A stretch of 64,000 nt of DNA. Origin: Zhongshania antarctica. Lineage in GTDB: Bacteria > Pseudomonadota > Gammaproteobacteria > Pseudomonadales > Spongiibacteraceae. The notes under the pieces were generated by a model, which searched no databases, had not been told where the DNA came from, and saw only the letters and a program-made list of their open reading frames with translations. The stretch is taken from contig NZ_JACHHW010000004.1 in the NCBI RefSeq assembly GCF_014202945.1, forward strand, positions 186,001 to 250,000, read 5' to 3'. This document shows positions 1 through 64,000 of this stretch, piece after piece (position 1 is the stretch's first letter; each line of letters opens with the position of its first letter). A program made the translations under genes and the position numbers.

Positions 1-2949
1 ACTGAAATGTTCCGCCGCTAACCAGTCGCTGAGTTCTGCGGCCTTGGCGGCGTTACTCAGCACCGCGACGCTGGCGCCACCCTTGTTAAGATAGCAATCA
101 CAGACTCGTTGTAAATCTGCGGCAGTGACCGCGAGCACGCGCTGCCGAAAAAGTCTGCGCTGCGCTAAGGTGCGGCCAAAGACATTGCTGTGGTGATCTT
201 GTTTGGCTTCACCAGCCGGAGAGCCGGGCTTATCAATACTGCTGACCACGCCTAAAACCGCCTCTTCAAGCCCCTGAGCCGATACCGCGGTGTTGAGCAT
301 CCAGTCTATGGATTTATCGAAATCAGCCAGTGTGTCCTGAAGGCGCGGGTCTCGGTAAGAGTAAAAACGGAAGGCGGCGATGTTTGAGTCTTGTGATGCA
401 CCGCCGCCGTAGGCGCCGCCTTGCTCGCGAATGACACGGTGTAAAAAACCGTTTTTCATATAGGTGGCAAGTACCGTTAATACTGGTGCGTCAGGATGGT
501 CTGAGGGCACGGTAGGATAGGCCTTGGCACAGAAGTTCACCTGCGAGTTAGCCACCCAAAATGCTTTTTTAACTTCTCGCACTGCCGGGTAACTAAAATT
601 GCTTTTGGCTTGCGCATTAAAATCGTGCCAAAGTGGCGCGATTTCATCACACAAAGAGGCGAGACGGTCAGCTTCGGCAATAATCAATAGCTGGCGTTCA
701 GCCTTGAGCATTTTGCTGTGAATGGCAGCGAGTTGGCTCATGAGTTTGCTTAATTCCGCAGGGGCGTCAATGCGCTCGCTCAGGCTTTTGAGCTGGCGAA
801 TACCGCTTAAACCACCCAAAGCCTCACTGATTTTAGCGATGGGGCTCATGCCTGCGCTGGCGGCAGTCATGGCGAGGCTGTGGCCATTGCCGGTGATGCT
901 GGACTCGCGGCGGGCTTTGAGCTGAGCAACTAAGTCTTGAACCCGATCAGACTCATCAAAACGTAGGGTTTCTAAGGTGTCACGCATAAGCTGGGTTTGC
1001 GCGCTAGCGTTGCGCAACAGGGCTTTAGACGACAATACTAAATAGGCTTTTAGTTGCTGTTCGTCAGTAATGTCACCGCGCATGCTGGTATAGGCGCTGA
1101 TGCCACCACAGACTTGCGCTTGGCGCGCTTGAATCTGCAAGTAGTCTTGGTCGCCGAGACCAAGCTCGGTCAATACTTGGGTATAGAGCGACAGCAGCGA
1201 TAATTCTTCGTCGTCTAGTTCGGGCAGGGCGATCAATAGTTGTTGGTATACCAGGCCATTGGTGCCTCGGCCATAACGGGTATACGGTAGGCTACCGAAC
1301 ATAGCGTGCTCACTATGCAGGGCCGGCATGTCTAAAGGCACGTCCGCCAAGGTGACTTTGGGCAGTATGCTGTCATCTTCTTCAAGGGCTTGACGTTCAA
1401 TTAAGGCGCTCGCCTGGTCGATAATGGCCTGTTTTTCTTCAGCACTTAAATTGGCCTTAATGTCAGCTAAGCGCTGCTTCTCAGCCTGTTCAATGCGCTG
1501 CTGAATATTTTCGTCGGGGCTCATCACCAGGGTGACGCGATGGGGGTTGTCTATTAGCGATTGCGCTAATTGTTTAATGTAGTCGGGCTTTGCCGCTCGT
1601 TCGCGCAAAGCTTGTAATGCAGGGTCTAAATTCAGCAGCTCAATGGGCTTGCCACGGTGGGTAGCACTGCCCAGTGCCGTTAAAATAAGTTGCAGGCCAT
1701 AGGGATAGCCGTCGCCGCCGATTTCCCGCTGCTGCAGTTCTAATTGATGCAAAACCGCATCAACATCCTCTTTGGCAATGCCGTTTTTAGCAACATCGCG
1801 TAGGGTGTCTAAAATCAAGGCTTCGACTTCTTCAACTTTGGCGGCGCTGCTGCCTTCGAGTCCACAGGCAAACACCATTTCTCGCATGGAGTCTTCTAGC
1901 CCGCACATGGGGGAGGGCGAACTCCCTAAGGTGCTGGTCTCTAGGGCGTGGAGCAAAGGGCTGGCGCTATTGTCGAGTAAAACCCCGGCTAGCAGCTGGG
2001 CTTCCAATAAAGTTTCTAATTGGGTGCTTTTGCCCAACAGCCACGAGACCACGATGTGGGTTTTGTCGCCTTTGTTTTCAGCGGCCGGCAAGGGGTAGCG
2101 CTCGTGCACGCGAATCGGCGCGTGGTAGCGCTTCTCGTCACCGACGGCAATATGGCTGTCGATGGCCTCAAAGCGCGCCAAGCCCAATTCTTCAAAACGC
2201 GCCTGATGTTCGGCGGCGGGTATGTCGCCAAAGGTCATGAAAATGGCATTGCTGGGATGGTAGTGACTCTCGTAAAAGGACTTGAGCTGGTCATAGCTGA
2301 GATCGGGAATGTCTTCAGGTTCACCGCCGCTGTTGTAGTGGTAGGTGGTGCTAGGGAATAAGTATTTGCAGAGCGTGTGCCAGAGCTGACTGGAAATTGA
2401 GCTCATTGCACCTTTCATTTCATTGAACACGACGCCCTTAAATTCCAACTCAGAATCAGGGTTGCCCGCCTCTTTGAATTCTAGGCGATGGCCTTCTTGG
2501 GCGAAATCCAATGGGTGGAGACGGGAAAAAAACACCGCGTCCATATAAACCTGTAGCAGGTTTTCAAAATCTTTGCGATTGCTGCTGGCAAAGGGGTAGG
2601 CCGTCCAGTCCGAGCTGGTAAAGGCGTTCATGAAACTGTTCAGCGAGCGCCGGATCATCATGAAGAATGGGTCGCGAACAGGGTACTTTTCGCTGCCGCA
2701 CAGGGCCGTGTGCTCCAAAATATGGGCCACGCCGCTGGAATCTTTGGGCACGGTGCGCAGCGCCACTAAAAAGACATTTTCGGGGTTGTCGCTGGCAATG
2801 TGGTAGTGGCTGGCACCGGTTTTAATGTGTTGGTACTCTGCGATACTCACGCCGAGAGCAGGTATTTCTTCGCTACTGATTAAGGTAAAACTGGGGAAGG
2901 CTGCGGGGGTTGTGCGGTTTGCTGTTGCGACAGGCGCTGCTTGAGTCAT
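1..2949 (-). CDS. M16C presequence/insulinase-type zinc metalloprotease (partial, C-terminus outside window)
   Basis: Zinc peptidase of the M16C (PreP/Cym1-like) family; these enzymes degrade short unfolded peptides inside a closed two-half chamber. The frame opens at an ATG at 2949 and stays open to base 1, giving 983 visible residues, close to the usual family size, so only a short C-terminal piece should be missing. About 75 residues in, the inverted zinc site HILEHTALCGS is visible (the HxxEH signature). Near the C-terminus a GGAYGG segment matches the Arg/Tyr substrate-binding region of the second half. No signal peptide is evident, so a cytoplasmic role is likely. It lies on the same strand as, and downstream of, the cyclotransferase gene. 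Family assignment is strong; the exact substrate is unknown. Confidence 0.9.
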   Translation of the reverse strand, partial: MTQAAPVATANRTTPAAFPSFTLISSEEIPALGVSIAEYQHIKTGASHYHIASDNPENVFLVALRTVPKDSSGVAHILEHTALCGSEKYPVRDPFFMMIRRSLNSFMNAFTSSDWTAYPFASSNRKDFENLLQVYMDAVFFSRLHPLDFAQEGHRLEFKEAGNPDSELEFKGVVFNEMKGAMSSISSQLWHTLCKYLFPSTTYHYNSGGEPEDIPDLSYDQLKSFYESHYHPSNAIFMTFGDIPAAEHQARFEELGLARFEAIDSHIAVGDEKRYHAPIRVHERYPLPAAENKGDKTHIVVSWLLGKSTQLETLLEAQLLAGVLLDNSASPLLHALETSTLGSSPSPMCGLEDSMREMVFACGLEGSSAAKVEEVEALILDTLRDVAKNGIAKEDVDAVLHQLELQQREIGGDGYPYGLQLILTALGSATHRGKPIELLNLDPALQALRERAAKPDYIKQLAQSLIDNPHRVTLVMSPDENIQQRIEQAEKQRLADIKANLSAEEKQAIIDQASALIERQALEEDDSILPKVTLADVPLDMPALHSEHAMFGSLPYTRYGRGTNGLVYQQLLIALPELDDEELSLLSLYTQVLTELGLGDQDYLQIQARQAQVCGGISAYTSMRGDITDEQQLKAYLVLSSKALLRNASAQTQLMRDTLETLRFDESDRVQDLVAQLKARRESSITGNGHSLAMTAASAGMSPIAKISEALGGLSGIRQLKSLSERIDAPAELSKLMSQLAAIHSKMLKAERQLLIIAEADRLASLCDEIAPLWHDFNAQAKSNFSYPAVREVKKAFWVANSQVNFCAKAYPTVPSDHPDAPVLTVLATYMKNGFLHRVIREQGGAYGGGASQDSNIAAFRFYSYRDPRLQDTLADFDKSIDWMLNTAVSAQGLEEAVLGVVSSIDKPGSPAGEAKQDHHSNVFGRTLAQRRLFRQRVLAVTAADLQRVCDCYLNKGGASVAVLSNAAKAAELSDWLAAEHFS

Positions 2950-3031
2950 GCTTTATCCAAATGTCAGAGTGTTGGGCGGTGCTATTAATAAGTCTAGCAT
3001 TCTAGCGGGTGGAAAAGGGCTTGCCTATGAC

Positions 3032-3892
3032 TTATCGCGCGGTCGCTTTTTGCGGGGTACTGAGATCGTCTAGGTCAAATTTAATACGGTAAATCTTGGG
3101 CCAGAGTTTGCCGGTAACCAGCCAGCTGTCGTCGCCCGGGTCGTAGGCAATGCCATTCATTACAGCCTCGGGGTCGAGAGCGGTCGACTGCGCGGCGTCA
3201 AGGGCGAGGGCGCTGAGATCGACCTTGGCCAATACCTCGCCAGTGAGGGCGTGAATAATAAGTAAGTGCTGCTCATGCCACTGGTTGGCAATAATGTAGT
3301 CGCCCCGGCATTCCAGCTCGTTTAATTGATCCACCGGGGCGCCATTATCGCTAACGCTTAGCGTGTGACTAAGTGTGAGGGTGTTGGCGTCGAACCACTG
3401 CAGTTGATCGCTACCGTTACTCATTACCAGATAATCACCACGCTCCTTATGAATACTGGCGCACAAGCCCCAGCCTTGGCCCTCATAGTTGAAAACACCC
3501 AGTAACGTAAAGTGGTGGGGGTCCACTATTAAGCCTTTGCCTGCACGCCAAGTGAGAATATACAGCTTGCCTCGGTATAGGCTTAGGCCTTCTGCGAAGA
3601 GGTTGCTTGGCAGCACGGTGCCGGTAATGCTGTCTTGAGGCTTGGGTGGGAAGGCGCGCGACACAATTTTTGAATGGCCGTACAAGCCGCTGCTTTCGTA
3701 GAGCCTGCCCTGATAAAGCTCGAGGCCCTGGGTGAATAAAGCGGGCTGGTGGGGGTAGCTGCCGATCAGGGTGTAGTCGATACTTTTGGCCGCAAGGGCG
3801 TTAACCGAGCCAAATAGCGCGGCCAACAGGCAAAATAGGTGTGCGGTGGATTGAAAAAGTAAGCGGTTTGCTAGTCGAGTGGGTTTGCGCAT
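3032..3892 (-). CDS. Glutaminyl-peptide cyclotransferase (bacterial beta-propeller type)
   Basis: Converts N-terminal glutamine of peptides or proteins to pyroglutamate, releasing ammonia. The 286-residue product starts with a basic segment and a hydrophobic core ending at ALAAKS, which looks like a Sec signal peptide, so a periplasmic enzyme is expected. Family hallmarks include FTQGLELYQGRLYESSGLYG near residue 53, LFAEGLSLYRGKLYILTW, LNELECRGDYIIANQW and a C-terminal NGIAYDPGDDSWLVTGKLWP. These belong to the five-bladed propeller glutamine cyclotransferases, unrelated to the animal zinc enzymes. It sits between the M16C protease and mnmC on the same strand, with about 80 bases to each neighbour. 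The peptide-related neighbours are suggestive only. Confidence 0.9.
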   Translation of the reverse strand: MRKPTRLANRLLFQSTAHLFCLLAALFGSVNALAAKSIDYTLIGSYPHQPALFTQGLELYQGRLYESSGLYGHSKIVSRAFPPKPQDSITGTVLPSNLFAEGLSLYRGKLYILTWRAGKGLIVDPHHFTLLGVFNYEGQGWGLCASIHKERGDYLVMSNGSDQLQWFDANTLTLSHTLSVSDNGAPVDQLNELECRGDYIIANQWHEQHLLIIHALTGEVLAKVDLSALALDAAQSTALDPEAVMNGIAYDPGDDSWLVTGKLWPKIYRIKFDLDDLSTPQKATAR

Positions 3893-3971
3893 GGCGACAT
3901 CATCGTCAAGTTAGTGTCTCTATCATACAGATAGTGCGGTCTTTCGCTAGCGCGTCGAGTCTTGTTGCGAT

Positions 3972-5999
3972 TTAAATTAGCTGGGAGCGAATCAGCTTGC
4001 GAATAATAAAGCGTGCGGGGGAGAGCGCTTCGCACAGCTGTCTGGGCAGTGGGCGAACCTCATCGGCAATATAACTTGCCAGTAATTCGGCGCAGAGTGG
4101 GGTGGACGTTAGGCCACGGGAGCCGTGGGCGACATTAATGTATAGATTGGGATGATTGGCCGCAGCGATAGGAATTTTGCGGCGGGCGTCCTTTGTTAAA
4201 TCCTTGTAGTTTTTTTTGAATTCCTCAATGCGCGGCACTGCACCCACGATTGGCATGTAGTCCGTGCTCGCGCAGCGCAAGGCCGCGCGGCCACCAATTG
4301 CCGCGGCATCGGGTTTAAGCAAGCCGGTGGCGAGATGGCTAAGTTGCGTGAGGTTCCAGTCGTGATCGGCAGTCATTAGCGCGCAGTCTTTATTGTGAAG
4401 ATCAAAGCTCGCGCCGATACAAAACTGTCCATCCATCGCTGGCGCTAAATACCCTTCATGGCAAATCACGGATGTAGGGGACTGGTTTAGTGCGTCGACA
4501 GGTAAATAACTCAGTTGCCCGCGAATGCTTTTCAGGGGCAGGGAGCTGGTTTGGGCAAAATGGCTAGCGTCATTGCTATTGGCAATAACGACAGTGTCAG
4601 CTTGCTGAATACAGCGTTGTTGATCGTCTAAAAGTTGCCATACGCCCTCGCGGTGTGCCAGCGCCAAGGCCGCAGTATTGTTAAGCAGTGTAATATTGGG
4701 GTGTGTGAGCATGGCATGACAAACGCTCGGCGGCGATAACCAGCCAGCGCCGGGGTAATAGAATGCCTGGCCGCTAAGGGAGACCCCAGACTTGGCGTAG
4801 AGCTCGTCGTCGCTGAGAAATTGCAGCCAATCTTGATTATTTAGCAGCACTTTGAGTTTGTTAAATTGCTTTATCTCCCGCTCAGACTTCACTAGCTGCA
4901 GAACGCCACAGAGTTCACCATCTATGCGCCCCTGGCTCAATAGGTCTCGGTAATGACTGAGGGCAAACAGAAAACTGGCGAGGTTAAATTGATTTAGGTC
5001 GCCAGGGGCGGCAGACAGCTTGGTGTACAAAATACCTTGGGGGTTTCCCGATGCGCCGCTGGCGGGCATATGGCGTTCAATAACCGTGACCCGATAGCCG
5101 CGCTGCGCTAGCGCGTTGGCAGTGCTGCAACCGGCAAGGCCGGCGCCAATGACTACAATATGTTTAGCCTGTTGTTTCGGCGCAGGTAAATGCCAGGGCA
5201 CATTAACCGGAGTGGGTTGCGGGGTGCTGCTGGCGATGTCATGAGGCACTCGGCCCCATAGGATTTGCTGCGCGCCGTCATACGCCGTCATTTTTTCTAG
5301 GCTAAAGCCCTGCGCGCGCAAGCCCGGTTCCCAAAAATCAGCGGCGGCGGCAAAACTGCTGCCCGGTTTGCTGAGTGCGGCTATACTGGCAAACAGTGGC
5401 TCTTGCCACTTGGTTTCCGCGTTGGCGAGAGGTGTGCCGTTTAAAAACCACGCATCGGCATACGCTACAGTGTTAAGTTTATCGTTAACGGCCGAACTCG
5501 GCGCGTCAAGCAAGGCGGGAAGGCAGTCGTGCGCATTGCCAAACAGTAAATCCAAGCAAAGTTGTGCACTATTCAACAATCTACGGTGGTGCCCCAGTAA
5601 CAGCGGTGGATAATTGTGCTGTAGTATAGCGGCGAGAGAAGCGAGTTCCGGCCAGCTCGCGTGGACGCGGCGTAATTGCTCTACGGAGTAAGGGCGCTCC
5701 TCTATTGAGACGTAGTGAAGCTGCCAGTTTGGGGGCGCCGTTTGCTGCCATAATTGCCACGCCAGCAGAAAGTTCAGGCCGGTGCCGAAACCTGTTTCAA
5801 TAATAGTGAATCTTCCTGCAGTTTCTCTGTCCAGAGCAGACCAACGTTCGGCGAGTCTATTGTGGGACAAAAATACATGGCGGCATCTATCAAGCTCGCC
5901 TTCCTGGGGACCATGCATTTCGCTGGAGTCTGGGCCATTATCGCCCCACGCTAGTTTTACGCTGGGTATCGAGTAGGGATTGTTTTGTTTGGTGGCCAT
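3972..5999 (-). CDS. mnmC: Bifunctional tRNA mnm5s2U34 biosynthesis protein MnmC
   Basis: Finishes the wobble modification mnm5s2U34 of tRNAs. The C-terminal FAD domain removes carboxymethyl from cmnm5s2U, and the N-terminal domain methylates nm5s2U using SAM. The methyltransferase motif ETGFGTGLNFLLAW lies near residues 68-81, and the dinucleotide-binding VVIGAGLAGCSTANALAQRG begins near residue 281. GSRGLTSTPLCAELLASYI near the C-terminus closes the oxidase domain. I start at the ATG at 5999 (MATKQNN...), giving 675 residues, close to E. coli MnmC (668). A longer frame to 6173 exists, but its extra 58 residues run over the oppA start and look unlike the family. It diverges from the oligopeptide transporter genes. 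Confidence 0.93.
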   Translation of the reverse strand: MATKQNNPYSIPSVKLAWGDNGPDSSEMHGPQEGELDRCRHVFLSHNRLAERWSALDRETAGRFTIIETGFGTGLNFLLAWQLWQQTAPPNWQLHYVSIEERPYSVEQLRRVHASWPELASLAAILQHNYPPLLLGHHRRLLNSAQLCLDLLFGNAHDCLPALLDAPSSAVNDKLNTVAYADAWFLNGTPLANAETKWQEPLFASIAALSKPGSSFAAAADFWEPGLRAQGFSLEKMTAYDGAQQILWGRVPHDIASSTPQPTPVNVPWHLPAPKQQAKHIVVIGAGLAGCSTANALAQRGYRVTVIERHMPASGASGNPQGILYTKLSAAPGDLNQFNLASFLFALSHYRDLLSQGRIDGELCGVLQLVKSEREIKQFNKLKVLLNNQDWLQFLSDDELYAKSGVSLSGQAFYYPGAGWLSPPSVCHAMLTHPNITLLNNTAALALAHREGVWQLLDDQQRCIQQADTVVIANSNDASHFAQTSSLPLKSIRGQLSYLPVDALNQSPTSVICHEGYLAPAMDGQFCIGASFDLHNKDCALMTADHDWNLTQLSHLATGLLKPDAAAIGGRAALRCASTDYMPIVGAVPRIEEFKKNYKDLTKDARRKIPIAAANHPNLYINVAHGSRGLTSTPLCAELLASYIADEVRPLPRQLCEALSPARFIIRKLIRSQLI

Positions 6000-6073
6000 T
6001 ATAAAGTGGATGTCAGCACTAGCAGGGAAAGTATTGTAACAGTGAATATGAGCAAAACCTTGGTGTATAAATT

Positions 6074-7687
6074 TTGTTGATTTGGAAACGGTGGTGTAAC
6101 AGCCTTGCGGTGTGCTTTTTGCTGCTTGTGGCCGGTCAGGCGTGGACCCAGGCCGTGGATGCAGACAAGGCAAAGGTCACTTTGGCACTCGCCACTGAGC
6201 CGCCAACCCTCAATAGTGCGGTGGCTACCGACACAATTGCGAGTTTTATACTGGCGCACTTAATGGAAGGCCTTCTCGTCTATGGCCCCGACGGTGAACT
6301 TGCGCCCGGCGTGGCGCTGCGCTGGCAATTAGACGCCGATGGCGCGCACTTCTGGTTGCGTGATGACGCCCGCTGGAGCGACGGCAAGCCGGTGACCGCG
6401 CACGACTTTGTGTTTGCCTGGCGGCATGCTTTAAATCCGAAAACAGCGTCACAATACGCGTTTATTTTTTATCCAATTAAAAACGCCGAAGCCGTGAATG
6501 AGGGAAAGCTCGCCCCAAGTGAACTCGGTGTGCGTGCCATTTCAGATACCGAACTAAAAGTAGAATTTGGCAGCCCCTGTCCCTATTTTCTAAGCTTAAC
6601 GGCGTTCATGACGTTTTTACCGCTGCGTGAAGATGTGTTGGCGCAGTGGGGTGGGCGCTATGCCGCCGACGCCGATAAACTCACGGTAAATGGGCCGTAT
6701 TTATTAACCAAATGGGTACACGGCGCCCATTTGCAACTGCGTAAAAATCCCCAGTATTGGCATTCGGCATCGGTGCGGATTAACGAAATTGATATGCCGT
6801 ATATTACTGCCGACCCAAGCTCCCAGTTTAATCTATTTCGCGATCAGCAAATTGCCATGGCCCCGCTGGATACCGGGCTATTAAACGAGGCGGTAAAGCG
6901 GGGGTTTGATATTGAATATTTTCACACCGGTTCTCTTTATTTCTTGGAGTTTAATTTCCGTGAAGGTCGGATAACGGCCAATCGGGCCTTTCGTAAAGCG
7001 GTTCAACGTTTGATTGACCCCGCCGTGCTGGTGAATAAAATTATTGGCTTGCCGGGTATCCAGCCCGCGTATTCATTGTTTCCGGTTACGGTTAAGGGTT
7101 TAAAACGCAGCTTTCGCGAAGAGTACCCGGTATTGCGGGTTGATCCTGATATTGCCGCGGCGCGGGCCTATATTCGCAAAGCCAAAGCCGAATTGGGTAT
7201 AAGCGAAATACCGCCGTTAATGTTGCTGGCAGGAGACAGTCCGCGCGCCTTACAAGAGGCCGAGTACTATCAATATTTATTTAAAAATGGTTTGGGTATA
7301 GAGCTGCGTATTGATCAGCAGGTTTTTAAGCAGCGCCTAGAAAAAATGCGGCGCGGCGACTTCGATTTAGTGTCGGCGGCCTGGGGGCCAGACTATGACG
7401 ACATTATGACCTTTGCCGATTTGTTTGCCTCGTGGAATGACAATAACCGTGGCCGCTATAATAACGCGCTCTATGATCGCTGGATTCGTGTCGCCCAGAA
7501 CAGTAACGACCCCCGTACGCGTTTTAATGCCATGGCCCAGATCCAACGCATTGTGGTTGACGACGTGCCTATACTACCCACCTATGAAAACGGCGCACTG
7601 TATGTGCAAAACCCGCGGTTGCGCGGCGTGCGCCGCAATATTTTTGGCGGCGATCCCTTGTTTCGCTATGCATGGATCGAGCGCTAA
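6074..7687 (+). CDS. oppA: Periplasmic oligopeptide-binding protein (OppA/MppA family, SBP_bac_5)
   Basis: Substrate-binding subunit of a peptide ABC importer. The first in-frame start after an in-frame stop (TAA at 6068) is TTG at 6074; there is no ATG near. From it the protein begins with a basic residue and the hydrophobic stretch LAVCFLLLVAGQAWTQA, a convincing signal peptide. The mature part shows LALATEPPTLNSAVATDT and LMEGLLVYGPDGELAPGVA, hallmark of extracellular solute-binding family 5, and at 537 residues it has the usual OppA length. There is no lipobox cysteine, so the protein should be soluble in the periplasm. It heads a tightly packed five-gene operon (three bases to oppB). The weak initiation site suggests controlled or poorly predicted translation. 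Confidence 0.92.
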   Translation: MLIWKRWCNSLAVCFLLLVAGQAWTQAVDADKAKVTLALATEPPTLNSAVATDTIASFILAHLMEGLLVYGPDGELAPGVALRWQLDADGAHFWLRDDARWSDGKPVTAHDFVFAWRHALNPKTASQYAFIFYPIKNAEAVNEGKLAPSELGVRAISDTELKVEFGSPCPYFLSLTAFMTFLPLREDVLAQWGGRYAADADKLTVNGPYLLTKWVHGAHLQLRKNPQYWHSASVRINEIDMPYITADPSSQFNLFRDQQIAMAPLDTGLLNEAVKRGFDIEYFHTGSLYFLEFNFREGRITANRAFRKAVQRLIDPAVLVNKIIGLPGIQPAYSLFPVTVKGLKRSFREEYPVLRVDPDIAAARAYIRKAKAELGISEIPPLMLLAGDSPRALQEAEYYQYLFKNGLGIELRIDQQVFKQRLEKMRRGDFDLVSAAWGPDYDDIMTFADLFASWNDNNRGRYNNALYDRWIRVAQNSNDPRTRFNAMAQIQRIVVDDVPILPTYENGALYVQNPRLRGVRRNIFGGDPLFRYAWIER

Positions 7688-7690
7688 ACC

Positions 7691-8638
7691 ATGCTGAAAT
7701 TTATTGCTAAGCGACTTTTGTCCGGTGCGATAACCATTTGGTTTATCGCAACAGCAACCTTTTTTGCCATGCACGCGGTGCCGGGTGATCCTTTGACCCA
7801 AGAAAAGGCCATGTCACCTGCAGTGAGAGCGCAGTTAGAGGCGCGCTACGGTTTAGACAAACCTTTGATTGAGCAGTACCAGTTGTTTTTGGGCAATATG
7901 CTGCAGGGTGATTTTGGTATTTCCTTTACCCAAGAAAACCGCAAAGTTAACGACATTATTAGTAAGCATTTCCCCATTTCAGCTATTTTGGGACTTGCCG
8001 CTGTGCTGATTGCCTTGGTTGGCGGGGTGGCGGCGGGCACCGTGGCAGCCTATTACCGGAATCGTTGGCCAGATCGTTTGGTGATGATCGGGGTTATTGC
8101 CGCGATATCCGTGCCGGGTTTTGTCATTGCTGGCTTGGCGCAGTTAATTATTGTGGCAATGAATAATGCCGCAGGCAAAACCTTGCTGCCAGTGGCCGGT
8201 TGGGGAAGTGTCAATCATATTTGGGTGCCGGCGCTGGTCTTGGGCTTGGGCACCATGGCGTATTTGAGCCGGATTATGCGCGCCTCAATGCTGGAGGTCT
8301 TAAACGCAGATTTTAACACCGCAGCCAAGGCCAAGGGTGTCCATGGTTTGCGCTTGTTTTGGCATCATCAATTGCGCAACGCGGTATTGCCGGTGGTTAC
8401 TGAATTGGGGCCGACGATTGCCGGGGTGACTACGGGCGGTTTTGTGGTGGAGTTAATTTTTGCGATTCCCGGTCTGGGGCGCTACTTTGTGCAAGCGGTT
8501 CAGCAATTGGATTACACCGTGATCATGGGTACGACGGTCTTTTACGGCGCGTTCTTAGTCTTGGTGGTGGTGTTGGTGGATATCAGTTATGGCCTAATTG
8601 ACCCGCGTATTCGGCTCCATGGCGGGGGTGGTCGCTAA
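7691..8638 (+). CDS. oppB: Oligopeptide ABC transporter permease OppB/DppB-type
   Basis: Inner-membrane permease subunit of the peptide importer. The 315-residue protein starts LKFIAKRLLSGAITIWFIATATFFAMHAVPGDPL, the usual first helix of this family, followed by YGLDKPLIEQYQLFLGNMLQGDFGISF. The coupling region that docks on the ATPases is visible as FNTAAKAKGVHGLRLFWHH. Several further hydrophobic segments complete the six-helix fold. It lies three bases after oppA, and its TAA shares one base with the ATG of oppC (TAATG), so translation is probably coupled. Assignment to the OppB family is firm; peptide specificity cannot be read from the sequence. Confidence 0.94.
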   Translation: MLKFIAKRLLSGAITIWFIATATFFAMHAVPGDPLTQEKAMSPAVRAQLEARYGLDKPLIEQYQLFLGNMLQGDFGISFTQENRKVNDIISKHFPISAILGLAAVLIALVGGVAAGTVAAYYRNRWPDRLVMIGVIAAISVPGFVIAGLAQLIIVAMNNAAGKTLLPVAGWGSVNHIWVPALVLGLGTMAYLSRIMRASMLEVLNADFNTAAKAKGVHGLRLFWHHQLRNAVLPVVTELGPTIAGVTTGGFVVELIFAIPGLGRYFVQAVQQLDYTVIMGTTVFYGAFLVLVVVLVDISYGLIDPRIRLHGGGGR

Positions 8639-9948
8639 TGGCGATGTCAGTGTTCCGCTTTGCGCGACGCACCTGGGCGAGTGCGGATCTTGAACAGATC
8701 GCTCCGGTCCCTCTGCCGAAAATGGCAACCCCCGCCGTGGTGTTATCTTCATTGGTGGTAGTCGCCCTATTATTGTTTGTGAGCATCGGGCCACTGGTGT
8801 GGGGTCAAGATCCGTCGCAGCAGTGGCTCTCGCAAATATCAGCTGGTCCCAGCGGCCCGCATTCGGTGCGTTTAATCCGCGATAACGGCCCGTGGCAGCC
8901 GCCTGTGAGCGAGCCGCCGCAGAGTTTGGTAGTGCATGATGCCAATACCGAGTTTGTCCGTCTGCAATGGCCGCAGATAGAGGGGGTTAGACGTTACCGT
9001 ATATACCGCGCCTCTGCCCACAAGGCGGGTTTGGGCTTGGCGATTGCAGAAACAGATAAGGCCTACTATCAGGATCAATTACAGCTTAGCTATCAGATCT
9101 ACCGCTATACCATTGCCGATGCGGATAGCGGTTTGCTGTTGCTGGCACGTGAGGTTCGTCCCGAAGCGGCAATATCTTTGTTTGAAGCGCAACTGCAAGG
9201 TTTGGTGCCGGTGGGCAAGTCGGGACGCCAGGCCAAATGGCTTGAAATGCCCGGACACCCTTTGGGCACTGATGCATTGGGGCGCGATATATTGGCCAGA
9301 TTGATGGCGGGTGGTCGCACCTCGCTGTTTGTTGGGGTCGTGGCGCCGTTGTTGTACATCAGTTTTGGTTGCATATTTGGTGCAATTGCGGGCTTGGCCG
9401 GGGGCTGGGTAGATCAAGTTGCCATGCGCTTTGTCGATTTTGTCGTCGCGCTGCCATTTTTACTGTTTATGATTTTATTTCGCGTTGCCTTTGGTATTGG
9501 CCCGGGTGAAAACGGCATTATGCCGTTGATTGTTGCCATGCTAATGCTGAGCTGGCCAGGAAGCGCCAGGCTCATTCGCGGCCAGGTGCTGGCTTTGCGT
9601 GGTCAAGCCTTTGTTGAGGCGGCAAAGCTAGCGGGGGTCAGCACCAGTCGCGTGATCCTTAGGCATATGCTTCCCAATGTCCTGCCAATGATCTTGGTTG
9701 CGTTTAGCTTTGCTATTCCCCAAGCGATTTTTACCGAGGCCTTCTTGTCGTTTATTGGTATGGGCGTGTCGCCGCCGACCACGTCGTGGGGCGCGTTGTG
9801 TAATGACGGCATAAAAACCTTATTGTCCCACCCTCGGCAATTGCTGCTGCCCGCGCTGTTTATCAGTGTGTCGGTGTTGGCCTTTAATCTACTCGGCGAC
9901 GCCTTGCGAGATGCCACCGATCGACGGGCGGGGGTGGCAAAGGCATGA
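8638..9948 (+). CDS. oppC: Oligopeptide ABC transporter permease OppC-type with periplasmic FN3-like insert
   Basis: Second permease subunit of the peptide importer. The core is typical: HPLGTDALGRDILARLMAGG near residue 207, the coupling loop FVEAAKLAGVSTSRVILRHMLPN, and FTEAFLSFIGMGV. At 436 residues it is well over 100 residues longer than usual family members. The extra length sits between the first helix (about 33-55) and the permease core. Within it, residues about 93-173 resemble a fibronectin type III domain: PPQSLVV, then VRLQWPQIEGVRRYRIYRA, then IYRYTIADADSG, the spacing of strands B, C and F. By topology this insert faces the periplasm, where the peptide-binding protein docks. It overlaps oppD by four bases (ATGA). 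Confidence 0.93.
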   Translation: MAMSVFRFARRTWASADLEQIAPVPLPKMATPAVVLSSLVVVALLLFVSIGPLVWGQDPSQQWLSQISAGPSGPHSVRLIRDNGPWQPPVSEPPQSLVVHDANTEFVRLQWPQIEGVRRYRIYRASAHKAGLGLAIAETDKAYYQDQLQLSYQIYRYTIADADSGLLLLAREVRPEAAISLFEAQLQGLVPVGKSGRQAKWLEMPGHPLGTDALGRDILARLMAGGRTSLFVGVVAPLLYISFGCIFGAIAGLAGGWVDQVAMRFVDFVVALPFLLFMILFRVAFGIGPGENGIMPLIVAMLMLSWPGSARLIRGQVLALRGQAFVEAAKLAGVSTSRVILRHMLPNVLPMILVAFSFAIPQAIFTEAFLSFIGMGVSPPTTSWGALCNDGIKTLLSHPRQLLLPALFISVSVLAFNLLGDALRDATDRRAGVAKA

Positions 9949-10928
9949 AATTACTCGAGCTGGACAATTTGCAGGTGAGTATCGGGCCGGTGCAAGCAGT
10001 GCGTGATGTATCCCTGAGTTTGGCGCCGGGCGAGTGCCGAGCCTTGGTGGGGGAGTCGGGCTGCGGTAAATCCGTAACGGCCATGAGTCTATTGAATTTA
10101 ATGCCGCCTACCGCGCAGACCAATGCTGCGCGCTGGGACTTTGCCGGTCGCGATATGCGTCAGTTGAGCGAACGCGAATGGCGTCGGATACGGGGAAATG
10201 AGATCGCGATGATCTTTCAAAACCCCATGACCGCCCTCGACCCCACTCAGACCATAGGCAGTCAAATTGCCGAGCCCCTGCGCATTCACAAGGGCTTGTC
10301 GAAGCGTGAGGCGCGTATGCGGGCCATTGCGCTCTTGGAACGTCTGGCCATTGCCAACCCCGCCCAGCGCGCTGCGCAATACCCCTTCGAGTTTTCTGGG
10401 GGCATGTTACAGCGCGCCATGATCGCCATGGCCGTGGTCTGTGAACCGCAGTTATTGATTGCCGACGAGCCAACAACCGCCCTCGATGTTACCGTCCAAG
10501 CGGAGGTGCTGAGTATTTTGCGGGAATTGCGAGAGTCCAGCGGCACCGCGATGTTATTTATTACCCACGATCTAGGTGTGGTCGCTGAAATTGCCGACTC
10601 GGTGTCGGTGATGTACGCCGGTCAAACTGTCGAAACCGGCTCGTTGCAGGATGTGTTTAGCCGCGAGGCCCACCCCTACACCCAGGCCCTAAAGCGTGCG
10701 GTACCGAATATGGAAAACCCGCATCGCCTAGAGGCAATTGCCGGAACCCCGCCGGACTTACGCCACCCCCCTAAGGGTTGCGGTTTTGCGGCGCGCTGCT
10801 GTGAGCGCATGGCAATTTGCGATCAGTTGCCGCCGAATTTTCCCTGCGAATCCACCGCGGCACATCAGGCCCGGTGTTGGTTGTGGCACCCTGAACACCC
10901 GGCGCGCTGGCGGGAGAGCGAGCAATGA
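9945..10928 (+). CDS. oppD: Oligopeptide ABC transporter ATP-binding protein OppD-type
   Basis: One of the two ATPases that power the importer, on the cytoplasmic face. Visible motifs are Walker A GESGCGKS (near residue 33), the Q-loop region MIFQNPMTALDPTQ, the signature FSGGMLQRAMIAMA, Walker B LLIADEPTTALDVT and the switch THDLG. The C-terminal oligopeptide-transporter extension is present (HPYTQALKRAVPN, GTPPDLRHPPKGCGFAARC), including the Cys cluster that carries an iron-sulfur site in many OppD/DppD proteins; whether it does so here is inference. The start overlaps oppC by four bases and the stop overlaps oppF by four. Confidence 0.95.
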   Translation: MKLLELDNLQVSIGPVQAVRDVSLSLAPGECRALVGESGCGKSVTAMSLLNLMPPTAQTNAARWDFAGRDMRQLSEREWRRIRGNEIAMIFQNPMTALDPTQTIGSQIAEPLRIHKGLSKREARMRAIALLERLAIANPAQRAAQYPFEFSGGMLQRAMIAMAVVCEPQLLIADEPTTALDVTVQAEVLSILRELRESSGTAMLFITHDLGVVAEIADSVSVMYAGQTVETGSLQDVFSREAHPYTQALKRAVPNMENPHRLEAIAGTPPDLRHPPKGCGFAARCCERMAICDQLPPNFPCESTAAHQARCWLWHPEHPARWRESEQ

Positions 10929-11908
10929 GTGCGGCAATTGTTCAGCTGCGGGAGTTACGCTGTCACTTTGCTAGCGGTGAGGGCTTATTAGCGGCAGTCG
11001 ACGGCGTTAACCTCGACATTAAGGCCGGTGAGGTTTTGGGCCTAGTGGGGGAGAGTGGCTCCGGAAAATCGACCATGGGGCGAATTATTGCCGGTTTACA
11101 GCCGCGTTCGGCGGGGGACTTGATTATTGGCGGGCAAGCTATGCCACGTCATTATAGTCGTCGCCAATTTAAAGCGATGTCCACCCAGGTTCAAATGGTA
11201 TTCCAAGACAGCTACGCCAGTCTGAACCCGCGAATGACGATTCTCGCCAGCCTGCAGGAACCGCTGTGGAGCCAAGGCGTGACAGGGGCTGTGGCGCGTG
11301 ACAAGGCTTGTTATTGGCTAGAGCGGGTTGGTTTACCCCAATCTGCTGGTGAGCGTTACCCTCATGAACTCTCCGGGGGACAGCGCCAGCGCATTGGCAT
11401 AGCAAGGGCATTTATTGCCGAGCCAAAATTGGTGATCTGCGACGAACCGGTCTCCGCATTGGACGTGTCGGTGCAGGCGCAAATTATTAATTTATTACAA
11501 GAGCTGCAAACTGAGCACAATACCGCTATGTTATTTATAGCCCATGATTTGGCGGTGGTGCGATTTTTGGCCACGCGCACAGCGGTAATGTACCTAGGTG
11601 AGATTGTGGAACTGGGGCCAACCCCAGCCTTGTTTGAGGGGCCTAGACACCCCTATACCGCACGACTATTGGCGGCGCATTTAGATGGCAATATTAAGGC
11701 GCGGAAGGTTATCGCTGCCAATACTGGCAAAGCAGCGGGTCACAAGGCACCATTGGCCACGGACAGTGGCTGCCGGTTTGCGCCGCGTTGCCCAATGGCC
11801 GAACCGGCATGCAGTGCCAATCCGCCGTGGTTGCGACCGACAAAAGTGGACACTGAGGCGGCCTGCCATCGCTTGGCAGATATAGAGATATTAAAGCTCA
11901 GAAAGTAA
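10925..11908 (+). CDS. oppF: Oligopeptide ABC transporter ATP-binding protein OppF-type
   Basis: Second ATPase of the importer, pairing with OppD. Walker A GESGSGKST is near residue 42. The Q-loop segment is MVFQDSYASLNPRMTI, the signature LSGGQRQRIGIARA, Walker B LVICDEPVSALDVS and the switch AHDLA. The C-terminal extension GPRHPYTARLLAAH and CRFAPRCPMAEPAC is typical of OppF/DppF and contains the Cys-rich pattern. It is the last gene of the A-B-C-D-F operon; 48 bases separate it from the next, unrelated gene. No clear intrinsic terminator is visible in that gap. Confidence 0.95.
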   Translation: MSAAIVQLRELRCHFASGEGLLAAVDGVNLDIKAGEVLGLVGESGSGKSTMGRIIAGLQPRSAGDLIIGGQAMPRHYSRRQFKAMSTQVQMVFQDSYASLNPRMTILASLQEPLWSQGVTGAVARDKACYWLERVGLPQSAGERYPHELSGGQRQRIGIARAFIAEPKLVICDEPVSALDVSVQAQIINLLQELQTEHNTAMLFIAHDLAVVRFLATRTAVMYLGEIVELGPTPALFEGPRHPYTARLLAAHLDGNIKARKVIAANTGKAAGHKAPLATDSGCRFAPRCPMAEPACSANPPWLRPTKVDTEAACHRLADIEILKLRK

Positions 11909-11956
11909 GCTTATGGTCTGAGCTCAAATAAATTTAACAATACGGACCAATAATTA

Positions 11957-12436
11957 ATGAAAGTGAAAATGGATGCACCGAGTGTACTGGCTATAGCGGC
12001 AACGCTTTTTAAGACTGGCCTACTCGATGCCGGACGTACCGAAGCCAAGCGCTATTTCCGCGAGTTGGAGGCGGGGCGAGAATTGATTCTGTCCGATATG
12101 GCAATGCCAGATAAGTCGACAATGCGCATAAAACTGCAATTATTGCCCCAAGAGTTCCGAGGCAATTTGAATTTCAGTGCGTTTAAAGAGCATCTGCTAT
12201 TTTTAACGGCAGAACTTGCTAAGGTTATTAACGCAAAAACCGAGCCGCTGGTGATGAGCGACGACGAGGGTGGCCAGCTACTCTTCAATATTCCTGCGCT
12301 GACTCAAATTGACGGGGTCTTGAATGCGCTGGTACTTGGGGCGGATTTGCGGCGGCCAGGAGCATTGGTATTGCAATTGATGTTTATCGATCCTGACCAA
12401 TATCGGGCCGCAGAGGTCAAAACAGCAAATAGCTAG
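11957..12436 (+). CDS. Conserved-looking hypothetical protein, 159 aa
   Basis: I do not recognise this protein. It has no signal peptide or membrane segment. A helical N-terminal half (APSVLAIAATLFKTGLLDAGRTEAKRY) is followed by an alternating hydrophobic/charged region with several likely strands (TMRIKLQLLPQ, GALVLQLMFIDPD). Codon use matches the neighbours and the frame is long for a random one, so it is probably a real cytoplasmic protein. It lies between the oligopeptide transporter and fadD on the same strand. It might be co-transcribed with either, but no function should be inferred from that. Confidence 0.65.
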   Translation: MKVKMDAPSVLAIAATLFKTGLLDAGRTEAKRYFRELEAGRELILSDMAMPDKSTMRIKLQLLPQEFRGNLNFSAFKEHLLFLTAELAKVINAKTEPLVMSDDEGGQLLFNIPALTQIDGVLNALVLGADLRRPGALVLQLMFIDPDQYRAAEVKTANS

Positions 12437-12551
12437 TGTTGACAGTGAATACAAATGTCGATAGCTTGCCTAGCTGAATATCAGTGGTCGGCTTGCCTGA
12501 ATTTTTTGGGTGCGGCGCCAATAACAACAAGCACTATACTAGGGGGCGACT

Positions 12552-14258
12552 TTGTCAGCAGAAATGGAAAGTATTGCAGCAGTTATTAAAGCAGCACGCG
12601 CGAAAGTGGGCATGCCTGACGATGTGGATTTGACGCAACATGCGAATTTGGGGGCGATGTTTAATTACTGTGTCAGCAAATTTGGTGATTTGCCTGCCAT
12701 GTCCTGTATGGGCGAAACCATCACTTACAACGAACTTGATAAGCTCTCTGCGCAGTTTGCGACATATTTACAAAAAAACACCAATTTGCGGGTGGGTGAT
12801 CGAATTGCCCTGCAAATGCCCAATATTCTGCAATACCCGGTAGCGCTCTTTGGCGCTATTCGCGCCGGCTTGATCGTGGTGAACACCAACCCGCTCTATA
12901 GCCAGCGTGAATTAAAACACCAGCTAAATGATTCCGGCGCCAAAGCACTGATCGTCCTTGCCAATGTTGCCGAAGCGGCGGCAGCGGTTGTCGACGAAAC
13001 CCCAGTCGAGTTTGTGATTGTTACTGAAATTGGCGATTTGCACCCAACGGTAAAACGGCTACTCATCAATAATGTCGTTAAACACGTTAAAAAGATGGTA
13101 CCCAAGTTTAAATTTAAAAATGCGATTAAATATCGCAGTGTTTTAGCCAAGGGCAAGAGCGGACAATTTACCCAAGCAAACCCTGGTGCTGAAGAAGTTG
13201 CATTGCTGCAATACACCGGTGGTACAACGGGTGTGTCGAAAGGCGCCATGATTAGCCACCGCAATCTGATGGCCAATATTCTGCAGAGTAAGAATCTGTT
13301 TGAAAGCTTTGGTCTTAAAGAAGGCGAAGAAACCTTCCTGTCGCCACTGCCGCTATACCATATTTACTCTTTTATGCTGTCGTTCTGCGTCATGTTACAG
13401 GGCAACCACGGCGTGTTAATTGCTAATCCCCGTGACCTTAGCAGTGTGATTAAAGAAATGAAGCGCTATCGCTGGAGTGGGATGAGTGGGATTAACACCC
13501 TGTTTGTGCAGCTGTGCAATAACGACGAATTTCGGGCTTTAGATTTTTCCTCGGTGAAAGCCACCATGTCTGGTGGTATGGCCTTAACCGCAGGCGCAGC
13601 CAAAGAATGGATGGAAGTCACTGGTGCAGAGGTTTACGAAGGCTATGGTCTGACCGAAACTTCGCCTGTCGTGTCTATTAATCCCGGCGGCAATAACCAA
13701 ATCGGTACGATAGGTGTGGCCTTGCCTGGCACGGATATCCGCATTGTAGTTGAAGGTGTCGATAAGGGCGTTGGTGAGCGCGGTGAATTGTGCGTGCGTG
13801 GCCCGCAGGTGATGATGGGTTATTGGCAGCGTCCCGACGAGACCGAAAAGACCATTATCGATGGCTGGCTGCACACGGGTGACGTTGCTGTTGTGCAAGA
13901 AGATGGCTATATGCGCATTGTCGATCGCATGAAAGACATGATTATCGTCTCTGGCTTTAATGTTTACCCCAATGAAATTGAAGACGTTTTGAGCGGACAC
14001 CCTAATATTGCTGAATGTGCGGCAATTGGTGTGCCTGATGAGAAGTCTGGGGAAGCGGTTAAAATCTTTGTCGCGGCTAAAAAAGGCGATATTGATGTGA
14101 CTGAGCTAAAAGCATTTTTGCGTGAACGCCTCACCGGCTATAAAATGCCTCGGTATATTGAAGTGCGTGACGAGCTGCCTAAGACCAATGTGGGTAAGGT
14201 ATTGCGTCGCTCACTTCGCGACGAGGAGCTTGCCAAGCTTGCCAAGGCTAACAAATAA
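12552..14258 (+). CDS. fadD: Long-chain fatty acid-CoA ligase FadD
   Basis: Activates long-chain fatty acids to acyl-CoA through an acyl-AMP intermediate, feeding beta-oxidation or phospholipid synthesis; a peripheral inner-membrane enzyme. The ATP/AMP signature YTGGTTGVSKGAMISH, the motif EGYGLTETSPV, the hinge segment GWLHTGDVAVVQEDGYMRIVDR and the C-terminal lysine region LPKTNVGKVLRRSLRDEE are all present. I use the TTG at 12552 because AGGGGG lies five bases upstream; an ATG at 12564 is the alternative and would remove four residues. Length (568) fits E. coli FadD (561). An intrinsic terminator follows directly, so it is probably the end of its transcript. Confidence 0.95.
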   Translation: MSAEMESIAAVIKAARAKVGMPDDVDLTQHANLGAMFNYCVSKFGDLPAMSCMGETITYNELDKLSAQFATYLQKNTNLRVGDRIALQMPNILQYPVALFGAIRAGLIVVNTNPLYSQRELKHQLNDSGAKALIVLANVAEAAAAVVDETPVEFVIVTEIGDLHPTVKRLLINNVVKHVKKMVPKFKFKNAIKYRSVLAKGKSGQFTQANPGAEEVALLQYTGGTTGVSKGAMISHRNLMANILQSKNLFESFGLKEGEETFLSPLPLYHIYSFMLSFCVMLQGNHGVLIANPRDLSSVIKEMKRYRWSGMSGINTLFVQLCNNDEFRALDFSSVKATMSGGMALTAGAAKEWMEVTGAEVYEGYGLTETSPVVSINPGGNNQIGTIGVALPGTDIRIVVEGVDKGVGERGELCVRGPQVMMGYWQRPDETEKTIIDGWLHTGDVAVVQEDGYMRIVDRMKDMIIVSGFNVYPNEIEDVLSGHPNIAECAAIGVPDEKSGEAVKIFVAAKKGDIDVTELKAFLRERLTGYKMPRYIEVRDELPKTNVGKVLRRSLRDEELAKLAKANK

Positions 14259-14281
14259 TCGTTTAGCTGTTATGTAATCGT

Positions 14282-14308
14282 AAAAAGGCGCCAAATGGCG
14301 CCTTTTTT
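14282..14308 (+). terminator. Rho-independent terminator after fadD
   Basis: Perfect inverted repeat: AAAAAGGCGCC (14282-14292), a four-base loop, and GGCGCCTTTTTT (14297-14308), so the stem runs straight into a T-tract. It ends the fadD transcript 24 bases after the stop codon. The A-tract on the other side could make it work in both directions. Confidence 0.9.
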
Positions 14309-14324
14309 GTTTTTAATGGAATGT

Positions 14325-17300
14325 ATGTCTGAAACTCGATCAGAAATAAGCTCAGCCGCTGTTGCAGCAGTGGACCCGCAGTCGCTAATGAGCCAGCTAG
14401 AGAGCTGTTTGCAAGCGGACCGCTTCGCGCTTGGTCGCGCCTGTCGCCAATTGCTGCAGCAAGCGGCGGCGGGCACTGACATTAGTCAAAAGCTGGCAGT
14501 ACTGGTCGAGCGATTTACGGTCTCGCAGGCGCGAGTTCTGCAGCGGCGTGCAAATTTGCCGACGGTGGCGTATCCGCCAGATTTGCCGGTTAGCCAGCGG
14601 GTCGACGATATTCGCGCGGCCATCGCCGCTCACCAAGTCGTGGTTGTGGCGGGGGAGACCGGCTCGGGTAAAACCACGCAAATCCCCAAAATTTGTTTGG
14701 CTATGGGCCGTGGGGTTACCGGTTTAATCGCCCATACTCAGCCCCGGCGTTTGGCTGCGCGGGCCGTGGCCCAGCGTTTGGCCGAGGAGCTGGATACCAC
14801 CCTGGGTGACGGCGTGGCCTTTCAAATACGCTTTCAAGAAGTTAGCTCGCCCAATAGCTATATCAAATTAATGACTGACGGTATTTTGCTGGCGGCTATT
14901 CAGCGCGACCGTTTTTTAAGCGAATACGACACCATCATTATTGATGAGGCCCATGAGCGCAGTCTGAATATCGATTTTTTGCTGGGCTATTTAAAAACCC
15001 TGCTGCCCAAGCGGCCAGATTTAAAACTGATTATCACCTCGGCAACGATTGATGTGGCGCGCTTTTCTGAACACTTCGATAATGCGCCGGTTATTGAGGT
15101 GTCTGGTCGCAGCTTTCCCGTTGAGTATCGCTACCGGCCCCAAGAGGAACTGAGTGCCGACAATGATATTGGCGAGGCGGTAGAAGCGGTATTGCGCGAA
15201 TTAATCGCTGAGGGTGCCCAGCGTAGCGGCGACACCTTGGTGTTTCTCAGCGGCGAGCGGGATATTCGCGATGTGACCCGTCATTTGCGCAAGGCCGATT
15301 TGCCGGGGGCAGAGGTCTTGCCACTGTACTCACGCCTGAGCACCGCCGAGCAACAGCGGATTTTTGAATTGCGCGGGCGGCGGGGCTGGCGGGTGGTATT
15401 AGCGACCAACGTCGCCGAAACCTCGCTGACGGTGCCCGGAATCCGCTATGTAATCGATGGTGGCACCGCGCGTATTAGTCGCTATAGCGTGCGTAGCAAA
15501 GTTCAGCGCTTGCCGATTGAAGCGATATCGCAAGCCAGCGCAAATCAGCGCGCCGGTCGCTGTGGACGGGTGGCTGCGGGTATTGCTTATCGTTTGTATA
15601 GCGAGGCCGACTACCTGAGTCGACCGGTGTATACCGAACCAGAGATTCAGCGTACCAATCTTGCCGCCGTTATACTGCAAATGCTTCAGCTCAAACTAGG
15701 GGATATCAGCGCCTTTCCCTTTGTGGACGCGCCGGACAATAAGTTTGTGAACGACGGCTTTGCGCTGTTGGCCGAATTAGGCGCGGTGCGTGACGGTAAA
15801 CTGAATAAATTAGGGCAACAGCTGGGCCGCTTCCCAGTTGACCCACGTATTGGCCGTTTGCTGCTGGCCGCAGCCGATGGCGGCTGTTTGCGGGAAATGC
15901 TGATTATTGCCAGCGCGCTAAGTATTCAAGATCCTCGCGACCGTCCCGCGGATAAGCAGCAAGCTGCCGATGAAAAACACCGCCGCTTTTGGCAGCCAGA
16001 TTCCGATTTTATGGCCTTTGTCGGCCTGTGGGATTACGCCGAGGAGCAGCGCCAAGCATTGTCGGCCAGCCAGTGGCGCAAACTCTGTCAGCGGGAGTTT
16101 TTGTCGTGGACGCGGATGCGGGAGTGGCGTGAGGTTCACCACCAAATCACCCTGATGTGTCGGCAACTAAAGCTGCCGGTCAATCGCGAGCCCGCTGATT
16201 TTGACAGTATTCATCGCGCCTTGTTGCCGGGGTTTTTGGGCCAGATAGCCTGCAAAGATGAAGAGCGGGAGTATCTCGGTGCGCGCAACCGCAAATTGCG
16301 GATATTCCCAGGTTCCTCGTTATTTAAGAAAGCGCCAAAATGGATTGTGGCTGCCGAGCTTGCGGAAACCACCCAGCTCTATGCGCGCTGTGTCGCTAAA
16401 ATCGATCCCGAGTGGGTGTTTGGCATCAACGACGAGCTGTTAAAACGCAGCTATTACGAACCCCATTGGCATAGTCGCAGTGGTCGGGTGATGGCCTTCG
16501 AGCAGACGATGCTCTACGGCTTGCTGATTCGCGATAAAAAGCGGGTGCACTATGGCCCTATCTCGCCGGTAGAAAGCCGCGAAATTCTTATTCGCCAAGC
16601 CTTGGTGGAGGGGCGCTATCTGGGTAAAGCGGAATTCTTTCGCCACAACCGCAAGCTGATTGCGGAGATTGGTGAGCTAGAAGACAAGGCTCGGCGGCGA
16701 GATATTCTCATATCCGACGATGAGTTATTCCGTTACTACGACGAACGTATTCCAGACGGCATCATTACCGCGGCGCATCTCGAGAGTTGGTTAAAAACGA
16801 CGGCGGCGCCGCGCACGTTGTTTTTGAGCCGTGGCGAATTAATGCGTCATGCAGGCAGCGATGTCACTGAGGAGCAGTTCCCAGATACCTTGCACTGCGC
16901 CGGCATGATACTGGCGCTGAGCTATCATTTTGAGCCGAATCATCCCGCCGACGGGGTTAGTGTGTCTGTGCCGCTGGCGAATCTGCCAAAGCTACCCGAG
17001 GGGCGCTTAGAATGGTTGGTGCCTGGCTTGTTGCGAGACAAGTGCATTGCGCTGCTCAAAAATCTGCCAAAAGCCCAGCGCAAACAATTGGTGCCGGTGC
17101 CAGATTTTGTCGACAAGGCCTTGCCAATGCTCGCGGTCAATGACGTGGGTCTGTTGCCCAGCTTGGCGGACGCGCTGCGCAAAATCAGCGGCCTGCAAAT
17201 CGATGTGGCCGAGTGGTCGCGCAATAACATCGATAATTTTTACCGCATGAATATTCGGGTGCTGGACAACGCCGGCAAATTACTGGCCCAAAGCCGCGAT

Positions 17301-18263
17301 TTGCGGGCGCTGTGCGCCGAGCTTGCGGTGCAGGTGCAGCAGGGCATTGCTGAAGAGCGTGGTAGTGGCTTTGAAACCAAGGTGCTTACTAGCTGGGATT
17401 TTGATCGCTTGGAGTCTCGTTATGAATTTAAGCAGGGCGGAGCAACCTTGGTCGCTTATCCCTGTTTGCAGGATCAGGGCGAGAGTGTTGAGTTAAGTCT
17501 TGCCGAGACCGAGACCGAAGCTCGACAGGCAAATTTGCGCGGCGTTCAGCGCCTACTCTTATTGCGCTTGGTGCAGCAGTGCAAGAGCTTGCGGGCGAGC
17601 TTGTTTCGCAGCAACACGGCCCAATTACAATTGTCAGCGGTGGGTGAGCAAAAAAAGCGCTGGTTGGAAGATTGTCTGCTCGCTGCAAGCCAAAATTGCT
17701 TTGCTTTGACCGAGGATGCTTTGCCCCACACCCAGGTGGAATTTGAACAAGTTTGGGAGCGGGGCCGCGCTGGCTTTGTTGCCGATGCCGAGGCCTGTGC
17801 TGAGCTGTTAAATAAAATACTGGCCAATTACGCGGATATTCGTCGCAGCCTTAAAAAGCTGAATTCGCTTAGCTGGATCCATAGTATCAACGACATCAAC
17901 CGTCAGTTAGATGCCTTGTTTTTTGATGGCTTTATCACCGACCTCAGTCGCGATGAACTGGCGCAATACCCGCGTTATTTACAGGCAATTTCCCAGCGGA
18001 TTAGTAAACTGGACGGCGCTTATCAGCGAGATCGGCAGTCGACCTTGGTGCTTGAGCCGCTGCAGCAGCAATTTTCAGAGTTTGTTAAGAAGCTGCCAGA
18101 CAAACATCGTCGTCACCCGCTGGTAATGGATTATCGTTGGCAACTGGAGGAACTGCGCATTTCGCTGTTTGCTCAGAATATGGGCACCCGAACGCCGGTT
18201 TCGGAGAAGCGTTTAAAGGTTCTCTGGAAAGCCTTAGTGCAAGATGTAACATTATTGAATTGA
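14325..18263 (+). CDS. hrpA: ATP-dependent RNA helicase HrpA (DEAH box)
   Basis: Very large DEAH helicase, linked in E. coli to processing of fimbrial mRNA and to rescue of stalled ribosomes. Motifs include GETGSGKTTQIPK (motif I), TQPRRLAARAVA (Ia), DEAHERSLN (II), ITSATID (III), ATNVAETSLTVPG and QRAGRCGR (VI), followed by the ratchet and OB-fold regions and a long C-terminal DUF3418-type region ending at LFAQNMGTRTPVSEKRL. I choose the ATG at 14325 (MSETRSE..., 1,312 residues) because a longer frame to 14295 would begin inside the fadD terminator. E. coli HrpA has 1,300 residues. A monocistronic arrangement is likely. Confidence 0.95.
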   Translation: MSETRSEISSAAVAAVDPQSLMSQLESCLQADRFALGRACRQLLQQAAAGTDISQKLAVLVERFTVSQARVLQRRANLPTVAYPPDLPVSQRVDDIRAAIAAHQVVVVAGETGSGKTTQIPKICLAMGRGVTGLIAHTQPRRLAARAVAQRLAEELDTTLGDGVAFQIRFQEVSSPNSYIKLMTDGILLAAIQRDRFLSEYDTIIIDEAHERSLNIDFLLGYLKTLLPKRPDLKLIITSATIDVARFSEHFDNAPVIEVSGRSFPVEYRYRPQEELSADNDIGEAVEAVLRELIAEGAQRSGDTLVFLSGERDIRDVTRHLRKADLPGAEVLPLYSRLSTAEQQRIFELRGRRGWRVVLATNVAETSLTVPGIRYVIDGGTARISRYSVRSKVQRLPIEAISQASANQRAGRCGRVAAGIAYRLYSEADYLSRPVYTEPEIQRTNLAAVILQMLQLKLGDISAFPFVDAPDNKFVNDGFALLAELGAVRDGKLNKLGQQLGRFPVDPRIGRLLLAAADGGCLREMLIIASALSIQDPRDRPADKQQAADEKHRRFWQPDSDFMAFVGLWDYAEEQRQALSASQWRKLCQREFLSWTRMREWREVHHQITLMCRQLKLPVNREPADFDSIHRALLPGFLGQIACKDEEREYLGARNRKLRIFPGSSLFKKAPKWIVAAELAETTQLYARCVAKIDPEWVFGINDELLKRSYYEPHWHSRSGRVMAFEQTMLYGLLIRDKKRVHYGPISPVESREILIRQALVEGRYLGKAEFFRHNRKLIAEIGELEDKARRRDILISDDELFRYYDERIPDGIITAAHLESWLKTTAAPRTLFLSRGELMRHAGSDVTEEQFPDTLHCAGMILALSYHFEPNHPADGVSVSVPLANLPKLPEGRLEWLVPGLLRDKCIALLKNLPKAQRKQLVPVPDFVDKALPMLAVNDVGLLPSLADALRKISGLQIDVAEWSRNNIDNFYRMNIRVLDNAGKLLAQSRDLRALCAELAVQVQQGIAEERGSGFETKVLTSWDFDRLESRYEFKQGGATLVAYPCLQDQGESVELSLAETETEARQANLRGVQRLLLLRLVQQCKSLRASLFRSNTAQLQLSAVGEQKKRWLEDCLLAASQNCFALTEDALPHTQVEFEQVWERGRAGFVADAEACAELLNKILANYADIRRSLKKLNSLSWIHSINDINRQLDALFFDGFITDLSRDELAQYPRYLQAISQRISKLDGAYQRDRQSTLVLEPLQQQFSEFVKKLPDKHRRHPLVMDYRWQLEELRISLFAQNMGTRTPVSEKRLKVLWKALVQDVTLLN

Positions 18264-18388
18264 GCGCGTCTGTATTTTGCTAGATCGAATTCGACTAAAA
18301 CTGCGTATGAGTGGTGTTGGTTAAAACTGCTATGCTCATGTCGTTGTAGACGTAATAATTGCTTGCTGATCCGATATGGAGAATAACA

Positions 18389-18841
18389 ATGACCCAGAAA
18401 GCCTTTACCAAAAATCCAATGGCGGCTGCATTTGGCGCAGCGCTTTTGGTATCCGCAATGCACCCGGCGATGGCGGGTGAAAACCCTTTCGCGGCTAAAA
18501 CGATGGCGTCTGGCTACGAGTTGGCGATGGGCAATGCCGATAAGGCCGCCAAAGCAGAAGCTAAATGTGGCGCTGATAAGGCCGGTACTGAAGCGCAGTG
18601 TGGTGCCGACAAAGCCAAAGCGGCACATGAAGGCAAATGCGGCGAAGCAAAATGTGGGGCTGATGGCGCCAAAGCAGGGCATGAAGGTAAATGCGGAGAC
18701 GGTAAGTGTGGCGCTGAAAAAGCCAAAGCCGCGCATGAGGGCAAGTGTGGAGAAGCCAAATGCGGTGCCGATAAAAGCAAGGCGGCCACCGAGGGCAAAT
18801 GCGGTGAAGGTAAGTGTGGCGCCGGACACATGGCTAATTAG
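18389..18841 (+). CDS. hvfA: HvfA/BufA2-like Cys-rich RiPP precursor (EGKCG repeats), candidate copper-binding oxazolin/bufferin
   Basis: Precursor of a modified, probably metal-binding peptide. ATG at 18389 follows TGGAGA with normal spacing. Residues 1-29 form a Sec signal peptide ending MHPAMA, followed by ENPFAA, a segment I associate with bufferin/HvfA-like proteins. From residue 57 the protein is low complexity with ten cysteines (60, 71, 84, 89, 102, 107, 120, 125, 138, 143). Four 18-residue repeats start at residues 81, 99, 117 and 135, with the pattern EGKCG-x2-KCGA. EGKCG itself occurs five times. In Haemophilus HvfA the EGKCG cysteines are converted to oxazolone/thioamide copper ligands by HvfB-HvfC, and both partner genes follow here. 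Product modification is inference. Confidence 0.88.
18629..18841 (+). repeat. Coding tandem repeat, 54-nt units in the RiPP precursor
   Basis: Four in-frame copies starting at 18629, 18683, 18737 and 18791; the last is shortened by the stop codon. Each full copy encodes 18 residues beginning EGKCG and containing a second KCGA. Less regular half-copies precede them from about 18557. The DNA of the copies has diverged at third codon positions, indicating selection on the protein. Confidence 0.9.
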
Positions 18842-18885
18842 GGGCTTCATATCCAACAGGCGGTCAGTGTGAATGGGCGAGTCTC

Positions 18886-19740
18886 ATGAGTAAACAAACC
18901 AGTGCACTTGCGGGCTTGGGCTTGCGGCGCGGCTTAATGCCGGAGCTAAAATCTCTGGCAGGCAAGGAGCTGGATTTTCTTGAGGTCGCTCCTGAAAACT
19001 GGCTGCATATTGGCGGCCGCTTCGGCCGCTCATTTCGGGAGCTAGCAGCGCGCTACCCAATTTATTTACATGGTTTGTCTTTAAATATCGGTGGCTTCGC
19101 GCCACTCGATACCCGTTTATTAAGCGATATTAAACAATTTATGCGGGATTTTGACTGCCCTTTGTATTCAGAGCACCTGACCTATTGTGGTGATGAAGGT
19201 CAGCTTTATGATTTATTGCCCATTCCCTTTACGGAAGAGGCGGTACACCATGTGGCGGCGCGCGTTCGGCAAGTTCAGGATGTGTTAGGGCAGCGAATTT
19301 TATTGGAAAATGCCTCGTATTATGCGGCGCCAGGCCAAGCAATGTCTGAAAGCGAATTTATCAACGCGGTATTGGCCGAGGCCGACTGTGATTTGCTGCT
19401 TGATGTGAATAATGTTTTTGTGAATAGCGTAAATCACAATTACGATCCTTATCAGTTTTTGCGGTCCTTACCCTTGGCGAGAGCGCGTTATATTCATATT
19501 GCCGGACATTTTGATGAAGCTGAAGACTTGCGGGTGGACACCCATGGGGCTGATGTTATTGAGCCGGTGTGGGCCTTACTTGATGAGGCCTATCGACTCT
19601 GTGGGCCGCTGCCTACGTTATTAGAGCGGGATTTTAACTTCCCTGCGATGGCGGACTTACTGCAGGAAGTGCAGCAAATTCGTCGGGCACAAGCGAAGGT
19701 GGGTTTTGCCAGCGCCGTTACCAGTGGGTGCGCGGAGTAA
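18886..19740 (+). CDS. hvfB: DUF692 multi-iron RiPP maturase (HvfB/BufB/MbnB family)
   Basis: Predicted multi-iron TIM-barrel oxygenase that converts precursor cysteines, as MbnB does for methanobactin and HvfB for HvfA. The 284-residue protein has the family's metal-ligand segments: [82 protein letters not shown] and LLERDFNFP. The length is typical. It starts 44 bases after the precursor gene, and its TAA shares one base with the ATG of the next gene. The order precursor, DUF692, DUF2063 is the canonical minimal operon. Family membership is certain; the exact chemistry follows only by homology. Confidence 0.95.
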
Positions 19741-20477
19741 TGAAGCACTTTCAGCAAATCCAAGAGAGTATGACGCGCTTTGTACGCGACCCTGATACCT
19801 GTTCAGGCCCAGAAGGTATAGAAGCTCGGCGGATGGCGATTTACCGGGATCTGTTCTTTAATAATATTGAGGGCTTTCTCAGTAACGGATTTCCGGTGTG
19901 CCGAAGTTTATATTGCGACGAAGCATGGCATAGCATGGTGCGAGATTTTATGTGTCGTCACTGCTGCCAAAGTCCCTATTTTTTGCATATTGCTGAAGAG
20001 TTTCTCACTTATCTTAGTGAGGAGCGAGACTCACAAACTGATCCCGTGTTCTTGCGAGAGCTGGCCCATTATGAATGGGTGGAGCTGGCTTTAGATATTG
20101 CCGAACAAGAATTACCCCCCGCCGTGGCGGTTGAGGATGTACTTAAGGTTCGTTGGGCGGTATCGCCACTCGCGTGGTCTTTGGCTTACCAGTTTCCGGT
20201 TCAGCACATTAGTGGTGATTTTCAGCCTACAGCGCCGAGCGCTGAACCGACATTTATCGTGGTGTACCGAAACCGCCAAGACGAGGTGCAGTTTCTGGAA
20301 ATAAATCAGGTAACGGCGAGGTTGCTGAGCATTATCGTTGAGCGGCCAGAATTAAATGGTGCTGAAATTCTCGCTGAAATTGCCCATGAGTTGCACGTTG
20401 AGTACGCCTCAGTGGTCGGCTTTGGTAGTGAGATTTTAGCCCAGATGCGGGAACTGGATATTTTGCTGGTGAATTAG
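19740..20477 (+). CDS. hvfC: DUF2063 RiPP recognition partner (HvfC/BufC/MbnC-like)
   Basis: Partner that binds the precursor and the DUF692 enzyme to form the active modification complex. I use the ATG at 19740, which overlaps the preceding stop as TAATG and has GGAG just upstream; a GTG at 19728 would add four residues. The N-terminal DUF2063 part shows the usual RMAIYRDLFFNNIEGFLSNGFPVCRSL and FLTYLSEERDSQTDPVFLRELAHYEWVELAL. The C-terminal part is a second alpha/beta domain (FIVVYRNRQDEVQFLEIN followed by a helical end). No DoxX-like HvfD gene follows; the next gene is mlaA, with an 83-base gap. Confidence 0.92.
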   Translation: MKHFQQIQESMTRFVRDPDTCSGPEGIEARRMAIYRDLFFNNIEGFLSNGFPVCRSLYCDEAWHSMVRDFMCRHCCQSPYFLHIAEEFLTYLSEERDSQTDPVFLRELAHYEWVELALDIAEQELPPAVAVEDVLKVRWAVSPLAWSLAYQFPVQHISGDFQPTAPSAEPTFIVVYRNRQDEVQFLEINQVTARLLSIIVERPELNGAEILAEIAHELHVEYASVVGFGSEILAQMRELDILLVN

Positions 20478-20560
20478 TGGTAATAATCCAATTGGTGCCA
20501 ATTTCTGACCTATTAGGTATAGTATTGGCCGGTTTTAGACTTAAAGAGTGATTTGGGTAG

Positions 20561-21289
20561 ATGATGCCAATGCAACGAAAAGTCTGTGCTTTACTGATGT
20601 TGTTATCAGTACTGGGGGTGGCTGGGGTGAACGCAGAGAGTGACGGCGATCCCCGAGACCCTTGGGAAGGTTTCAATCGCGGGGTATTTGCTTTTAATAA
20701 TACGGCCGATGAATACTTGGTGCAGCCCGTTGCCCGAGGCTATCGCCAGGTTACGCCTGCAATTGTTGATCAAGGTATCGCCAATTTCTTTAATAATATT
20801 GGCGAAATCAAAAATATGGCCAATGATTTGTTGCAGGGTAAAGCCAGTGACGCGCTTGTGGATGGTGGTCGTTTTATTATTAATACTACCGTTGGGGTCA
20901 TCGGCTTTTTTGATGTGGCTAGCTATATTGGTTTAAAACGCGAATCTGAAGATTTTGGCCAAACAATGGCGGTGTGGGGTGTTGGGCCGGGGCCGTATTT
21001 GGTGCTGCCGTTTTTAGGACCGAGCAACCTCCGCGATGGTGCCGGTCAGGGCGTTGATTCCTATGTGTCAGTGACTGGCACGGTTGATCCCGAAGCGGCT
21101 CGCTACGGTATGAGCTTATTGGATTTACTGCAAGTTAGGGCGAGTTTATTGGGCACCGAAGGCCTTGTGTCGGGTGATAAATACACTTTTTTCAAAGATG
21201 CCTATCTACAGCGTAGAGAGTTCTTGATAAATGACGGTCAGCTCAAAGATGACTTTGGCGACGAAGACTTCGAGTCCTTCGACTTCTAA
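20561..21289 (+). CDS. mlaA: MlaA/VacJ family phospholipid-transport protein, apparently non-lipidated
   Basis: Outer-membrane component of the Mla pathway that removes misplaced phospholipids from the outer leaflet. Conserved segments include DPWEGFNRGVFAFNN, YLVQPVARGYRQVTP, FFNNIGEIKNMANDLLQGK, RFIINTTVGVIGFFDVAS and FGQTMAVWGVGPGPYLVLPFLGPSN. Unlike E. coli MlaA, the N-terminus (up to about residue 25) has no lipobox cysteine; the only nearby Cys is in the basic n-region. The sequence VNAESD looks like a signal-peptidase I site instead. Start could be 20561, 20564 or 20570. The C-terminus is acidic and ends in Phe (DEDFESFDF). Confidence 0.93.
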   Translation: MMPMQRKVCALLMLLSVLGVAGVNAESDGDPRDPWEGFNRGVFAFNNTADEYLVQPVARGYRQVTPAIVDQGIANFFNNIGEIKNMANDLLQGKASDALVDGGRFIINTTVGVIGFFDVASYIGLKRESEDFGQTMAVWGVGPGPYLVLPFLGPSNLRDGAGQGVDSYVSVTGTVDPEAARYGMSLLDLLQVRASLLGTEGLVSGDKYTFFKDAYLQRREFLINDGQLKDDFGDEDFESFDF

Positions 21290-21370
21290 TAGAGTTTGCG
21301 TCCAGGTGGCTGTAAATCCTCCACACGATTGCTGCTTGTGTGTCTGTCCAGTTGCGGGTAAAAAGGCTGA

Positions 21371-22552
21371 ATGAATAACTCCTTACCCCATCGGATACTG
21401 CTGGTTCAGCAGGCTGATGCAATTCAAGCTCAGCTCGTAGCCTCCCTAGAACAGCTTGGTATGGACGTAGTGCCTATTGCGGACTGCGCTTTGGCGATGC
21501 CGAGTTTCCGCGAAGACGATATTGATATCGTTATGATCGATATCGATTTTCCGGATGATCGCGGTATAGACCTGCTGGGAAAAATGGCCGCAGACCCACG
21601 CGAGCTGCCCCTCATCGGTCTTTCTCGCCGTAAGAGTATGGCTGACGTCTTGGCCGCTGTGCGCCATGGTGCAAGCGATTACCTGATGCTACCGACTGAA
21701 AAACTTGCTGTTATAAAGCATGTACTGGATCGGGCGTTGGAGCGGGGGGCCTTAAAGCGCGAAAATTTGGCGTACCGCAATAAATTAGAAAGCGCCAATC
21801 GAGAGTTATTGGAAAGCTTGACCCTGTTACAGCAGGATCAGCAGGCAGGTAAGCACGTACAGCAATTGCTGCTGCCAGATACCCCTAAGCAAATATCGAA
21901 CTATCAGTTTTGTCACTACATATTGCCGTCGCTCTATCTGAGCGGTGATTTTGTCGACTATTTTGTGGTAGGTGAAGATCACGCCGTCTTTTTTGTTGCA
22001 GACGTGTCCGGGCATGGCGCGAGCTCAGCCTTTGTTACGGTGTTCTTGAAAAACCTATTTGCGCGCAAGCGCAGTGATTTTTTGCATCGTGGGTCGACCG
22101 CCATACTGTCACCAGCCAAAATGCTGGCGATTGCGAATCGCGAATTACTTGAAATGGGTATTGGCAAGCATGTCACCCTTTGTGTGGGGGCCTTCGATTT
22201 AAAATGTAACCAATTGTCTTATTCGGTTGCCGGTCATTTGCCTGCTCCGGTGCTTGCGGTAAATGGCACTGCGACATTTTTACCCGAGCATGATATGCCG
22301 GTTGGTTTGTTTACTGATGCCCAATTCAGCGATCATATGATCAGTTTTCCGCCGGGGGCTGTGCTGAGCCTATTCTCTGATGGTATATTGGAAGTCTTGA
22401 ACAGTGACACCTTAGAAAATAAAGAACAGCTTCTGCTCGATTTATTAAAGCAGGGTCAAAACTCCTCAATCGAGCTCGCCGAGGTCTTTGGTTTATTCGA
22501 TATAGATGAGGCTCCGGACGATATCGCAATTTTAGTAGTAAGTAGGTTATAG
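21371..22552 (+). CDS. Response regulator fused to SpoIIE-like PP2C phosphatase
   Basis: Two-part signalling protein. Residues about 8-125 form a receiver with probable phospho-acceptor Asp57 in VMIDIDFPDD. A helical linker (about 125-165) follows, then a PP2C/SpoIIE phosphatase with its metal motifs SGDFVDYF, VADVSGHGASSA, LFSDGILEV and PDDIAIL. The following gene encodes a STAS protein whose serine is the expected substrate, so the pair should work as a partner switch. The receiver is unusual: the conserved Lys-Pro near its end is replaced by Leu-Pro (YLMLPTE), so phosphorylation control may be altered. AAGG lies five bases before the ATG. The layout resembles a locus next to vacJ in Pseudomonas (recalled, not checked). 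Confidence 0.92.
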   Translation: MNNSLPHRILLVQQADAIQAQLVASLEQLGMDVVPIADCALAMPSFREDDIDIVMIDIDFPDDRGIDLLGKMAADPRELPLIGLSRRKSMADVLAAVRHGASDYLMLPTEKLAVIKHVLDRALERGALKRENLAYRNKLESANRELLESLTLLQQDQQAGKHVQQLLLPDTPKQISNYQFCHYILPSLYLSGDFVDYFVVGEDHAVFFVADVSGHGASSAFVTVFLKNLFARKRSDFLHRGSTAILSPAKMLAIANRELLEMGIGKHVTLCVGAFDLKCNQLSYSVAGHLPAPVLAVNGTATFLPEHDMPVGLFTDAQFSDHMISFPPGAVLSLFSDGILEVLNSDTLENKEQLLLDLLKQGQNSSIELAEVFGLFDIDEAPDDIAILVVSRL

Positions 22553-22556
22553 GCGA

Positions 22557-23045
22557 ATGCAGCCTGGTCGAATATTAGTAGCGGGACAGGACGGTGCCTT
22601 TGTTATAAAGCTAGTTGGCGATGTGCGGCTGACCCTTTGTACCACGTTGGATGAGTTCTTTGACGAGATGTTCTCCGTCGAGGGTTTTGCTAGTGTGGTC
22701 GTCGATTTGTCTGATGCCATCAACGTCGATAGCACGACCTTGGGGCTACTGGCTAAGTTGGCGATAAAAGCGAAAGAAAAATTCCAGTTTGTGCCTTTGA
22801 TTTTATCCACCAACCCCGATATTACCCGCGTGCTGCAGAGCATGGGGTTTGATCGCGTGTTCCGTATTCGTCAAGAACCCCTGTTAAATGATGAAGATCT
22901 TGGCGAGTTACCGGTGCTGGATGCCAGCGAAGAAGGGGTTCGGGAGCGGGTGCTTGAAGCTCATCGCACGTTGATGGGCTTAAGCGAGAGTAATCACGCT
23001 AAATTTAGAGAGTTAGTTTCCCTGCTGGAAGGCCAGTGCTTTTAG
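22557..23045 (+). CDS. STAS-domain anti-sigma factor antagonist
   Basis: 162 residues, with a STAS fold at about 5-105. The segment VVVDLSDAINVDSTTLGLLAKLA carries the DS(T) switch, with Ser59 the likely phosphorylation site. ILSTNPDITRVLQSMGFDRVFRI follows as in other anti-anti-sigma proteins. It lies four bases after the phosphatase gene, so the two should be co-translated and the phosphatase probably acts on it. The last ~50 residues are a helical extension. The kinase/anti-sigma partner is not in this window. Its stop overlaps the stop of the convergent TerB-like gene. Confidence 0.92.
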   Translation: MQPGRILVAGQDGAFVIKLVGDVRLTLCTTLDEFFDEMFSVEGFASVVVDLSDAINVDSTTLGLLAKLAIKAKEKFQFVPLILSTNPDITRVLQSMGFDRVFRIRQEPLLNDEDLGELPVLDASEEGVRERVLEAHRTLMGLSESNHAKFRELVSLLEGQCF

Positions 23046-23491
23046 CTGGTTTCCTTGCCAATCACGCTTAATTTAGCCCTGATAAACTCACTGTGGGGCA
23101 AATAAATTAGATCGGCTATTTTACGGATCAGGTGATCTTCGTATTTATCGATTCGCCCATCTTCCAGTGCGACATCCCACAGCGCTAAGACAAGCTGGTA
23201 TTTCTCAATATTATTGCAGTTGTCATTAATGTAACGGGTAAAGGGGTAAAGCGAGGTGCTGTCCGCGCTGGTATTCCTAGCCTGATCGATAAACGCGTTG
23301 ATATCCCCAAGGCTCACCGAAAAGTGTTGCAGTAAAATAGTGCGAATTTTGTCAATTTCCGCAGGATCTTCCTGAAAATCAGCTTTGCTGACTTCAAGTA
23401 GCAGGGCGGCAGTGACCAGCTCTAGTGTCATTTTGTCATCGGCGGTGCTGTCGTCAGTAACCGTAAACAGCTGCATCAATTTTTCGAACAT
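23042..23491 (-). CDS. TerB-like (tellurite resistance family) protein
   Basis: 149-residue all-helical protein of the TerB family. The acidic motifs LEVSKADFQEDPAEIDKIRTIL and WDVALEDGRIDKYEDHLIRKIADLI are the two repeated halves that bind divalent metal in TerB folds. There is no signal peptide. No other ter genes are nearby, so a tellurite role is not indicated; stand-alone TerB-like proteins are common and mostly uncharacterised. It follows tal with one base between, so it is the last gene of the minus-strand dusA-tal-terB-like group. Convergent with the STAS gene, sharing four bases. Confidence 0.85.
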   Translation of the reverse strand: MFEKLMQLFTVTDDSTADDKMTLELVTAALLLEVSKADFQEDPAEIDKIRTILLQHFSVSLGDINAFIDQARNTSADSTSLYPFTRYINDNCNNIEKYQLVLALWDVALEDGRIDKYEDHLIRKIADLIYLPHSEFIRAKLSVIGKETS

Positions 23492-23492
23492 A

Positions 23493-24443
23493 CTACTTCC
23501 ACTCCCGCAGTAAGCCTTCTAATTTGACTTGGTCTGCCGCAAAGGCGCGAATACCTTCTGCCAATTTTTCAGTGGCCATGGCGTCTTCATTCATTGCCCA
23601 GCGGAAGTCGGTTTCAGTGGTGGCAAGCTTGGCGTGGGGGGTGAACGCCATATCAGGTGTGAGGCGGCGGGGGAGTGTGCCGGAATCGTCTTTTAGCTCG
23701 CTTAGTAAGGCGGGGCTAATGGTAAGTCGGTCACAACCGGCCAATGCTTCGATCTCGCCGCAGTTGCGAAAGCTCGCGCCCATCACAACGGTCTGGTAGC
23801 TGTGTTGCTTGTAATAGCTGTAAATCGCGCTCACCGATTGCACGCCGGGATCTTCATCGGCGTTGGCGGGTGTGGCGCCGTGGGCTAGGTGCCAGTCGAG
23901 AATACGACCAACAAACGGTGAAATTAAAGTGGCACCGGCCTCGGCGCACGCTGCGGCCTGCATTAGGCTAAAAAGCAGGGTTAGATTGCACTCAATGCCT
24001 TCTTCCTCTAGCACCTTAGCCGCTTCAATACCTTCCCAAGTGGAGGCTATCTTTATCAGTAGACGACTTTTATCGACACCTTTAGCTTGATAAAGCTCAA
24101 CGATGCGCCGACCTTCGTTAATCATGGCGGCTGTATTAAAGGACAGGCGGGCGTCTACTTCAGTAGATACTTTGCCTGGCACCAGTTTGGTGATTTCGGC
24201 GCCAATTTCTACCGCGAGTTGAGTGGCCGCGCGCTGCAGTTGTTCAGGGTTGCTGCGATCGTTAAGGCTACTCGAGACGATGTCGCTAATTAATTTACTG
24301 TACTGGGGTAGCGCTGCAGCTTTTAGAATTAAAGACGGGTTGGTTGTTGCATCCTGCGGCGTAAAACGGGCGATGGCTTCTATATCACCGGTATCGGCAA
24401 CCACGTCGGTCATTGCCTTTAATTGCTCGAGCTTATTACTCAT
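23493..24443 (-). CDS. tal: Transaldolase (TalB type)
   Basis: Pentose-phosphate enzyme moving a dihydroxyacetone unit between sugar phosphates. The 316-residue length matches TalB (317). Key residues are Asp17 ([10 protein letters not shown]), the segment [13 protein letters not shown], the Schiff-base Lys131 in [15 protein letters not shown] and [18 protein letters not shown]. It lies 25 bases downstream of dusA and one base upstream of the TerB-like gene, all on the minus strand. Assignment is firm. Confidence 0.97.
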
Positions 24444-24468
24444 TGTTGTTAATCCTTTATTTAGTTTG

Positions 24469-25491
24469 CTACCAGCTGCGCTCTACAAAGGCCAGGGCGT
24501 CGTGGAGAACTTCGAGGCCGGCGCCTGGACGGTGCGCATTTTCACTGATATGGCGGCGAAATAGCTTGCCGCCTGCTTGGCCATTAAAGAGACCTAATAT
24601 ATGCCGAGTCATATGATTGAGCCGGGTACCCTTGCTCAGCTCCGCTTCAATATAAGGCAAAAAGTCGTGAATAATGTCACGCCGAGTTTTGCCTGTCGCG
24701 GCTTGCTGGTAAAAGTGTTCATCCACCTCCGCCAATAGATACGGTGTTTGGTAGGCACTGCGGCCCATCATAATGCCATCGACATATGACAATTGCGAAC
24801 GGGCATCTTCAAGCGTTTGGATGCCGCCGTTGATGATAATTTCCAGGTCAGGGAAATCTTTTTTTAGCTGGTATACCAAATCGTAATTTAAGGGCGGTAT
24901 TTCGCGATTTTCTTTTGGACTTAAACCTTGTAGCCAGGCTTTGCGAGCATGAACAATAACGGCGTCAGTTCCGGCCTCGGCAATGGTGCCAACAAATTCT
25001 TGCAGTGGCCCGTAGCCCTCTTGTTCGTCGATCCCGATGCGGTGCTTTACGGTAATAGGGATGTCGCCAGCGTCTTTCATCGCCTTAACGCAATCGGCTA
25101 CTAAAGTGGGTCTGGCCATTAAACAGGCGCCAAAAAAGCCGTTTTGAACCCGGTCGGAGGGGCAGCCGCAATTTAAGTTAACTTCGTCGTAATGCCATTG
25201 CTCGGCCATGCGCACCGATATTGCGAGGGCTTCGGGATCGCTGCCGCCGAGCTGGAGCGCGACAGGGTGCTCAATATCGCTGTAATCTAAATGACGCTTG
25301 TGGTCGCCGTGAATCAAGGCGCCGGTGGTGATCATTTCGGTATACAGTACGGCGTGCCGGCTAAGTTGACGCCAGAAAGCGCGGCAGTGGCGATCTGACC
25401 AATCCAGCATCGGGGCGACGCAAAAACGCCTATTTAATAATTTTTGCGAGCTCAGTGGTGGTGTGTCTATGTTTTTTGAGGTTTCTAGCAA
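24469..25491 (-). CDS. dusA: tRNA-dihydrouridine(20/20a) synthase DusA
   Basis: FMN enzyme reducing uridine to dihydrouridine at positions 20/20a of the tRNA D-loop. Visible features are [21 protein letters not shown] at the start of the barrel, [11 protein letters not shown], and [21 protein letters not shown], whose last Cys is the catalytic acid. [27 protein letters not shown] and IINGGIQTL complete the FMN site. The start at 25491 gives 340 residues; an internal start near RRFCVAPM is less likely. First gene of the dusA-tal-terB-like group. Confidence 0.96.
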
Positions 25492-25982
25492 GTTGACTCT
25501 TCTTTAAATCTATTCGTGCTTGTGAATGACAATTCCGTATTCGGGAGCATCGGTATACTAAACGATCTCCGCTTGGAGCCCGACCAATTATATAGTTTAC
25601 CAACAATAGCGGTGTTTTGGTTGTAAATAGCAGGCTACAAGCATGATTAAAGCGAAGATCCTATTCGGCCTGATCGATGTGGCTAAGCAGTGTTTGTCAT
25701 GGCCGCCTAAGTTAATGAGTTTTGAATGCTTGGTAGGCGGTTCAGGCCTGTTTTTAAAAGCCGCGTTTAAAGAGGTACGCACCCTTTTAGTAGCTATTCA
25801 TACCGTTTTACGCGTGCATACTTACAGCACAGCCTAAAAGAAGTGTTGTTTAGTGATTGCGATTTCTGTTTGATTGCTATTAGACTGAAGCTAGCGATTA
25901 GCTCCGTGCCTGAAATAATAATCAGAGCGCGGGATAAATGGAATTTAGGCCATGAATTTGGTCCATGCTGGAGTAGGATGTA
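25492..25982. other. Intergenic region between dusA and the TraF-like gene
   Basis: About 490 bases without a convincing gene; an open frame of 64 codons at 25643-25837 has no good ribosome site. It must contain divergent promoters for dusA and the TraF-like gene. The most notable content is a nested inverted-repeat element at about 25667-25755, listed separately. Confidence 0.6.
25667..25755 (+). ncRNA. Candidate structured small RNA or terminator-like element
   Basis: Two nested perfect 7-bp arms: GGCCTGA (25667-25673) with TCAGGCC (25742-25748), enclosing CCGCCTA (25703-25709) with TAGGCGG (25734-25740). The right arm lies in the palindrome CAGGCCTG, immediately followed by TTTTT. This looks like a folded transcript ending at an intrinsic terminator, perhaps about 90-100 nt long. 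I found no convincing promoter upstream. A leader of the downstream gene is the alternative. Confidence 0.3.
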
Positions 25983-27326
25983 ATGTTAAAATGCAATAGT
26001 CGTCTACTGTTGATCGGTGCTACTTGTTTGGTCCCCCACGCACTTAATGCTATGCCAGGCGCTTTGCCAGCGGGTACTAGCTTAATTAGCAAAGGTGGGT
26101 ATTCGGCAACTTTTAGTCCATCTCCCGCTACAAATCCGGCAGTACTGCCAATTGCGCTTGGCGCGCGAAATTTCATTGTTGGTGGACTCGCCTTGCCAGC
26201 GGCGATCGCGTTTGAAATCGGTCAGGTTGATAATTTAACTGACCGCTTAGATGGCTTGGAAGAGGCTGTTGATAATGCGGAATCGGCGCAAAGTGATGGT
26301 GGCGAAGATGTTACGCAAGCTGAAGCTGATGCCATTAAAGCTGAGTTCGATAGTTTTGTTGCTCAATTAGGCGATGACGCCTATGTGAACCTCCAGGCTA
26401 ATTTGAATTTGCCGGTACTACCCGTAATGTTTAAAGCCTTTGGCGGGGTTGTCGCGGTAACCCTGGAAGGTAGTGCAGATGTAAAGCTTACCGGTTACGG
26501 CAATGAGTTAACCTATGATGGCGCCGCCCAAGAATTGAATTTTGACGCTGCCGTATATGTTGAATCGGGTGTCTTTACGCAGCTTGGGGTGGCATACGGC
26601 TATGAGTTTGGTAAGGTTCAATTCGCAAATCAAGATTTTGATCTGAACTTGGGCGGCCGATTGAAAATAACGCAGGGTAGTTTAAGTCAGCAGCTTATTG
26701 TCTTGGATGACGATGATGACGATGATGATTCTGCATCGGATCGCGCAGAAGATAATTATGACTTAAATAAGAAAAATACGCTTGCGATTGGTTTAGATGT
26801 CGGGGCCGTAGTCAGTAATAGTGAAATGCACTTAGGCGTGGTATTGCGTAATTTAATTCCTGAAAAATTTGATTTCACCGAACTTGGTATGAACTGCGCT
26901 AGTAAACCTACGCCGACAGAACAGGCAGATTGTAATTCAGCTGCCAAATATGCTGGAAAAATAGGTTATTCGAGTAGCTATAAATTAGACCCCCAGCTTA
27001 TGTTGGACGGCAGCTATATGATTCCTGGTAGCGGCTTTCGCGCATTTGGTAGTGTTGAAACTAATTCTGTTGAGACGGTTACGGGCTCTGAATACCAATG
27101 GTTGGTTGCAGGTGTTGGCTATTCTGGGGCATGGTGGTTGCCGTCTATTCATGTTGCCTATAATAAAAATTTAGCAGGGGAAAAGATTGATATGATTTCT
27201 TTGGGTGCCGATTTATTCCGGGTGCTCAATCTCCAGGTCAGCGTGTCGCCGGATAAAGCTAAGGTCGATGGTGATTCAATTTACCGGGCCGCAGCAGTAT
27301 CGATTGGTTTGTTCACGTCTTTTTGA
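25983..27326 (+). CDS. TraF-like (TraF_2) outer-membrane beta-barrel protein
   Basis: 447 residues with a signal peptide ending ALNAM. The opening PGALPAGTSLISKGGYSATFSPSPATNPA and GARNFIVGGLALPA resembles proteins annotated as conjugal transfer TraF (PF13729). Alternating strand patterns and a terminal aromatic (SIGLFTSF) indicate an outer-membrane barrel related to the FadL-like group. An acidic coiled segment (about 84-125) and a run of eight aspartates (near residue 243) form surface loops. No other conjugation gene lies in the window, so a transfer role is doubtful. Function is unknown; nutrient or hydrophobic-compound uptake is one possibility. Confidence 0.7.
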   Translation: MLKCNSRLLLIGATCLVPHALNAMPGALPAGTSLISKGGYSATFSPSPATNPAVLPIALGARNFIVGGLALPAAIAFEIGQVDNLTDRLDGLEEAVDNAESAQSDGGEDVTQAEADAIKAEFDSFVAQLGDDAYVNLQANLNLPVLPVMFKAFGGVVAVTLEGSADVKLTGYGNELTYDGAAQELNFDAAVYVESGVFTQLGVAYGYEFGKVQFANQDFDLNLGGRLKITQGSLSQQLIVLDDDDDDDDSASDRAEDNYDLNKKNTLAIGLDVGAVVSNSEMHLGVVLRNLIPEKFDFTELGMNCASKPTPTEQADCNSAAKYAGKIGYSSSYKLDPQLMLDGSYMIPGSGFRAFGSVETNSVETVTGSEYQWLVAGVGYSGAWWLPSIHVAYNKNLAGEKIDMISLGADLFRVLNLQVSVSPDKAKVDGDSIYRAAAVSIGLFTSF

Positions 27327-27716
27327 TTTGTATATTGGGAGGCGGCACGGTCTCGTTACATCCGTTCTAAACCCTTAAGTACTTGAACTTATAGATTCGA
27401 TAAAGAAGAACTTTGAGGTTGGTTATAGGGAGCATCAAGGTTTTTCAAGGGTTTTAGCTCGACTCAATATTGGCGTTGGCGGCGGTCTATCGTTTATGGC
27501 TAGCCTTCGGGAGCTTAAGAGTGAATGGTGTAGTAGTCAAAATGCCAAACTTCTATCTCAAAAAAGACTAGGAAAGTGGGCTTCCTGGACACTTACTTAG
27601 AAATACCAAACCCGGCAGGTGAAACCTACTGGCGGGGACAAGTATAATATGCAGTTAATGCTTGGTATTGTGCCTAGTAGAAAGTCCTATTGTATTCAAA
27701 TGGTAATAAACACTCC
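27327..27716. other. Intergenic region upstream of gltX
   Basis: About 390 bases with no convincing gene. It contains a TATAAT promoter-like element and an imperfect inverted repeat close to gltX (listed separately). The rest shows nothing I can name. The end of the TraF-like gene has no obvious intrinsic terminator. Confidence 0.6.
27613..27648 (+). promoter_or_regulatory. Candidate gltX promoter overlapped by an inverted repeat
   Basis: A perfect TATAAT at 27643-27648 has GTGAAA 18 bases upstream (27619-27624). An imperfect hairpin, CCGGCAGGT-GAA-ACCTACTGG (about 27612-27632), covers the -35 region. It might be an operator, or a folded element of an older transcript. The distance from the -10 to the gltX ATG is about 69 bases. 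Confidence 0.45.
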
Positions 27717-29213
27717 ATGACTGTTCGCACCCGTATTGCTCCGTCCCCCACTGGCGACCCACATGTGGGCACCGCTTATATTGCACTGTTTAATTACTGC
27801 TTCGCCAAAAGTCAGGGCGGGGAATTTTTGCTGCGCATTGAAGATACCGATCAGCAGCGTTCGACAGCGGCGTCGGAGCAGGCGATCTTTGATTCGCTGC
27901 GCTGGTTGGGTTTGGACTGGGATGAAGGTCCGGATGTTAGCGGCCCCCACGGGCCGTATCGGCAAAGTGAGCGCAGTGAAATATATCGCGAGCACTGCGA
28001 GCAATTGATTGCGGCAGGCCATGCCTTTCGCTGTTACCGCACGCCAGCAGAGCTAGATACACTGCGTGAAGCTCGTCGTGAGGCGGGCGGTCACACTGCG
28101 CTTAAATACTCCGATTTAAAATTAGACGATGCCGAGAACGCGCGTCGAGCGGCCGCGGGCGAGCCTTACGTCATTCGTATGTTTGTGCCAGAAGATGACG
28201 GCCACTGCGAGATCGATGACATGCTGCGGGGTAAAATTGAGCTGGAGTGGGGGCAGGTTGATGCTCAAATACTGCTGAAGTCTGACGGCTTGCCAACCTA
28301 CCACCTCGCCAATGTGGTTGACGATCATTTAATGGAGATCACTCACGTGCTCCGTGGCGAAGAGTGGATAAACTCGGCGCCCAAACACAAATTGCTGTAC
28401 CAGTATTTTGGCTGGGAAATGCCGGTGCTGTGTCATTTGCCGCTGTTGCGCAACCCGGATAAAAGTAAGCTCAGTAAACGTAAGAACCCGACAAGCATCA
28501 ATTATTATAAGCGCATGGGCTTTTTGCCCGAGGCAATGTTGAATTATTTGGGCCGCATGGGTTGGTCTATGCCCGATGAGAGCGAAAAGTTTAGTCTAGA
28601 GACCATGATTGCGCATTTTGATATCACCCGGGTGAGTTTGGGTGGGCCGATTTTCGATGTGGAGAAGCTGCGCTGGCTCAATGGTCTGTGGCTGCGTGAA
28701 GACTGCAGTCCAGAGCAGCTCGCCGATCGCTTGCAAGCGTGGGCATTGAATCGCGATACCCTGATGAAGATGATCCCCCATGTGCAGTCCCGCATAGAGG
28801 TGTTTAGTGATTTGGCGCCCTTGGCTGGGTTTTTCTTGTCCGGTATGTTGCCGCTGACGCCAGCGAGTTTTGAGTCATCGAATCTAGAGGAAGAGGAGCT
28901 GCTGACTTTGTTGCAGTGCGCAGCATGGCGTTTGGAAGCCTTGAACGATTGGCAGCGCGATGCCATTTTTGCCGAAATTAAGTCTCTCGCAGACGGTTTG
29001 GGCATAAAATTAAAAGATTTTATGCCGCCACTGTTTATCGCCATTGCGGGCACCACGTCGTCAATTTCGGTAGTTGACTCCATGGAAGTGCTCGGCCCAG
29101 ACATGAGTCGGGCGCGGTTGCGTCACGCGGTAGAGGTGTTGGGTGGCGTGGGTAAGAAGCGTCTTAAAAAGCTAGAAAAACGTTATCAGCAGGCTTGCGA
29201 GGCTCGGGCGTAA
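27717..29213 (+). CDS. gltX: Glutamate-tRNA ligase
   Basis: Class I aminoacyl-tRNA synthetase charging tRNA-Glu. Start at ATG 27717, giving [24 protein letters not shown], in which PHVGT is the HIGH-type motif. The KMSKS-type motif is KLSKR in [23 protein letters not shown] and [11 protein letters not shown] are also standard. The product has 498 residues, normal for the family. An upstream in-frame start at 27690 would add nine residues that do not fit the family. The anticodon-binding domain occupies the C-terminal third. tRNA-Ala follows as a separate unit. Confidence 0.97.
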
Positions 29214-29278
29214 CAAGGATTTTTCTTTGTGTGTGAGTGGGTGGCGCAAAGAATTTAACGAGATTTTTCATCCACTTG

Positions 29279-29307
29279 TTGACAAGGCTCAGGGTGATCA
29301 TTAATAT
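29279..29307 (+). promoter_or_regulatory. Sigma70 promoter of tRNA-Ala
   Basis: TTGACA (29279-29284), a 17-base spacer and TAATAT (29302-29307): nearly consensus. A GC-rich segment (GCGCATCC) follows the -10, as in stringently controlled stable-RNA promoters. Transcription should start near 29314, ten bases before the tRNA. Confidence 0.85.
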
Positions 29308-29323
29308 GCGCATCCTCTGCTTT

Positions 29324-29399
<76 letters not shown>

Positions 29400-29407
29400 A
29401 AGTTTTG

Positions 29408-29435
29408 AAAAACCGCTGAAAAGCGGTTTTTTTTT
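29408..29435 (+). terminator. Rho-independent terminator after tRNA-Ala
   Basis: Stem AAACCGCT (29410-29417), loop GAAA, then AGCGGTTT (29422-29429) running into a nine-T tract. It lies ten bases after the tRNA 3' end. Confidence 0.93.
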
Positions 29436-29577
29436 GCCTGAAGAAAAGTCTTTGGCATGCAGCTGTGTGAAGTTCATGGTTGAAGTAGCCTGTAGTCTAT
29501 TGATTTTGCTATAACGGACTGTGGCATACTAGCCCTTGATGTTTAGAATAAACTCGTTAATAAGAGGTGTTTGATTC

Positions 29578-29856
29578 GTGTCGACTATTTCTCTTCGCCA
29601 AAGCCATAATAAAACCCCTGAAGAGCTGCGTGATTTGATTCGGCAACTTGCCATTAAGCTGGATGATAAATATCAGCTTAAATCGAGCTGGGTTAATGAC
29701 GATGAGGTTGTGGTGCAGCGCTCAGGTATAAAGGGGCGGATTTCACTTGAGCCTGCGGAGGTTCGAGTGGAAATTAAGCTAGGGCTAATGATGGGGGCCT
29801 TTAAGTCGACCATACAGAGTGAAATAGCTCGGTCGATGGCGGAAAAACTGGGCTAA
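29578..29856 (+). CDS. Polyhydroxyalkanoic acid system family protein (PHA_gran_rgn)
   Basis: 92-residue cytoplasmic protein. The pattern TPEELRDLIRQLAIKLDDKYQLKSSW, then VVVQRSGIKGRISLEPAEVRVEIKLGLMMGAFKSTIQSEI, matches the small family found near PHA synthesis genes and, more widely, as a solitary gene in gamma- and betaproteobacteria. The start codon listed is a GTG at 29578. No PHA synthase or phasin lies in the window, so a link to PHA here is by family only. It is separated from the DegP-type gene by about 120 bases. Confidence 0.8.
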   Translation: MSTISLRQSHNKTPEELRDLIRQLAIKLDDKYQLKSSWVNDDEVVVQRSGIKGRISLEPAEVRVEIKLGLMMGAFKSTIQSEIARSMAEKLG

Positions 29857-29975
29857 ACCTGCATTAATCATTGATTGAACAAGAAATTCTGTTAGTGGGG
29901 AATTTTTGAGTACTGGGCTGTTCTAAAGCTTGTTGTGTGTGAGCATTCCGAGTGACTAGGGGGGTTTAGGGACTT

Positions 29976-31379
29976 ATGAAGAGTCTGGATTATCGCGCCG
30001 ATCGGCGTCGTAAGGTGTTTATTAACGGCATTTTCTTGTGTTTTTTATTAGGCCTTAGCCAAGTTAGCGTTGCTTTATTTCCTCAGCAAGATGCTGAGGG
30101 GCGGACGCTGCCAAGTTTGGCGCCGATGCTGAAAACCGTAAACCCAGCTGTGGTTAATATCTCCACGTACACCACCCGAAATATTCAGCAAAATCCCTTA
30201 TTAAACGACCCCTTTTTTCGCCGCTTTTTTAATGTTCCTGAACAGCAAATGCGCCCCCAGCAGCGCCGTACCCAGAGTGCAGGCTCGGGTGTCATTATTG
30301 ATGCGAAGGCGGGCACCGTACTGACCAATCACCATGTTATCAATGGTGCTGATGAGATAACCGTTTCCTTGGAAGACGGTCGCAGCTTTACTGCCACGTT
30401 AATTGGCTCTGATCCGGATGTGGATATTGCCGTGTTGAAAATTGATGCCAAAGATCTGCGCAGTGTCAAACTGGCTAATTCAGAGAACCTAGAGGTTGGC
30501 GACTACGTGGTGGCGATCGGCAATCCCTTTGGTCTGGGTCAGACGGTTACCACCGGTATTGTGAGCGCCTTGGGCCGTACCGGTTTGGGTATTGAGGGTT
30601 ACGAAAACTTTATTCAAACCGATGCGTCTATTAACCCGGGCAATTCTGGCGGTGCGCTTGTGAATTTGCACGGCGAGCTGGTGGGGGTGAATACCGCCAT
30701 ATTGGCGCCTGCCGGTGGGAATGTTGGGATTGGTTTTGCGATTCCAATTAATATGGCCAAAGTGAGTATTGATCAAATTTTGGAACATGGTGAGGTTAAG
30801 CGCGGTCAGCTTGGCGTGGTGATTCAAGATCTTACCCCAGAGCTGGCCGAGGCCTTTAAGCTTCCCAAGCATCAGCGCGGCGCAATCATTGCGGAAGTGC
30901 AGGATAAGTCGGCAGCCGACGATGCTGGCATCAAGCCTGGTGACTTGGTGATCGCGATTGACGATAAAGATGTCTATAACTCTGCCCAATTACGCAATGC
31001 GGTAGGTTTGCGCCGGATTGGCGACAAAATTGCGGTTACGGTGTTGCGCGACGGTAAAAGGAAAACGCTGCATGCGCGCTTAAAGCCGACACCGGCTTTG
31101 AAGGCGGCGGTAAGTGCGCCGGGCGGTGATGTTAGTTATTTACTGAAGGGCGTTGTATTGCGAGATTCCCCGGATGGCAGGGGCGTATCGGTAGCGGAGG
31201 TCGCCAGTGATGCGGAGGCGGCGAGCAAGTTGCTGCCAGGAGATTTGATTGTGTCGGTGAATCAGCGCAGGGTAAGAGATGTTAAAGAGTTCAGCGCTGT
31301 GCTTGCCGCTAGCAAGGGCGGTCTATTAATTAGAGTGTTGCGTGGGCAAATGGCGTTGTGGGTTGTTTTGCAGCCATAG
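29976..31379 (+). CDS. degP: DegP/DegQ-family periplasmic serine protease (Do-like)
   Basis: Periplasmic protease/chaperone for misfolded envelope proteins. The 467-residue protein has an N-terminal hydrophobic segment (about 14-34) acting as signal peptide. The trypsin-like domain carries His120 (LTNHHVI), Asp150 (DPDVDIAV) and Ser224 (NPGNSGGAL). Two PDZ domains follow: GQLGVVIQDLTPELAEAFKLP with SAADDAGIKPGDLVIAID, then a second ending VLRGQMALWVVLQP. LPSLAPMLKTVNPAVVNIST just before the protease domain is typical. It precedes a small lipoprotein gene by 33 bases, so the two may share a transcript. Confidence 0.95.
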   Translation: MKSLDYRADRRRKVFINGIFLCFLLGLSQVSVALFPQQDAEGRTLPSLAPMLKTVNPAVVNISTYTTRNIQQNPLLNDPFFRRFFNVPEQQMRPQQRRTQSAGSGVIIDAKAGTVLTNHHVINGADEITVSLEDGRSFTATLIGSDPDVDIAVLKIDAKDLRSVKLANSENLEVGDYVVAIGNPFGLGQTVTTGIVSALGRTGLGIEGYENFIQTDASINPGNSGGALVNLHGELVGVNTAILAPAGGNVGIGFAIPINMAKVSIDQILEHGEVKRGQLGVVIQDLTPELAEAFKLPKHQRGAIIAEVQDKSAADDAGIKPGDLVIAIDDKDVYNSAQLRNAVGLRRIGDKIAVTVLRDGKRKTLHARLKPTPALKAAVSAPGGDVSYLLKGVVLRDSPDGRGVSVAEVASDAEAASKLLPGDLIVSVNQRRVRDVKEFSAVLAASKGGLLIRVLRGQMALWVVLQP

Positions 31380-31412
31380 CTATTATTGAGTTTGTCGCTC
31401 GGAGTCGACGAA

Positions 31413-32030
31413 ATGATTAAGAAAGCGCTTGTTGTTGTATTGGTCGCACTGGTATCGGCCTGTGCAGGTATTCCTGTTAGCTCGGATTATGCCGCAGACT
31501 ATGATTTTGCTGGGGTGTCCACATTTGCCTGGCTGCCGCGCACGGAGGCGGCCGACGGCGGTAATAATGCTGATTTAGATAATGATTTGGTTCGTCAGCG
31601 AGTGACCGATGCTGTTGATGCCCAATTAGCGGTCAAGGGCCTGAGTCGAGCGCTTGACGGCGTGCCAGCCTCGGTGTTGGTGACGTACCACTTGGGCAAA
31701 GAGGAAAAGGTAAACTTTAATAGCTTTGGCTCGTGGTATACCCATTTTAGCTACTATCCTTGTTATTACTGTGATTATCGGCCTGGCTACGGTCGTGGTT
31801 ATTTTGGTCACGGCCACTTCTATGATGACGATGTTTGGGTACGCAGCTACGAAGAGAGTAGCCTGATGATCGATATTATTGATGCCAAAAGCAAAAAGTT
31901 GGTGTGGCGGGGCACAAGTAAGCGGGTCATGCCAAATATGGATACCCCAGAAGAGCGGCGGCGCTATATTCAGGACACCGTGGCGGCGGTGTTGGCCAAA
32001 TTTCCGCCGGGCGCTGAACAGCACCCTTGA
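31413..32030 (+). CDS. DUF4136 family lipoprotein
   Basis: 205 residues from the ATG at 31413, which follows GGAG by eight bases; a longer frame from 31386 lacks such a site. The N-terminus KKALVVVLVALVSAC is a lipoprotein signal with a lipobox at VSAC, so Cys16 should be acylated. The DUF4136 pattern is clear: YDFAGVSTFAWLP near the N-terminus, ASVLVTYHLG, SLMIDIIDAKSKKLVWRGTS and the final RRRYIQDTVAAVLAKFPPG. A Tyr/Gly/His-rich central stretch (SYYPCYYCDYRPGYGRGYFG) is a likely flexible loop. Function is unknown. Its position after degP suggests an envelope role. Confidence 0.88.
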   Translation: MIKKALVVVLVALVSACAGIPVSSDYAADYDFAGVSTFAWLPRTEAADGGNNADLDNDLVRQRVTDAVDAQLAVKGLSRALDGVPASVLVTYHLGKEEKVNFNSFGSWYTHFSYYPCYYCDYRPGYGRGYFGHGHFYDDDVWVRSYEESSLMIDIIDAKSKKLVWRGTSKRVMPNMDTPEERRRYIQDTVAAVLAKFPPGAEQHP

Positions 32031-32151
32031 TTGATAGCGCATTGATTAATCGAGAATATTTGGGAATATCTGCGTGGGTCGCTTGCATGTCTACGGGCTT
32101 TCGTCGACAATAGCGCCCGCGTTAAGGCCTAGCCTAAAACGTGTTTTCTGC

Positions 32152-32264
32152 GGTAGTCCTTCCGGTCCCCCCGCAACGAGAGGTAGCGAACTCCGCCAGG
32201 CCTGGAAGGGAGCAACGGTAGTTATCATATCGTGTGCCGGGGTGTGGCTGGTTGGACTGCCACC
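32152..32264 (+). ncRNA. ffs: 4.5S signal recognition particle RNA
   Basis: RNA scaffold of the bacterial signal recognition particle, binding Ffh. The terminal stem pairs GGTAGTCC (32152-32159) with GGACTGCC (32254-32261). The conserved apical domain is visible as CAGGCCTGGAAGGGAGCAA, containing the GGAA tetraloop, with the matching 3' side CGTGTGCCGGGGTGTGGCTGG. The location just upstream of dnaX is the same as in Pseudomonas. Exact ends are uncertain by a few bases. Confidence 0.92.
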
Positions 32265-32368
32265 AGAGTGTTAAACCTTCCTTTTATATTCATTTCTGTT
32301 TGCTTTCATTGGTTTATGTCCTCGCAGGGCTGGTGTATCCTTGCCGCTTCCACGTCAGGAATTATTCA

Positions 32369-34276
32369 ATGAGCTATCAGGTGTTGGCGCGCAAGTGGCG
32401 CCCGAAAACCTTCCGTGAAATGGCTGGCCAAAATCATGTGCTTAAAGCACTGGTTAATGCCCTCGATCACGACCGTCTGCATCATGCCTATTTGTTCACT
32501 GGCACCCGTGGGGTGGGCAAGACTACTATCGCTCGGATTCTTGCCAAATGTTTAAACTGTGAAGTTGGCGTTAGCTCCGAGCCCTGCGGCCAATGCCACG
32601 CCTGTGTCGCCATCAATGAAGGTCGTTTTGTTGATTTGCTTGAGGTAGATGCGGCGTCGCGCACGAAGGTGGAAGATACCCGCGAAATACTCGACAACGT
32701 GCAGTACACCCCAAGCCAAGGTCGCTACAAGGTCTACCTCATAGACGAGGTGCACATGCTCAGTAGCAGCAGCTTTAACGCCTTGTTAAAGACCTTGGAG
32801 GAGCCGCCAGCGCACGTTAAATTTTTGCTCGCAACGACCGACCCTCAAAAATTGCCCGCCACAATTTTGTCACGTTGCTTACAGTTCAATCTCAAAAATT
32901 TAACCGCTGAACGTATTGTAGAGTACCTTAAAACCATACTTGAAAAAGAGATGGTTCATTACGAAGAGCCCTCGCTGTGGCTGCTGGGCCGCGCAGCTGA
33001 CGGCAGTATGCGCGACGCGCTGAGCTTGACCGACCAAGCGATTGCCTTTGGCTCGGGCAAGTTAGCCGAAGTTGATGTGCGCCAAATGTTGGGCACAATA
33101 GACCACGGTTCGGTGTACCGTCTAATTGAGGCCTTTGCCGCCAGCGACGGTGCTGCGTTATTAGCGATTGTGGCTGATCTGGCAGAAATGGGCGCTGATT
33201 TTGCGGGCGTGGTTAGCGAGTTATTAGTGGTACTGCATCGCTTGGCCGTGGCGCAAACGGTCGCTGAAGGCTTGGATAATAGCTTGGGCGATCGCCAACG
33301 AATTATAGACTTAGCGGCGACCGTCACCGCTGAGGATGTTCAGTTTTACTATCAAATGGCCTTGGCGGGGCGCCGGGACATGGGCTTAGCCCCTGATCCT
33401 CGGGCCGGTTTAGAGATGTTATTACTCAGGATGCTGGCCTTTAAGCCTCAGGGTGTTATCGAAGGCCCTAGGCAGAGATTAACCCGCGTGCCGTCAGCGG
33501 CGGAGGCCGCTGTTTCTGTAAAAAAGCCCTTAGCGAATAAGCCAGAATTAGCGGTGGCCAGTTCACCGCCCCCCGCGCCGCGAGTTGACGACACAGGTAT
33601 CGCGCCGGCTAGCGTTCAAGAGGCGTCCAGTCTGGCGCAGCCTCCGCGCGCCGAGCCCACAGCAGATACTCGAAGACGTGATTCGCTGCCGCCCTGGGAG
33701 GAACAGCCCACTGCAGCGGAGTTGCCGTCTCCAGCAGTGATGCCAGCCACTCCTGCGTCCATAAATACAGCAGCGGAAACGCGCGTTGCTGAACCGGAAA
33801 TAAGCCGGCCCCCCGCCCCGCCAGAAAGCACTGCACGGGTTGAAACGCCGTCAGTGGCAGCGGCAAGCGCAGAAAAAATCAGCTTGGCGATGTTCTCTGA
33901 ACAGATTTGGCGAGAGCAATTTGAGACGTTTGGTCTTCCCGGTATGCTCGGTAGCATTGCTAGTCATTGCCAGCTCCTTGAAAAAACCGATAGTAGCCTC
34001 ACGTTTAATATTGATGGTGCCAATGCAGCGCTGTTAAATGATCGTCATATTGAGCGCTTAGGTGAAATGCTCAGTGAGTATTTTGCGGCGAACTTACAGG
34101 TTTCAGTGCATATTGCGCCAACGCCGACTGAAACCCCAGCTGCTTACCGTCAGCGTTGTTTAGATGAGCGTTTGGTGATTGCTAAGGACGCACTTATTGC
34201 CGACCCTATGGTGAATAAATTAATTGCTGAGTTTGACGGCGTGTTGGATATCGAGTCGGTCCAGCTTGTAAGTTGA
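32369..34276 (+). CDS. dnaX: DNA polymerase III subunits tau/gamma (DnaX)
   Basis: Clamp-loader ATPase linking polymerase cores and helicase. Start at ATG 32369, preceded by AGGA; the longer frame from 32234 would read through the 4.5S RNA. The N-terminus is SYQVLARKWRPKTFREMAGQ. Walker A is GTRGVGKTT, the zinc site is CLNCEVG..CGQCHAC, Walker B is VYLIDEVHM, and the sensor TTDPQKLPATILSRC follows. Residues beyond about 370 are a Pro/Ala-rich linker and the tau C-terminal domain (635 residues total). A slippery A AAA AAG at 33520-33526 indicates that gamma is made by -1 frameshifting. Confidence 0.96.
   Translation: MSYQVLARKWRPKTFREMAGQNHVLKALVNALDHDRLHHAYLFTGTRGVGKTTIARILAKCLNCEVGVSSEPCGQCHACVAINEGRFVDLLEVDAASRTKVEDTREILDNVQYTPSQGRYKVYLIDEVHMLSSSSFNALLKTLEEPPAHVKFLLATTDPQKLPATILSRCLQFNLKNLTAERIVEYLKTILEKEMVHYEEPSLWLLGRAADGSMRDALSLTDQAIAFGSGKLAEVDVRQMLGTIDHGSVYRLIEAFAASDGAALLAIVADLAEMGADFAGVVSELLVVLHRLAVAQTVAEGLDNSLGDRQRIIDLAATVTAEDVQFYYQMALAGRRDMGLAPDPRAGLEMLLLRMLAFKPQGVIEGPRQRLTRVPSAAEAAVSVKKPLANKPELAVASSPPPAPRVDDTGIAPASVQEASSLAQPPRAEPTADTRRRDSLPPWEEQPTAAELPSPAVMPATPASINTAAETRVAEPEISRPPAPPESTARVETPSVAAASAEKISLAMFSEQIWREQFETFGLPGMLGSIASHCQLLEKTDSSLTFNIDGANAALLNDRHIERLGEMLSEYFAANLQVSVHIAPTPTETPAAYRQRCLDERLVIAKDALIADPMVNKLIAEFDGVLDIESVQLVS
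33496..33569 (+). promoter_or_regulatory. Programmed -1 ribosomal frameshift signal in dnaX
   Basis: The heptamer A AAA AAG lies in frame at 33520-33526 (codons 384-386: GTA AAA AAG), the same type as in E. coli dnaX. After a -1 shift the frame reads Ala-Leu-Ser-Glu then TAA at 33538-33540, giving a gamma product of about 390 residues. A GGAGG at 33502-33506 precedes the slip site by 13 bases and lies mostly in the loop of a perfect hairpin (33496-33501 with 33506-33511). A second 6-bp stem follows (33551-33556 with 33564-33569). Confidence 0.85.
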
Positions 34277-34304
34277 ATTGTTTGAGTAACATAGAGATAG
34301 CCAG

Positions 34305-34628
34305 ATGAAACCAGATTTAAATGAGTTAATGAAAAAAGCGGCTGAAATGCAGGAAAAAATGCAGAAAGCACAAGAGGAATTAGCCAATGCGGAAGTGCAG
34401 GGCGAATCCGGTGCTGGCCTGGTTAAGGTGACGATGACGGGCCGCCACGATGTCCGCCGCGTGAATATTGATCCGAGCTTAATGAGTGAAGACAAGGAAA
34501 TACTTGAAGACTTAATCGCCGCGGCAATGAACGACGCTGTGCGGAAGATCGAGGCGAGTAGCAAAGATCAAATGGGTGGTATGTTGTCGGGAATGGGTAT
34601 GCCTCCTGGCTTTAAGATGCCATTTTAA
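34305..34628 (+). CDS. ybaB: YbaB/EbfC nucleoid-associated protein
   Basis: 107-residue dimeric DNA-binding protein. The helical N-terminus [27 protein letters not shown], the motif [25 protein letters not shown], and the Gly/Met-rich end ([18 protein letters not shown]) are typical. It sits between dnaX (28 bases upstream) and recR (two bases downstream), the conserved dnaX-ybaB-recR order. Confidence 0.96.
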
Positions 34629-34630
34629 CG

Positions 34631-35230
34631 ATGAGCTACAGTCCCTTAATTGATGAATTAATTGATGCCCTACGTTGTCTGCCTGGGGTTGGCGCGAAGT
34701 CGGCTCAGCGTATGAGCTTTCAATTATTAGAACGCAATCGGCCTGGTGCCGCGCGATTATCGGCAGCCTTAGCCAAGGCTGTAGAAAAGGTAGGCCACTG
34801 TAAAAGCTGCCGCACGTTAACGGAGAATGAACAGTGTTTTATTTGCGCTGATAGCCGTCGAGATAACCAAACGATCTGTGTCGTTGAGTCTCCAGCAGAT
34901 GTTGTCGCCTTTGAGCAAAGTGGCGACTACAAGGGGCTTTACTTCGTGTTAATGGGGCATTTATCGCCCATTGATGGTATTGGCCCAGAGGAGATTGGAA
35001 TAGATCATCTTCTGACGCGAGCGAAGGAACTGTCGGTGAGTGAGGTGATTTTGGCCACTAACCCGACGGTTGAGGGCGAAGCCACTGCTTATTACATTAC
35101 CGAACAAATGCGCAGCCGGGGTGTCGCGGTGAGCCGGATTGCCCACGGCGTACCATTGGGTGGCGAGTTAGAATACGTCGACAGCGGCACCCTTGCCCAC
35201 GCACTTAAAGGACGACGACGCATTGACTGA
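34631..35230 (+). CDS. recR: Recombination mediator protein RecR
   Basis: Works with RecO and RecF to load RecA at single-strand gaps. The 199-residue length is standard. The helix-hairpin-helix segment [20 protein letters not shown] is followed by the zinc finger [16 protein letters not shown]. The Toprim domain contains [26 protein letters not shown] and ends with [15 protein letters not shown] and the [16 protein letters not shown] segment. It overlaps the start of rnd by a few bases, so the two are probably translationally coupled. Confidence 0.96.
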
Positions 35231-36338
35231 CCCTCTGGAATCTTGTCTCTATATTGATAGCGATAGCGTTTTAAATGAGAATTGCGCAATTTGGGCGCAG
35301 GCCGAGTTCTTGGCTATTGATACCGAATTTATTCGCACCGATACCTTTTACCCCATTGCTGGTCTATTGCAAGTTGGGGCCGCTGGCCGTTTGTATTTGA
35401 TTGACCCGCTTAAGATTAGTGATTGGTCGACATTCACTGAATTATTGCGGTGTCAGGATATTCCCAAGGTTATCCACTCTTGCAGTGAGGATTTAGAGGT
35501 CTTTCAAGTCCTGTTCCAATGTGTGCCGCAGCCTTTGTTGGATACGCAAATTGGCGCAGCCTTGGCAGGCTTGGGTTTTGGTCTTAGCTATCAAAAGCTG
35601 ATTATGGAATGCCTTGGGATTCACGTGGAGAAGGGCGAAACCCGCTCAGACTGGTTGCGCCGTCCTCTAAGCGAAAGTCAGTGTACCTATGCAGCACTAG
35701 ATGTTTTGTATTTGCAAAAGGTTTACCCACTGCTCAAGCAGCGTTTAGAAGCGAAAGGGGCTTTAGATTGGTGGCTAGAAGACTGCGCGGGAATTACGGC
35801 ACAAGCTGAAAGCCCAGCATTGCCCCAAGACTATTATCAGCGTATCAAATCGCTGTGGAAGCTTAGTCAGCGGCAGCAGTATGCTCTGCAGCAGCTTTGC
35901 GCCTGGCGTGAGATTGAAGCCAAAGAGCGTAATATTCCGCGGGGCCGAGTAATAAAGGATCCGGTGTGCTTTGAGATTGCCCGACAAATGCCGAATGACT
36001 TGGGACAATTAGGGCGTGTCAAAGACCTGTCGCCGGGCAGTATTCGCCGTTACGGCGAGGTTATTTTGGAGCTGGTTAGCCAGGCCCGCGGGGCCGCCGA
36101 TACCGAATTGCCAGCGGCCGCGCCAAAGCCGCTGACGCCCGCGCAAACCCAGCTGTTAAAACAAATGAAGGCGCTGGGTGAGGCGGCGGCAGAAGCCGTC
36201 GATGTGGCGCCGGAAGTGCTCCTTAAAAAACGCGATTTAAAAGAATTGATCCGCGTCGGCGTTTTGCCACCAGCGCTGAGCGGCTGGCGTAAACCCTTGG
36301 TTGGTGATGGGCTCCTAGGCCTAATCGGGAAAAATTAA
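35223..36338 (+). CDS. rnd: Ribonuclease D
   Basis: 3'-5' exoribonuclease that trims tRNA precursors. The DEDD exonuclease residues lie in [16 protein letters not shown] (D, E), [10 protein letters not shown] (D) and the [11 protein letters not shown] segment (Y and D). An HRDC helical domain ([31 protein letters not shown]) follows, and a second HRDC-like region ends the protein. I take the TTG at 35223, which overlaps the recR stop and follows AAAGGA; another TTG at 35193 would add ten residues. The product has about 371 residues, near the E. coli size (375). Confidence 0.92.
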
Positions 36339-36616
36339 TGAAGCGTATTTGCGCGGTATACCGCAGCCCTCGTACTGAGGGAATGTATTTATATGTCGAT
36401 CATCAGGAAGATTTAAGCAAAGTGCCAGAGGCACTGCTGCTGCGGTTTGGTAAACCTGTGCGGGCGATGACCCTAGTGTTAACGGCTGAACGCAAATTAT
36501 CCCGCGCCGACGTGGGCAAGGTGATGCAAGAGATCGCCGACAATGGCTTTTACCTGCAATTACCGCCGCAGCCAGAGCGTTTAAACCCGATGGTGGGGAC
36601 CGAGCGCGATGGCTGA
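36338..36616 (+). CDS. ycgL: YcgL domain-containing protein
   Basis: 92-residue small cytoplasmic protein of the YcgL/UPF0745 family. It shows the opening KRICAVYRSPRTEGMYLYVDH, the centre VPEALLLRFGKPVRAMTLVLTAERKLSRADVGKVM and the end FYLQLPPQP. Its ATG shares one base with the rnd stop (TAATG) and its end overlaps ycgN by eight bases. The rnd-ycgL-ycgN order is common in gammaproteobacteria. Molecular function is not established. Confidence 0.93.
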   Translation: MKRICAVYRSPRTEGMYLYVDHQEDLSKVPEALLLRFGKPVRAMTLVLTAERKLSRADVGKVMQEIADNGFYLQLPPQPERLNPMVGTERDG

Positions 36617-37061
36617 CATCGTGCGCCCCCCGTTCTGGGAGGTGAAATCCCTAGCCGAAATGTCTGCGCAGGAGTGGGAGTTGCTCTGCGACGGTTGTGG
36701 TAAGTGCTGTTTACAGAAACTCGAGGACGAGGACAGCGGCGACGTTTTTTATACCGATGTTGCTTGTCGTTTACTGGATACCACGAGCTGTCGTTGTAGC
36801 GATTATTCCCATCGTCGGCAGCGCGTGCCCGATTGCATACAGCTTAAATTTGATGATATCAGTGAGTTCCATTGGCTGCCTGCAAGCTGCGCTTATCGGG
36901 TGTTAAGCGAAGGGGGGCGGTTGGCGCCGTGGCATCCATTGCTGTCCGACAGCGATGAAAGTGTACACCGCGCTAAAATCTCAGTGCGGGGCCGCTGCGT
37001 CAGTGAGCTGGCAGTGGCTGAAGAATCGCTGGAAGACCACATTATTCACTGGGTAAACTAA
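36609..37061 (+). CDS. ycgN: YcgN family cysteine-cluster protein (UPF0260)
   Basis: 150 residues containing the conserved Cys pattern LLCDGCGKCCLQKLEDED, then CRLLDTTSCRCSDYSHRRQRVPDC and LPASCAYRVLSEG. The spacing suggests a metal or Fe-S site, though none is proven for the family. It ends with SLEDHIIHWVN, also typical. It overlaps ycgL by eight bases and is eight bases from the next gene. Confidence 0.93.
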   Translation: MADIVRPPFWEVKSLAEMSAQEWELLCDGCGKCCLQKLEDEDSGDVFYTDVACRLLDTTSCRCSDYSHRRQRVPDCIQLKFDDISEFHWLPASCAYRVLSEGGRLAPWHPLLSDSDESVHRAKISVRGRCVSELAVAEESLEDHIIHWVN

Positions 37062-37069
37062 GGTGTCAC

Positions 37070-37480
37070 ATGATTAATTTAGACGATTACCGCTTGGCGT
37101 GGCAGGTGTACATGGGCGTTGGCGCGCTGGCCATTTTAGTGTGGTTTTTACTATTACGAAGAATTTCGTCGGTTTTTGTCCGTTACTGGCTATTTTTCGC
37201 CGGGCTCGCCTTTCTGTTTATTCCTGGACGTCACCCCGCATCGCCGGAACTATGGGTGCCGGGTAGCGCTGCTGCGGCGCTGACTTTATTAACTGAGGGC
37301 ATTGAGGATGCGATGTCTATCCTCATCGTTATGGCGGCAGGGCAAATTTTGGCATTGATTTTAGCGTTGGCGGCCATGACTTGGTTTACTTCTGAGCAGA
37401 AACCGACTAAATCTCGTCCCGCAGTGAAAAAAAGTGCCAAATTAGTCCCTAATAATGAGCGAAAGGAGCCATCGCTGTAA
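37070..37480 (+). CDS. Small inner-membrane protein, unknown function
   Basis: 136 residues. Three hydrophobic segments are visible at about 13-30, 37-53 and 81-105, followed by a basic, Lys/Pro-rich cytoplasmic-looking tail (TKSRPAVKKSAKL). I do not recognise a specific family. It is eight bases after ycgN, so it is probably the last gene of the recR-rnd-ycgL-ycgN operon. The same position often holds an uncharacterised membrane protein in related bacteria; I recall this only loosely. Confidence 0.75.
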   Translation: MINLDDYRLAWQVYMGVGALAILVWFLLLRRISSVFVRYWLFFAGLAFLFIPGRHPASPELWVPGSAAAALTLLTEGIEDAMSILIVMAAGQILALILALAAMTWFTSEQKPTKSRPAVKKSAKLVPNNERKEPSL

Positions 37481-37541
37481 GGACGGCTGTTATTTTGTTA
37501 ACGCCTGGCTGAGAGTGGATTCCATATTGGTATTAATTCGC

Positions 37542-37567
37542 TATACTTTGGCTTGGACCCCCAAGCC
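37542..37567 (+). promoter_or_regulatory. Candidate promoter with start-site inverted repeat for the FHA gene cluster
   Basis: TATACT (37542-37547) is a plausible -10, but the -35 is weak (TTCCAT, 16 bases upstream). Just after it lies a perfect 7-bp inverted repeat, GGCTTGG (37550-37556) and CCAAGCC (37561-37567), with a four-base gap. It would cover the transcription start, so it could be an operator or the first stem of the leader RNA. Confidence 0.4.
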
Positions 37568-37637
37568 ATTGCTTGGTCAAGATGAATAATTAGACTGCGC
37601 TGATCTTAAGCCAAAAGGCAGTTCAGTAGGTAAGCGA

Positions 37638-38450
37638 ATGGATTTGAAACTCGTCAGCTTGGATGGCAACGAAGCCTACGCTATAGCAAGCGGATCGGTG
37701 GTTATCGGCCGTGATAATGACTGTGATATTACTATCGCCAAAGGCTTGCTATCTCGCCATCACGCTAAGTTAAGCTATATAGCCGGGGAGTGGATACTCG
37801 AAGATCTCGCCTCGACGAATGGCACCTGTGTTAACAATCGCTTATTAAAAAGGCCCGCTGCCGTTAAAGGTGGTGATGTTATTCGATTTGGCGAAGCGGC
37901 ATATTATCTAAAAAGTACCGCCGAAGAAGAGCGTACTATCGTCGCTGCGCGACTCCCTCAGAAAGATAACTTTAGCGGTGGCTCTGTTGTAATAGAAGAT
38001 GAGCCCGATAGTGAATTAACGTCATTTCAGCAATCCTACCAACTTCCCTCGGGATGGACCGATACTGCGATTCGCAGCACAAAGTATTCGAAGGACGCGG
38101 TAGATCAGCGAATTCAACGAGCGATTAGTGCAAAGCAAACCAGCACCGAAGTTGCGCTGGTGTTTTTCTTTGCCGATGGTCGCAGTTTAGTGTTTGGGGT
38201 GTCGGCTAAAAATGCAGATACTTTTTGGACTATTGGGCGTCAGGAAAACCTAAAGATAAGAATTGATGACCCAAGCGTATCGATGTTACATGCTAAATTA
38301 ATTCATAAAAGTGGCAGCTGGTGGCTGGAAGATATCGGCTCTACCAATGGTATTAGAGTTAATGGTGAAGCCAGTCCCAAAGTCGCGTTGCAAGACGGTC
38401 AATTACTTAGTCTGGGACGTATTGACATGGTGTTTCGTCAATTGGCGTGA
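37638..38450 (+). CDS. Double FHA-domain protein
   Basis: 270 residues with a forkhead-associated domain at each end. The first (about 3-95) shows VVIGRDNDCDITIAKGLLSRHHAKL and LASTNGTCVNN. The second (about 180-268) shows WTIGRQENLKIRIDDPSVSMLHAKL and IGSTNGIRVNG. FHA domains bind phosphothreonine peptides; both keep the Gly-Arg, Ser-x-x-His and Asn-Gly core, though Ser-x-x-His reads SMLH in the second. The middle is a variable linker. It is first in a five-gene, same-strand cluster whose last member is a Ser/Thr kinase, so it is the natural phospho-reader of that kinase (inference). There is no signal peptide, so it should be cytoplasmic. Confidence 0.93.
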   Translation: MDLKLVSLDGNEAYAIASGSVVIGRDNDCDITIAKGLLSRHHAKLSYIAGEWILEDLASTNGTCVNNRLLKRPAAVKGGDVIRFGEAAYYLKSTAEEERTIVAARLPQKDNFSGGSVVIEDEPDSELTSFQQSYQLPSGWTDTAIRSTKYSKDAVDQRIQRAISAKQTSTEVALVFFFADGRSLVFGVSAKNADTFWTIGRQENLKIRIDDPSVSMLHAKLIHKSGSWWLEDIGSTNGIRVNGEASPKVALQDGQLLSLGRIDMVFRQLA

Positions 38451-38521
38451 GTTTGTTTAGACGAAGTACTCGCCAGCAGACGCTCCGGCTCATCAAGGAT
38501 TAGATGACAGAGGCAGATCGT

Positions 38522-40165
38522 ATGAAAATACAATACGGGCTTGTTAGATTCAGTGTTGCAATCAGTGTGGCGATACTGGTGTCTTGCGCGGCGAACCAAG
38601 ATAGCCGCAGTGCGCAGTCGCCAGCTGTGAATACTGAAGAACTTATTGCTGGCTTGCAAATTGTTGACTGCCTGTTACCAGGTCAAATGCGCAAGCTTGG
38701 CAATATGACGTATTTGTCGCCGCGACGGCCCATAAAAACGACCGCAGCAGACTGCAATATTCGTGGCGGGGAGTATGTTGCCTACGATCGCGCCAACTAT
38801 AAAACAGCCTTAAAAATATGGCTACCAGCTGCAGAGCAGGGCGACGCAGAGGCGCAGTTGGCCGTCGGCGAGATTTTTGAGAAGGGCCTTGGCACTGAGC
38901 CAAATTATGAGGCCGCAGTGCTTTGGTACCAAAAGGCGGCTGCGCAAGGAAATAAAAGCGCACAATTTAATTTGGGAACAATGTACGAGCAGGGCCTCGG
39001 TGTTGAGAAAGATAAAATACAAGCCCTTAATTTATATCGCGATGCTTGGGGGCTACCTGACGATAGTGTGATTTTTCAAGACGCTGCACGCGCTGAACAA
39101 ATGGCCCTACGCAGTGAGCTGGAAAAGCAGTTGGCGAGTAAAAACAATCAACTCGCATTAATGGAGCGTCAGCTCAACGCACTTAAAATACAGTTAGCCG
39201 ATAATGATAAATCACCTAGTGTGGCTGGGGACGGCGCAAGCGAATTAGTGACGTTGGCGCAGTTGGTTCAGTCGCTCCAAGATGATCGCGCTAGCGTGGA
39301 GCGCCAACTTTCAACTATTCCCCGTTTGCGTACGCCCGCAACAACGCTCAAAGCCAGTCCCGCGTCGAACACGCTCGGCAGTGAAATTAAGTTGGCAGAC
39401 ATGGATTTTGGCCGCTATTACGCCTTAGTCATTGGTAATCGAAATTATGCCCAATTAGAGAACTTACAAACGCCATTAAATGACGCTCGAGAAGTGGGGG
39501 AAATACTCGAAAAACAATACGGTTTCCACGTTCAATTATTACTGGATAGCGACCGCTTAACCGTTATGAAAGCGATAAATGAGCTTCACAGCGTGCTGAC
39601 CGAAAATGACAATTTACTTATCTACTACGCAGGCCATGGTTCAATGATTAATATTGGCGAGCGCGATACTGGCTATTGGCTGCCGATTAATGCGGACCCG
39701 CCACCGAATGATGCTTCTTGGGTTTCCAATGAATTTATTAGTAATCATTTAGGTCGTATTCAGGCGAAGCGGGTTTTGGTCATTGCCGATTCTTGTTATG
39801 GCGGCTTGCTTTCTTCTGCACCGGGGCACTTGTTTTTTGGGCAAAGCGCCAGTTCGACAAACAGTGAATATATTAAATATAAGTTGCCACGCCGCTCGCG
39901 CTTATTATTGTCATCCGGTGGAGATAAGCCTGTTATTGATGAAGGCGGCGGGGATCATTCGGTGTTTGCCCAAGAACTAATCGATATCTTACGCAAAAAT
40001 AAAGGCGTGCTTTCTGCGCCGGATTTATATGCCAGCATACGCGGTCCGGTAAAAGTGCGCGCGGCGGCGAATCAGTTTGTTCAGGAGCCAGTTTATAAAA
40101 GTATAAAAGGGGCTGGGCACGAAGTAGGTGATTTTTTCTTTGTACCCAATAGCCTAGCGCAATAA
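38522..40165 (+). CDS. Sel1-repeat, caspase-like (C14) lipoprotein
   Basis: 547 residues from ATG 38522; an in-frame ATG at 38504 would spoil the signal peptide. The N-terminus ends in LVSC, a lipobox, so it should be a lipoprotein. Two Sel1-type repeats lie at about 95-170 (AEQGDAEAQLAVGEIFEKGLG and AAQGNKSAQFNLGTMYEQGLG). A coiled coil (about 195-230) follows. The C-terminal caspase-like domain (about 300-540) starts YYALVIGNRNYAQLENLQTPLNDAREV and has the dyad His372 (YYAGHGSM) and Cys425 (VIADSCYGG). An active protease is therefore expected in the envelope. It follows the FHA gene by 71 bases. Confidence 0.92.
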   Translation: MKIQYGLVRFSVAISVAILVSCAANQDSRSAQSPAVNTEELIAGLQIVDCLLPGQMRKLGNMTYLSPRRPIKTTAADCNIRGGEYVAYDRANYKTALKIWLPAAEQGDAEAQLAVGEIFEKGLGTEPNYEAAVLWYQKAAAQGNKSAQFNLGTMYEQGLGVEKDKIQALNLYRDAWGLPDDSVIFQDAARAEQMALRSELEKQLASKNNQLALMERQLNALKIQLADNDKSPSVAGDGASELVTLAQLVQSLQDDRASVERQLSTIPRLRTPATTLKASPASNTLGSEIKLADMDFGRYYALVIGNRNYAQLENLQTPLNDAREVGEILEKQYGFHVQLLLDSDRLTVMKAINELHSVLTENDNLLIYYAGHGSMINIGERDTGYWLPINADPPPNDASWVSNEFISNHLGRIQAKRVLVIADSCYGGLLSSAPGHLFFGQSASSTNSEYIKYKLPRRSRLLLSSGGDKPVIDEGGGDHSVFAQELIDILRKNKGVLSAPDLYASIRGPVKVRAAANQFVQEPVYKSIKGAGHEVGDFFFVPNSLAQ

Positions 40166-40248
40166 ACCCAAGGCGCTTGTCGGCATATCAGAGGCTGTTA
40201 CAACAATGTTAAATGGGTGGCAGCTTAGTTGGATAGGGAGATTTGCTA

Positions 40249-41523
40249 GTGAAAAATTTAACGCTAAACATGGAGTTTTTGCTGGTGCTGTTCGCCGCTT
40301 TAACGCTGGCCTTACCGGCGAGTGCAGCTGAAAATTGCCAAGCTCGCAAGCAAACTGATTCAAACTCGGAGAATCCGCCGCCACCCACGGGGGGCGTTGG
40401 CACGGGTGGTGAGTACGTAAGTTTTGAATCACCTACGGCAATAAGGGTCGCCGAAAGTGGAAACCCAGAACCGACTCCGACAGAATTAAATGATAGCTGT
40501 GGCGCCACGGTGACTGAGGGCAGTGCTAGTCAGGCGAAAGAATTAGCAATGACAGTTCTCAATAAAATTAATAATTTGCGATCCAAATCAGGCGATACTA
40601 ATCAGACAGCTGGTTTGAATTTTCTACATCTTGGTGGCGCGGCTGGTGCTGATAGTGCTGATAATGCGCTACTTGATGATAGTCGCCTGTCTTTGTTCAG
40701 CTTTACTGAATATACCAAACGGGATCGAGAGGCAACGGCCAGCAGCGGTGGTTATGATCAAGAGAGCAATGCGATAACCTTAGGCTTCGATTACCGAGTG
40801 GATAATGCAAGCTTTGCGGGCCTGTCGGTGAGTGTTAGTGATGGCGATAGTGATTTAGACAGCCATTTGGGTGGCAGTGAGGTGTCGTCGCTAATGTTGG
40901 GAAGCCACGGCGCTAAATATTGGGACAAACATTATATATCGGCGTTTCTCGCCTATGGGGCAATCGATATTGATGTGAATCGTAGCACTGCAAACGATAC
41001 ATTTTCGGCGTCAACAGAGGGTGATTATTGGTATGCTGATTTTACCTTAGGCGCTGATTATAACTACGGCCCACTGAGATTAAACCCCAGTGTGCGGGCC
41101 TTATATATGCGAGGTGAGGTGGACAGCTACACCGAGCGGTCTGCCTCCGGTAGTGGGGCTGTGCGCAGTGTTAATGCCCAAGATATTGACTCTACTGTTT
41201 TGAGTTTGGCTTTGCAGGCAGACTATTCCTTATTGCAGTCCTGGGGCGTGCTGTCGCCATCGGTGCGGGCTGAATTTAATTTTGATCAGGGTGATGCCTA
41301 TAAGACGAATGGTCAGACCTTGAATGATGCCGATAAGAGCTTCCTCGCGAGCATTTCTGATCAGTCCGACGAGCCGGATTCGAGTACCTTAGCGCTTTCC
41401 CTCGGTGTGTCTGCGCAATTTAAGTGCGGCTTGGCAGCCTATGCCGCTTATGAGCGTTTGTTAATGCATGACTATATGAATAAATATACCGCGACCTTAG
41501 GCTTACGCTTTGAATTACCTTAA
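40249..41523 (+). CDS. Autotransporter-type beta-barrel outer-membrane protein with short passenger region
   Basis: About 424 residues. I prefer the GTG at 40249, eight bases after AGGGAG, over a TTG at 40243. A signal peptide ends ALPASAAEN. A Cys/Pro-rich, presumably disordered stretch (about 25-95, with NPPPPTGG) follows, then an amphipathic helix (AKELAMTVLNKINNL). From about residue 145 to the end the pattern is that of an autotransporter beta domain: alternating strands such as FTEYTKRDRE, AITLGFDYRVD, YWYADFTLGADYNYG and the final YTATLGLRFELP. There is no large passenger, so it may act as a pore or anchor rather than a secreted protease. It lies between the caspase-like and hydrolase genes. 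Confidence 0.88.
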   Translation: MKNLTLNMEFLLVLFAALTLALPASAAENCQARKQTDSNSENPPPPTGGVGTGGEYVSFESPTAIRVAESGNPEPTPTELNDSCGATVTEGSASQAKELAMTVLNKINNLRSKSGDTNQTAGLNFLHLGGAAGADSADNALLDDSRLSLFSFTEYTKRDREATASSGGYDQESNAITLGFDYRVDNASFAGLSVSVSDGDSDLDSHLGGSEVSSLMLGSHGAKYWDKHYISAFLAYGAIDIDVNRSTANDTFSASTEGDYWYADFTLGADYNYGPLRLNPSVRALYMRGEVDSYTERSASGSGAVRSVNAQDIDSTVLSLALQADYSLLQSWGVLSPSVRAEFNFDQGDAYKTNGQTLNDADKSFLASISDQSDEPDSSTLALSLGVSAQFKCGLAAYAAYERLLMHDYMNKYTATLGLRFELP

Positions 41524-41549
41524 GGGTCTGGGGAATTAGTACTTTATCA

Positions 41550-42347
41550 GTGAATGCGCCTCGGCAAGGTTCAGTGTTCATTTTTGTTTGGATGTTAATG
41601 CTCGCTGCCTGTGCCACGCCGGCTCAACGTATTGACGTCACCGCAGAGCGTTTTGGTATGACGAAGCGGCTTATTGAAGGGCTGAACTTCCGTCATGTTA
41701 CTTACGCCAAGCCTCAGTCAACGACAACAAAAACACTGCATATTTATCTCGATGGTGATGGTAGTCCTTGGCTGCGCGGTCGATATATTGCCAGTGACCC
41801 GACGCCCAGAAACCCTTTAGTTTTAGGCTTGGCCAGTCTTGATACAGAGGCCGATGTCGTCTATTTGGGGCGGCCCTGCTATTTGGGCTTGCACGATGAG
41901 CCAATGTGCAACGAGAGGCTGTGGACGTCGGCGCGTTACAGTGCGGCGGTGGTGCGCAGTATGGCAGCCGCCGCGCAGGCCATGATAGCGGAGCGAGGTG
42001 CTAGCAGCGTCAGCTTGATTGGTTACAGTGGCGGCGGTAGCTTAGCAATGTTAATGCTCGCTCATATGGTATCGGTAGACGAGGTGATTACCGTGGCGGC
42101 GAACTTAGATACTGACGGATGGGCGAAACATCATGGGTATTTGCCTTTGAATGAATCGCTGAATCCTATGCTGTCTCATTATCCCAGGCATATCCGGTAT
42201 CGGCATTTTGCTGGTGAAAATGACGAGAATGTTCCGTCCCACCAGACACGGGCATTTATTGCTAGGCACGGCGGCGAACTAGTGCTGGTCCCGAACTTTA
42301 ACCATCGCTGCTGCTGGCGCGACCGGTGGCCAGATTTTGTCAAGTAG
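41550..42347 (+). CDS. Alpha/beta-hydrolase fold lipoprotein
   Basis: 265 residues, GTG start at 41550. The signal ends MLAAC, a lipobox with Cys21, so it is a predicted lipoprotein. The nucleophile elbow is SLIGYSGGGSLAM with Ser160; an acid (GENDENVPSHQ) and His (NFNHRCCW) lie at fitting places toward the C-terminus. LHIYLDGDGSPWL near residue 63 supplies the oxyanion-side strand. Two cysteine pairs (RPCYLG...EPMC and CC near the end) suggest disulfides, consistent with a periplasmic location. The substrate is unknown; esterase or thioesterase activity is the general expectation. It belongs to the FHA-caspase-barrel-kinase cluster. Confidence 0.85.
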   Translation: MNAPRQGSVFIFVWMLMLAACATPAQRIDVTAERFGMTKRLIEGLNFRHVTYAKPQSTTTKTLHIYLDGDGSPWLRGRYIASDPTPRNPLVLGLASLDTEADVVYLGRPCYLGLHDEPMCNERLWTSARYSAAVVRSMAAAAQAMIAERGASSVSLIGYSGGGSLAMLMLAHMVSVDEVITVAANLDTDGWAKHHGYLPLNESLNPMLSHYPRHIRYRHFAGENDENVPSHQTRAFIARHGGELVLVPNFNHRCCWRDRWPDFVK

Positions 42348-42406
42348 TAGTGGGCCCGTTTACGCCGTTTCAATGGCAATTGGGGTGTCGGTGCTAAGGA
42401 TTGAAA

Positions 42407-43909
42407 ATGAGTGAACAGGACAAAACCCGTGTCAGTACCCTGGTTTCCCCAGCGTGCGATGACGACGCAACACGAGTATCTTTTGACGCAAAAGGTACTG
42501 AACTGGTATCGCCTCGCGGTGAAGGGGCTGCTGGCGTCGACGCGAACAACGATAAGACAGCCGTGGTAAACGATGAAGCGACCCAGCTAAGTGATGCCAC
42601 TGAGCTGGGTAGTAAGGCGGGCGATAATACCGCTTTTTTTATTGATGAGGGGGGCTCCAATGGGGCGGGCCAGGCCGTGGGCTTTGATGTTGGTAGCGTG
42701 CTCAAAGATCGGTTTCGCCTTGAAAAAAAGCTGGGTGAGGGTGGTATGGGGGCCGTGTTTCTCGCTGTCGATGAGCGCAAGTTAGAGGCCAAGCACAAGG
42801 ACCCTTATGTGGCGATAAAACTGATCGCCGGTGACTTTTCGCAAGACCCGCTCGCCTATATTGCGCTGCAGCGCGAGACCGATAAGTCACAAAAGCTCGC
42901 TCACCCCAATATTATTACGGTTTACGATTTTGATCGTGACGGTGATGTGTTCTTCATGACCATGGAGGCATTAAAGGGCCGCACGCTTGATGAAATCATC
43001 AATGATAGAGCGCATTGCCAGCGTCATGCACGTAGCTATATTGAGGCGCTCGCGCAAGGGATTGCCTATGCTCACAAACGCAATATAGTGCATTCGGATC
43101 TTAAACCCGCCAATATTTTTGTCACCGATGAAGGCGTTATAAAAGTATTGGATTTTGGTATAGCGCGTGCCTTATACGGGGGCGGAGATGATATTGGTGA
43201 GGTTGTCGGTCTGACACCAGGCTACGCAAGCTGTGAAATGTTTGCTGCGGCGCCACCGCACACCTCAGACGATGTCTATGCGATAGGGATCATTGCCTAC
43301 CAGTTGTATACCGGCGAGCACCCGTTTGCTAAGAAAAAGGCCACCCTCGCGCGTGATCAAGGCTTAAAGCCAAAGCGAATCAAAGGTATTCCACTTTATC
43401 AGTGGCAGGCCATAAACAGTGCCTTGGCCTTTGACCGAGACGCGCGCTGTCCCGATGCGGGGCAATTTTATCGGCAATTTAGTGGCGCCGGACGGCGAGT
43501 AAAGCAGCTTAGCGTTGCGCTGTTAGTCGTCGTGCTGTCGGCAATTGCTTTCTTTGCCGTGTATGAACCGGAAATCGGGCCTGATATCCCCTTTAGCGAG
43601 TTACCGGTCGCGGTGCAGCAACAGTTGACATCACATTTAGCTGAAGCCGATTTAGCATTGAAGTTTGGCGATATTAACGGTGCGCTGCACTACCTAGATC
43701 GGGCCTATGTGCTGCATCCGCACAACCGCGAAGTAATGAAAAAGCTAGACCGTTTAGTTGCGGCGATGAGCGCAGCGATTATCGCTGCGTCAGCAGAGCC
43801 AAAGCAGCGAGTTCAGCAAATAGATGAGCTTTTGAAGTACGAGTCTTTGGCCCAGAACCCGGAGTTGCTAGGCCTGAAAAAATCCTTACTTAGCCCTCAA
43901 TCTCAGTAA
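42407..43909 (+). CDS. Membrane-anchored Ser/Thr protein kinase (Hanks type)
   Basis: 500 residues from the ATG at 42407, six bases after AAGGA; a TTG at 42401 is less likely. Residues 1-95 are a Thr/Asp-rich tail (TRVSTLV, ATRVSF, DKTAVV, EATQLSD). The kinase domain (about 108-360) has the Gly loop [10 protein letters not shown], Lys138 (VAIKLIAG), the catalytic loop [10 protein letters not shown] with Asp231 (HSD instead of HRD) and DFG with Asp249. A single membrane helix follows at about 368-388 ([16 protein letters not shown]). The periplasmic part (about 110 residues) is a helical, TPR-like region. It overlaps cysK by 20 bases, convergently. Catalytic residues are intact, so activity is expected. 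Confidence 0.95.
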
Positions 43910-44852
43910 AGGTACCGGCAAATAGGGCTGAGCTTAAATAGCGTTCCGCCGAATCCGGAAGAATTGCCACAATCGTTTTACCGGCGTTTTCAGGTCGACT
44001 GGCGACGCGCTCAGCTACCGCCATTGCCGCACCGCTAGAAATACCGGCTAAAATGCCTTCCTCTTTCATTAAGCGGTGCGCCCATTGCATGGCTTCGTCG
44101 TCGTCGATGGCTTCCACGGCATCGACCATGCTCAAATCAAGATTGTCGGGCAGAAAGCCCGCGCCGATACCTTGAATTTTGTGGGGTGCATGCTGTACTT
44201 CGCCGCCATTGAGTGCGCTGCGAATGAGGTTAGTGGAGCTGGGTTCTACGGCAATGGTGGTGATTGCCTTGCCACACTGGTTTTTAATATACCGCGATAT
44301 GCCCGATAGCGTGCCACCGGTGCCTACCCCTGCGACCAAAATATCAATTTCACCCTTGGTGTCTTCCCATATTTCGGGGCCGGTGGTACGTTCATGAATG
44401 GCGGGGTTCGCTGGATTGCTAAATTGTTGGGGCATAAAATAGCGTTCAGGGTCGCTGGCTACGATGGCTTCAGCGGCTGCAATAGCGGCTTTCATGCCCT
44501 TGCTGCCATCGCTCAGAACCAGTTTGGCGCCGAGCGCGAGTAAGACCTTGCGTCGCTCCATACTCATGGTGCTGGGCATGGTGAGAGTGATGGGGTAGCC
44601 CCGCGCGGCAGCCACAAAAGCCAAAGCAATACCCGTGTTCCCGCTGGTGGGCTCAACAATCTCCATACCGGCTTTCAGGTTACCATCTTGCTCCGCCTGC
44701 CAGATCATATTGGCGCCGATACGACACTTCACGCTATTGGCTGGGTTACGGCTTTCCATTTTTACCAGAATATTGTGCTGGCTGATGCGTTTAACTTTAA
44801 TGAGGGGGGTGTTACCAATGGTGAGGCTTAGATCATCAAAAGGGGCGGGCAT
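43890..44852 (-). CDS. cysK: Cysteine synthase A (O-acetylserine sulfhydrylase)
   Basis: PLP enzyme making cysteine from O-acetylserine and sulfide. The sequence follows E. coli CysK closely: [17 protein letters not shown], the PLP lysine in [48 protein letters not shown], and [20 protein letters not shown] at 44852 follows GGAG by six bases and gives 320 residues; an in-frame TTG at 44864 is the longer alternative. It converges on the kinase gene with a 20-base overlap of the 3' ends. Confidence 0.96.
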
Positions 44853-45049
44853 GGTCATCTCCAATAGCCTGAAATGTCGATTATTAGGCGCAGTTGGCTT
44901 TATTTCGCCAATCTGGCACCGAAAGTGGATTATATAGCTGGCCTGATTTGTAATTGCCTTATAATGCCAGCTTGGGTAGTCTTCTGCGCAGTCATTTTAA
45001 TCATCGCCTGAACAGTTTAGAACAGTGCGACAAGTTTTAGGGAATACGA

Positions 45050-45898
45050 ATGAAATTTACCGGTACTGATTCATATGTTTCAACTGACGACCTGAGTATG
45101 GCTGTCAACGCGGCGGTGACATTACAGCGCCCGCTGTTAATCAAGGGGGAGCCGGGTACCGGTAAAACCTTATTGGCGGAACAGGTCGCCGAGTCAATGG
45201 GCAAGACGTTAATTCAATGGCACATTAAATCGACTACCAAGGCTCAGCAGGGTCTGTATGAGTACGATGCGGTTTCGCGGTTGCGCGACTCTCAGTTGGG
45301 TAATGAGAAAGTAAAAGATATCAGCAATTATATCCGTCGCGGCAAGCTCTGGGAGGCTTTTGCCGCTGATGAGCAGGTGGTGTTACTGATTGATGAAATT
45401 GATAAGGCGGATATTGAATTCCCCAACGACTTGCTGGTTGAACTTGATCGTATGGAATTCTTTGTTTACGAGACCGGCGAAACCATTAGAGCCAAGCATC
45501 GGCCAATTATTATCATTACCAGTAATAACGAGAAAGAATTGCCAGATGCATTTTTGCGTCGCTGCTTTTTCCACTTTATTACTTTCCCAAGCCGGGAAAC
45601 CATGCAGAAAATCGTCGCGGTTCACTATCCAGATATCGCTAAAGAGCTGGTGGCCGAGGCCATGGAAGTTTTCTTTGAAATTCGTAAAATTCCTGGTTTA
45701 AAGAAAAAGCCCTCGACTTCAGAATTAATAGACTGGCTGAAGTTGTTACTGGCGGATGAGATTCCCGGAGAAATTCTTAAGAACCGTGATGCCAGTAAGG
45801 CCATACCGCCGCTGTACGGCGCGCTATTGAAAAATGAGCAGGATGTCCATTTGCTCGAGCGTTTGGCCTTTATGCATCGTCGCGATGGCCGCAATTAA
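45050..45898 (+). CDS. MoxR-type AAA+ ATPase
   Basis: 282-residue AAA+ protein. Walker A is GEPGTGKT (33-40), Walker B is VVLLIDEIDKAD (Asp115-Glu116), sensor 1 is ITSNNEKELPDAFLRRCFFHF with its Arg finger. The C-terminal lid is the long helical end. MoxR proteins work with von Willebrand-factor A proteins as metal-insertion or complex-remodelling chaperones, and such a gene follows after three bases. The target of this pair is not evident from the neighbourhood. Confidence 0.95.
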   Translation: MKFTGTDSYVSTDDLSMAVNAAVTLQRPLLIKGEPGTGKTLLAEQVAESMGKTLIQWHIKSTTKAQQGLYEYDAVSRLRDSQLGNEKVKDISNYIRRGKLWEAFAADEQVVLLIDEIDKADIEFPNDLLVELDRMEFFVYETGETIRAKHRPIIIITSNNEKELPDAFLRRCFFHFITFPSRETMQKIVAVHYPDIAKELVAEAMEVFFEIRKIPGLKKKPSTSELIDWLKLLLADEIPGEILKNRDASKAIPPLYGALLKNEQDVHLLERLAFMHRRDGRN

Positions 45899-45901
45899 AT
45901 T

Positions 45902-47077
45902 ATGCTAGTTCAATTTTTTCTCAGTTTACGCAATGCCGGTGTGCCGGTAACCATCCGCGAACTGCTCGATTTATTGGCGGGGCTGCAAGCACGCCTGGCG
46001 TTTGTCGATGTAGACGAATTTTATCAGTTGGCACGGTTGTGCATGGTCAAGGATGAGAAGTATTACGACCGTTTCGATAAAGCGTTTGGTCGCTATTTTA
46101 GTGACCTCAGTAGCGTCGACGATATTATTGAAGCGATGATTCCTGATGACTGGCTGCGCAAGGAGTTTCTTAAGCAGCTTAGCGAAGAAGAAAAAGCCAA
46201 GATTGAGTCGTTAGGCGGTCTGGATAAACTGATAGAAGAGTTTAAAAAGCGTCTTGACGAGCAAAAAGGTCGTCACGCCGGCGGCAACAAATGGATTGGT
46301 ACCGGCGGCACCTCGCCCTATGGTCATAGTGGTTACAATCCGGAAGGTATCCGCATCGGCGGCGAAAGTCAGAATAAAAAAGCGATTAAAGTGTGGGAAC
46401 GGCGGGATTTTAAAAATCTCGACGACAGCGTTGAACTGGGTACGCGTAATATTAAAGTTGCGCTGCGCCGCCTGCGTAAATTTGCGCGCACCGGCGCTGC
46501 CGACGAATTAGATATCAACGATACTATTTCGTCTACGGCCAAGAATGGTGGCATGCTCGATTTAAAGATGGTGCCGGAGCGCCACAACGCTGTGAAAGTG
46601 CTGTTGTTCTTTGATGTGGGCGGTTCTATGGATCCGCATATTAAAGTCTGTGAGGAGCTGTTCTCGGCTGCGCGCACTGAATTCAAACACATGGAATATT
46701 ATTATTTCCACAACTACATCTATGAGTCGGTGTGGGATAACAATATGCGCCGTCACGCTGAGCGTATTCAAATGCTGGATATCCTGCATAAATACAGTTC
46801 GGACTATAAAGTGATTTTTGTGGGTGACGCGTCGATGTCGCCCTACGAAATTGTCCAGCCCGGCGGCAGTGTTGAGCATTGGAATGAAGAGGCGGGGGAG
46901 GCGTGGATGCGACGTTTGCGCGAGACCTACGATAAAGTAGCTTGGTTAAACCCAGTGCCGCCCTCTGATTGGAGCTGGACTCAGTCGATTAAAATGGTTG
47001 AACAGCAGCTTGAGGGGCATATGTATCCGATGACCTTGGGTGGTCTTGAACAGGCCATGGCTTATTTGGCCAAATAA
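45902..47077 (+). CDS. Von Willebrand factor A (CoxE-like) protein
   Basis: 391-residue partner of the MoxR ATPase. The N-terminal half is helical and charged (LRNAGVPVTIRELLDLLAGLQ at the start). The C-terminal VWA domain carries a MIDAS-type segment LLFFDVGGSMDPHIKVCEELF near residue 236, where the usual DxSxS reads DVGGS; this variant is normal for the CoxE-like group. YYFHNYIYESVWDNN and FVGDASMSPYEI complete the domain. The gene starts three bases after moxR, so the two should be one operon. Confidence 0.93.
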   Translation: MLVQFFLSLRNAGVPVTIRELLDLLAGLQARLAFVDVDEFYQLARLCMVKDEKYYDRFDKAFGRYFSDLSSVDDIIEAMIPDDWLRKEFLKQLSEEEKAKIESLGGLDKLIEEFKKRLDEQKGRHAGGNKWIGTGGTSPYGHSGYNPEGIRIGGESQNKKAIKVWERRDFKNLDDSVELGTRNIKVALRRLRKFARTGAADELDINDTISSTAKNGGMLDLKMVPERHNAVKVLLFFDVGGSMDPHIKVCEELFSAARTEFKHMEYYYFHNYIYESVWDNNMRRHAERIQMLDILHKYSSDYKVIFVGDASMSPYEIVQPGGSVEHWNEEAGEAWMRRLRETYDKVAWLNPVPPSDWSWTQSIKMVEQQLEGHMYPMTLGGLEQAMAYLAK

Positions 47078-47083
47078 GCCTGA

Positions 47084-47115
47084 GCGCAAACGCAAAGCTT
47101 GCTTCGTGTTTGCGC
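47084..47115 (+). terminator. Possible transcription terminator between convergent genes
   Basis: Inverted repeat GCGCAAAC (47084-47091) and GTTTGCGC (47108-47115) with a 16-base loop that can itself pair (GCAAAGCTTGC). It sits just after the VWA gene and before the convergent methyltransferase gene. No T-tract follows, so the call is weak. Confidence 0.4.
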
Positions 47116-47138
47116 GCTATTTCTTCTGTCGCTCGCGA

Positions 47139-47906
47139 TCAAATCCCACTAAAGGCAATTAAGGCTGCTGTTACCGCGACATTCAGCGATTCCACGCCGT
47201 TGTGCATAGGGATTCTTAAGCGGGCATTACAGCGTTTTTCTAAGTTGCGGCTCACGCCCTCAGTTTCATTGCCAAGAATATAAACCATGCTGCCCTGCGC
47301 TTTGTAATCAAAAAGCGAGTGTTCAGCGTGGGACGACAAGCAGCATAGGGTGGCGCCATCGTCTTTCATGCGCAGTAATTCTGCGTCTAAGTCCTCGCAG
47401 TGGTATATCGGCGCCTTAAACAGTGTGCCAGCACTGGCTTTTATAACTAAGGCGGTAAGTGGCGCACCGCCACGGCGGGGTAAAATTAGGCCGTCAATAC
47501 CGCTGGCTGCCACCGAGCGAATAATCATGCCGAGATTCTGCGGGTTGGTAATGCGGTCTAGGGCAATATAGCGGCGCGGAGCTGTCTGTAAATGATCGCC
47601 ACTAATGGCGCTGCAAGGCTGGTAGGCGCTGAGCTGCAGGTCGGCGGCAACCCCTTGATCTTGTTTGCCGTTTTTGGAAATGCGCGACAGGGCTTTGCGC
47701 TCGTGCATTTCAATCGCAATGCCGCGTTGTTCGGCGAGCTGGCGTAGCTCGCGAATGATGCCGTCTTCTTTGTTGCTGTGGGCGAGATGAAGCTTGTAGA
47801 CCTGCATATCAGGATCTTGAAGGGCTTCAAGTACCGGCTTGCGACCATAGATTGTTAATAGCTGATCGAAAAAGGTCTTGCGTTGCTGATAGTTCTCGCT
47901 GCTCAT
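47139..47906 (-). CDS. TrmH/SpoU-family RNA 2'-O-methyltransferase
   Basis: 255 residues of the SPOUT superfamily, which methylates ribose 2'-OH in tRNA or rRNA. An N-terminal substrate-binding domain (YGRKPVLEALQDPDMQVYKLHLA) precedes the three SpoU motifs: ALDRITNPQNLGMIIRSVAA, YILGNETEGVS and IPMHNGVESLNVAVTAAL. Resemblance is closest to the RlmB/TrmH group, but I cannot name the target nucleotide. Encoded alone on the minus strand between the VWA and amtB genes. Confidence 0.92.
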   Translation of the reverse strand: MSSENYQQRKTFFDQLLTIYGRKPVLEALQDPDMQVYKLHLAHSNKEDGIIRELRQLAEQRGIAIEMHERKALSRISKNGKQDQGVAADLQLSAYQPCSAISGDHLQTAPRRYIALDRITNPQNLGMIIRSVAASGIDGLILPRRGGAPLTALVIKASAGTLFKAPIYHCEDLDAELLRMKDDGATLCCLSSHAEHSLFDYKAQGSMVYILGNETEGVSRNLEKRCNARLRIPMHNGVESLNVAVTAALIAFSGI

Positions 47907-48364
47907 AGAGTTCGCTTATATTGCTGTGGTTTTTAGGCTAAAAGGCGCCTTTTACCGGTATTAAGGGGGCTCAGGAGGCGCGCAGTGCGTGATGGAGAAT
48001 ATTAATTGAAAACGCCAAGTCTTACCTTGTTTTACGCTATTTAAATTGAAGGGCCAAATGTCTTTTAATACTGGTGCTATTTTATGGTGCTTGCGCACTA
48101 AGTTTGGGCATGAATATTGCTAGTTATTTGTGCGTTGCTGGAACTCCAGCCCATAAATCTTATGTCGCATTTATTTAAGTTGCTGTGCTTGGAATGGACT
48201 CTAATAATTAAAGTTTTTATAAACAGTGGCTTAAGTTATTTTGTATTGGGTTTTGCGATGGTGCCTGACTATCTCAGGCTGGCCATTTTCGCCCCAATAT
48301 CGAGCGATTAAATAATTAACGACCTAAATTGGTGCGTTTAATTTAGCACTTGGAGATATTGTTG
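47907..48364. other. Intergenic region between the TrmH-like gene and amtB
   Basis: About 460 bases, AT-rich toward amtB. A 64-codon open frame at 48117-48311 has no support. It holds a perfect 16-bp palindrome (47939-47954, TAAAAGGC and its complement), a candidate protein-binding site close to the methyltransferase start. I looked for a sigma54 promoter for amtB (GG-N10-GC) and did not find a good match. No glnK is present. Confidence 0.6.
47939..47954. promoter_or_regulatory. 16-bp perfect palindrome, candidate operator
   Basis: TAAAAGGCGCCTTTTA is fully self-complementary, 33 bases upstream of the methyltransferase start. It may be a regulator site; no known box is recognised. Confidence 0.3.
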
Positions 48365-49669
48365 ATGAAAAACAAGGGAAATTGGCGCCCTCTGCGTATT
48401 GCAGTTTTGCTCGCTACTATTTTTGCACCACAGTGGGGATTCGCTCAGAGTCTCGATACCGGTAATACCGCGTGGATGTTAACCTCGACAGCCCTTGTTC
48501 TGTTTATGACATTGCCTGGCTTAGCCTTGTTCTACGGCGGCCTAGTACGTAGCAAAAACGTACTGAGCGTATTGATGCAGTGTTTCAGTATTACCTGCCT
48601 CGCTTCGCTGTTGTGGGTGGTTGCTGGGTATAGCTTGGCTTTCAGCGAGGGCACCGCCTTTGTGGGGGGCTTGAGCAAAGCCTTTCTGGCCGGCGTGGGC
48701 GAAGACAGCGTCAGCGGCGATATTCCTGAAACTGTCTTTATTATGTTCCAGATGACCTTTGCCATTATTACCCCAGCATTGATTATTGGTGGTTTTGCAG
48801 AGCGGATCAAATTCTCGGCGGTAATGGTATTTTCTGCGCTGTGGTTGTTGTTGGTCTATGCACCCGTAACCCACTGGGTATGGGGTGGTGGTTGGTTGGC
48901 GGAAATGGGCTTGCTCGATTTCGCCGGTGGTACCGTAGTGCATATAACCGCAGGTGTCGCTGCATTGGTGGCTGCGCTAGTACTCGGTAAACGTCAGGGT
49001 TTCGGTCAAATGGCCTTGCCGCCACACAATTTGACCATGACGTTTATCGGTGCGGGTATGCTGTGGGTGGGCTGGTTTGGCTTTAACGCTGGCAGCGCTC
49101 TGGGTGCTAATGGCGATGCCGGTATGGCAATGCTCGTGACGCACCTCTCTGCGGCAACGGGCTGCTTAACCTGGTCGGCAATTGAGTGGAAACGCTTTGG
49201 CAAGCCAAGTGCTTTAGGCGCGGTAACCGGTATGGTGGCAGGCTTGGGTACTATTACGCCAGCTTCTGGTTATGTGGGCCCCGCGGGCGCTATGGTGATT
49301 GGCTTAAGTGCGGGTATTGTGTGTTTTTACATTACTTTAGCAATGAAGCAGGTATGGAAAATTGACGACTCCCTTGATGTATTTCCCGTACACGGTGTTG
49401 GCGGCATTTTAGGGACATTCTTGGCGGGTATTTTCGCCAGCAGTGAGCTGGGCGTATTCAGTGGTCAGGGGCTCGCCGAAGGTATGACGATAGCGTCGCA
49501 GCTCAAAGTACAATTGATTGGTATTGGTGCAACCTTCGCCTATACCGCTATTATTAGTTACGGCTTATTCGTGCTAATCGATAAATTGATTGGCTTGCGT
49601 GTTAGCGCAGACGAAGAAGCGCAAGGCTTGGATATTACCTGTCACAACGAAGTGGGTTACGATTTATAA
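48365..49669 (+). CDS. amtB: Ammonium transporter AmtB
   Basis: Trimeric ammonium/ammonia channel. ATG at 48365 follows GGAG; an upstream TTG at 48350 is unlikely. The product (about 434 residues) has a signal peptide ending WGFAQS and then eleven hydrophobic helices. Family motifs are FYGGLVRSKNVLSVLMQ, VTHWVWGGGWL (first pore His), DFAGGTVVHITAGVAALVAAL, and DVFPVHGVGGILGTFLAGIFA (second pore His). The C-terminal cytoplasmic tail that binds GlnK is short (EEAQGLDITCHNEVGYDL) but keeps the usual GLD...H..E pattern. No glnK gene is adjacent, unlike most relatives. A strong terminator follows. Confidence 0.96.
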   Translation: MKNKGNWRPLRIAVLLATIFAPQWGFAQSLDTGNTAWMLTSTALVLFMTLPGLALFYGGLVRSKNVLSVLMQCFSITCLASLLWVVAGYSLAFSEGTAFVGGLSKAFLAGVGEDSVSGDIPETVFIMFQMTFAIITPALIIGGFAERIKFSAVMVFSALWLLLVYAPVTHWVWGGGWLAEMGLLDFAGGTVVHITAGVAALVAALVLGKRQGFGQMALPPHNLTMTFIGAGMLWVGWFGFNAGSALGANGDAGMAMLVTHLSAATGCLTWSAIEWKRFGKPSALGAVTGMVAGLGTITPASGYVGPAGAMVIGLSAGIVCFYITLAMKQVWKIDDSLDVFPVHGVGGILGTFLAGIFASSELGVFSGQGLAEGMTIASQLKVQLIGIGATFAYTAIISYGLFVLIDKLIGLRVSADEEAQGLDITCHNEVGYDL

Positions 49670-49695
49670 TAAGGCCTTGTCGATTTTCGTATAAA

Positions 49696-49727
49696 AACAG
49701 CCCGGCAATGCCGGGCTGTTTTGTTTT
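49696..49727 (+). terminator. Rho-independent terminator after amtB
   Basis: Eleven-base perfect stem AACAGCCCGGC (49696-49706) and GCCGGGCTGTT (49710-49720) with a three-base loop, followed by TTGTTTT. It lies 27 bases after the amtB stop. Confidence 0.93.
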
Positions 49728-49754
49728 GGCCTATATCCATTAAGGAGGTTCAGC

Positions 49755-50027
49755 ATGGACGCGCAGGCGTCGGTGACGTCATTTGTACTGTATGGCACTT
49801 CAGCGTGCCATCTGTGTGAATTGGCAGAAGCCGTTTTAAGTGAGCTTTTGTCGCAGGGTTACGATTGGCAGATTGAAGTTGTTGATATCGCTGACGACGA
49901 TAATCTGCTCGAGCGCTATGCGCTGTCTATCCCTGTGTTGACGCATACAGGCAGTGACCTTGAGTTGCGTTGGCCGTTTGACGGCGCTACGGTTTTGGCA
50001 TTTGCCAGAGAGGAGGTAACGGGATGA
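49755..50027 (+). CDS. Glutaredoxin-like (DUF836) protein
   Basis: 90-residue thioredoxin-fold protein. The redox motif CHLC lies at residues 18-21 (LYGTSACHLCELAEAVL), followed by EVVDIADDDNLLERYALSIPVLTH, which contains the cis-Pro strand (IPVL). The start at 49755 follows AAGGAGG with good spacing. Its stop overlaps the MOSC-protein start by four bases (ATGA), so the two are coupled. Likely a small disulfide reductant; the partner is unknown. Confidence 0.9.
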   Translation: MDAQASVTSFVLYGTSACHLCELAEAVLSELLSQGYDWQIEVVDIADDDNLLERYALSIPVLTHTGSDLELRWPFDGATVLAFAREEVTG

Positions 50028-50830
50028 GTCTTGTTGTTTCCGGGCTTTTTTCATACCCCGTTAAGTCGCTGCGTGGACATAGTCAAGCAAGTACCCATAT
50101 AACGAGCTGGGGGCCTGACCGCGATCGACGCTGGATGGTGGTGGATGACAGTGGGCAGTTTATGACTCAGCGCCAGCTTCCGAAGATGTGTCGAATTGGC
50201 GCGCGCTATCAGGGTGGCGATATCTGTCTATGGCATCTAGATTCCCCCGCTGACGCGATTGAGGTTTGTCTCGATGGCAGTGAAAAGGAGCGATACGTTG
50301 GCATTTGGGACGATAGCTGCACCGCGCTAGACGCCGGTGATGCGGCGGCAAATTGGCTCAGTGCTCAGCTTGGTGTTTCACTGCGGCTTTGTTATATGCC
50401 TGATTATAGTTACCGTCAGGTTGACCTGCAGTTTGCAGAGCGCGGTGATAGGCTCGGTTTCGCCGATGGCTTTCCCTTTTTACTCTGTAATGAGGCTTCC
50501 TTGCAGCAGCTCAGTGCTGGGCTTGGTCGCAGCGTGGATATGCAGCGCTTTCGTCCCAATATTGTCATTTCGGGTGCGGTGCCGTTCGCGGAAGATCATT
50601 GGCGACGAATTCGAATCGGTGATATTGAGTTTGACGTAGTGAAAGCGTGCGCGCGATGTGCGATTCCGACGGTGAACCTGGATGATGCATCGAGAGAGGC
50701 AGATGTGTTTCGCGCATTAAAAGCCCAGCGCCAGCGTGGTGGTGAAGTGTATTTTGGGCAAAATATGATCCACCGCGGCGAGGGTGAGATTAAGCTCGGC
50801 GACGCGGTGGAGGTGCTGGCGTTAAACTAG
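50024..50830 (+). CDS. MOSC-domain protein (YcbX-like, without ferredoxin domain)
   Basis: 268 residues. An N-terminal MOSC_N beta-barrel (LFSYPVKSLRGHSQASTHITSWGPDRDRRWMVVD) precedes the MOSC domain (DGFPFLLCNEASLQQL, then RFRPNIVISGAVPFAEDHW, and CARCAIPTVNLD with the conserved Cys). E. coli YcbX, a molybdenum-cofactor enzyme that detoxifies N-hydroxylated bases, is similar but carries an extra 2Fe-2S domain at the C-terminus; that is missing here. Coupled to the glutaredoxin-like gene. It converges on slt: the four bases CTAG (50827-50830) serve as overlapping stops for both genes. Confidence 0.9.
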   Translation: MSLVVSGLFSYPVKSLRGHSQASTHITSWGPDRDRRWMVVDDSGQFMTQRQLPKMCRIGARYQGGDICLWHLDSPADAIEVCLDGSEKERYVGIWDDSCTALDAGDAAANWLSAQLGVSLRLCYMPDYSYRQVDLQFAERGDRLGFADGFPFLLCNEASLQQLSAGLGRSVDMQRFRPNIVISGAVPFAEDHWRRIRIGDIEFDVVKACARCAIPTVNLDDASREADVFRALKAQRQRGGEVYFGQNMIHRGEGEIKLGDAVEVLALN

Positions 50831-52764
50831 TTTTTAAGTGCGGTAGCGCGATTTTTTGGCGCAATTTGACGCTCTTCTTGGGCTAGTAGTGGCCGCTCTA
50901 AATCAAGCTTGGCGGCGTAAATAACACTGAAGGCTAACACGTTTTTAATATACTCCCGGGTTTCACCGTAGGGCAGGTTCTCTATCCATATGTCGGCGGG
51001 CATATCTTTGGTTTGGCGCAATAATACGCGCTCAATACGACTGGGGCCGGCGTTGTAGGCCGCGGTTGCCAATATGCGGTTGCCGCCGAACTGCTCCAGT
51101 AATTGGCCGAGGTAAAAGCCGCCCATCGCAATGTTTTTTTCTGGGGTGATGAGGTCTTCGGTTTTCGGGCTGGGCAGCCCCATTTGCCTGGCGACGAGTT
51201 TGGCGGTGCCGGGCATTAATTGCATGAGTCCGCGAGCGCCAACGCGGGAATTGGCGGCGGGCGCAAAGGCACTTTCTTGACGGGCGATAGCGTAAATCCA
51301 TTTAAGCTGGATTTTTTCACGCTTGGCAACTTTGCGGAAATTGTCTTGGTGAGGTGTTGGGAAGCGGAGCTCTAAATCATCCCATGCATCTGCCTTCAGC
51401 GCCGTCATAATTGACTGGTAATGCCAGCCCCAGTTGAGTGCCAGTTGCGCTGCTGCGACTTGCTCTGCCTTATTTAAGCTTCGCATCGCATAAGCCCATT
51501 CAAGATTTGAAGTGCCGGTGTCGCCGAGGAGGTACAGCTCACGAGCTCGGGCGATCGCGCTGTGTTGTTCAACCTCGCTGATTAATGCGGGGTCTAGAGT
51601 GCGGCTAGCGCTTAACTGGTAGTCTTCGTTAAGAATATCGGCTGCTAAAAAACTATAGTAACCGCGCTCTGCTGCGAGTTTTTGTAGGGCTAGCTGGGTG
51701 CTAACAGTGAGCTCACCGCGCAGTTCTATATCTGCTCGGGCAGCCCAGTAGCGCCAGTCCGCCTTCTGCTTTTTATCGTCGGGAAGAAATTGTGCAATAT
51801 GTTGCACAGCGGCCCAGTCGCCGTCTTTTAAAGCGAGCCTAATACGCCACTCGGTAAGATAGGGGTCTTCGTAGTTAGGGTCGGTGGCCATTACCCAGTC
51901 GCGGGTGTAATCCGCGTCGCTGGCAATGATTTGACGAGCCATACTGTCACGCAGGGCATAATTTTGACTCGGCGTGAATTTTAGCTGGCGGTCTAATTGT
52001 TGCCAAAAGGTGTTAGTACGCTCAAAGTCACCTTTGGCAAGACGCTTTAAGGTATGCACGGCGATGTCGCGGCTGCGGTCATTGGCACTTAGTGTCAGCC
52101 CTTTACTAAAGAGTAGGTTGGGATTACGCAAAATCTCGACGTACGATTCGCTGTCCTTTACCTTGCTGAGCAGGTAAAAAGCCATGTCAGTCTGCCCGCT
52201 GTTTAGAGCTAAATTGGCACGGTGCCAATACTGCTGCTCAGTTTGGGCGGGGCTAAGCGTGGCGAACCATTCTTTGATCGGGGTATCGCATTCTTTAGGG
52301 AGCGAGTAGGGTGTGCTCCAAAGTTCACTCACTGCGGCGTTGGCCTCGCTATGTTTGCCAGTTTGACGAAGTGCATGGGTGTAGTGGCAGCTGTTTTGGA
52401 CAGATGAACTTTTTCGGTAGTATTCGGTATACAGTGCCCAATTGCGGTTGCGCTGTAATTTATTAAGCCATGTTAGACGGATACGTTGACCGGTGATGGT
52501 GTCCCCATACTGCTGTAGATAGACGTCAATCGTTTGTTGTGAGACCTGGTTTATCTGCGCTTTGAGTAATTCCAGCTCCAAATAAGGGTATAAAGCGTAA
52601 TTGCTGAGCTGTGGGGTCAGCTTTTCGGCATTGGCTATGTGGCCACGGCTGATTTCGGTGAGTGCTTCGCGGTATAATCTCCTGCTGTTATCCGTCGCGG
52701 GATCGGCAATAACAGTTGTCGCCTGGATTGCCAGTACGACCAAGAGTGTAAAAAAGCGGTTCAT
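50827..52764 (-). CDS. slt: Soluble lytic murein transglycosylase Slt
   Basis: Periplasmic enzyme cleaving peptidoglycan to 1,6-anhydromuropeptides. I start at the ATG at 52764 (MNRFFTLLVVLAIQATTVIA, a clean signal peptide); an ATG six codons upstream is also possible. A long helical superhelix (about 25-480) forms the ring. The catalytic SLT domain shows IYAIARQESAFAPAANSRVGARGLMQLMPGTAKLVA, with the Glu of RQES as acid, then NIAMGGFYLGQLLEQF, ATAAYNAGPSRIERVL and YGETREYIKNVLAF. The product has about 645 residues, as E. coli Slt70. It converges on the MOSC gene. Confidence 0.95.
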   Translation of the reverse strand: MNRFFTLLVVLAIQATTVIADPATDNSRRLYREALTEISRGHIANAEKLTPQLSNYALYPYLELELLKAQINQVSQQTIDVYLQQYGDTITGQRIRLTWLNKLQRNRNWALYTEYYRKSSSVQNSCHYTHALRQTGKHSEANAAVSELWSTPYSLPKECDTPIKEWFATLSPAQTEQQYWHRANLALNSGQTDMAFYLLSKVKDSESYVEILRNPNLLFSKGLTLSANDRSRDIAVHTLKRLAKGDFERTNTFWQQLDRQLKFTPSQNYALRDSMARQIIASDADYTRDWVMATDPNYEDPYLTEWRIRLALKDGDWAAVQHIAQFLPDDKKQKADWRYWAARADIELRGELTVSTQLALQKLAAERGYYSFLAADILNEDYQLSASRTLDPALISEVEQHSAIARARELYLLGDTGTSNLEWAYAMRSLNKAEQVAAAQLALNWGWHYQSIMTALKADAWDDLELRFPTPHQDNFRKVAKREKIQLKWIYAIARQESAFAPAANSRVGARGLMQLMPGTAKLVARQMGLPSPKTEDLITPEKNIAMGGFYLGQLLEQFGGNRILATAAYNAGPSRIERVLLRQTKDMPADIWIENLPYGETREYIKNVLAFSVIYAAKLDLERPLLAQEERQIAPKNRATALKN

Positions 52765-52860
52765 ATCCCTGCAGCCTTGCATGACGTGTGAATTTTCGAT
52801 GAGTTAAAAGACTTAGCTGGGGCCTCATGGCCTTTGCCGACCCTATATTGGATCAAATAT

Positions 52861-54753
52861 ATGCCTTTGTTACGTGCTACACAATTACAGCATAGTATTG
52901 GACAACAGATTGTACTGGATAACGCCGAATTACAACTCGAAGCTGGGGATAGAGTTTGCTTGCTTGGGCGAAACGGCTGCGGAAAGTCGACTTTACTGCG
53001 AATTGTGGAAGGCAGTGCCGCCGTTGATGCTGGTGAAGTTTGGCGCCAGCCAGGCGTTAAAATTGCGCGCATGGAGCAAACTCTGGATTTTGCCTCCCCA
53101 GATGAAACTATTTACGACGTGGTCGCCGATGGCCTTGCCGGCCTGGGTAAGGTATTACGCCGGTATCATGAGCTTATTATCGGTGATATGGGCGACGCCG
53201 AGCTAAAAGAGCTCGAGCATTTGCAGCGGGAGATCGAGACCAATGATGGTTGGTCGTTCCAGCAGCGAATCGACAATATATTAACGCGCCTTGAATTAGA
53301 CGCCGATGCCAAGGTGTGCAGCATGTCTGGTGGCTGGCGCCGCCGTGTGGCCTTGGCTCGAGCCCTAGTTTGCGATCCCGACATTTTACTGCTGGACGAA
53401 CCGACCAACCACTTAGACTTGGATGGCATTTTGTGGCTGGAGCAGTGCGTAATGTCTTTTCAAGGCTGTGTGTTGTTTGTTACACACGACAGGGCCTTAA
53501 TTGAAAAACTCGCCACCCGTATCGTTGAGTTAGATCGCGGCATACTGACGAATTACGACACCAATTACACCCGCTATTTAGAGCTTCGTGAGCACGCACT
53601 TGAAATCGAGGCTGAGCATAATGCCCTGTTTGACAAGCGTTTAGCGCAAGAGGAAGTGTGGATTCGTCAGGGTATCAAAGCGCGCCGCACGCGTAACGAG
53701 GGCCGTGTTAGAGCCCTGGAGCGTATGCGCTCTGAGCGGTCTCGGCGCCGGGTTCAATCAGGATCAGCCAATCTTAGCGTCAATCAGGCCGATCGCACCG
53801 GTAAAGTGGTTGCCGAACTCACCGATGTGTCCTTTTCGGTGCCGGGTAAACTGCTCGTGGATAATTTATCCCTCCTGGTTTGCCGCGGCGACAAATTGGC
53901 ACTTATCGGTCCGAATGGCGCCGGTAAAACCACCTTGCTGCGCTTAATTTTAGGGGAGCTAGAGGCGCAATCCGGTACCGTGAAGGCCGGTACCAATCTG
54001 CAAGTGGCCTATTTTGATCAGCTTCGTGATCGTTTAGATGAAAGTCAGCGAGTTGTTGATATTGTTGGGCAGGGCCGTGATGCCGTCACCATCAACGGTA
54101 AAGACCGTCATATCATGAGTTACCTCGGTGATTTCTTGTTTAGCCCTGAGCGGGCGCGTAGTCACTTTGGTGTCTTATCTGGCGGTGAGCGCGCGCGCGT
54201 CCAGTTGGCCTGTTTGTTTAGTCAACCAGCAAACGTGCTGGTAATGGATGAACCGACCAACGATCTGGACATGGAAACCCTCGAGCTGCTCGAAAGCCTA
54301 TTGGTTGATTTTAGCGGCACGGTGCTGCTGGTAAGTCACGACCGCTCATTTGTCGACAGTGTGGCGAGTAGTTGTTTGTTATTTGAAGGCCAGGGCGTCA
54401 TCAGTGAGCATATCGGTGGCTACAGTGAGGTGTCGGCCTATATGTCGCGCAGGCTCGCGCAGCAAAAGGCGGCACCGGCTGCTAATCAGGCGCCGTCCTC
54501 ACCAGCTCAGGCTACGCCAAAGCCTAGTCCCAAAGCCCGCAAGCTGAGTTACAAAGATCAACGCGAATTAGATGGCTTGCCAAGTAAAATTGAAAACTTA
54601 GAGCTAAGTCTTGAAAAGCTCGCGGAGAAGTCGGGTAGTGCGGGCTTTTATCAGCAAGATCCCAGCGCTATTGCCGAAGTCTTGGATAAAATCACTGCGA
54701 CGCAAGCGGAGTTAGATCACTGTATGGAGCGCTGGCTTGAATTGGCCGAGTGA
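52861..54753 (+). CDS. uup: ABC-F ATPase Uup
   Basis: Cytoplasmic twin-ATPase of the ABC-F family (ribosome-associated, linked to genome stability in E. coli). I start at ATG 52861 (MPLLRATQLQHSIGQQIVLD), the usual family N-terminus; an upstream start would add nine odd residues. The first ATPase has GRNGCGKST, MSGGWRRRVALARAL and LLLDEPTNHLDLDG. The linker contains EEVWIRQGIKARRTRNEGRVRALERMR. The second ATPase has GPNGAGKTT, LSGGERARVQLACL and VMDEPTNDLDMETLE. The C-terminal coiled coil (about 560-630), typical of Uup, ends the protein (630 residues). Confidence 0.95.
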   Translation: MPLLRATQLQHSIGQQIVLDNAELQLEAGDRVCLLGRNGCGKSTLLRIVEGSAAVDAGEVWRQPGVKIARMEQTLDFASPDETIYDVVADGLAGLGKVLRRYHELIIGDMGDAELKELEHLQREIETNDGWSFQQRIDNILTRLELDADAKVCSMSGGWRRRVALARALVCDPDILLLDEPTNHLDLDGILWLEQCVMSFQGCVLFVTHDRALIEKLATRIVELDRGILTNYDTNYTRYLELREHALEIEAEHNALFDKRLAQEEVWIRQGIKARRTRNEGRVRALERMRSERSRRRVQSGSANLSVNQADRTGKVVAELTDVSFSVPGKLLVDNLSLLVCRGDKLALIGPNGAGKTTLLRLILGELEAQSGTVKAGTNLQVAYFDQLRDRLDESQRVVDIVGQGRDAVTINGKDRHIMSYLGDFLFSPERARSHFGVLSGGERARVQLACLFSQPANVLVMDEPTNDLDMETLELLESLLVDFSGTVLLVSHDRSFVDSVASSCLLFEGQGVISEHIGGYSEVSAYMSRRLAQQKAAPAANQAPSSPAQATPKPSPKARKLSYKDQRELDGLPSKIENLELSLEKLAEKSGSAGFYQQDPSAIAEVLDKITATQAELDHCMERWLELAE

Positions 54754-54773
54754 GCGCATTAGGGCGAGCTAAT

Positions 54774-55214
54774 TTAGTCCTCGCGCCCAACACGCACGGC
54801 GAGCACGTCGCACTCGGCGCCGTGTAATACGCCGTTTGCGGTGGACCCTAAGAGCAGCGCCAAGCCTTTGCGGCCATGGCTGCCGACAATAATAAGGTCG
54901 GCGTCTAGGCTTTCGCATAATTCATGAATCTGCGCGTCGGGCCTGCCTGTGAGTAAGTGGCATTGGTTTTTGGGAATATTCAAACGCTGGGCAAACTTGC
55001 CTAGTGCCGACTCAGCCTGCTGCTGTAGCTGTTGCTGGACTTCAGAAAAATCCATGGGGATATCACCGCCGTAGGCGAGGCTAAGGGGTTCGACTACGTG
55101 CAATAAATGGAGATCTGCGTCGTGTAGGGCAGCCATACCGGCAGCCCGCTCTAGTACGGCGTCAGCTTCATCTGAGAGATCTATCGCGGCTAGGATGCGG
55201 CGGTAGTTTGGCAT
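54774..55214 (-). CDS. Universal stress protein UspA family
   Basis: 146-residue single-domain UspA protein. The ATG at 55214 is preceded by GGAG; a TTG at 55226 is less likely. Features are YRRILAAIDLSDEADAVLERA at the start, DLHLLHVVEPLSLAYGG and the ATP-type loop VGSHGRKGLALLLGSTANGVLHGAECDVLAVR, the G-2x-G-9x-G(S) pattern. It is encoded convergently with uup, 20 bases apart, and divergently from the next gene. Expression control is not visible. Confidence 0.93.
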   Translation of the reverse strand: MPNYRRILAAIDLSDEADAVLERAAGMAALHDADLHLLHVVEPLSLAYGGDIPMDFSEVQQQLQQQAESALGKFAQRLNIPKNQCHLLTGRPDAQIHELCESLDADLIIVGSHGRKGLALLLGSTANGVLHGAECDVLAVRVGRED

Positions 55215-55298
55215 TTTGGGCTCCAACTATATTCGCAATTTACTCACTTATTAAGGTATAAAGCCTGCCAACTGTCCAGTATTTACCAAAGGAAATTT

Positions 55299-55784
55299 AT
55301 GGCGTGGCTAATCGGCTTTGCAGTAATCGGCTTTATGTTGGCGCCAATCATGTGGATTTTGCCTTCGCGTCGGCAATCCCAGCAGGCCGCAGTGAGGGCT
55401 GCGGCTCGCGCGCATGGTTTGTCGGTAAAAGTTGTGGCCATGCCAAAGTCTCGTCGCGAGCGGGTCCGGCGCGAGGAAGATGTTTTTGGTGTTTGTTATA
55501 CCCGCTCGGTGCATAACAAAAAGCCACTGCCGACGTGGAAGTGCTGGTTGTTGGATATCCCTGAGGGGGAAGACGATCTGGAGCCCTGTAGTCCAGAAAT
55601 TTTGATGCTCATCACTGAATGCCGCAATTTGCTGCCAAACGATGCAACGATGCTTGAATTTACGCCAATTGGTCTCCATGTTTACTGGCGGGAACGTCAG
55701 GCAGATGAAAAGGTTGTGGCGGATATCGCCCTGTGTCTCAACACGATTATTGAAAAAGGAAGACTGGAAATTGCCCCAAGATAA
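55299..55784 (+). CDS. Membrane-anchored hypothetical protein, 161 aa
   Basis: I do not recognise this protein. It starts with one membrane helix (AWLIGFAVIGFMLAPIMWIL) followed by a basic stretch (SRRQSQQAAVRAAARAHGLS). A soluble alpha/beta domain of about 120 residues follows (GVCYTRSVHNKKPLPTWKCWLLD, then FTPIGLHVYWRERQADEKVV). Topology with the soluble part in the cytoplasm is likely. The DUF1653 gene starts inside its last codons, so the two may be expressed together. Codon use is like the neighbours. Confidence 0.75.
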   Translation: MAWLIGFAVIGFMLAPIMWILPSRRQSQQAAVRAAARAHGLSVKVVAMPKSRRERVRREEDVFGVCYTRSVHNKKPLPTWKCWLLDIPEGEDDLEPCSPEILMLITECRNLLPNDATMLEFTPIGLHVYWRERQADEKVVADIALCLNTIIEKGRLEIAPR

Positions 55785-56028
55785 AAGGTTGACGGTTACT
55801 GATATTCCTAAGGGCTTGTATCGCCACTATAAAGGGGGTGAATACCAAGTATACGAAGTGGCGACGCACAGCGAGACTGAAGAATTGCTGGTTGTTTATC
55901 GGCCGCTTTACGGCGCTGCCGCACTTTGGGTTAGACCCCTGGCAATGTTCGCGGAACTTGTTGAATATAAAGGAAAAACATTGCCTCGCTTTGAGCTGGT
56001 AAAACCCGCAAATGAGGCCTTGGTGTGA
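55771..56028 (+). CDS. DUF1653 domain protein
   Basis: 85 residues from a TTG at 55771, preceded by AGGAAG eight bases before; a longer frame from 55642 would overlap the upstream gene heavily. The family pattern is complete: GLYRHYKGGEYQVYEVATHSETEELLVVYRPLYG, then ALWVRPLAMFAELVEYKGKTLPRFELV. DUF1653 proteins are small and of unknown function, often fused to or near nucleic-acid enzymes. The start overlaps the preceding gene by 14 bases. topA begins 117 bases downstream under its own promoter. Confidence 0.85.
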   Translation: MPQDKRLTVTDIPKGLYRHYKGGEYQVYEVATHSETEELLVVYRPLYGAAALWVRPLAMFAELVEYKGKTLPRFELVKPANEALV

Positions 56029-56061
56029 ACCCATTGGCATAAAAAAGCCTTGGCTATCCCC

Positions 56062-56090
56062 TTGACCCTGACGAAATGAACACTTATATA
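56062..56090 (+). promoter_or_regulatory. Sigma70 promoter of topA
   Basis: TTGACC (56062-56067), a 17-base spacer and TATATA (56085-56090). Transcription should start near 56097, about 49 bases before the topA ATG. Confidence 0.65.
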
Positions 56091-56145
56091 TGTCGCCTCT
56101 CGCCGCTAAGGCGTCATGCACTTACCTTAATCGCAGAAGGATAAT

Positions 56146-58857
56146 ATGGGCAAATCTTTGGTTATTGTGGAATCGCCAGCTAAGGCGAAGACCATTAACA
56201 AGTATTTGGGCTCCGAGTTTATCGTCAAGTCCAGTATTGGCCATATCCGTGACCTGCCAACCAGTGGCAGTGCAAAAGCCAGCACGGTCGATCCTAAAGA
56301 GCGCGCTAAAGCGGCCGCGCTGACACGTAAAATGGCGCCAGAAGAAAAAGAAATTCATAAGAAGACGAAGTCGCGGCAGCAGCTTATTGCCCGTATGGGA
56401 ATTGACCCAGAAAAAGATTGGGCGGCGCATTACGAAATTTTGCCAGGTAAAGAAAAGGTTGTCAGCGAACTGAAAAAGCTGGCCGAAAATGCCGACACCA
56501 TCTACCTCGCAACGGATTTGGACCGCGAGGGGGAGGCTATCGCCTGGCATCTGCGTGAGGCTATTGGCGGCGACGCCAGCCGCTACAAGCGTGTGGTGTT
56601 TAATGAAATTACAAAAAAGGCCATTCAGGCCGCATTTGAAAAGCCAACCGAACTGGATATTGATCGGGTTAATGCTCAGCAAGCGCGCCGTTTCTTAGAC
56701 CGCGTGGTGGGCTATATGGTGTCACCATTGCTGTGGGCAAAAATTGCTCGGGGGCTTTCGGCCGGCCGAGTGCAATCGGTTGCGGTGCGCTTGGTGGTTG
56801 ACCGCGAAAAAGAAATTCGGGCCTTTATTCCCGAGGAATACTGGCAAATTCATACCGATAACAGCTCTGCGGCGGGCCAGCTCCGTCTCGAAGTGAAAAA
56901 GCAGGCTGGCGTCAATTTTCGCCCTGACAATGAAGCTGATGCCATGGCAGCGACAGCGGCTTTACGTAGTGCCGATTACACGGTAACCGCGCGTGAAGAT
57001 AAACCGACAAAAAGTCACCCGAGTGCGCCATATATTACCTCCACCCTGCAGCAGGCCGCGAGTACGCGGCTAGGCTTTGGCGTTAAGAAAACCATGATGA
57101 TGGCTCAGCGGCTTTATGAGGCGGGTTACATCACTTATATGCGTACTGATTCGACGAATTTGAGTGTCGACGCGGTAGCGGCTTGCCGGGATTATATTAG
57201 CAGTAACTTCCCTAAGGCCTACTTACCGGAGGCACCGAAGTCGTATTCGAGCAAGGAGGGCGCTCAAGAGGCTCACGAAGCAATCCGGCCTTCCGATGTG
57301 AATATCGAACCGACTCAATTGGCGGGTATGGAGCGCGATGCTGAACGGCTTTATGTGTTGATTTGGCGTCAATTTGTGGCCTGCCAAATGGCGTCTGCCA
57401 GTTTTACCAGTACCTCCGTTGTGGTTACGGCAGGTGATTATGAATTGCGCACTCGTGGCCGCGTGGTGTTGTTTGATGGCTTTATGAAAGTGCAGCCGCC
57501 GAATGTGAGCAAAAAGGAAGAAGATCAAGAGCTGCCTGATGTCAAAGTGGGTGATCGGCTTGAACTTGTTAAAGTTGATCCTAGTCAGCATTTTACCAAG
57601 CCATCACCGCGTTATTCTGAAGCGGCGCTGGTTAAAGAGTTGGAAAAGCGCGGGATTGGCCGGCCGTCAACTTACGCGGCAATCATTTCTACGATCCAAG
57701 ATCGGGGCTATGTTCGGGTCGATAATCGGCGCTTTTACGCTGAAAAAATGGGCGATATCGTTACCGATCGCTTGGTGGAGAGCTTTAGTAACCTGCTGGA
57801 TTACAGCTTCACTGCGCGTATGGAAGAGCTGCTCGATGAAGTGGCTGCGGGTGACAAAAACTGGAAAAAACTGCTCGACGAGTTTTATTCAGAATTCCGC
57901 AAGACCCTTGAGGCCGCTGAAGCTGAAGGCGAGGGCATGCGTAACAATGTGCCAACTGGCACAGATATTCCCTGCCCCAATTGCGGCCGTACCATGCAAA
58001 TTCGTACCGCTAGCACTGGTGTTTTCCTTGGCTGTTCGGGCTACGCGCTGCCGCCAAAAGAGCGTTGCAAGCAGACGATAAACTTGGTGCCCGCCGAAGA
58101 TTTCGTCAGTATCGACAGCGATGACGATGAGGCGGAGTCTAAGGTGCTACGCAGCAAACATCGCTGCGGTATATGCAATACCGCCATGGAAAGCTACGTT
58201 ATCGACGCCACGCGGAAATTACATATTTGTGGCAATAACCCCGATTGCAGTGGTCATGAGATAGAGCAGGGCAGCTTTAAAGTAAAAGGCTATGAAGGCC
58301 CACTCATTGAATGCGACAAGTGTGGGCTAGATATGCAGCTCAAGACCGGTCGCTTTGGTAAGTATTTTGGCTGCACCGGTGAAGACTGTAAAAACACCCG
58401 CAAGTTGTTACGCAGTGGTGAAGCCGCGCCGCCGAAGATGGATCCAGTGCCTATGCCTGAGTTGCAGTGCGAAAAAGTTGATGACCACTATATTCTTCGC
58501 GATGGTGCTGCGGGATTGTTTTTGGCCGCAAGCGGCTTCCCCCGCAATCGGGAGACTAGGGCGCCGCTGGTTAAAGAAATACTGCCTCATCAGAGTGAAA
58601 TTGACGAGAAATACGCCTTTTTGTTTGCGGCGCCAGCGAAAGATAAAGAAGGACGGGATGCCGTCATTCGCTATAGCCGAAAAACGAAAGAACAGTATGT
58701 GCAGACTGAAGTCGACGGTAAGCCCTCGGGCTGGGCGGCGTTTTACGAAAACGATAAGTGGGTGGTCCGCGAGAAGGCAGCAAAAGCGAGCAAGACGACT
58801 GCAGCCAAGACCGCTGCCAAGAAAGCGCCTGCTAAAAAAACGAAGGTGAGCAAGTAA
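56146..58857 (+). CDS. topA: DNA topoisomerase I
   Basis: Type IA topoisomerase removing excess negative supercoils. The ATG at 56146 follows AAGGAT. The Toprim domain opens with [20 protein letters not shown] and has [12 protein letters not shown]. The catalytic Tyr331 lies in [35 protein letters not shown] and [11 protein letters not shown] are also family segments. The C-terminal part has three zinc-ribbon repeats (CPNCGRTM..., CGICNTAM..., [21 protein letters not shown]) and then a Lys/Ala-rich tail ([13 protein letters not shown]). The product has 903 residues. The lysine tail is longer than in E. coli, as seen in Pseudomonas-like relatives (from memory). Confidence 0.97.
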
Positions 58858-59343
58858 TTGGCTAGTTTAAAGGAAAGCTTTCGCGGCCAATGTAATTTGC
58901 ACGTCTACTTTGCTGAGCAGTACCTCGCTCAGCTAGAAGCCTCCGATCCGCATGATTGGGGTGGGCATATTCAGCGCGCGACTTCGGATTCGCTGGCATG
59001 GCAGCTTCTGCTGGCTTATCAGTGCCATCTTGCAGACCTTATTGACCAACAGCCCAAGTTTGGGCTGTTATTGCCTGAGGGGCAGTTTAACGCCCGCTCT
59101 CTGGTGGCCGATGAGCTGCCACCAGAGATTGAGGAATTGGCCGGGCGGGAAGTTGAACCGGGCTGGCTAGCGACAATCGTAAATTATTCCTTTGTTCAAA
59201 CCGCCACCGCAAGCCGCGCGCCGCAAGGTGTGTTGGCGTGGGACGGTCAGTCGGAATCGGCAGTGAAGCCTGATTTAGCTGGGTGCCTTATAGAATTGAA
59301 ATCGATGATTGCCCGCCATCGCGCGACCTTAATGGAGTATTGA
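58858..59343 (+). CDS. DUF6586 family protein
   Basis: 161-residue helical cytoplasmic protein of unknown function. Start TTG at 58858, directly after the topA stop. SFRGQCNLHVYFAEQYLAQLEAS at the N-terminus and the C-terminal CLIELKSMIARHRATLMEY are helical. I associate it with the DUF6586 family, which lies beside topA in Pseudomonas; that is recalled and should be checked. It is almost certainly in the topA transcript. Confidence 0.8.
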   Translation: MASLKESFRGQCNLHVYFAEQYLAQLEASDPHDWGGHIQRATSDSLAWQLLLAYQCHLADLIDQQPKFGLLLPEGQFNARSLVADELPPEIEELAGREVEPGWLATIVNYSFVQTATASRAPQGVLAWDGQSESAVKPDLAGCLIELKSMIARHRATLMEY

Positions 59344-59434
59344 ATTAAGTCTGCGGTTGGCGTCAGGCTGACGAGGTTTGATACAATACCGCCAACGGCG
59401 TCGCGTTGACGTTAGAGATATCAAGGAATCCTTT

Positions 59435-59698
59435 GTGCTGTCATATTTAGAATTGGTTGAACTTGCTAACGGTGACGTTGTTTTACAGCGCTCGGAAGGT
59501 GATGAAAACCCCTTGGTGACGATTCGTTTTTCCGAGGAGACCCGCGAGCATATCAACGGCTCTTGTCTCGAGATTGCCCGTGCCATGGTGCAGGCTGGCA
59601 TTGAGGCAGTGTCTGTTGCCGCTGCCGATGAAGGCTTTGCCGACGAGGCTGAAGCCGATTTAGATGACCCAGAATTGCAGTCTAAAATAATCCATTAA
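59435..59698 (+). CDS. Small conserved acidic protein next to the lexA-sulA locus
   Basis: 87 residues from a GTG at 59435, seven bases after AAGGA; a longer frame from 59378 is not supported by a ribosome site. It begins LSYLELVELANGDVVLQRSE, has a mixed middle (PLVTIRFSEETREHINGSCLEIARAMVQAG), and ends in a very acidic tail (EAEADLDDPE). Function is unknown. It sits between the DUF6586 gene and the convergent sulA-like gene, as in Pseudomonas (recalled). Confidence 0.75.
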   Translation: MLSYLELVELANGDVVLQRSEGDENPLVTIRFSEETREHINGSCLEIARAMVQAGIEAVSVAAADEGFADEAEADLDDPELQSKIIH

Positions 59699-59699
59699 A

Positions 59700-59746
59700 A
59701 TACTATACGCCCCGGCACTCAGGCCTAGCGTGCCTAGTATCTGTTT
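59700..59746. terminator. Possible bidirectional terminator between convergent genes
   Basis: ATACTA (about 59700) and TAGTAT (about 59735) form the outer arms, with GGCA and TGCC inside, in the 47 bases between the two convergent genes. A-rich and T-rich flanks are on the correct sides. The stem is interrupted, so the call is tentative. Confidence 0.35.
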
Positions 59747-60162
59747 TAGGCCTGCATCAGAATCACTAAGCATTCTGCCGCACCAGCCTTGGCAGCTGTA
59801 GCCAGCGCTCGGCGTTCATCGTCACGCAGTGGTCTTTCAAGCAGTATTGCCACCGTGTGACTTTTACCGCGCTCAAGCGCGCGGATAGCAATTTCACTCA
59901 AATCCCGTTGGCTGTTAGATACGACTTGCAGAATTTTTTGACCATGCTGATGGCTAGAGGCGCTGAGCAATGGCTTTAAGGGCCGGTCTGCGACCCAACA
60001 CAGCCAACGTTGGTCAGAGTTGGCACTGAGCTGTATGAGCATGGCGGCCAGTAACGGTTTGGACAGGTGTGCGTCGCTGTGCATAGTGATTTCAGTAATC
60101 TGGCCTGCGGCAACAGCCGACTCAGATGCGTAGTGTAGTGGTATCTGTTCTATACAAGTCAT
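59746..60162 (-). CDS. sulA: SulA-like cell-division inhibitor
   Basis: 138-residue protein. The SulA core is recognisable: LAAMLIQLSANSDQRWLCWVADRPLKPLL, then KILQVVSNSQRDLSEIAIRALERGKSHTVAILLERPL and the C-terminal AAKAGAAECLVIL. It lies four bases after lexA on the same strand, so it should be part of the SOS-controlled lexA transcript. SulA blocks FtsZ assembly during DNA damage. It is shorter than E. coli SulA (169 residues) and the similarity is moderate; position supports the call. Confidence 0.8.
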   Translation of the reverse strand: MTCIEQIPLHYASESAVAAGQITEITMHSDAHLSKPLLAAMLIQLSANSDQRWLCWVADRPLKPLLSASSHQHGQKILQVVSNSQRDLSEIAIRALERGKSHTVAILLERPLRDDERRALATAAKAGAAECLVILMQA

Positions 60163-60166
60163 GTTA

Positions 60167-60769
60167 TTAGCTCCCGCGTCTTAGTACACCAACACTTAAT
60201 CCTTCGATGGCAAATTCCTGTTCTCGTAAATCAACTTGAATAGGTTCGTAGTCTGGGTTTTCTGCAATCAGCGAAACGTGATATTTGCTTTTTTGCTGCT
60301 GAAAGCGCTTTACGGTGACTTCATTGTCGATTCGCGCGACGACGATTTGGCCGTTACGCGCTTCGCTGCAGCGGTGTACGGCCAAAAGATCATTGTCAAA
60401 AATGCCGACGTTGATCATGCTGTCGCCTTTAACTCGCAGGAAGTAATCGGCGTTGGGCGAGAAAATTGACGCCGGCATATCGCAGTAATCTTCGATGTTG
60501 GCTTCAGCCAATATGGGATTACCTGCGGCGACACGGCCTATTATAGGAATGCCTAAGTTTTCGGGTAAGCGTATGCCTCTGGATGCGCCGGCAATAATCT
60601 CAATAGCGCCTTTGCGGGCGAGGGCTTTTAGGTGCTCCTCTGCGGCGTTGGGCGAGCGGAAGCCGAGTACCCTGGCAATATCAGCGCGGGTAGGCGGGTA
60701 GCCCGTATCGGCGATATGGTCTTTGATTAGTTGCAAAATTTGGGCTTGCCGTGCAGTGAGCTTTTCCAT
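60167..60769 (-). CDS. lexA: LexA repressor
   Basis: SOS regulator. The N-terminal winged helix ([46 protein letters not shown]) binds DNA. RecA-stimulated self-cleavage should occur between Ala82 and Gly83 (GRVAAGNP). The catalytic residues Ser117 (VKGDSMIN) and Lys154 (EVTVKRF) are present. It has 200 residues, close to E. coli (202). Two SOS boxes lie just upstream, so it represses itself together with the sulA-like gene four bases downstream. Confidence 0.97.
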
Positions 60770-60780
60770 AATTTTAGTAT

Positions 60781-60815
60781 CTGTTTATCTATACAGGTAC
60801 TGGTAGTATATACAG
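60781..60815 (-). promoter_or_regulatory. Two LexA (SOS) boxes upstream of lexA
   Basis: CTGTTTATCTATACAG (60781-60796) and CTGGTAGTATATACAG (60800-60815). Both keep the CTG-N10-CAG form, and three bases separate them. The first begins 12 bases before the lexA start codon. This paired arrangement is the same as at E. coli lexA. Confidence 0.92.
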
Positions 60816-60941
60816 TGTTTTTTGGATGGCAAGACTTTGGCTGAAAAATTCACCTAAGCGGTTTGCATTTGATTTCTGCACTTCTTTGCTTATTCTATGG
60901 GGTAAGCGCACGTATCTGGGCTTCGCGCTTTTATGAGACAT

Positions 60942-60972
60942 AAAAAAACCGCCAGTTGTCACCCGTGGCGGT
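60942..60972 (-). terminator. Rho-independent terminator after the DUF6763-like gene
   Basis: Read on the minus strand: stem ACCGCCA (60972-60966), an 11-base loop, TGGCGGT (60954-60948), then a T-tract (60948-60942). It follows the minus-strand gene that ends at 61013. Confidence 0.85.
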
Positions 60973-61012
60973 AATTCTGCAATTCGCTTGCGGCTAAAGC
61001 ATGAATTTGCGT

Positions 61013-61333
61013 TCAGTACTCGTCGAGCAGCCCGTTAATAACGTCGCTTTCAATTTCGGATAGCGGATTATTCCAGCTCTCGGGAACCATTGTGTCGTCA
61101 AGAAACCGATAGTCATCGTCACTCAACTCAAATGCATTTCGCCAGTCTTCTGGCTCTTCAACTTGCTCTAAACTTAATTGTCGCCAGCTTTCCATGTCGT
61201 ATTGGCATAACTCGCCGTCAATTAACTGTGCTTCGACTGAATCGCTGCCATCGTCTACTGCAACAACTTCAAAGAGTTGCTCTGATTCCATATCTTTGTA
61301 CCATTTACCGACCAGGGGTCTTAGTCTTGCCAT
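61013..61333 (-). CDS. Small acidic conserved protein (DUF6763-like)
   Basis: 106 residues from an ATG at 61333, preceded by AGAGGTGG; an ATG three codons upstream is less well placed. The protein begins ARLRPLVGKWYKDMESEQLFEVVAVDDGSDSVEAQLIDGE, likely a small beta-barrel, and ends in an acidic helical tail (ELSDDDYRFLDD, then SEIESDVINGLLDEY). It resembles a group I recall as DUF6763; function is unknown. It is a single gene with its own terminator, about 250 bases from the MscS gene, to which it is divergent. Confidence 0.75.
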   Translation of the reverse strand: MARLRPLVGKWYKDMESEQLFEVVAVDDGSDSVEAQLIDGELCQYDMESWRQLSLEQVEEPEDWRNAFELSDDDYRFLDDTMVPESWNNPLSEIESDVINGLLDEY

Positions 61334-61589
61334 GATTGCCACCTCTGCTAAAGCCTGCCTTCAAACTAACACTTAGGAAAATACTGTCTAGTAGGTATTT
61401 TTCGCTAGCCTAATAAGGGGCGCGTGGTGCCGACGGTGGGTCTTTAATACAATTCACTGTATATTCAGTGGGCTAGGCCCTATTTTTAAACTGCTTATTT
61501 ATTATTAAACTAGGGTTTTTATGGTGCATTTGTATAAGCCGCGTTGGCTTAGAAATGAAATTGTATAGAAATGATGACGGATTACAGTA

Positions 61590-62708
61590 ATGTTTAAACA
61601 GTGGTGGGACAGTTTTCAGCCAGATCAATATCCGTGGTTGGGCGACGTGTTTATCGTTGTGCTGATTATTTTGGTGGCGAATTTAATTGTTGGTAGATTA
61701 GTGGCGCGGCTAGCACTTAAGTTTTCGACAACGCATAACCTCTGGGATGACGCCTTGCTGGAAGCCGCGCGCAGACCCGCGGTACTGATGGTCTGGGCAG
61801 TAGGTACGAGTCATGTACTGGAAATTATCGGCCGGTCGACCGAGGCGGAAATCTTTTCTGCATTGGATTCGCTGCGCGCGGTTGGTGTGGTGTTGATTCT
61901 GGCGTGGTTTTTAGTGGCGCTGGTACGCCAGGTTGAGTTGCGTTTGCTGTCCGATGAATACACCGCTCGCGACGAGGCTGTTGACCGCACAACAGTGATG
62001 GCGCTGGGTAAATTGGTGCGCACTGCGGTGATTATTGTCTCGGGATTAATGATTTTACAAAATCTCGGCTACAGTATTTCCGGTGTTTTGGCGTTCGGCG
62101 GTATTGGTGGTATTGCAGTCGGTTTTGCCGCTAAAGACTTACTGGCTAATTTTTTCGGCGGTCTAATGGTTTACTTAGATCGGCCCTTTTCGGTTGGTGA
62201 CTGGATACGCTCTCCCGACAAGAACATTGAAGGCACGGTAGAAAATATTGGCTGGCGCCAAACCCGCATTCGCACTTTCGATCAACGGCCCTTGTACGTG
62301 CCGAATGCAACATTTGCGCAAATCTCAGTAGAAAATCCGTCACGCATGTTGAATCGACGTATTTATGAAACGATCGGTGTGCGTTATGAAGATGCTGGGC
62401 GTCTGCCGGAGATTATCAACAGGGTCAGGGCAATGTTAGAAGATCATGCTGATATTGATTTAGGTAAAACTCTGATCGTTAATTTCAATACGTACAACGC
62501 ATCGTCTTTAGATTTCTTTGTTTATACATTTACCAAAACCACAAATTGGGTTGAATACCATAAAATTAAACAAGATGTACTGCTGAAAATTCTAAATATC
62601 ATTCATGAGCTTGGTGGCGATGTGGCCTTTCCTACCACCACTGTTAAGCTTGATCCTATTACAATAGAGAGCGCCCAAGGGCACACTGCGGAGTTTAAAA
62701 ATGGGTAA
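61590..62708 (+). CDS. MscS-family mechanosensitive channel
   Basis: 372-residue inner-membrane protein. Hydrophobic helices lie at about 15-35, 62-80, 95-115 and 133-155. The pore helix and MscS core are visible as ISGVLAFGGIGGIAVGFAAKDLLANFFGGLMVYLDRPFSVGDWI, followed by the beta domain GTVENIGWRQTRIRTFDQRPLYVPNATFAQISVENPSR. The C-terminal alpha/beta vestibule (YETIGVRYEDAGRLPEIINRVRAML) completes it. It is longer than E. coli MscS (286) because of an extra N-terminal helix and a longer tail. Its 3' end overlaps the next gene by eight bases. Confidence 0.93.
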   Translation: MFKQWWDSFQPDQYPWLGDVFIVVLIILVANLIVGRLVARLALKFSTTHNLWDDALLEAARRPAVLMVWAVGTSHVLEIIGRSTEAEIFSALDSLRAVGVVLILAWFLVALVRQVELRLLSDEYTARDEAVDRTTVMALGKLVRTAVIIVSGLMILQNLGYSISGVLAFGGIGGIAVGFAAKDLLANFFGGLMVYLDRPFSVGDWIRSPDKNIEGTVENIGWRQTRIRTFDQRPLYVPNATFAQISVENPSRMLNRRIYETIGVRYEDAGRLPEIINRVRAMLEDHADIDLGKTLIVNFNTYNASSLDFFVYTFTKTTNWVEYHKIKQDVLLKILNIIHELGGDVAFPTTTVKLDPITIESAQGHTAEFKNG

Positions 62709-63444
62709 AACAATAGCGGTTATTGGCGGAACGGGTTTATGTGATTGGCCAGGTGCCGAGGTGCTTGAAGAGACTGCGCTGGAGACGCCCTACGGTGTGC
62801 CCAGTGCCTTGGTTCAACGGATACGCTATGAATCTGCTGAGTTTTTGTTTCTTGCCCGTCATGGTCACGGGCATGAGATACCGCCACATGCGATTAACTA
62901 CCGCGCGAATATTGCCGCGCTTCAGCAGGCCGGTGTTGATGCCTTGATTGCGGTTAATGCGGTGGGGGGCATTAGTGAGCGCTTTGTCGCAGGTGTTATT
63001 ACTATTCCAGATCAAATTAATGATTACACTTGGGGGCGCCAGCACACCTTTTTTGACGGTAACAATGGCAAAGTTGAGCACATAGATTTTAGCTTCCCCT
63101 ATAGTCAGGATTTGCGTTCTCGTTTGGCTAATGCCGCGGTAGATGCCAATATCGCGATTGAAGACTACGGGGTTTACGCAGTGACCCAAGGGCCGCGCTT
63201 GGAAACGGCGGCAGAAATTCGGCGTCTTGCTAGAGACGGTAACGATATTGTAGGTATGACCGCAATGCCAGAGGCAGCGTTGGCCAGGGAGGCTGGGATT
63301 GACTATGCGTCGATATCTTTAGTGGTCAACCCGGGCGCGGGGCTCAGTGATAATCTGATTACGATCGAAGATATTCGCGCCGTTATCGATACCGGTATGG
63401 TGCAGGTTAAATCCATTCTGGCGCGTTGTATCGCCGAGTATTAA
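62701..63444 (+). CDS. S-methyl-5'-thioinosine/thioadenosine phosphorylase family
   Basis: 247-residue MTAP-type purine nucleoside phosphorylase that recycles polyamine-synthesis by-products. Family motifs are AVIGGTGLCDWPGA, FLARHGHGHEIPPHAINYRANIAALQQAG, AVNAVGGISERFVAG, GPRLETAAEIRRLARDGNDIVGMTAMPEAALAREAG and SLVVNPGAG. In Pseudomonas the protein in the same position, next to csiV, prefers methylthioinosine, so the same substrate is likely here (inference). It overlaps the MscS gene by eight bases. Confidence 0.92.
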   Translation: MGKTIAVIGGTGLCDWPGAEVLEETALETPYGVPSALVQRIRYESAEFLFLARHGHGHEIPPHAINYRANIAALQQAGVDALIAVNAVGGISERFVAGVITIPDQINDYTWGRQHTFFDGNNGKVEHIDFSFPYSQDLRSRLANAAVDANIAIEDYGVYAVTQGPRLETAAEIRRLARDGNDIVGMTAMPEAALAREAGIDYASISLVVNPGAGLSDNLITIEDIRAVIDTGMVQVKSILARCIAEY

Positions 63445-63451
63445 TTGTTAT

Positions 63452-63490
63452 TAAACCGATGGCCGGAGTATTGCCCCGGCCACAGGTTTA
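63452..63490. terminator. Bidirectional terminator between MTIP and csiV
   Basis: TAAACC (63452-63457) pairs with GGTTTA (63485-63490), and TGGCCGG (63460-63466) pairs with CCGGCCA (63476-63482). A two-base internal loop sits on each side. The hairpin follows the MTIP stop and overlaps the csiV stop codon. Confidence 0.75.
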
Positions 63491-64000
63491 TTCTTTCGGC
63501 GCTTTAATTTTTGTTACTTTAATAATGACCCCAAATTTGGGGTGGTCAATAAAGTGCAATTCATCACTGCGCATCCGCCGCTGTTGTTTCATCACCACGA
63601 TTTGCTCAATGGGATGGTCTGCGTCTTGCTGAGCTTGAGCACTGGGCTGAAAATCAGGGTTTTGCTGCTTAAATTGGCGGTATTCTGGGCTGTCTTCAAA
63701 GGCTTTGTCGGCCAGTGAAGACAGTTCTTCAGGCTCATCGTAGCTTTGCGGTTGGTGTGGTAAATAATAATTACCGCTGTGACTACCGTAGCGCACCAGC
63801 CAAAGATTAGTGTCGACATGCAGGTAGCGCTCTACGGCGATGCGAATATAGCCCTCGAGCTCATAGTGTTTTCCGAATTGCCTGCCCCCTTGAATCAAAA
63901 TGGCTGGGGATTTTTTGCGTGGCAGAAGATCTTGTTCCCAGCTTGCTAGAAACAGGGGTCTGTATCGGGACGACATACGCAGGGATTGCGCCGCTTTGGC
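63488..64000 (-). CDS. csiV: CsiV-family protein (partial, N-terminus outside window)
   Basis: The minus-strand frame is open to the window edge (171 visible residues), so the start is missing. Visible is a family pattern of the CsiV type (peptidoglycan-associated envelope protein): PAILIQGGRQFGKHYELEGYIRIAVERYLHVDTNLWLVRYG, then QQRRMRSDELHFIDHPKFGVIIKVTKI at the C-terminus. An ATG at 63976 lies inside this and is not the real start. CsiV homologues have an N-terminal signal peptide, which would lie outside the window. The position next to MTIP matches Pseudomonas (recalled). Confidence 0.88.
   Translation of the reverse strand, partial: AKAAQSLRMSSRYRPLFLASWEQDLLPRKKSPAILIQGGRQFGKHYELEGYIRIAVERYLHVDTNLWLVRYGSHSGNYYLPHQPQSYDEPEELSSLADKAFEDSPEYRQFKQQNPDFQPSAQAQQDADHPIEQIVVMKQQRRMRSDELHFIDHPKFGVIIKVTKIKAPKE

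Follow-up and report, generated by a model that had tools for sequence, protein, structure and literature searches.

As shown in Table 1, positions 18389-20477 of the window (the whole 64,000-nucleotide stretch of Zhongshania antarctica DNA analysed here) contain an EGKCG-repeat precursor gene, an HvfB-family MNIO gene and an HvfC partner gene. A sequence-only reading had placed an HvfABC-type operon at these coordinates, and the scores against NF003818, NF050145 and NF050137, all above cut-off, bear this out. The order that it described, a signal-peptide protein with ten Cys including five EGKCG motifs and then DUF692 and DUF2063 genes, was confirmed from the sequence.

Table 1. Features of the hvfABC locus, numbered by position in the window.
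Feature	Position	Strand	Description
ECF-type promoter-like site TGTAAC-N16-CGTC	18245..18270	+	Upstream of hvfA
hvfA	18389..18841	+	Secreted EGKCG-repeat RiPP precursor (predicted), 150 aa, 10 Cys; ATG start at 18389
hvfB	18886..19740	+	MNIO (DUF692); sole MNIO found in genome
hvfC	19740..20477	+	RRE-type partner protein (DUF2063/NGO1945_C); overlaps hvfB by 1 bp
mlaA	20561..21289	+	PF04333, 247.3 bits; conserved neighbour, excluded from the system

Products of the hvfABC operon

HvfB scored 424.8 bits against NF003818 (cut-off 360), which places it in the HvfB group of MNIOs, and 337.9 bits against Pfam PF05114 (MbnB_TglH_ChrH). It also matched structure 3BWW (E 1.1e-75). Methanobactin membership was rejected, with 51.4 bits against the MbnB-type TIGR04159 (cut-off 325), as was bufferin (BufB/Buf1) membership, with 265.7 bits against NF050167 (cut-off 310) and a precursor that is not DUF2282. 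Residues R14, R15, D249 and F250 were invariant across 13 aligned HvfB proteins. Matched by motif and numbering, in an alignment that did not include FonB itself, they correspond to R15, R16, D249 and F250 of FonB, that is, the substrate-contact Arg-Arg, the catalytic Asp and the Phe of a Lys-Cys-type MNIO. HvfC reached 308.9 bits against NF050145 (cut-off 142), which assigns it to the partner proteins, and matched PF09836 and PF22106 (DUF2063, NGO1945_C) and structure 3DEE (E 1.2e-9).

The precursor HvfA consists of two single-Cys units followed by four 18-residue double-Cys units, and its ten Cys motifs are five EGKCG, three EAKCG, one DGKCG and one EAQCG. A Sec-type signal peptide was read by eye, with a basic start and a 16-residue stretch ahead of GENPF, and the leader carries a 12-residue signature. 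As a KCG-repeat precursor encoded directly 5′ of the MNIO gene, HvfA scored 87.7 bits against NF050137 'KCGExKCG_twice' (cut-off 19.5). It remained below the HvfA equivalog NF050188 (55 bits, cut-off 95), and no Pfam family matched it at E up to 1. Judged by these family scores, hvfABC is a captophorin, or Buf_EGKCG-oxazolin-type, RiPP operon, a kind that is already known.

The gene mlaA begins 83 bp past hvfC, and the sequence-only reading was correct that it follows the operon. It was present at 19 of 20 operon loci of the Spongiibacteraceae family, and hrpA and mlaA both occurred at 23 of 80 named hvfB loci. Beside hvfABC, mlaA was found in named Spongiibacteraceae, Halieaceae, Microbulbifer, Porticoccus, Exilibacterium and other loci, with rssB/rssC-like genes next in most of them. 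We ruled it out as a functional part, because it is a syntenic neighbour whose gap to hvfC varies among the named loci and because HvfX intervenes between hvfC and mlaA in Alcanivorax nanhaiticus (L224).

The products of HvfBC and related enzymes have been reassigned to 5-thiooxazole (PMC13097082; PMC13419390), which supersedes the oxazolone/thioamide given in the sequence-only reading; a −4 Da shift is the same for both isomers and cannot separate them. The idea of a multi-copper-ligand peptide is supported by family membership, on which HvfA is a putative peptide of this kind, and a role in copper protection is plausible. We think it unlikely that the modified Cys are oxazolone/thioamide, or that the peptide does something other than handle copper, for example scavenge oxidants such as hypochlorite. 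Oxazolone/thioamide was the original oxazolin assignment as recounted in PMC13419390, but NMR of alkylated products gave 5-thiooxazole in the three EGKCG pathways reported in PMC13097082. For a role other than copper, RpoE2 is described as the regulator of the Haemophilus influenzae doxX/hvf operon, and HOCl and H2O2 as inducers of the gene for RpoE2 (PMC7907618); the mmr cluster was also reported as undetected in Microbulbifer proteomes, whether or not copper had been added (PMC12538549). Against such a role stands the Cu(I) binding demonstrated in reports on relatives.

Second precursor, HvfX and sigma factor genes at a satellite locus

Another contig of the same genome carries a satellite locus with hvfA2, hvfX (DoxX-like), an ECF sigma factor gene and a gene for a ZAS-type anti-sigma factor. 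HvfA2 is the second EGKCG precursor of the genome and has 8 Cys. It shares the leader signature NPF-x(n)-GY with HvfA, has a repeat period of 16 residues versus 18, and likewise fell below NF050188 (64.2 bits). HvfX scored 225.3 bits (cut-off 80). The anti-sigma factor, encoded after the ECF sigma gene, scored 55.9 bits against NF052368 (cut-off 50). Cys4, His30, Cys34 and Cys37, which form the His-x3-Cys-x2-Cys motif and N-terminal Cys of a ZAS anti-sigma/ECF pair, were present in 17 of 17 satellite loci and are the positions reported for meningococcal NMB2145 (PMC2893595).

No hvfX was found after hvfC, and the operon is therefore not of the Haemophilus type, in which HvfABCX share one operon. 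The earlier statement that a DoxX-like hvfD is missing holds for the operon but not for the genome; the absence is only local, because HvfX sits at the satellite locus. The genome encodes a further HvfX-like protein (G000:C6) beside moeB/prmC/prfA-like genes (names by eye), with no precursor in reach. A search of the genome for MNIOs returned one only, HvfB.

In the relatives, four of the 20 operon loci were without hvfA and the precursor was found only at the satellite. In three of these four genomes (G010, G015 and G018) the operon MNIO is the only MNIO, and the satellite precursor is the sole one found. The G010 contig is that of Spongiibacter marinus DSM 17750 (L187). In G015 and G018 this arrangement suggests maturation by the MNIO of a precursor whose gene is about 1-2 Mb away along the chromosome. 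G020 carries ECF sigma-hvfA-hvfB-hvfC-hvfX as one cluster, and in G001-G003 the ECF relatives are distant only (44% identity) and do not adjoin hvfX.

A promoter-like sequence at both loci

The 3.85-Mb Zhongshania antarctica genome contains exactly two TGTAAC-N16-CGTC sites, one before hvfA and one before hvfX. For comparison, 44 stretches around operon and satellite loci from 21 related genomes (580,942 bp) were used, and all 27 exact sites in them precede hvfX, hvfA or hvfB. The exact site was found before all 16 satellite hvfX genes and before hvfA or hvfB at 11 of 20 operon loci, while the other nine carry one mismatch. Satellite precursors had a site at ≤1 mismatch in only 7 of 14 cases, and none was found before hvfA of G020 or before hvfX in G001 and G002. 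Every other spacing from 8 to 26 gave 0-3 sites in the fetched stretches, and Markov-1 sequence averaged 0.55. The position of the site, not its frequency, is the evidence, because there is no over-representation as such: the 21 whole genomes hold 98 exact sites, 27 at hvf genes and 71 elsewhere, and the pattern in reverse occurs more often (334 matches).

In the window, the −35 part of the site lies within the last codons of an hrpA-like gene, whose stop ends at 18263, and the −10 part lies just 3′ of this stop. Since at 16 of 20 operon loci the −35 part shares sequence with the 3′ end of hrpA, part of the conservation could be coding. It is nevertheless quite improbable that the operon sequence mainly reflects conservation of the hrpA C-terminus (..DVT..), with hvfABC under another promoter and only hvfX-sigma-antisigma autoregulated. 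The CGTC part is 3′ of the stop at a fixed spacing, and the sites of G018 (exact) and G001-G003 (one mismatch) lie 54-193 bp past the hrpA stop. Two sigma-70-like sites were found in 18150-20700, a number equal to that from shuffles, and neither is ahead of hvfA. Furthermore, 18 of the 23 named loci having both hrpA and mlaA were without the site, and the five with it belong to the Spongiibacteraceae family.

The site was absent from the Microbulbifer and Halieaceae loci and from one named Spongiibacteraceae MAG (L161). Of five Microbulbifer loci, L178 ends inside the precursor, and hence the search (≤1 mismatch, 400 bp before the precursor or hvfB) covers L170, L173, L175 and L177. As none of these has a site, an ECF promoter is unsupported as the answer to the Microbulbifer expression puzzle. 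ECF relatives at E up to 1e-40 occurred in 60 of 293 genomes of the order, 47 of them outside the family. Among the 19 of these 47 neighbourhoods that were viewed (~1.5 kb each side), HvfX was beside the ECF relative in one, L253, with an exact site before HvfX. A general link between this ECF family and hvf genes in the order is unsupported. L253 has a second exact site inside the ECF gene, and L240 has an exact site before the ECF gene with no hvf genes in reach.

Proposed split system and its known relatives

We consider it likely that hvfABC and the satellite locus form a split two-precursor captophorin (thiooxazole metallophore) system, in which a single ECF sigma factor probably governs both loci. 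Computation shows the gene content, the families, the lone MNIO, the satellite locus, the common promoter-like sequence with its placement and, in relatives, the separation of precursor from MNIO; the chemistry, copper binding, inducing signal and sigma binding that follow we infer. In the cytoplasm, HvfB and HvfC would oxidise Cys residues of EGKCG-like repeats, probably forming 5-thiooxazoles, in two substrates, the operon precursor HvfA and the satellite precursor HvfA2. Both would leave via Sec and may bind Cu(I), and perhaps further soft metals, in the periplasm, with HvfX as a DoxX-like membrane partner. Thiol- or zinc-directed stress would inactivate the ZAS anti-sigma factor, and the freed sigma factor would transcribe hvfX-sigma-antisigma and hvfABC from the TGTAAC-N16-CGTC promoters, with a weaker variant serving hvfA2.

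That hvfABC is instead an ordinary stand-alone operon as in Microbulbifer, the satellite precursor, HvfX and ECF genes being an unrelated paralogous remnant with partners of its own, appears very doubtful: minimal A-B-C clusters without DoxX are reported to work when expressed in E. coli (fontiphorin, PMC13097082; bulbicupramide, PMC12538549) and the hrpA-hvfABC-mlaA order recurs in the site-free Microbulbifer and Halieaceae loci, but no other MNIO was found in the genome, the same rare sequence stands at both loci, and G010, G015 and G018 pair a satellite-only precursor with an operon-only MNIO.

Within the split system, we suggest only tentatively, with rather less than even confidence, a dedicated ECF sigma/ZAS circuit whose sole direct targets in the genome would be captophorin genes at two unlinked loci, its anti-sigma factor sensing the stress that the peptides relieve. 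The same suggestion includes one MNIO serving two precursors that would differ in repeat period, in dose and in genomic linkage (one of them adjoins HvfX), either precursor having been lost reciprocally in sister lineages.

EGKCG clusters occur often; one collection contains about 2,000 precursors (PMC12452194). The study that failed to detect Microbulbifer expression did not settle what that cluster does (PMC12538549). For the Zhongshania system we can name a candidate regulator, a promoter-like sequence and the genes marked by it, so the natural trigger is directly testable with reporters. Mining by gene neighbourhood overlooks precursors and HvfX when loci are split.

Bufferins (Buf1 DUF2282, Buf2) are also described as Sec-exported, Cys-modified and copper-linked, and Buf1 clusters can include sigma factors; their precursor family is different (HvfA has no Pfam match) and their anti-sigma factor is NrsF-type, not ZAS-type (PMC12452194). 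Fontiphorin (fonABC, Fontimonas thermophila) is alike in its 10-residue repeats, minimal A-B-C operon and Arg-Arg and Asp-Phe motif residues, but has seven modification sites, and no satellite locus appears in its description (PMC13097082). Bulbicupramide (mmrABC, Microbulbifer) shares the EGKCG precursor, MNIO, DUF2063 protein and leader signature NPF..GY, and Microbulbifer loci share the hrpA-hvfABC-mlaA-rssBC surroundings; five to eight Cys per precursor are reported (PMC12538549), compared with ten in HvfA.

The Neisseria meningitidis sigmaE operon NMB2140-NMB2145 (the ngo/gonophorin cluster in N. gonorrhoeae) also unites an ECF sigma factor, a ZAS anti-sigma factor and a DoxX gene in one regulon (PMC2893595). 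Its reported −10 motif is CGTCTAAH, and its −35 motif GTMAGBWTT, at a compatible distance, resembles GTAACAWT, although the fifth −35 base is G there and C in the Zhongshania site. Sigma and anti-sigma genes lie in that single operon, and the regulon includes msrA/msrB (PMC2893595). In nontypeable H. influenzae, a single operon holds the hvf genes, including one precursor gene, unlike the two loci and two precursors of Zhongshania, and the control exerted by RpoE2 extends to msrAB and other repair genes, while the Zhongshania genome has no further exact site. The oxazolin system HvfABCX with RpoE2/HrsE is alike in its EGKCG-repeat precursor, HvfB, HvfC and HvfX, and its hvf genes, too, are described as being under an ECF sigma factor whose gene lies at another locus alongside that of a small anti-sigma factor (PMC7907618; PMC13419390).

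The HvfABC operon and its satellite locus

The system at 18389-20477 is a known one in a new layout, with its parts at two loci. The sequence-only reading had recognised an HvfABC-type system here, correctly: it is real and of a known kind, and the family models for HvfB, HvfC and the repeat were passed.

Features of the operon locus (window positions)
Feature	Position	Remarks
TGTAAC-N16-CGTC site	18245-18270	upstream of hvfA; second copy upstream of satellite hvfX
hvfA, 150-aa precursor	18389-18841	co-directional with hvfB and hvfC
hvfB, 284-aa MNIO (HvfB-type enzyme)	18886-19740	NCBIfam HvfB, 424.8 bits (cut-off 360)
hvfC, 245-aa DUF2063 protein	19740-20477	one-base overlap with hvfB; NCBIfam HvfC, 308.9 bits (cut-off 142)
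mlaA-like gene	20561-21289	
Long minus-strand open frame opposite hvfA	18173-18856	probably a by-product of the repeat

The hvfA product passed the repeat domain NF050137 at 87.7 bits (cut-off 19.5) and did not reach the HvfA equivalog model (55 bits vs a cut-off of 95). Its 10 Cys residues lie in five EGKCG, three EAKCG, one DGKCG and one EAQCG motifs, spaced by 11, 13, 5, 13, 5, 13, 5, 13 and 5 residues, as two single-Cys units followed by four double-Cys units of 18 residues. Solved relatives are 3BWW for the MNIO (E 1.1e-75) and 3DEE for its HvfC partner (E 1.2e-9). R14, R15, D249 and F250 are invariant across 13 aligned family HvfB proteins and, by motif and numbering only, fit the substrate contacts and catalytic base of FonB (PMC13097082).

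The usual MlaA is a lipoprotein. Here, the signal peptide of the mlaA-like protein lacks a Cys at a lipobox position (..VAGVNAESDG..), and the protein did not reach the NCBIfam MlaA equivalog cut-off (145.5 vs 375). Elsewhere in the window, adjoining ORFs at 37638-43909, read by eye, have translations that resemble an FHA-domain protein, a repeat protein carrying a caspase-like domain, a barrel-type outer-membrane protein and a Ser/Thr kinase.

Genome searches found one MNIO gene in the Z. antarctica genome. Its second EGKCG precursor is encoded on another contig, C2, within locus L032 (C2:26000-40000). This satellite precursor has 108 aa and 8 Cys in four EGKCG and four EAKCG motifs with a period of 16. 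Its gene is divergent from a DoxX-like gene identified as HvfX (225.3 bits, cut-off 80), downstream of which lie an ECF sigma gene and then an anti-sigma gene (NF052368, 55.9 bits, cut-off 50). The anti-sigma protein contains Cys4 and His30-x3-Cys34-x2-Cys37, conserved in 17 of 17 satellite loci and found at the same positions in the meningococcal anti-sigmaE factor NMB2145 (PMC2893595). HvfX is a neighbour at 16 of these 17 loci and a precursor at 14. Contig C6 of the same genome (L033, 3342-4199) encodes another member of the HvfX family, which has a long C-terminal tail; its gene lies beside moeB/prmC/prfA-like genes (named by eye) and away from any precursor. A second HvfX match above cut-off occurs in 16/21 family genomes.

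Both precursors carry NPF-x(2-9)-[GS]Y. Of 88 precursor-like frames taken from family and named loci, 71 carry this signature close behind the signal peptide; in this count some named loci are family genomes again, and incomplete or spurious frames were scored as misses. It may be the HvfC docking site.

Split layout and possible losses across relatives

The family set comprised 21 genomes, that of Z. antarctica included. The order hrpA-[hvfA]-hvfB-hvfC was found at the operon locus in 20 of them, and mlaA came next in 19 of these 20 (exception, G013). A precursor was present at both loci in 10/21 genomes, at the operon locus only in six (G001, G002, G003, G013, G014, G019) and at the satellite only in four (G010, G011, G015, G018); the G018 precursor was missed by the NF050137 search and recovered by scanning for frames that contain three or more [KQRS]CG. 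G001, G002 and G003 are without a satellite locus, and G020 has a single cluster with ECF sigma, precursor, hvfB, hvfC and hvfX. A single MNIO was found in 18/21 genomes, among them three of the four satellite-only genomes; the fourth, G011, has a second MNIO on another contig. In G018 about 2.3 Mb of the contig separate the sole precursor found from the sole MNIO; in G015 the figure is about 0.96 Mb.

A tree built with FastTree from HrpA, HvfB and HvfC grouped the ten genomes with both precursors in one clade; satellite-only genomes were interleaved with operon-only ones. These patterns are consistent with an ancestor with both precursors, either copy of which was lost more than once; transfer is also possible. 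Alcanivorax nanhaiticus (L224) has hvfA-hvfB-hvfC-hvfX-mlaA in one row, a gene order which suggests that HvfX formerly lay in the operon beside mlaA. More than one Cys-motif-rich frame surrounds one hvfB locus of a Thiogranum MAG (L230).

A promoter-like site shared by both loci

TGTAAC-N16-CGTC was scanned for on both strands of 44 stretches around both loci (580,942 bp, 21 genomes). All 27 exact sites lay before hvf genes. Sixteen preceded hvfX, covering 16/16 satellite hvfX genes; the other 11 preceded hvfA or, at loci without hvfA, stood directly before hvfB. The remaining 9/20 operon loci had the site with one mismatch, as did 7/14 satellite precursors. In the fetched stretches, no site was found upstream of hvfA in G020 or of hvfX in G001 and G002. 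Every other spacing from 8 to 26 yielded 0–3 sites, and Markov-1 sequences gave 0.55 on average (maximum 2, 20 rounds). The whole Z. antarctica genome contains exactly two exact sites, before hvfA and hvfX, and eight of the backwards pattern. Across the 21 whole genomes there were 98 exact sites (27 at hvf genes, 71 elsewhere) against 334 of the backwards pattern; the site itself is therefore not over-represented.

Part of the conservation at the operon could be that of hrpA coding sequence, since the -35 part overlaps the final hrpA-like codons, often DVT, in 16/20 operon loci (the hrpA end of G005 was taken from the ORF end). However, CGTC follows the hrpA stop, and the distance between them is fixed; the whole site falls 54-193 bp past that stop in G018, where it is exact, and in G001-G003, where it has one mismatch.

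Among the best 80 named hvfB loci listed, 11 carried the site, with one mismatch allowed, in the 400 bp upstream of precursor or hvfB. Both hrpA and mlaA were present in 23 of the 80; five of these had the site with at most one mismatch, all contigs of already counted family genomes, and 18 did not, among them loci of Microbulbifer and Halieaceae and L161 from a Spongiibacteraceae MAG. Two hvfB loci of other gammaproteobacteria (L220 and L226, one a Methylophaga MAG), where no adjacent precursor was found, carry a similar site 60-66 bp before hvfB (10/10 and 9/10 positions) and are possibly further split systems. In ECF relatives from other families, an exact site precedes the ECF gene itself (L240), or the adjacent hvfX with another inside the ECF gene (L253).

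The site resembles the Neisseria sigmaE promoter (-35 GTMAGBWTT, -10 CGTCTAAH, spacer 12-13; PMC2893595). From the G of GTAAC to the C of CGTC there are 21 bases here and 21-22 in Neisseria; the fifth -35 base is C here but G there.

Chemistry and regulation in known systems

The oxazolone/thioamide proposed for the Cys residues has been superseded. A 5-thiooxazole is reported for fontiphorin, oxazolin and gonophorin (PMC13097082), and the HvfBC product was likewise reassigned (PMC13419390). Each structure has 4 H fewer per Cys than the unmodified peptide, and mass by itself cannot tell the two apart. The EAKCG form is modified in a 14-residue peptide of FonA (PMC13097082); no EAQCG variant was found in the portions of published accounts covered (e.g. 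PMC13097082).

Relatives bind Cu(I) (PMC12538549, PMC13097082). Proteomics of Microbulbifer did not detect MmrA-C, whether or not copper had been added, and the study was hesitant to assign copper protection to that system (PMC12538549). The presence of a ZAS anti-sigma factor hints that the signal here may be thiol- or zinc-directed, e.g. an oxidant, as opposed to one read by a dedicated copper sensor. In H. influenzae, rpoE2 expression is raised by HOCl and H2O2, and RpoE2 also controls msrAB (PMC7907618); meningococcal sigmaE expression was unchanged by oxidative stimuli (PMC2893595).

Among the matches listed, main texts mostly from outside the subscription journals, no account was found of an EGKCG system spread over two loci with two precursors and one sigma factor. 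PMC12452194 mentions precursors that stand alone or in tandem, and places sigma factors in Buf1 clusters and not in Buf2 clusters. The chemistry is known; the candidate regulator, promoter-like sequence and distant second substrate are named computationally and directly testable. ECF control of such clusters is already known from H. influenzae, where RpoE2 and its anti-sigma HrsE control the doxX (hvf) cluster (PMC7907618), and the meningococcal sigmaE operon NMB2140-2145 likewise contains a DoxX-like gene with sigma and anti-sigma genes (PMC2893595).
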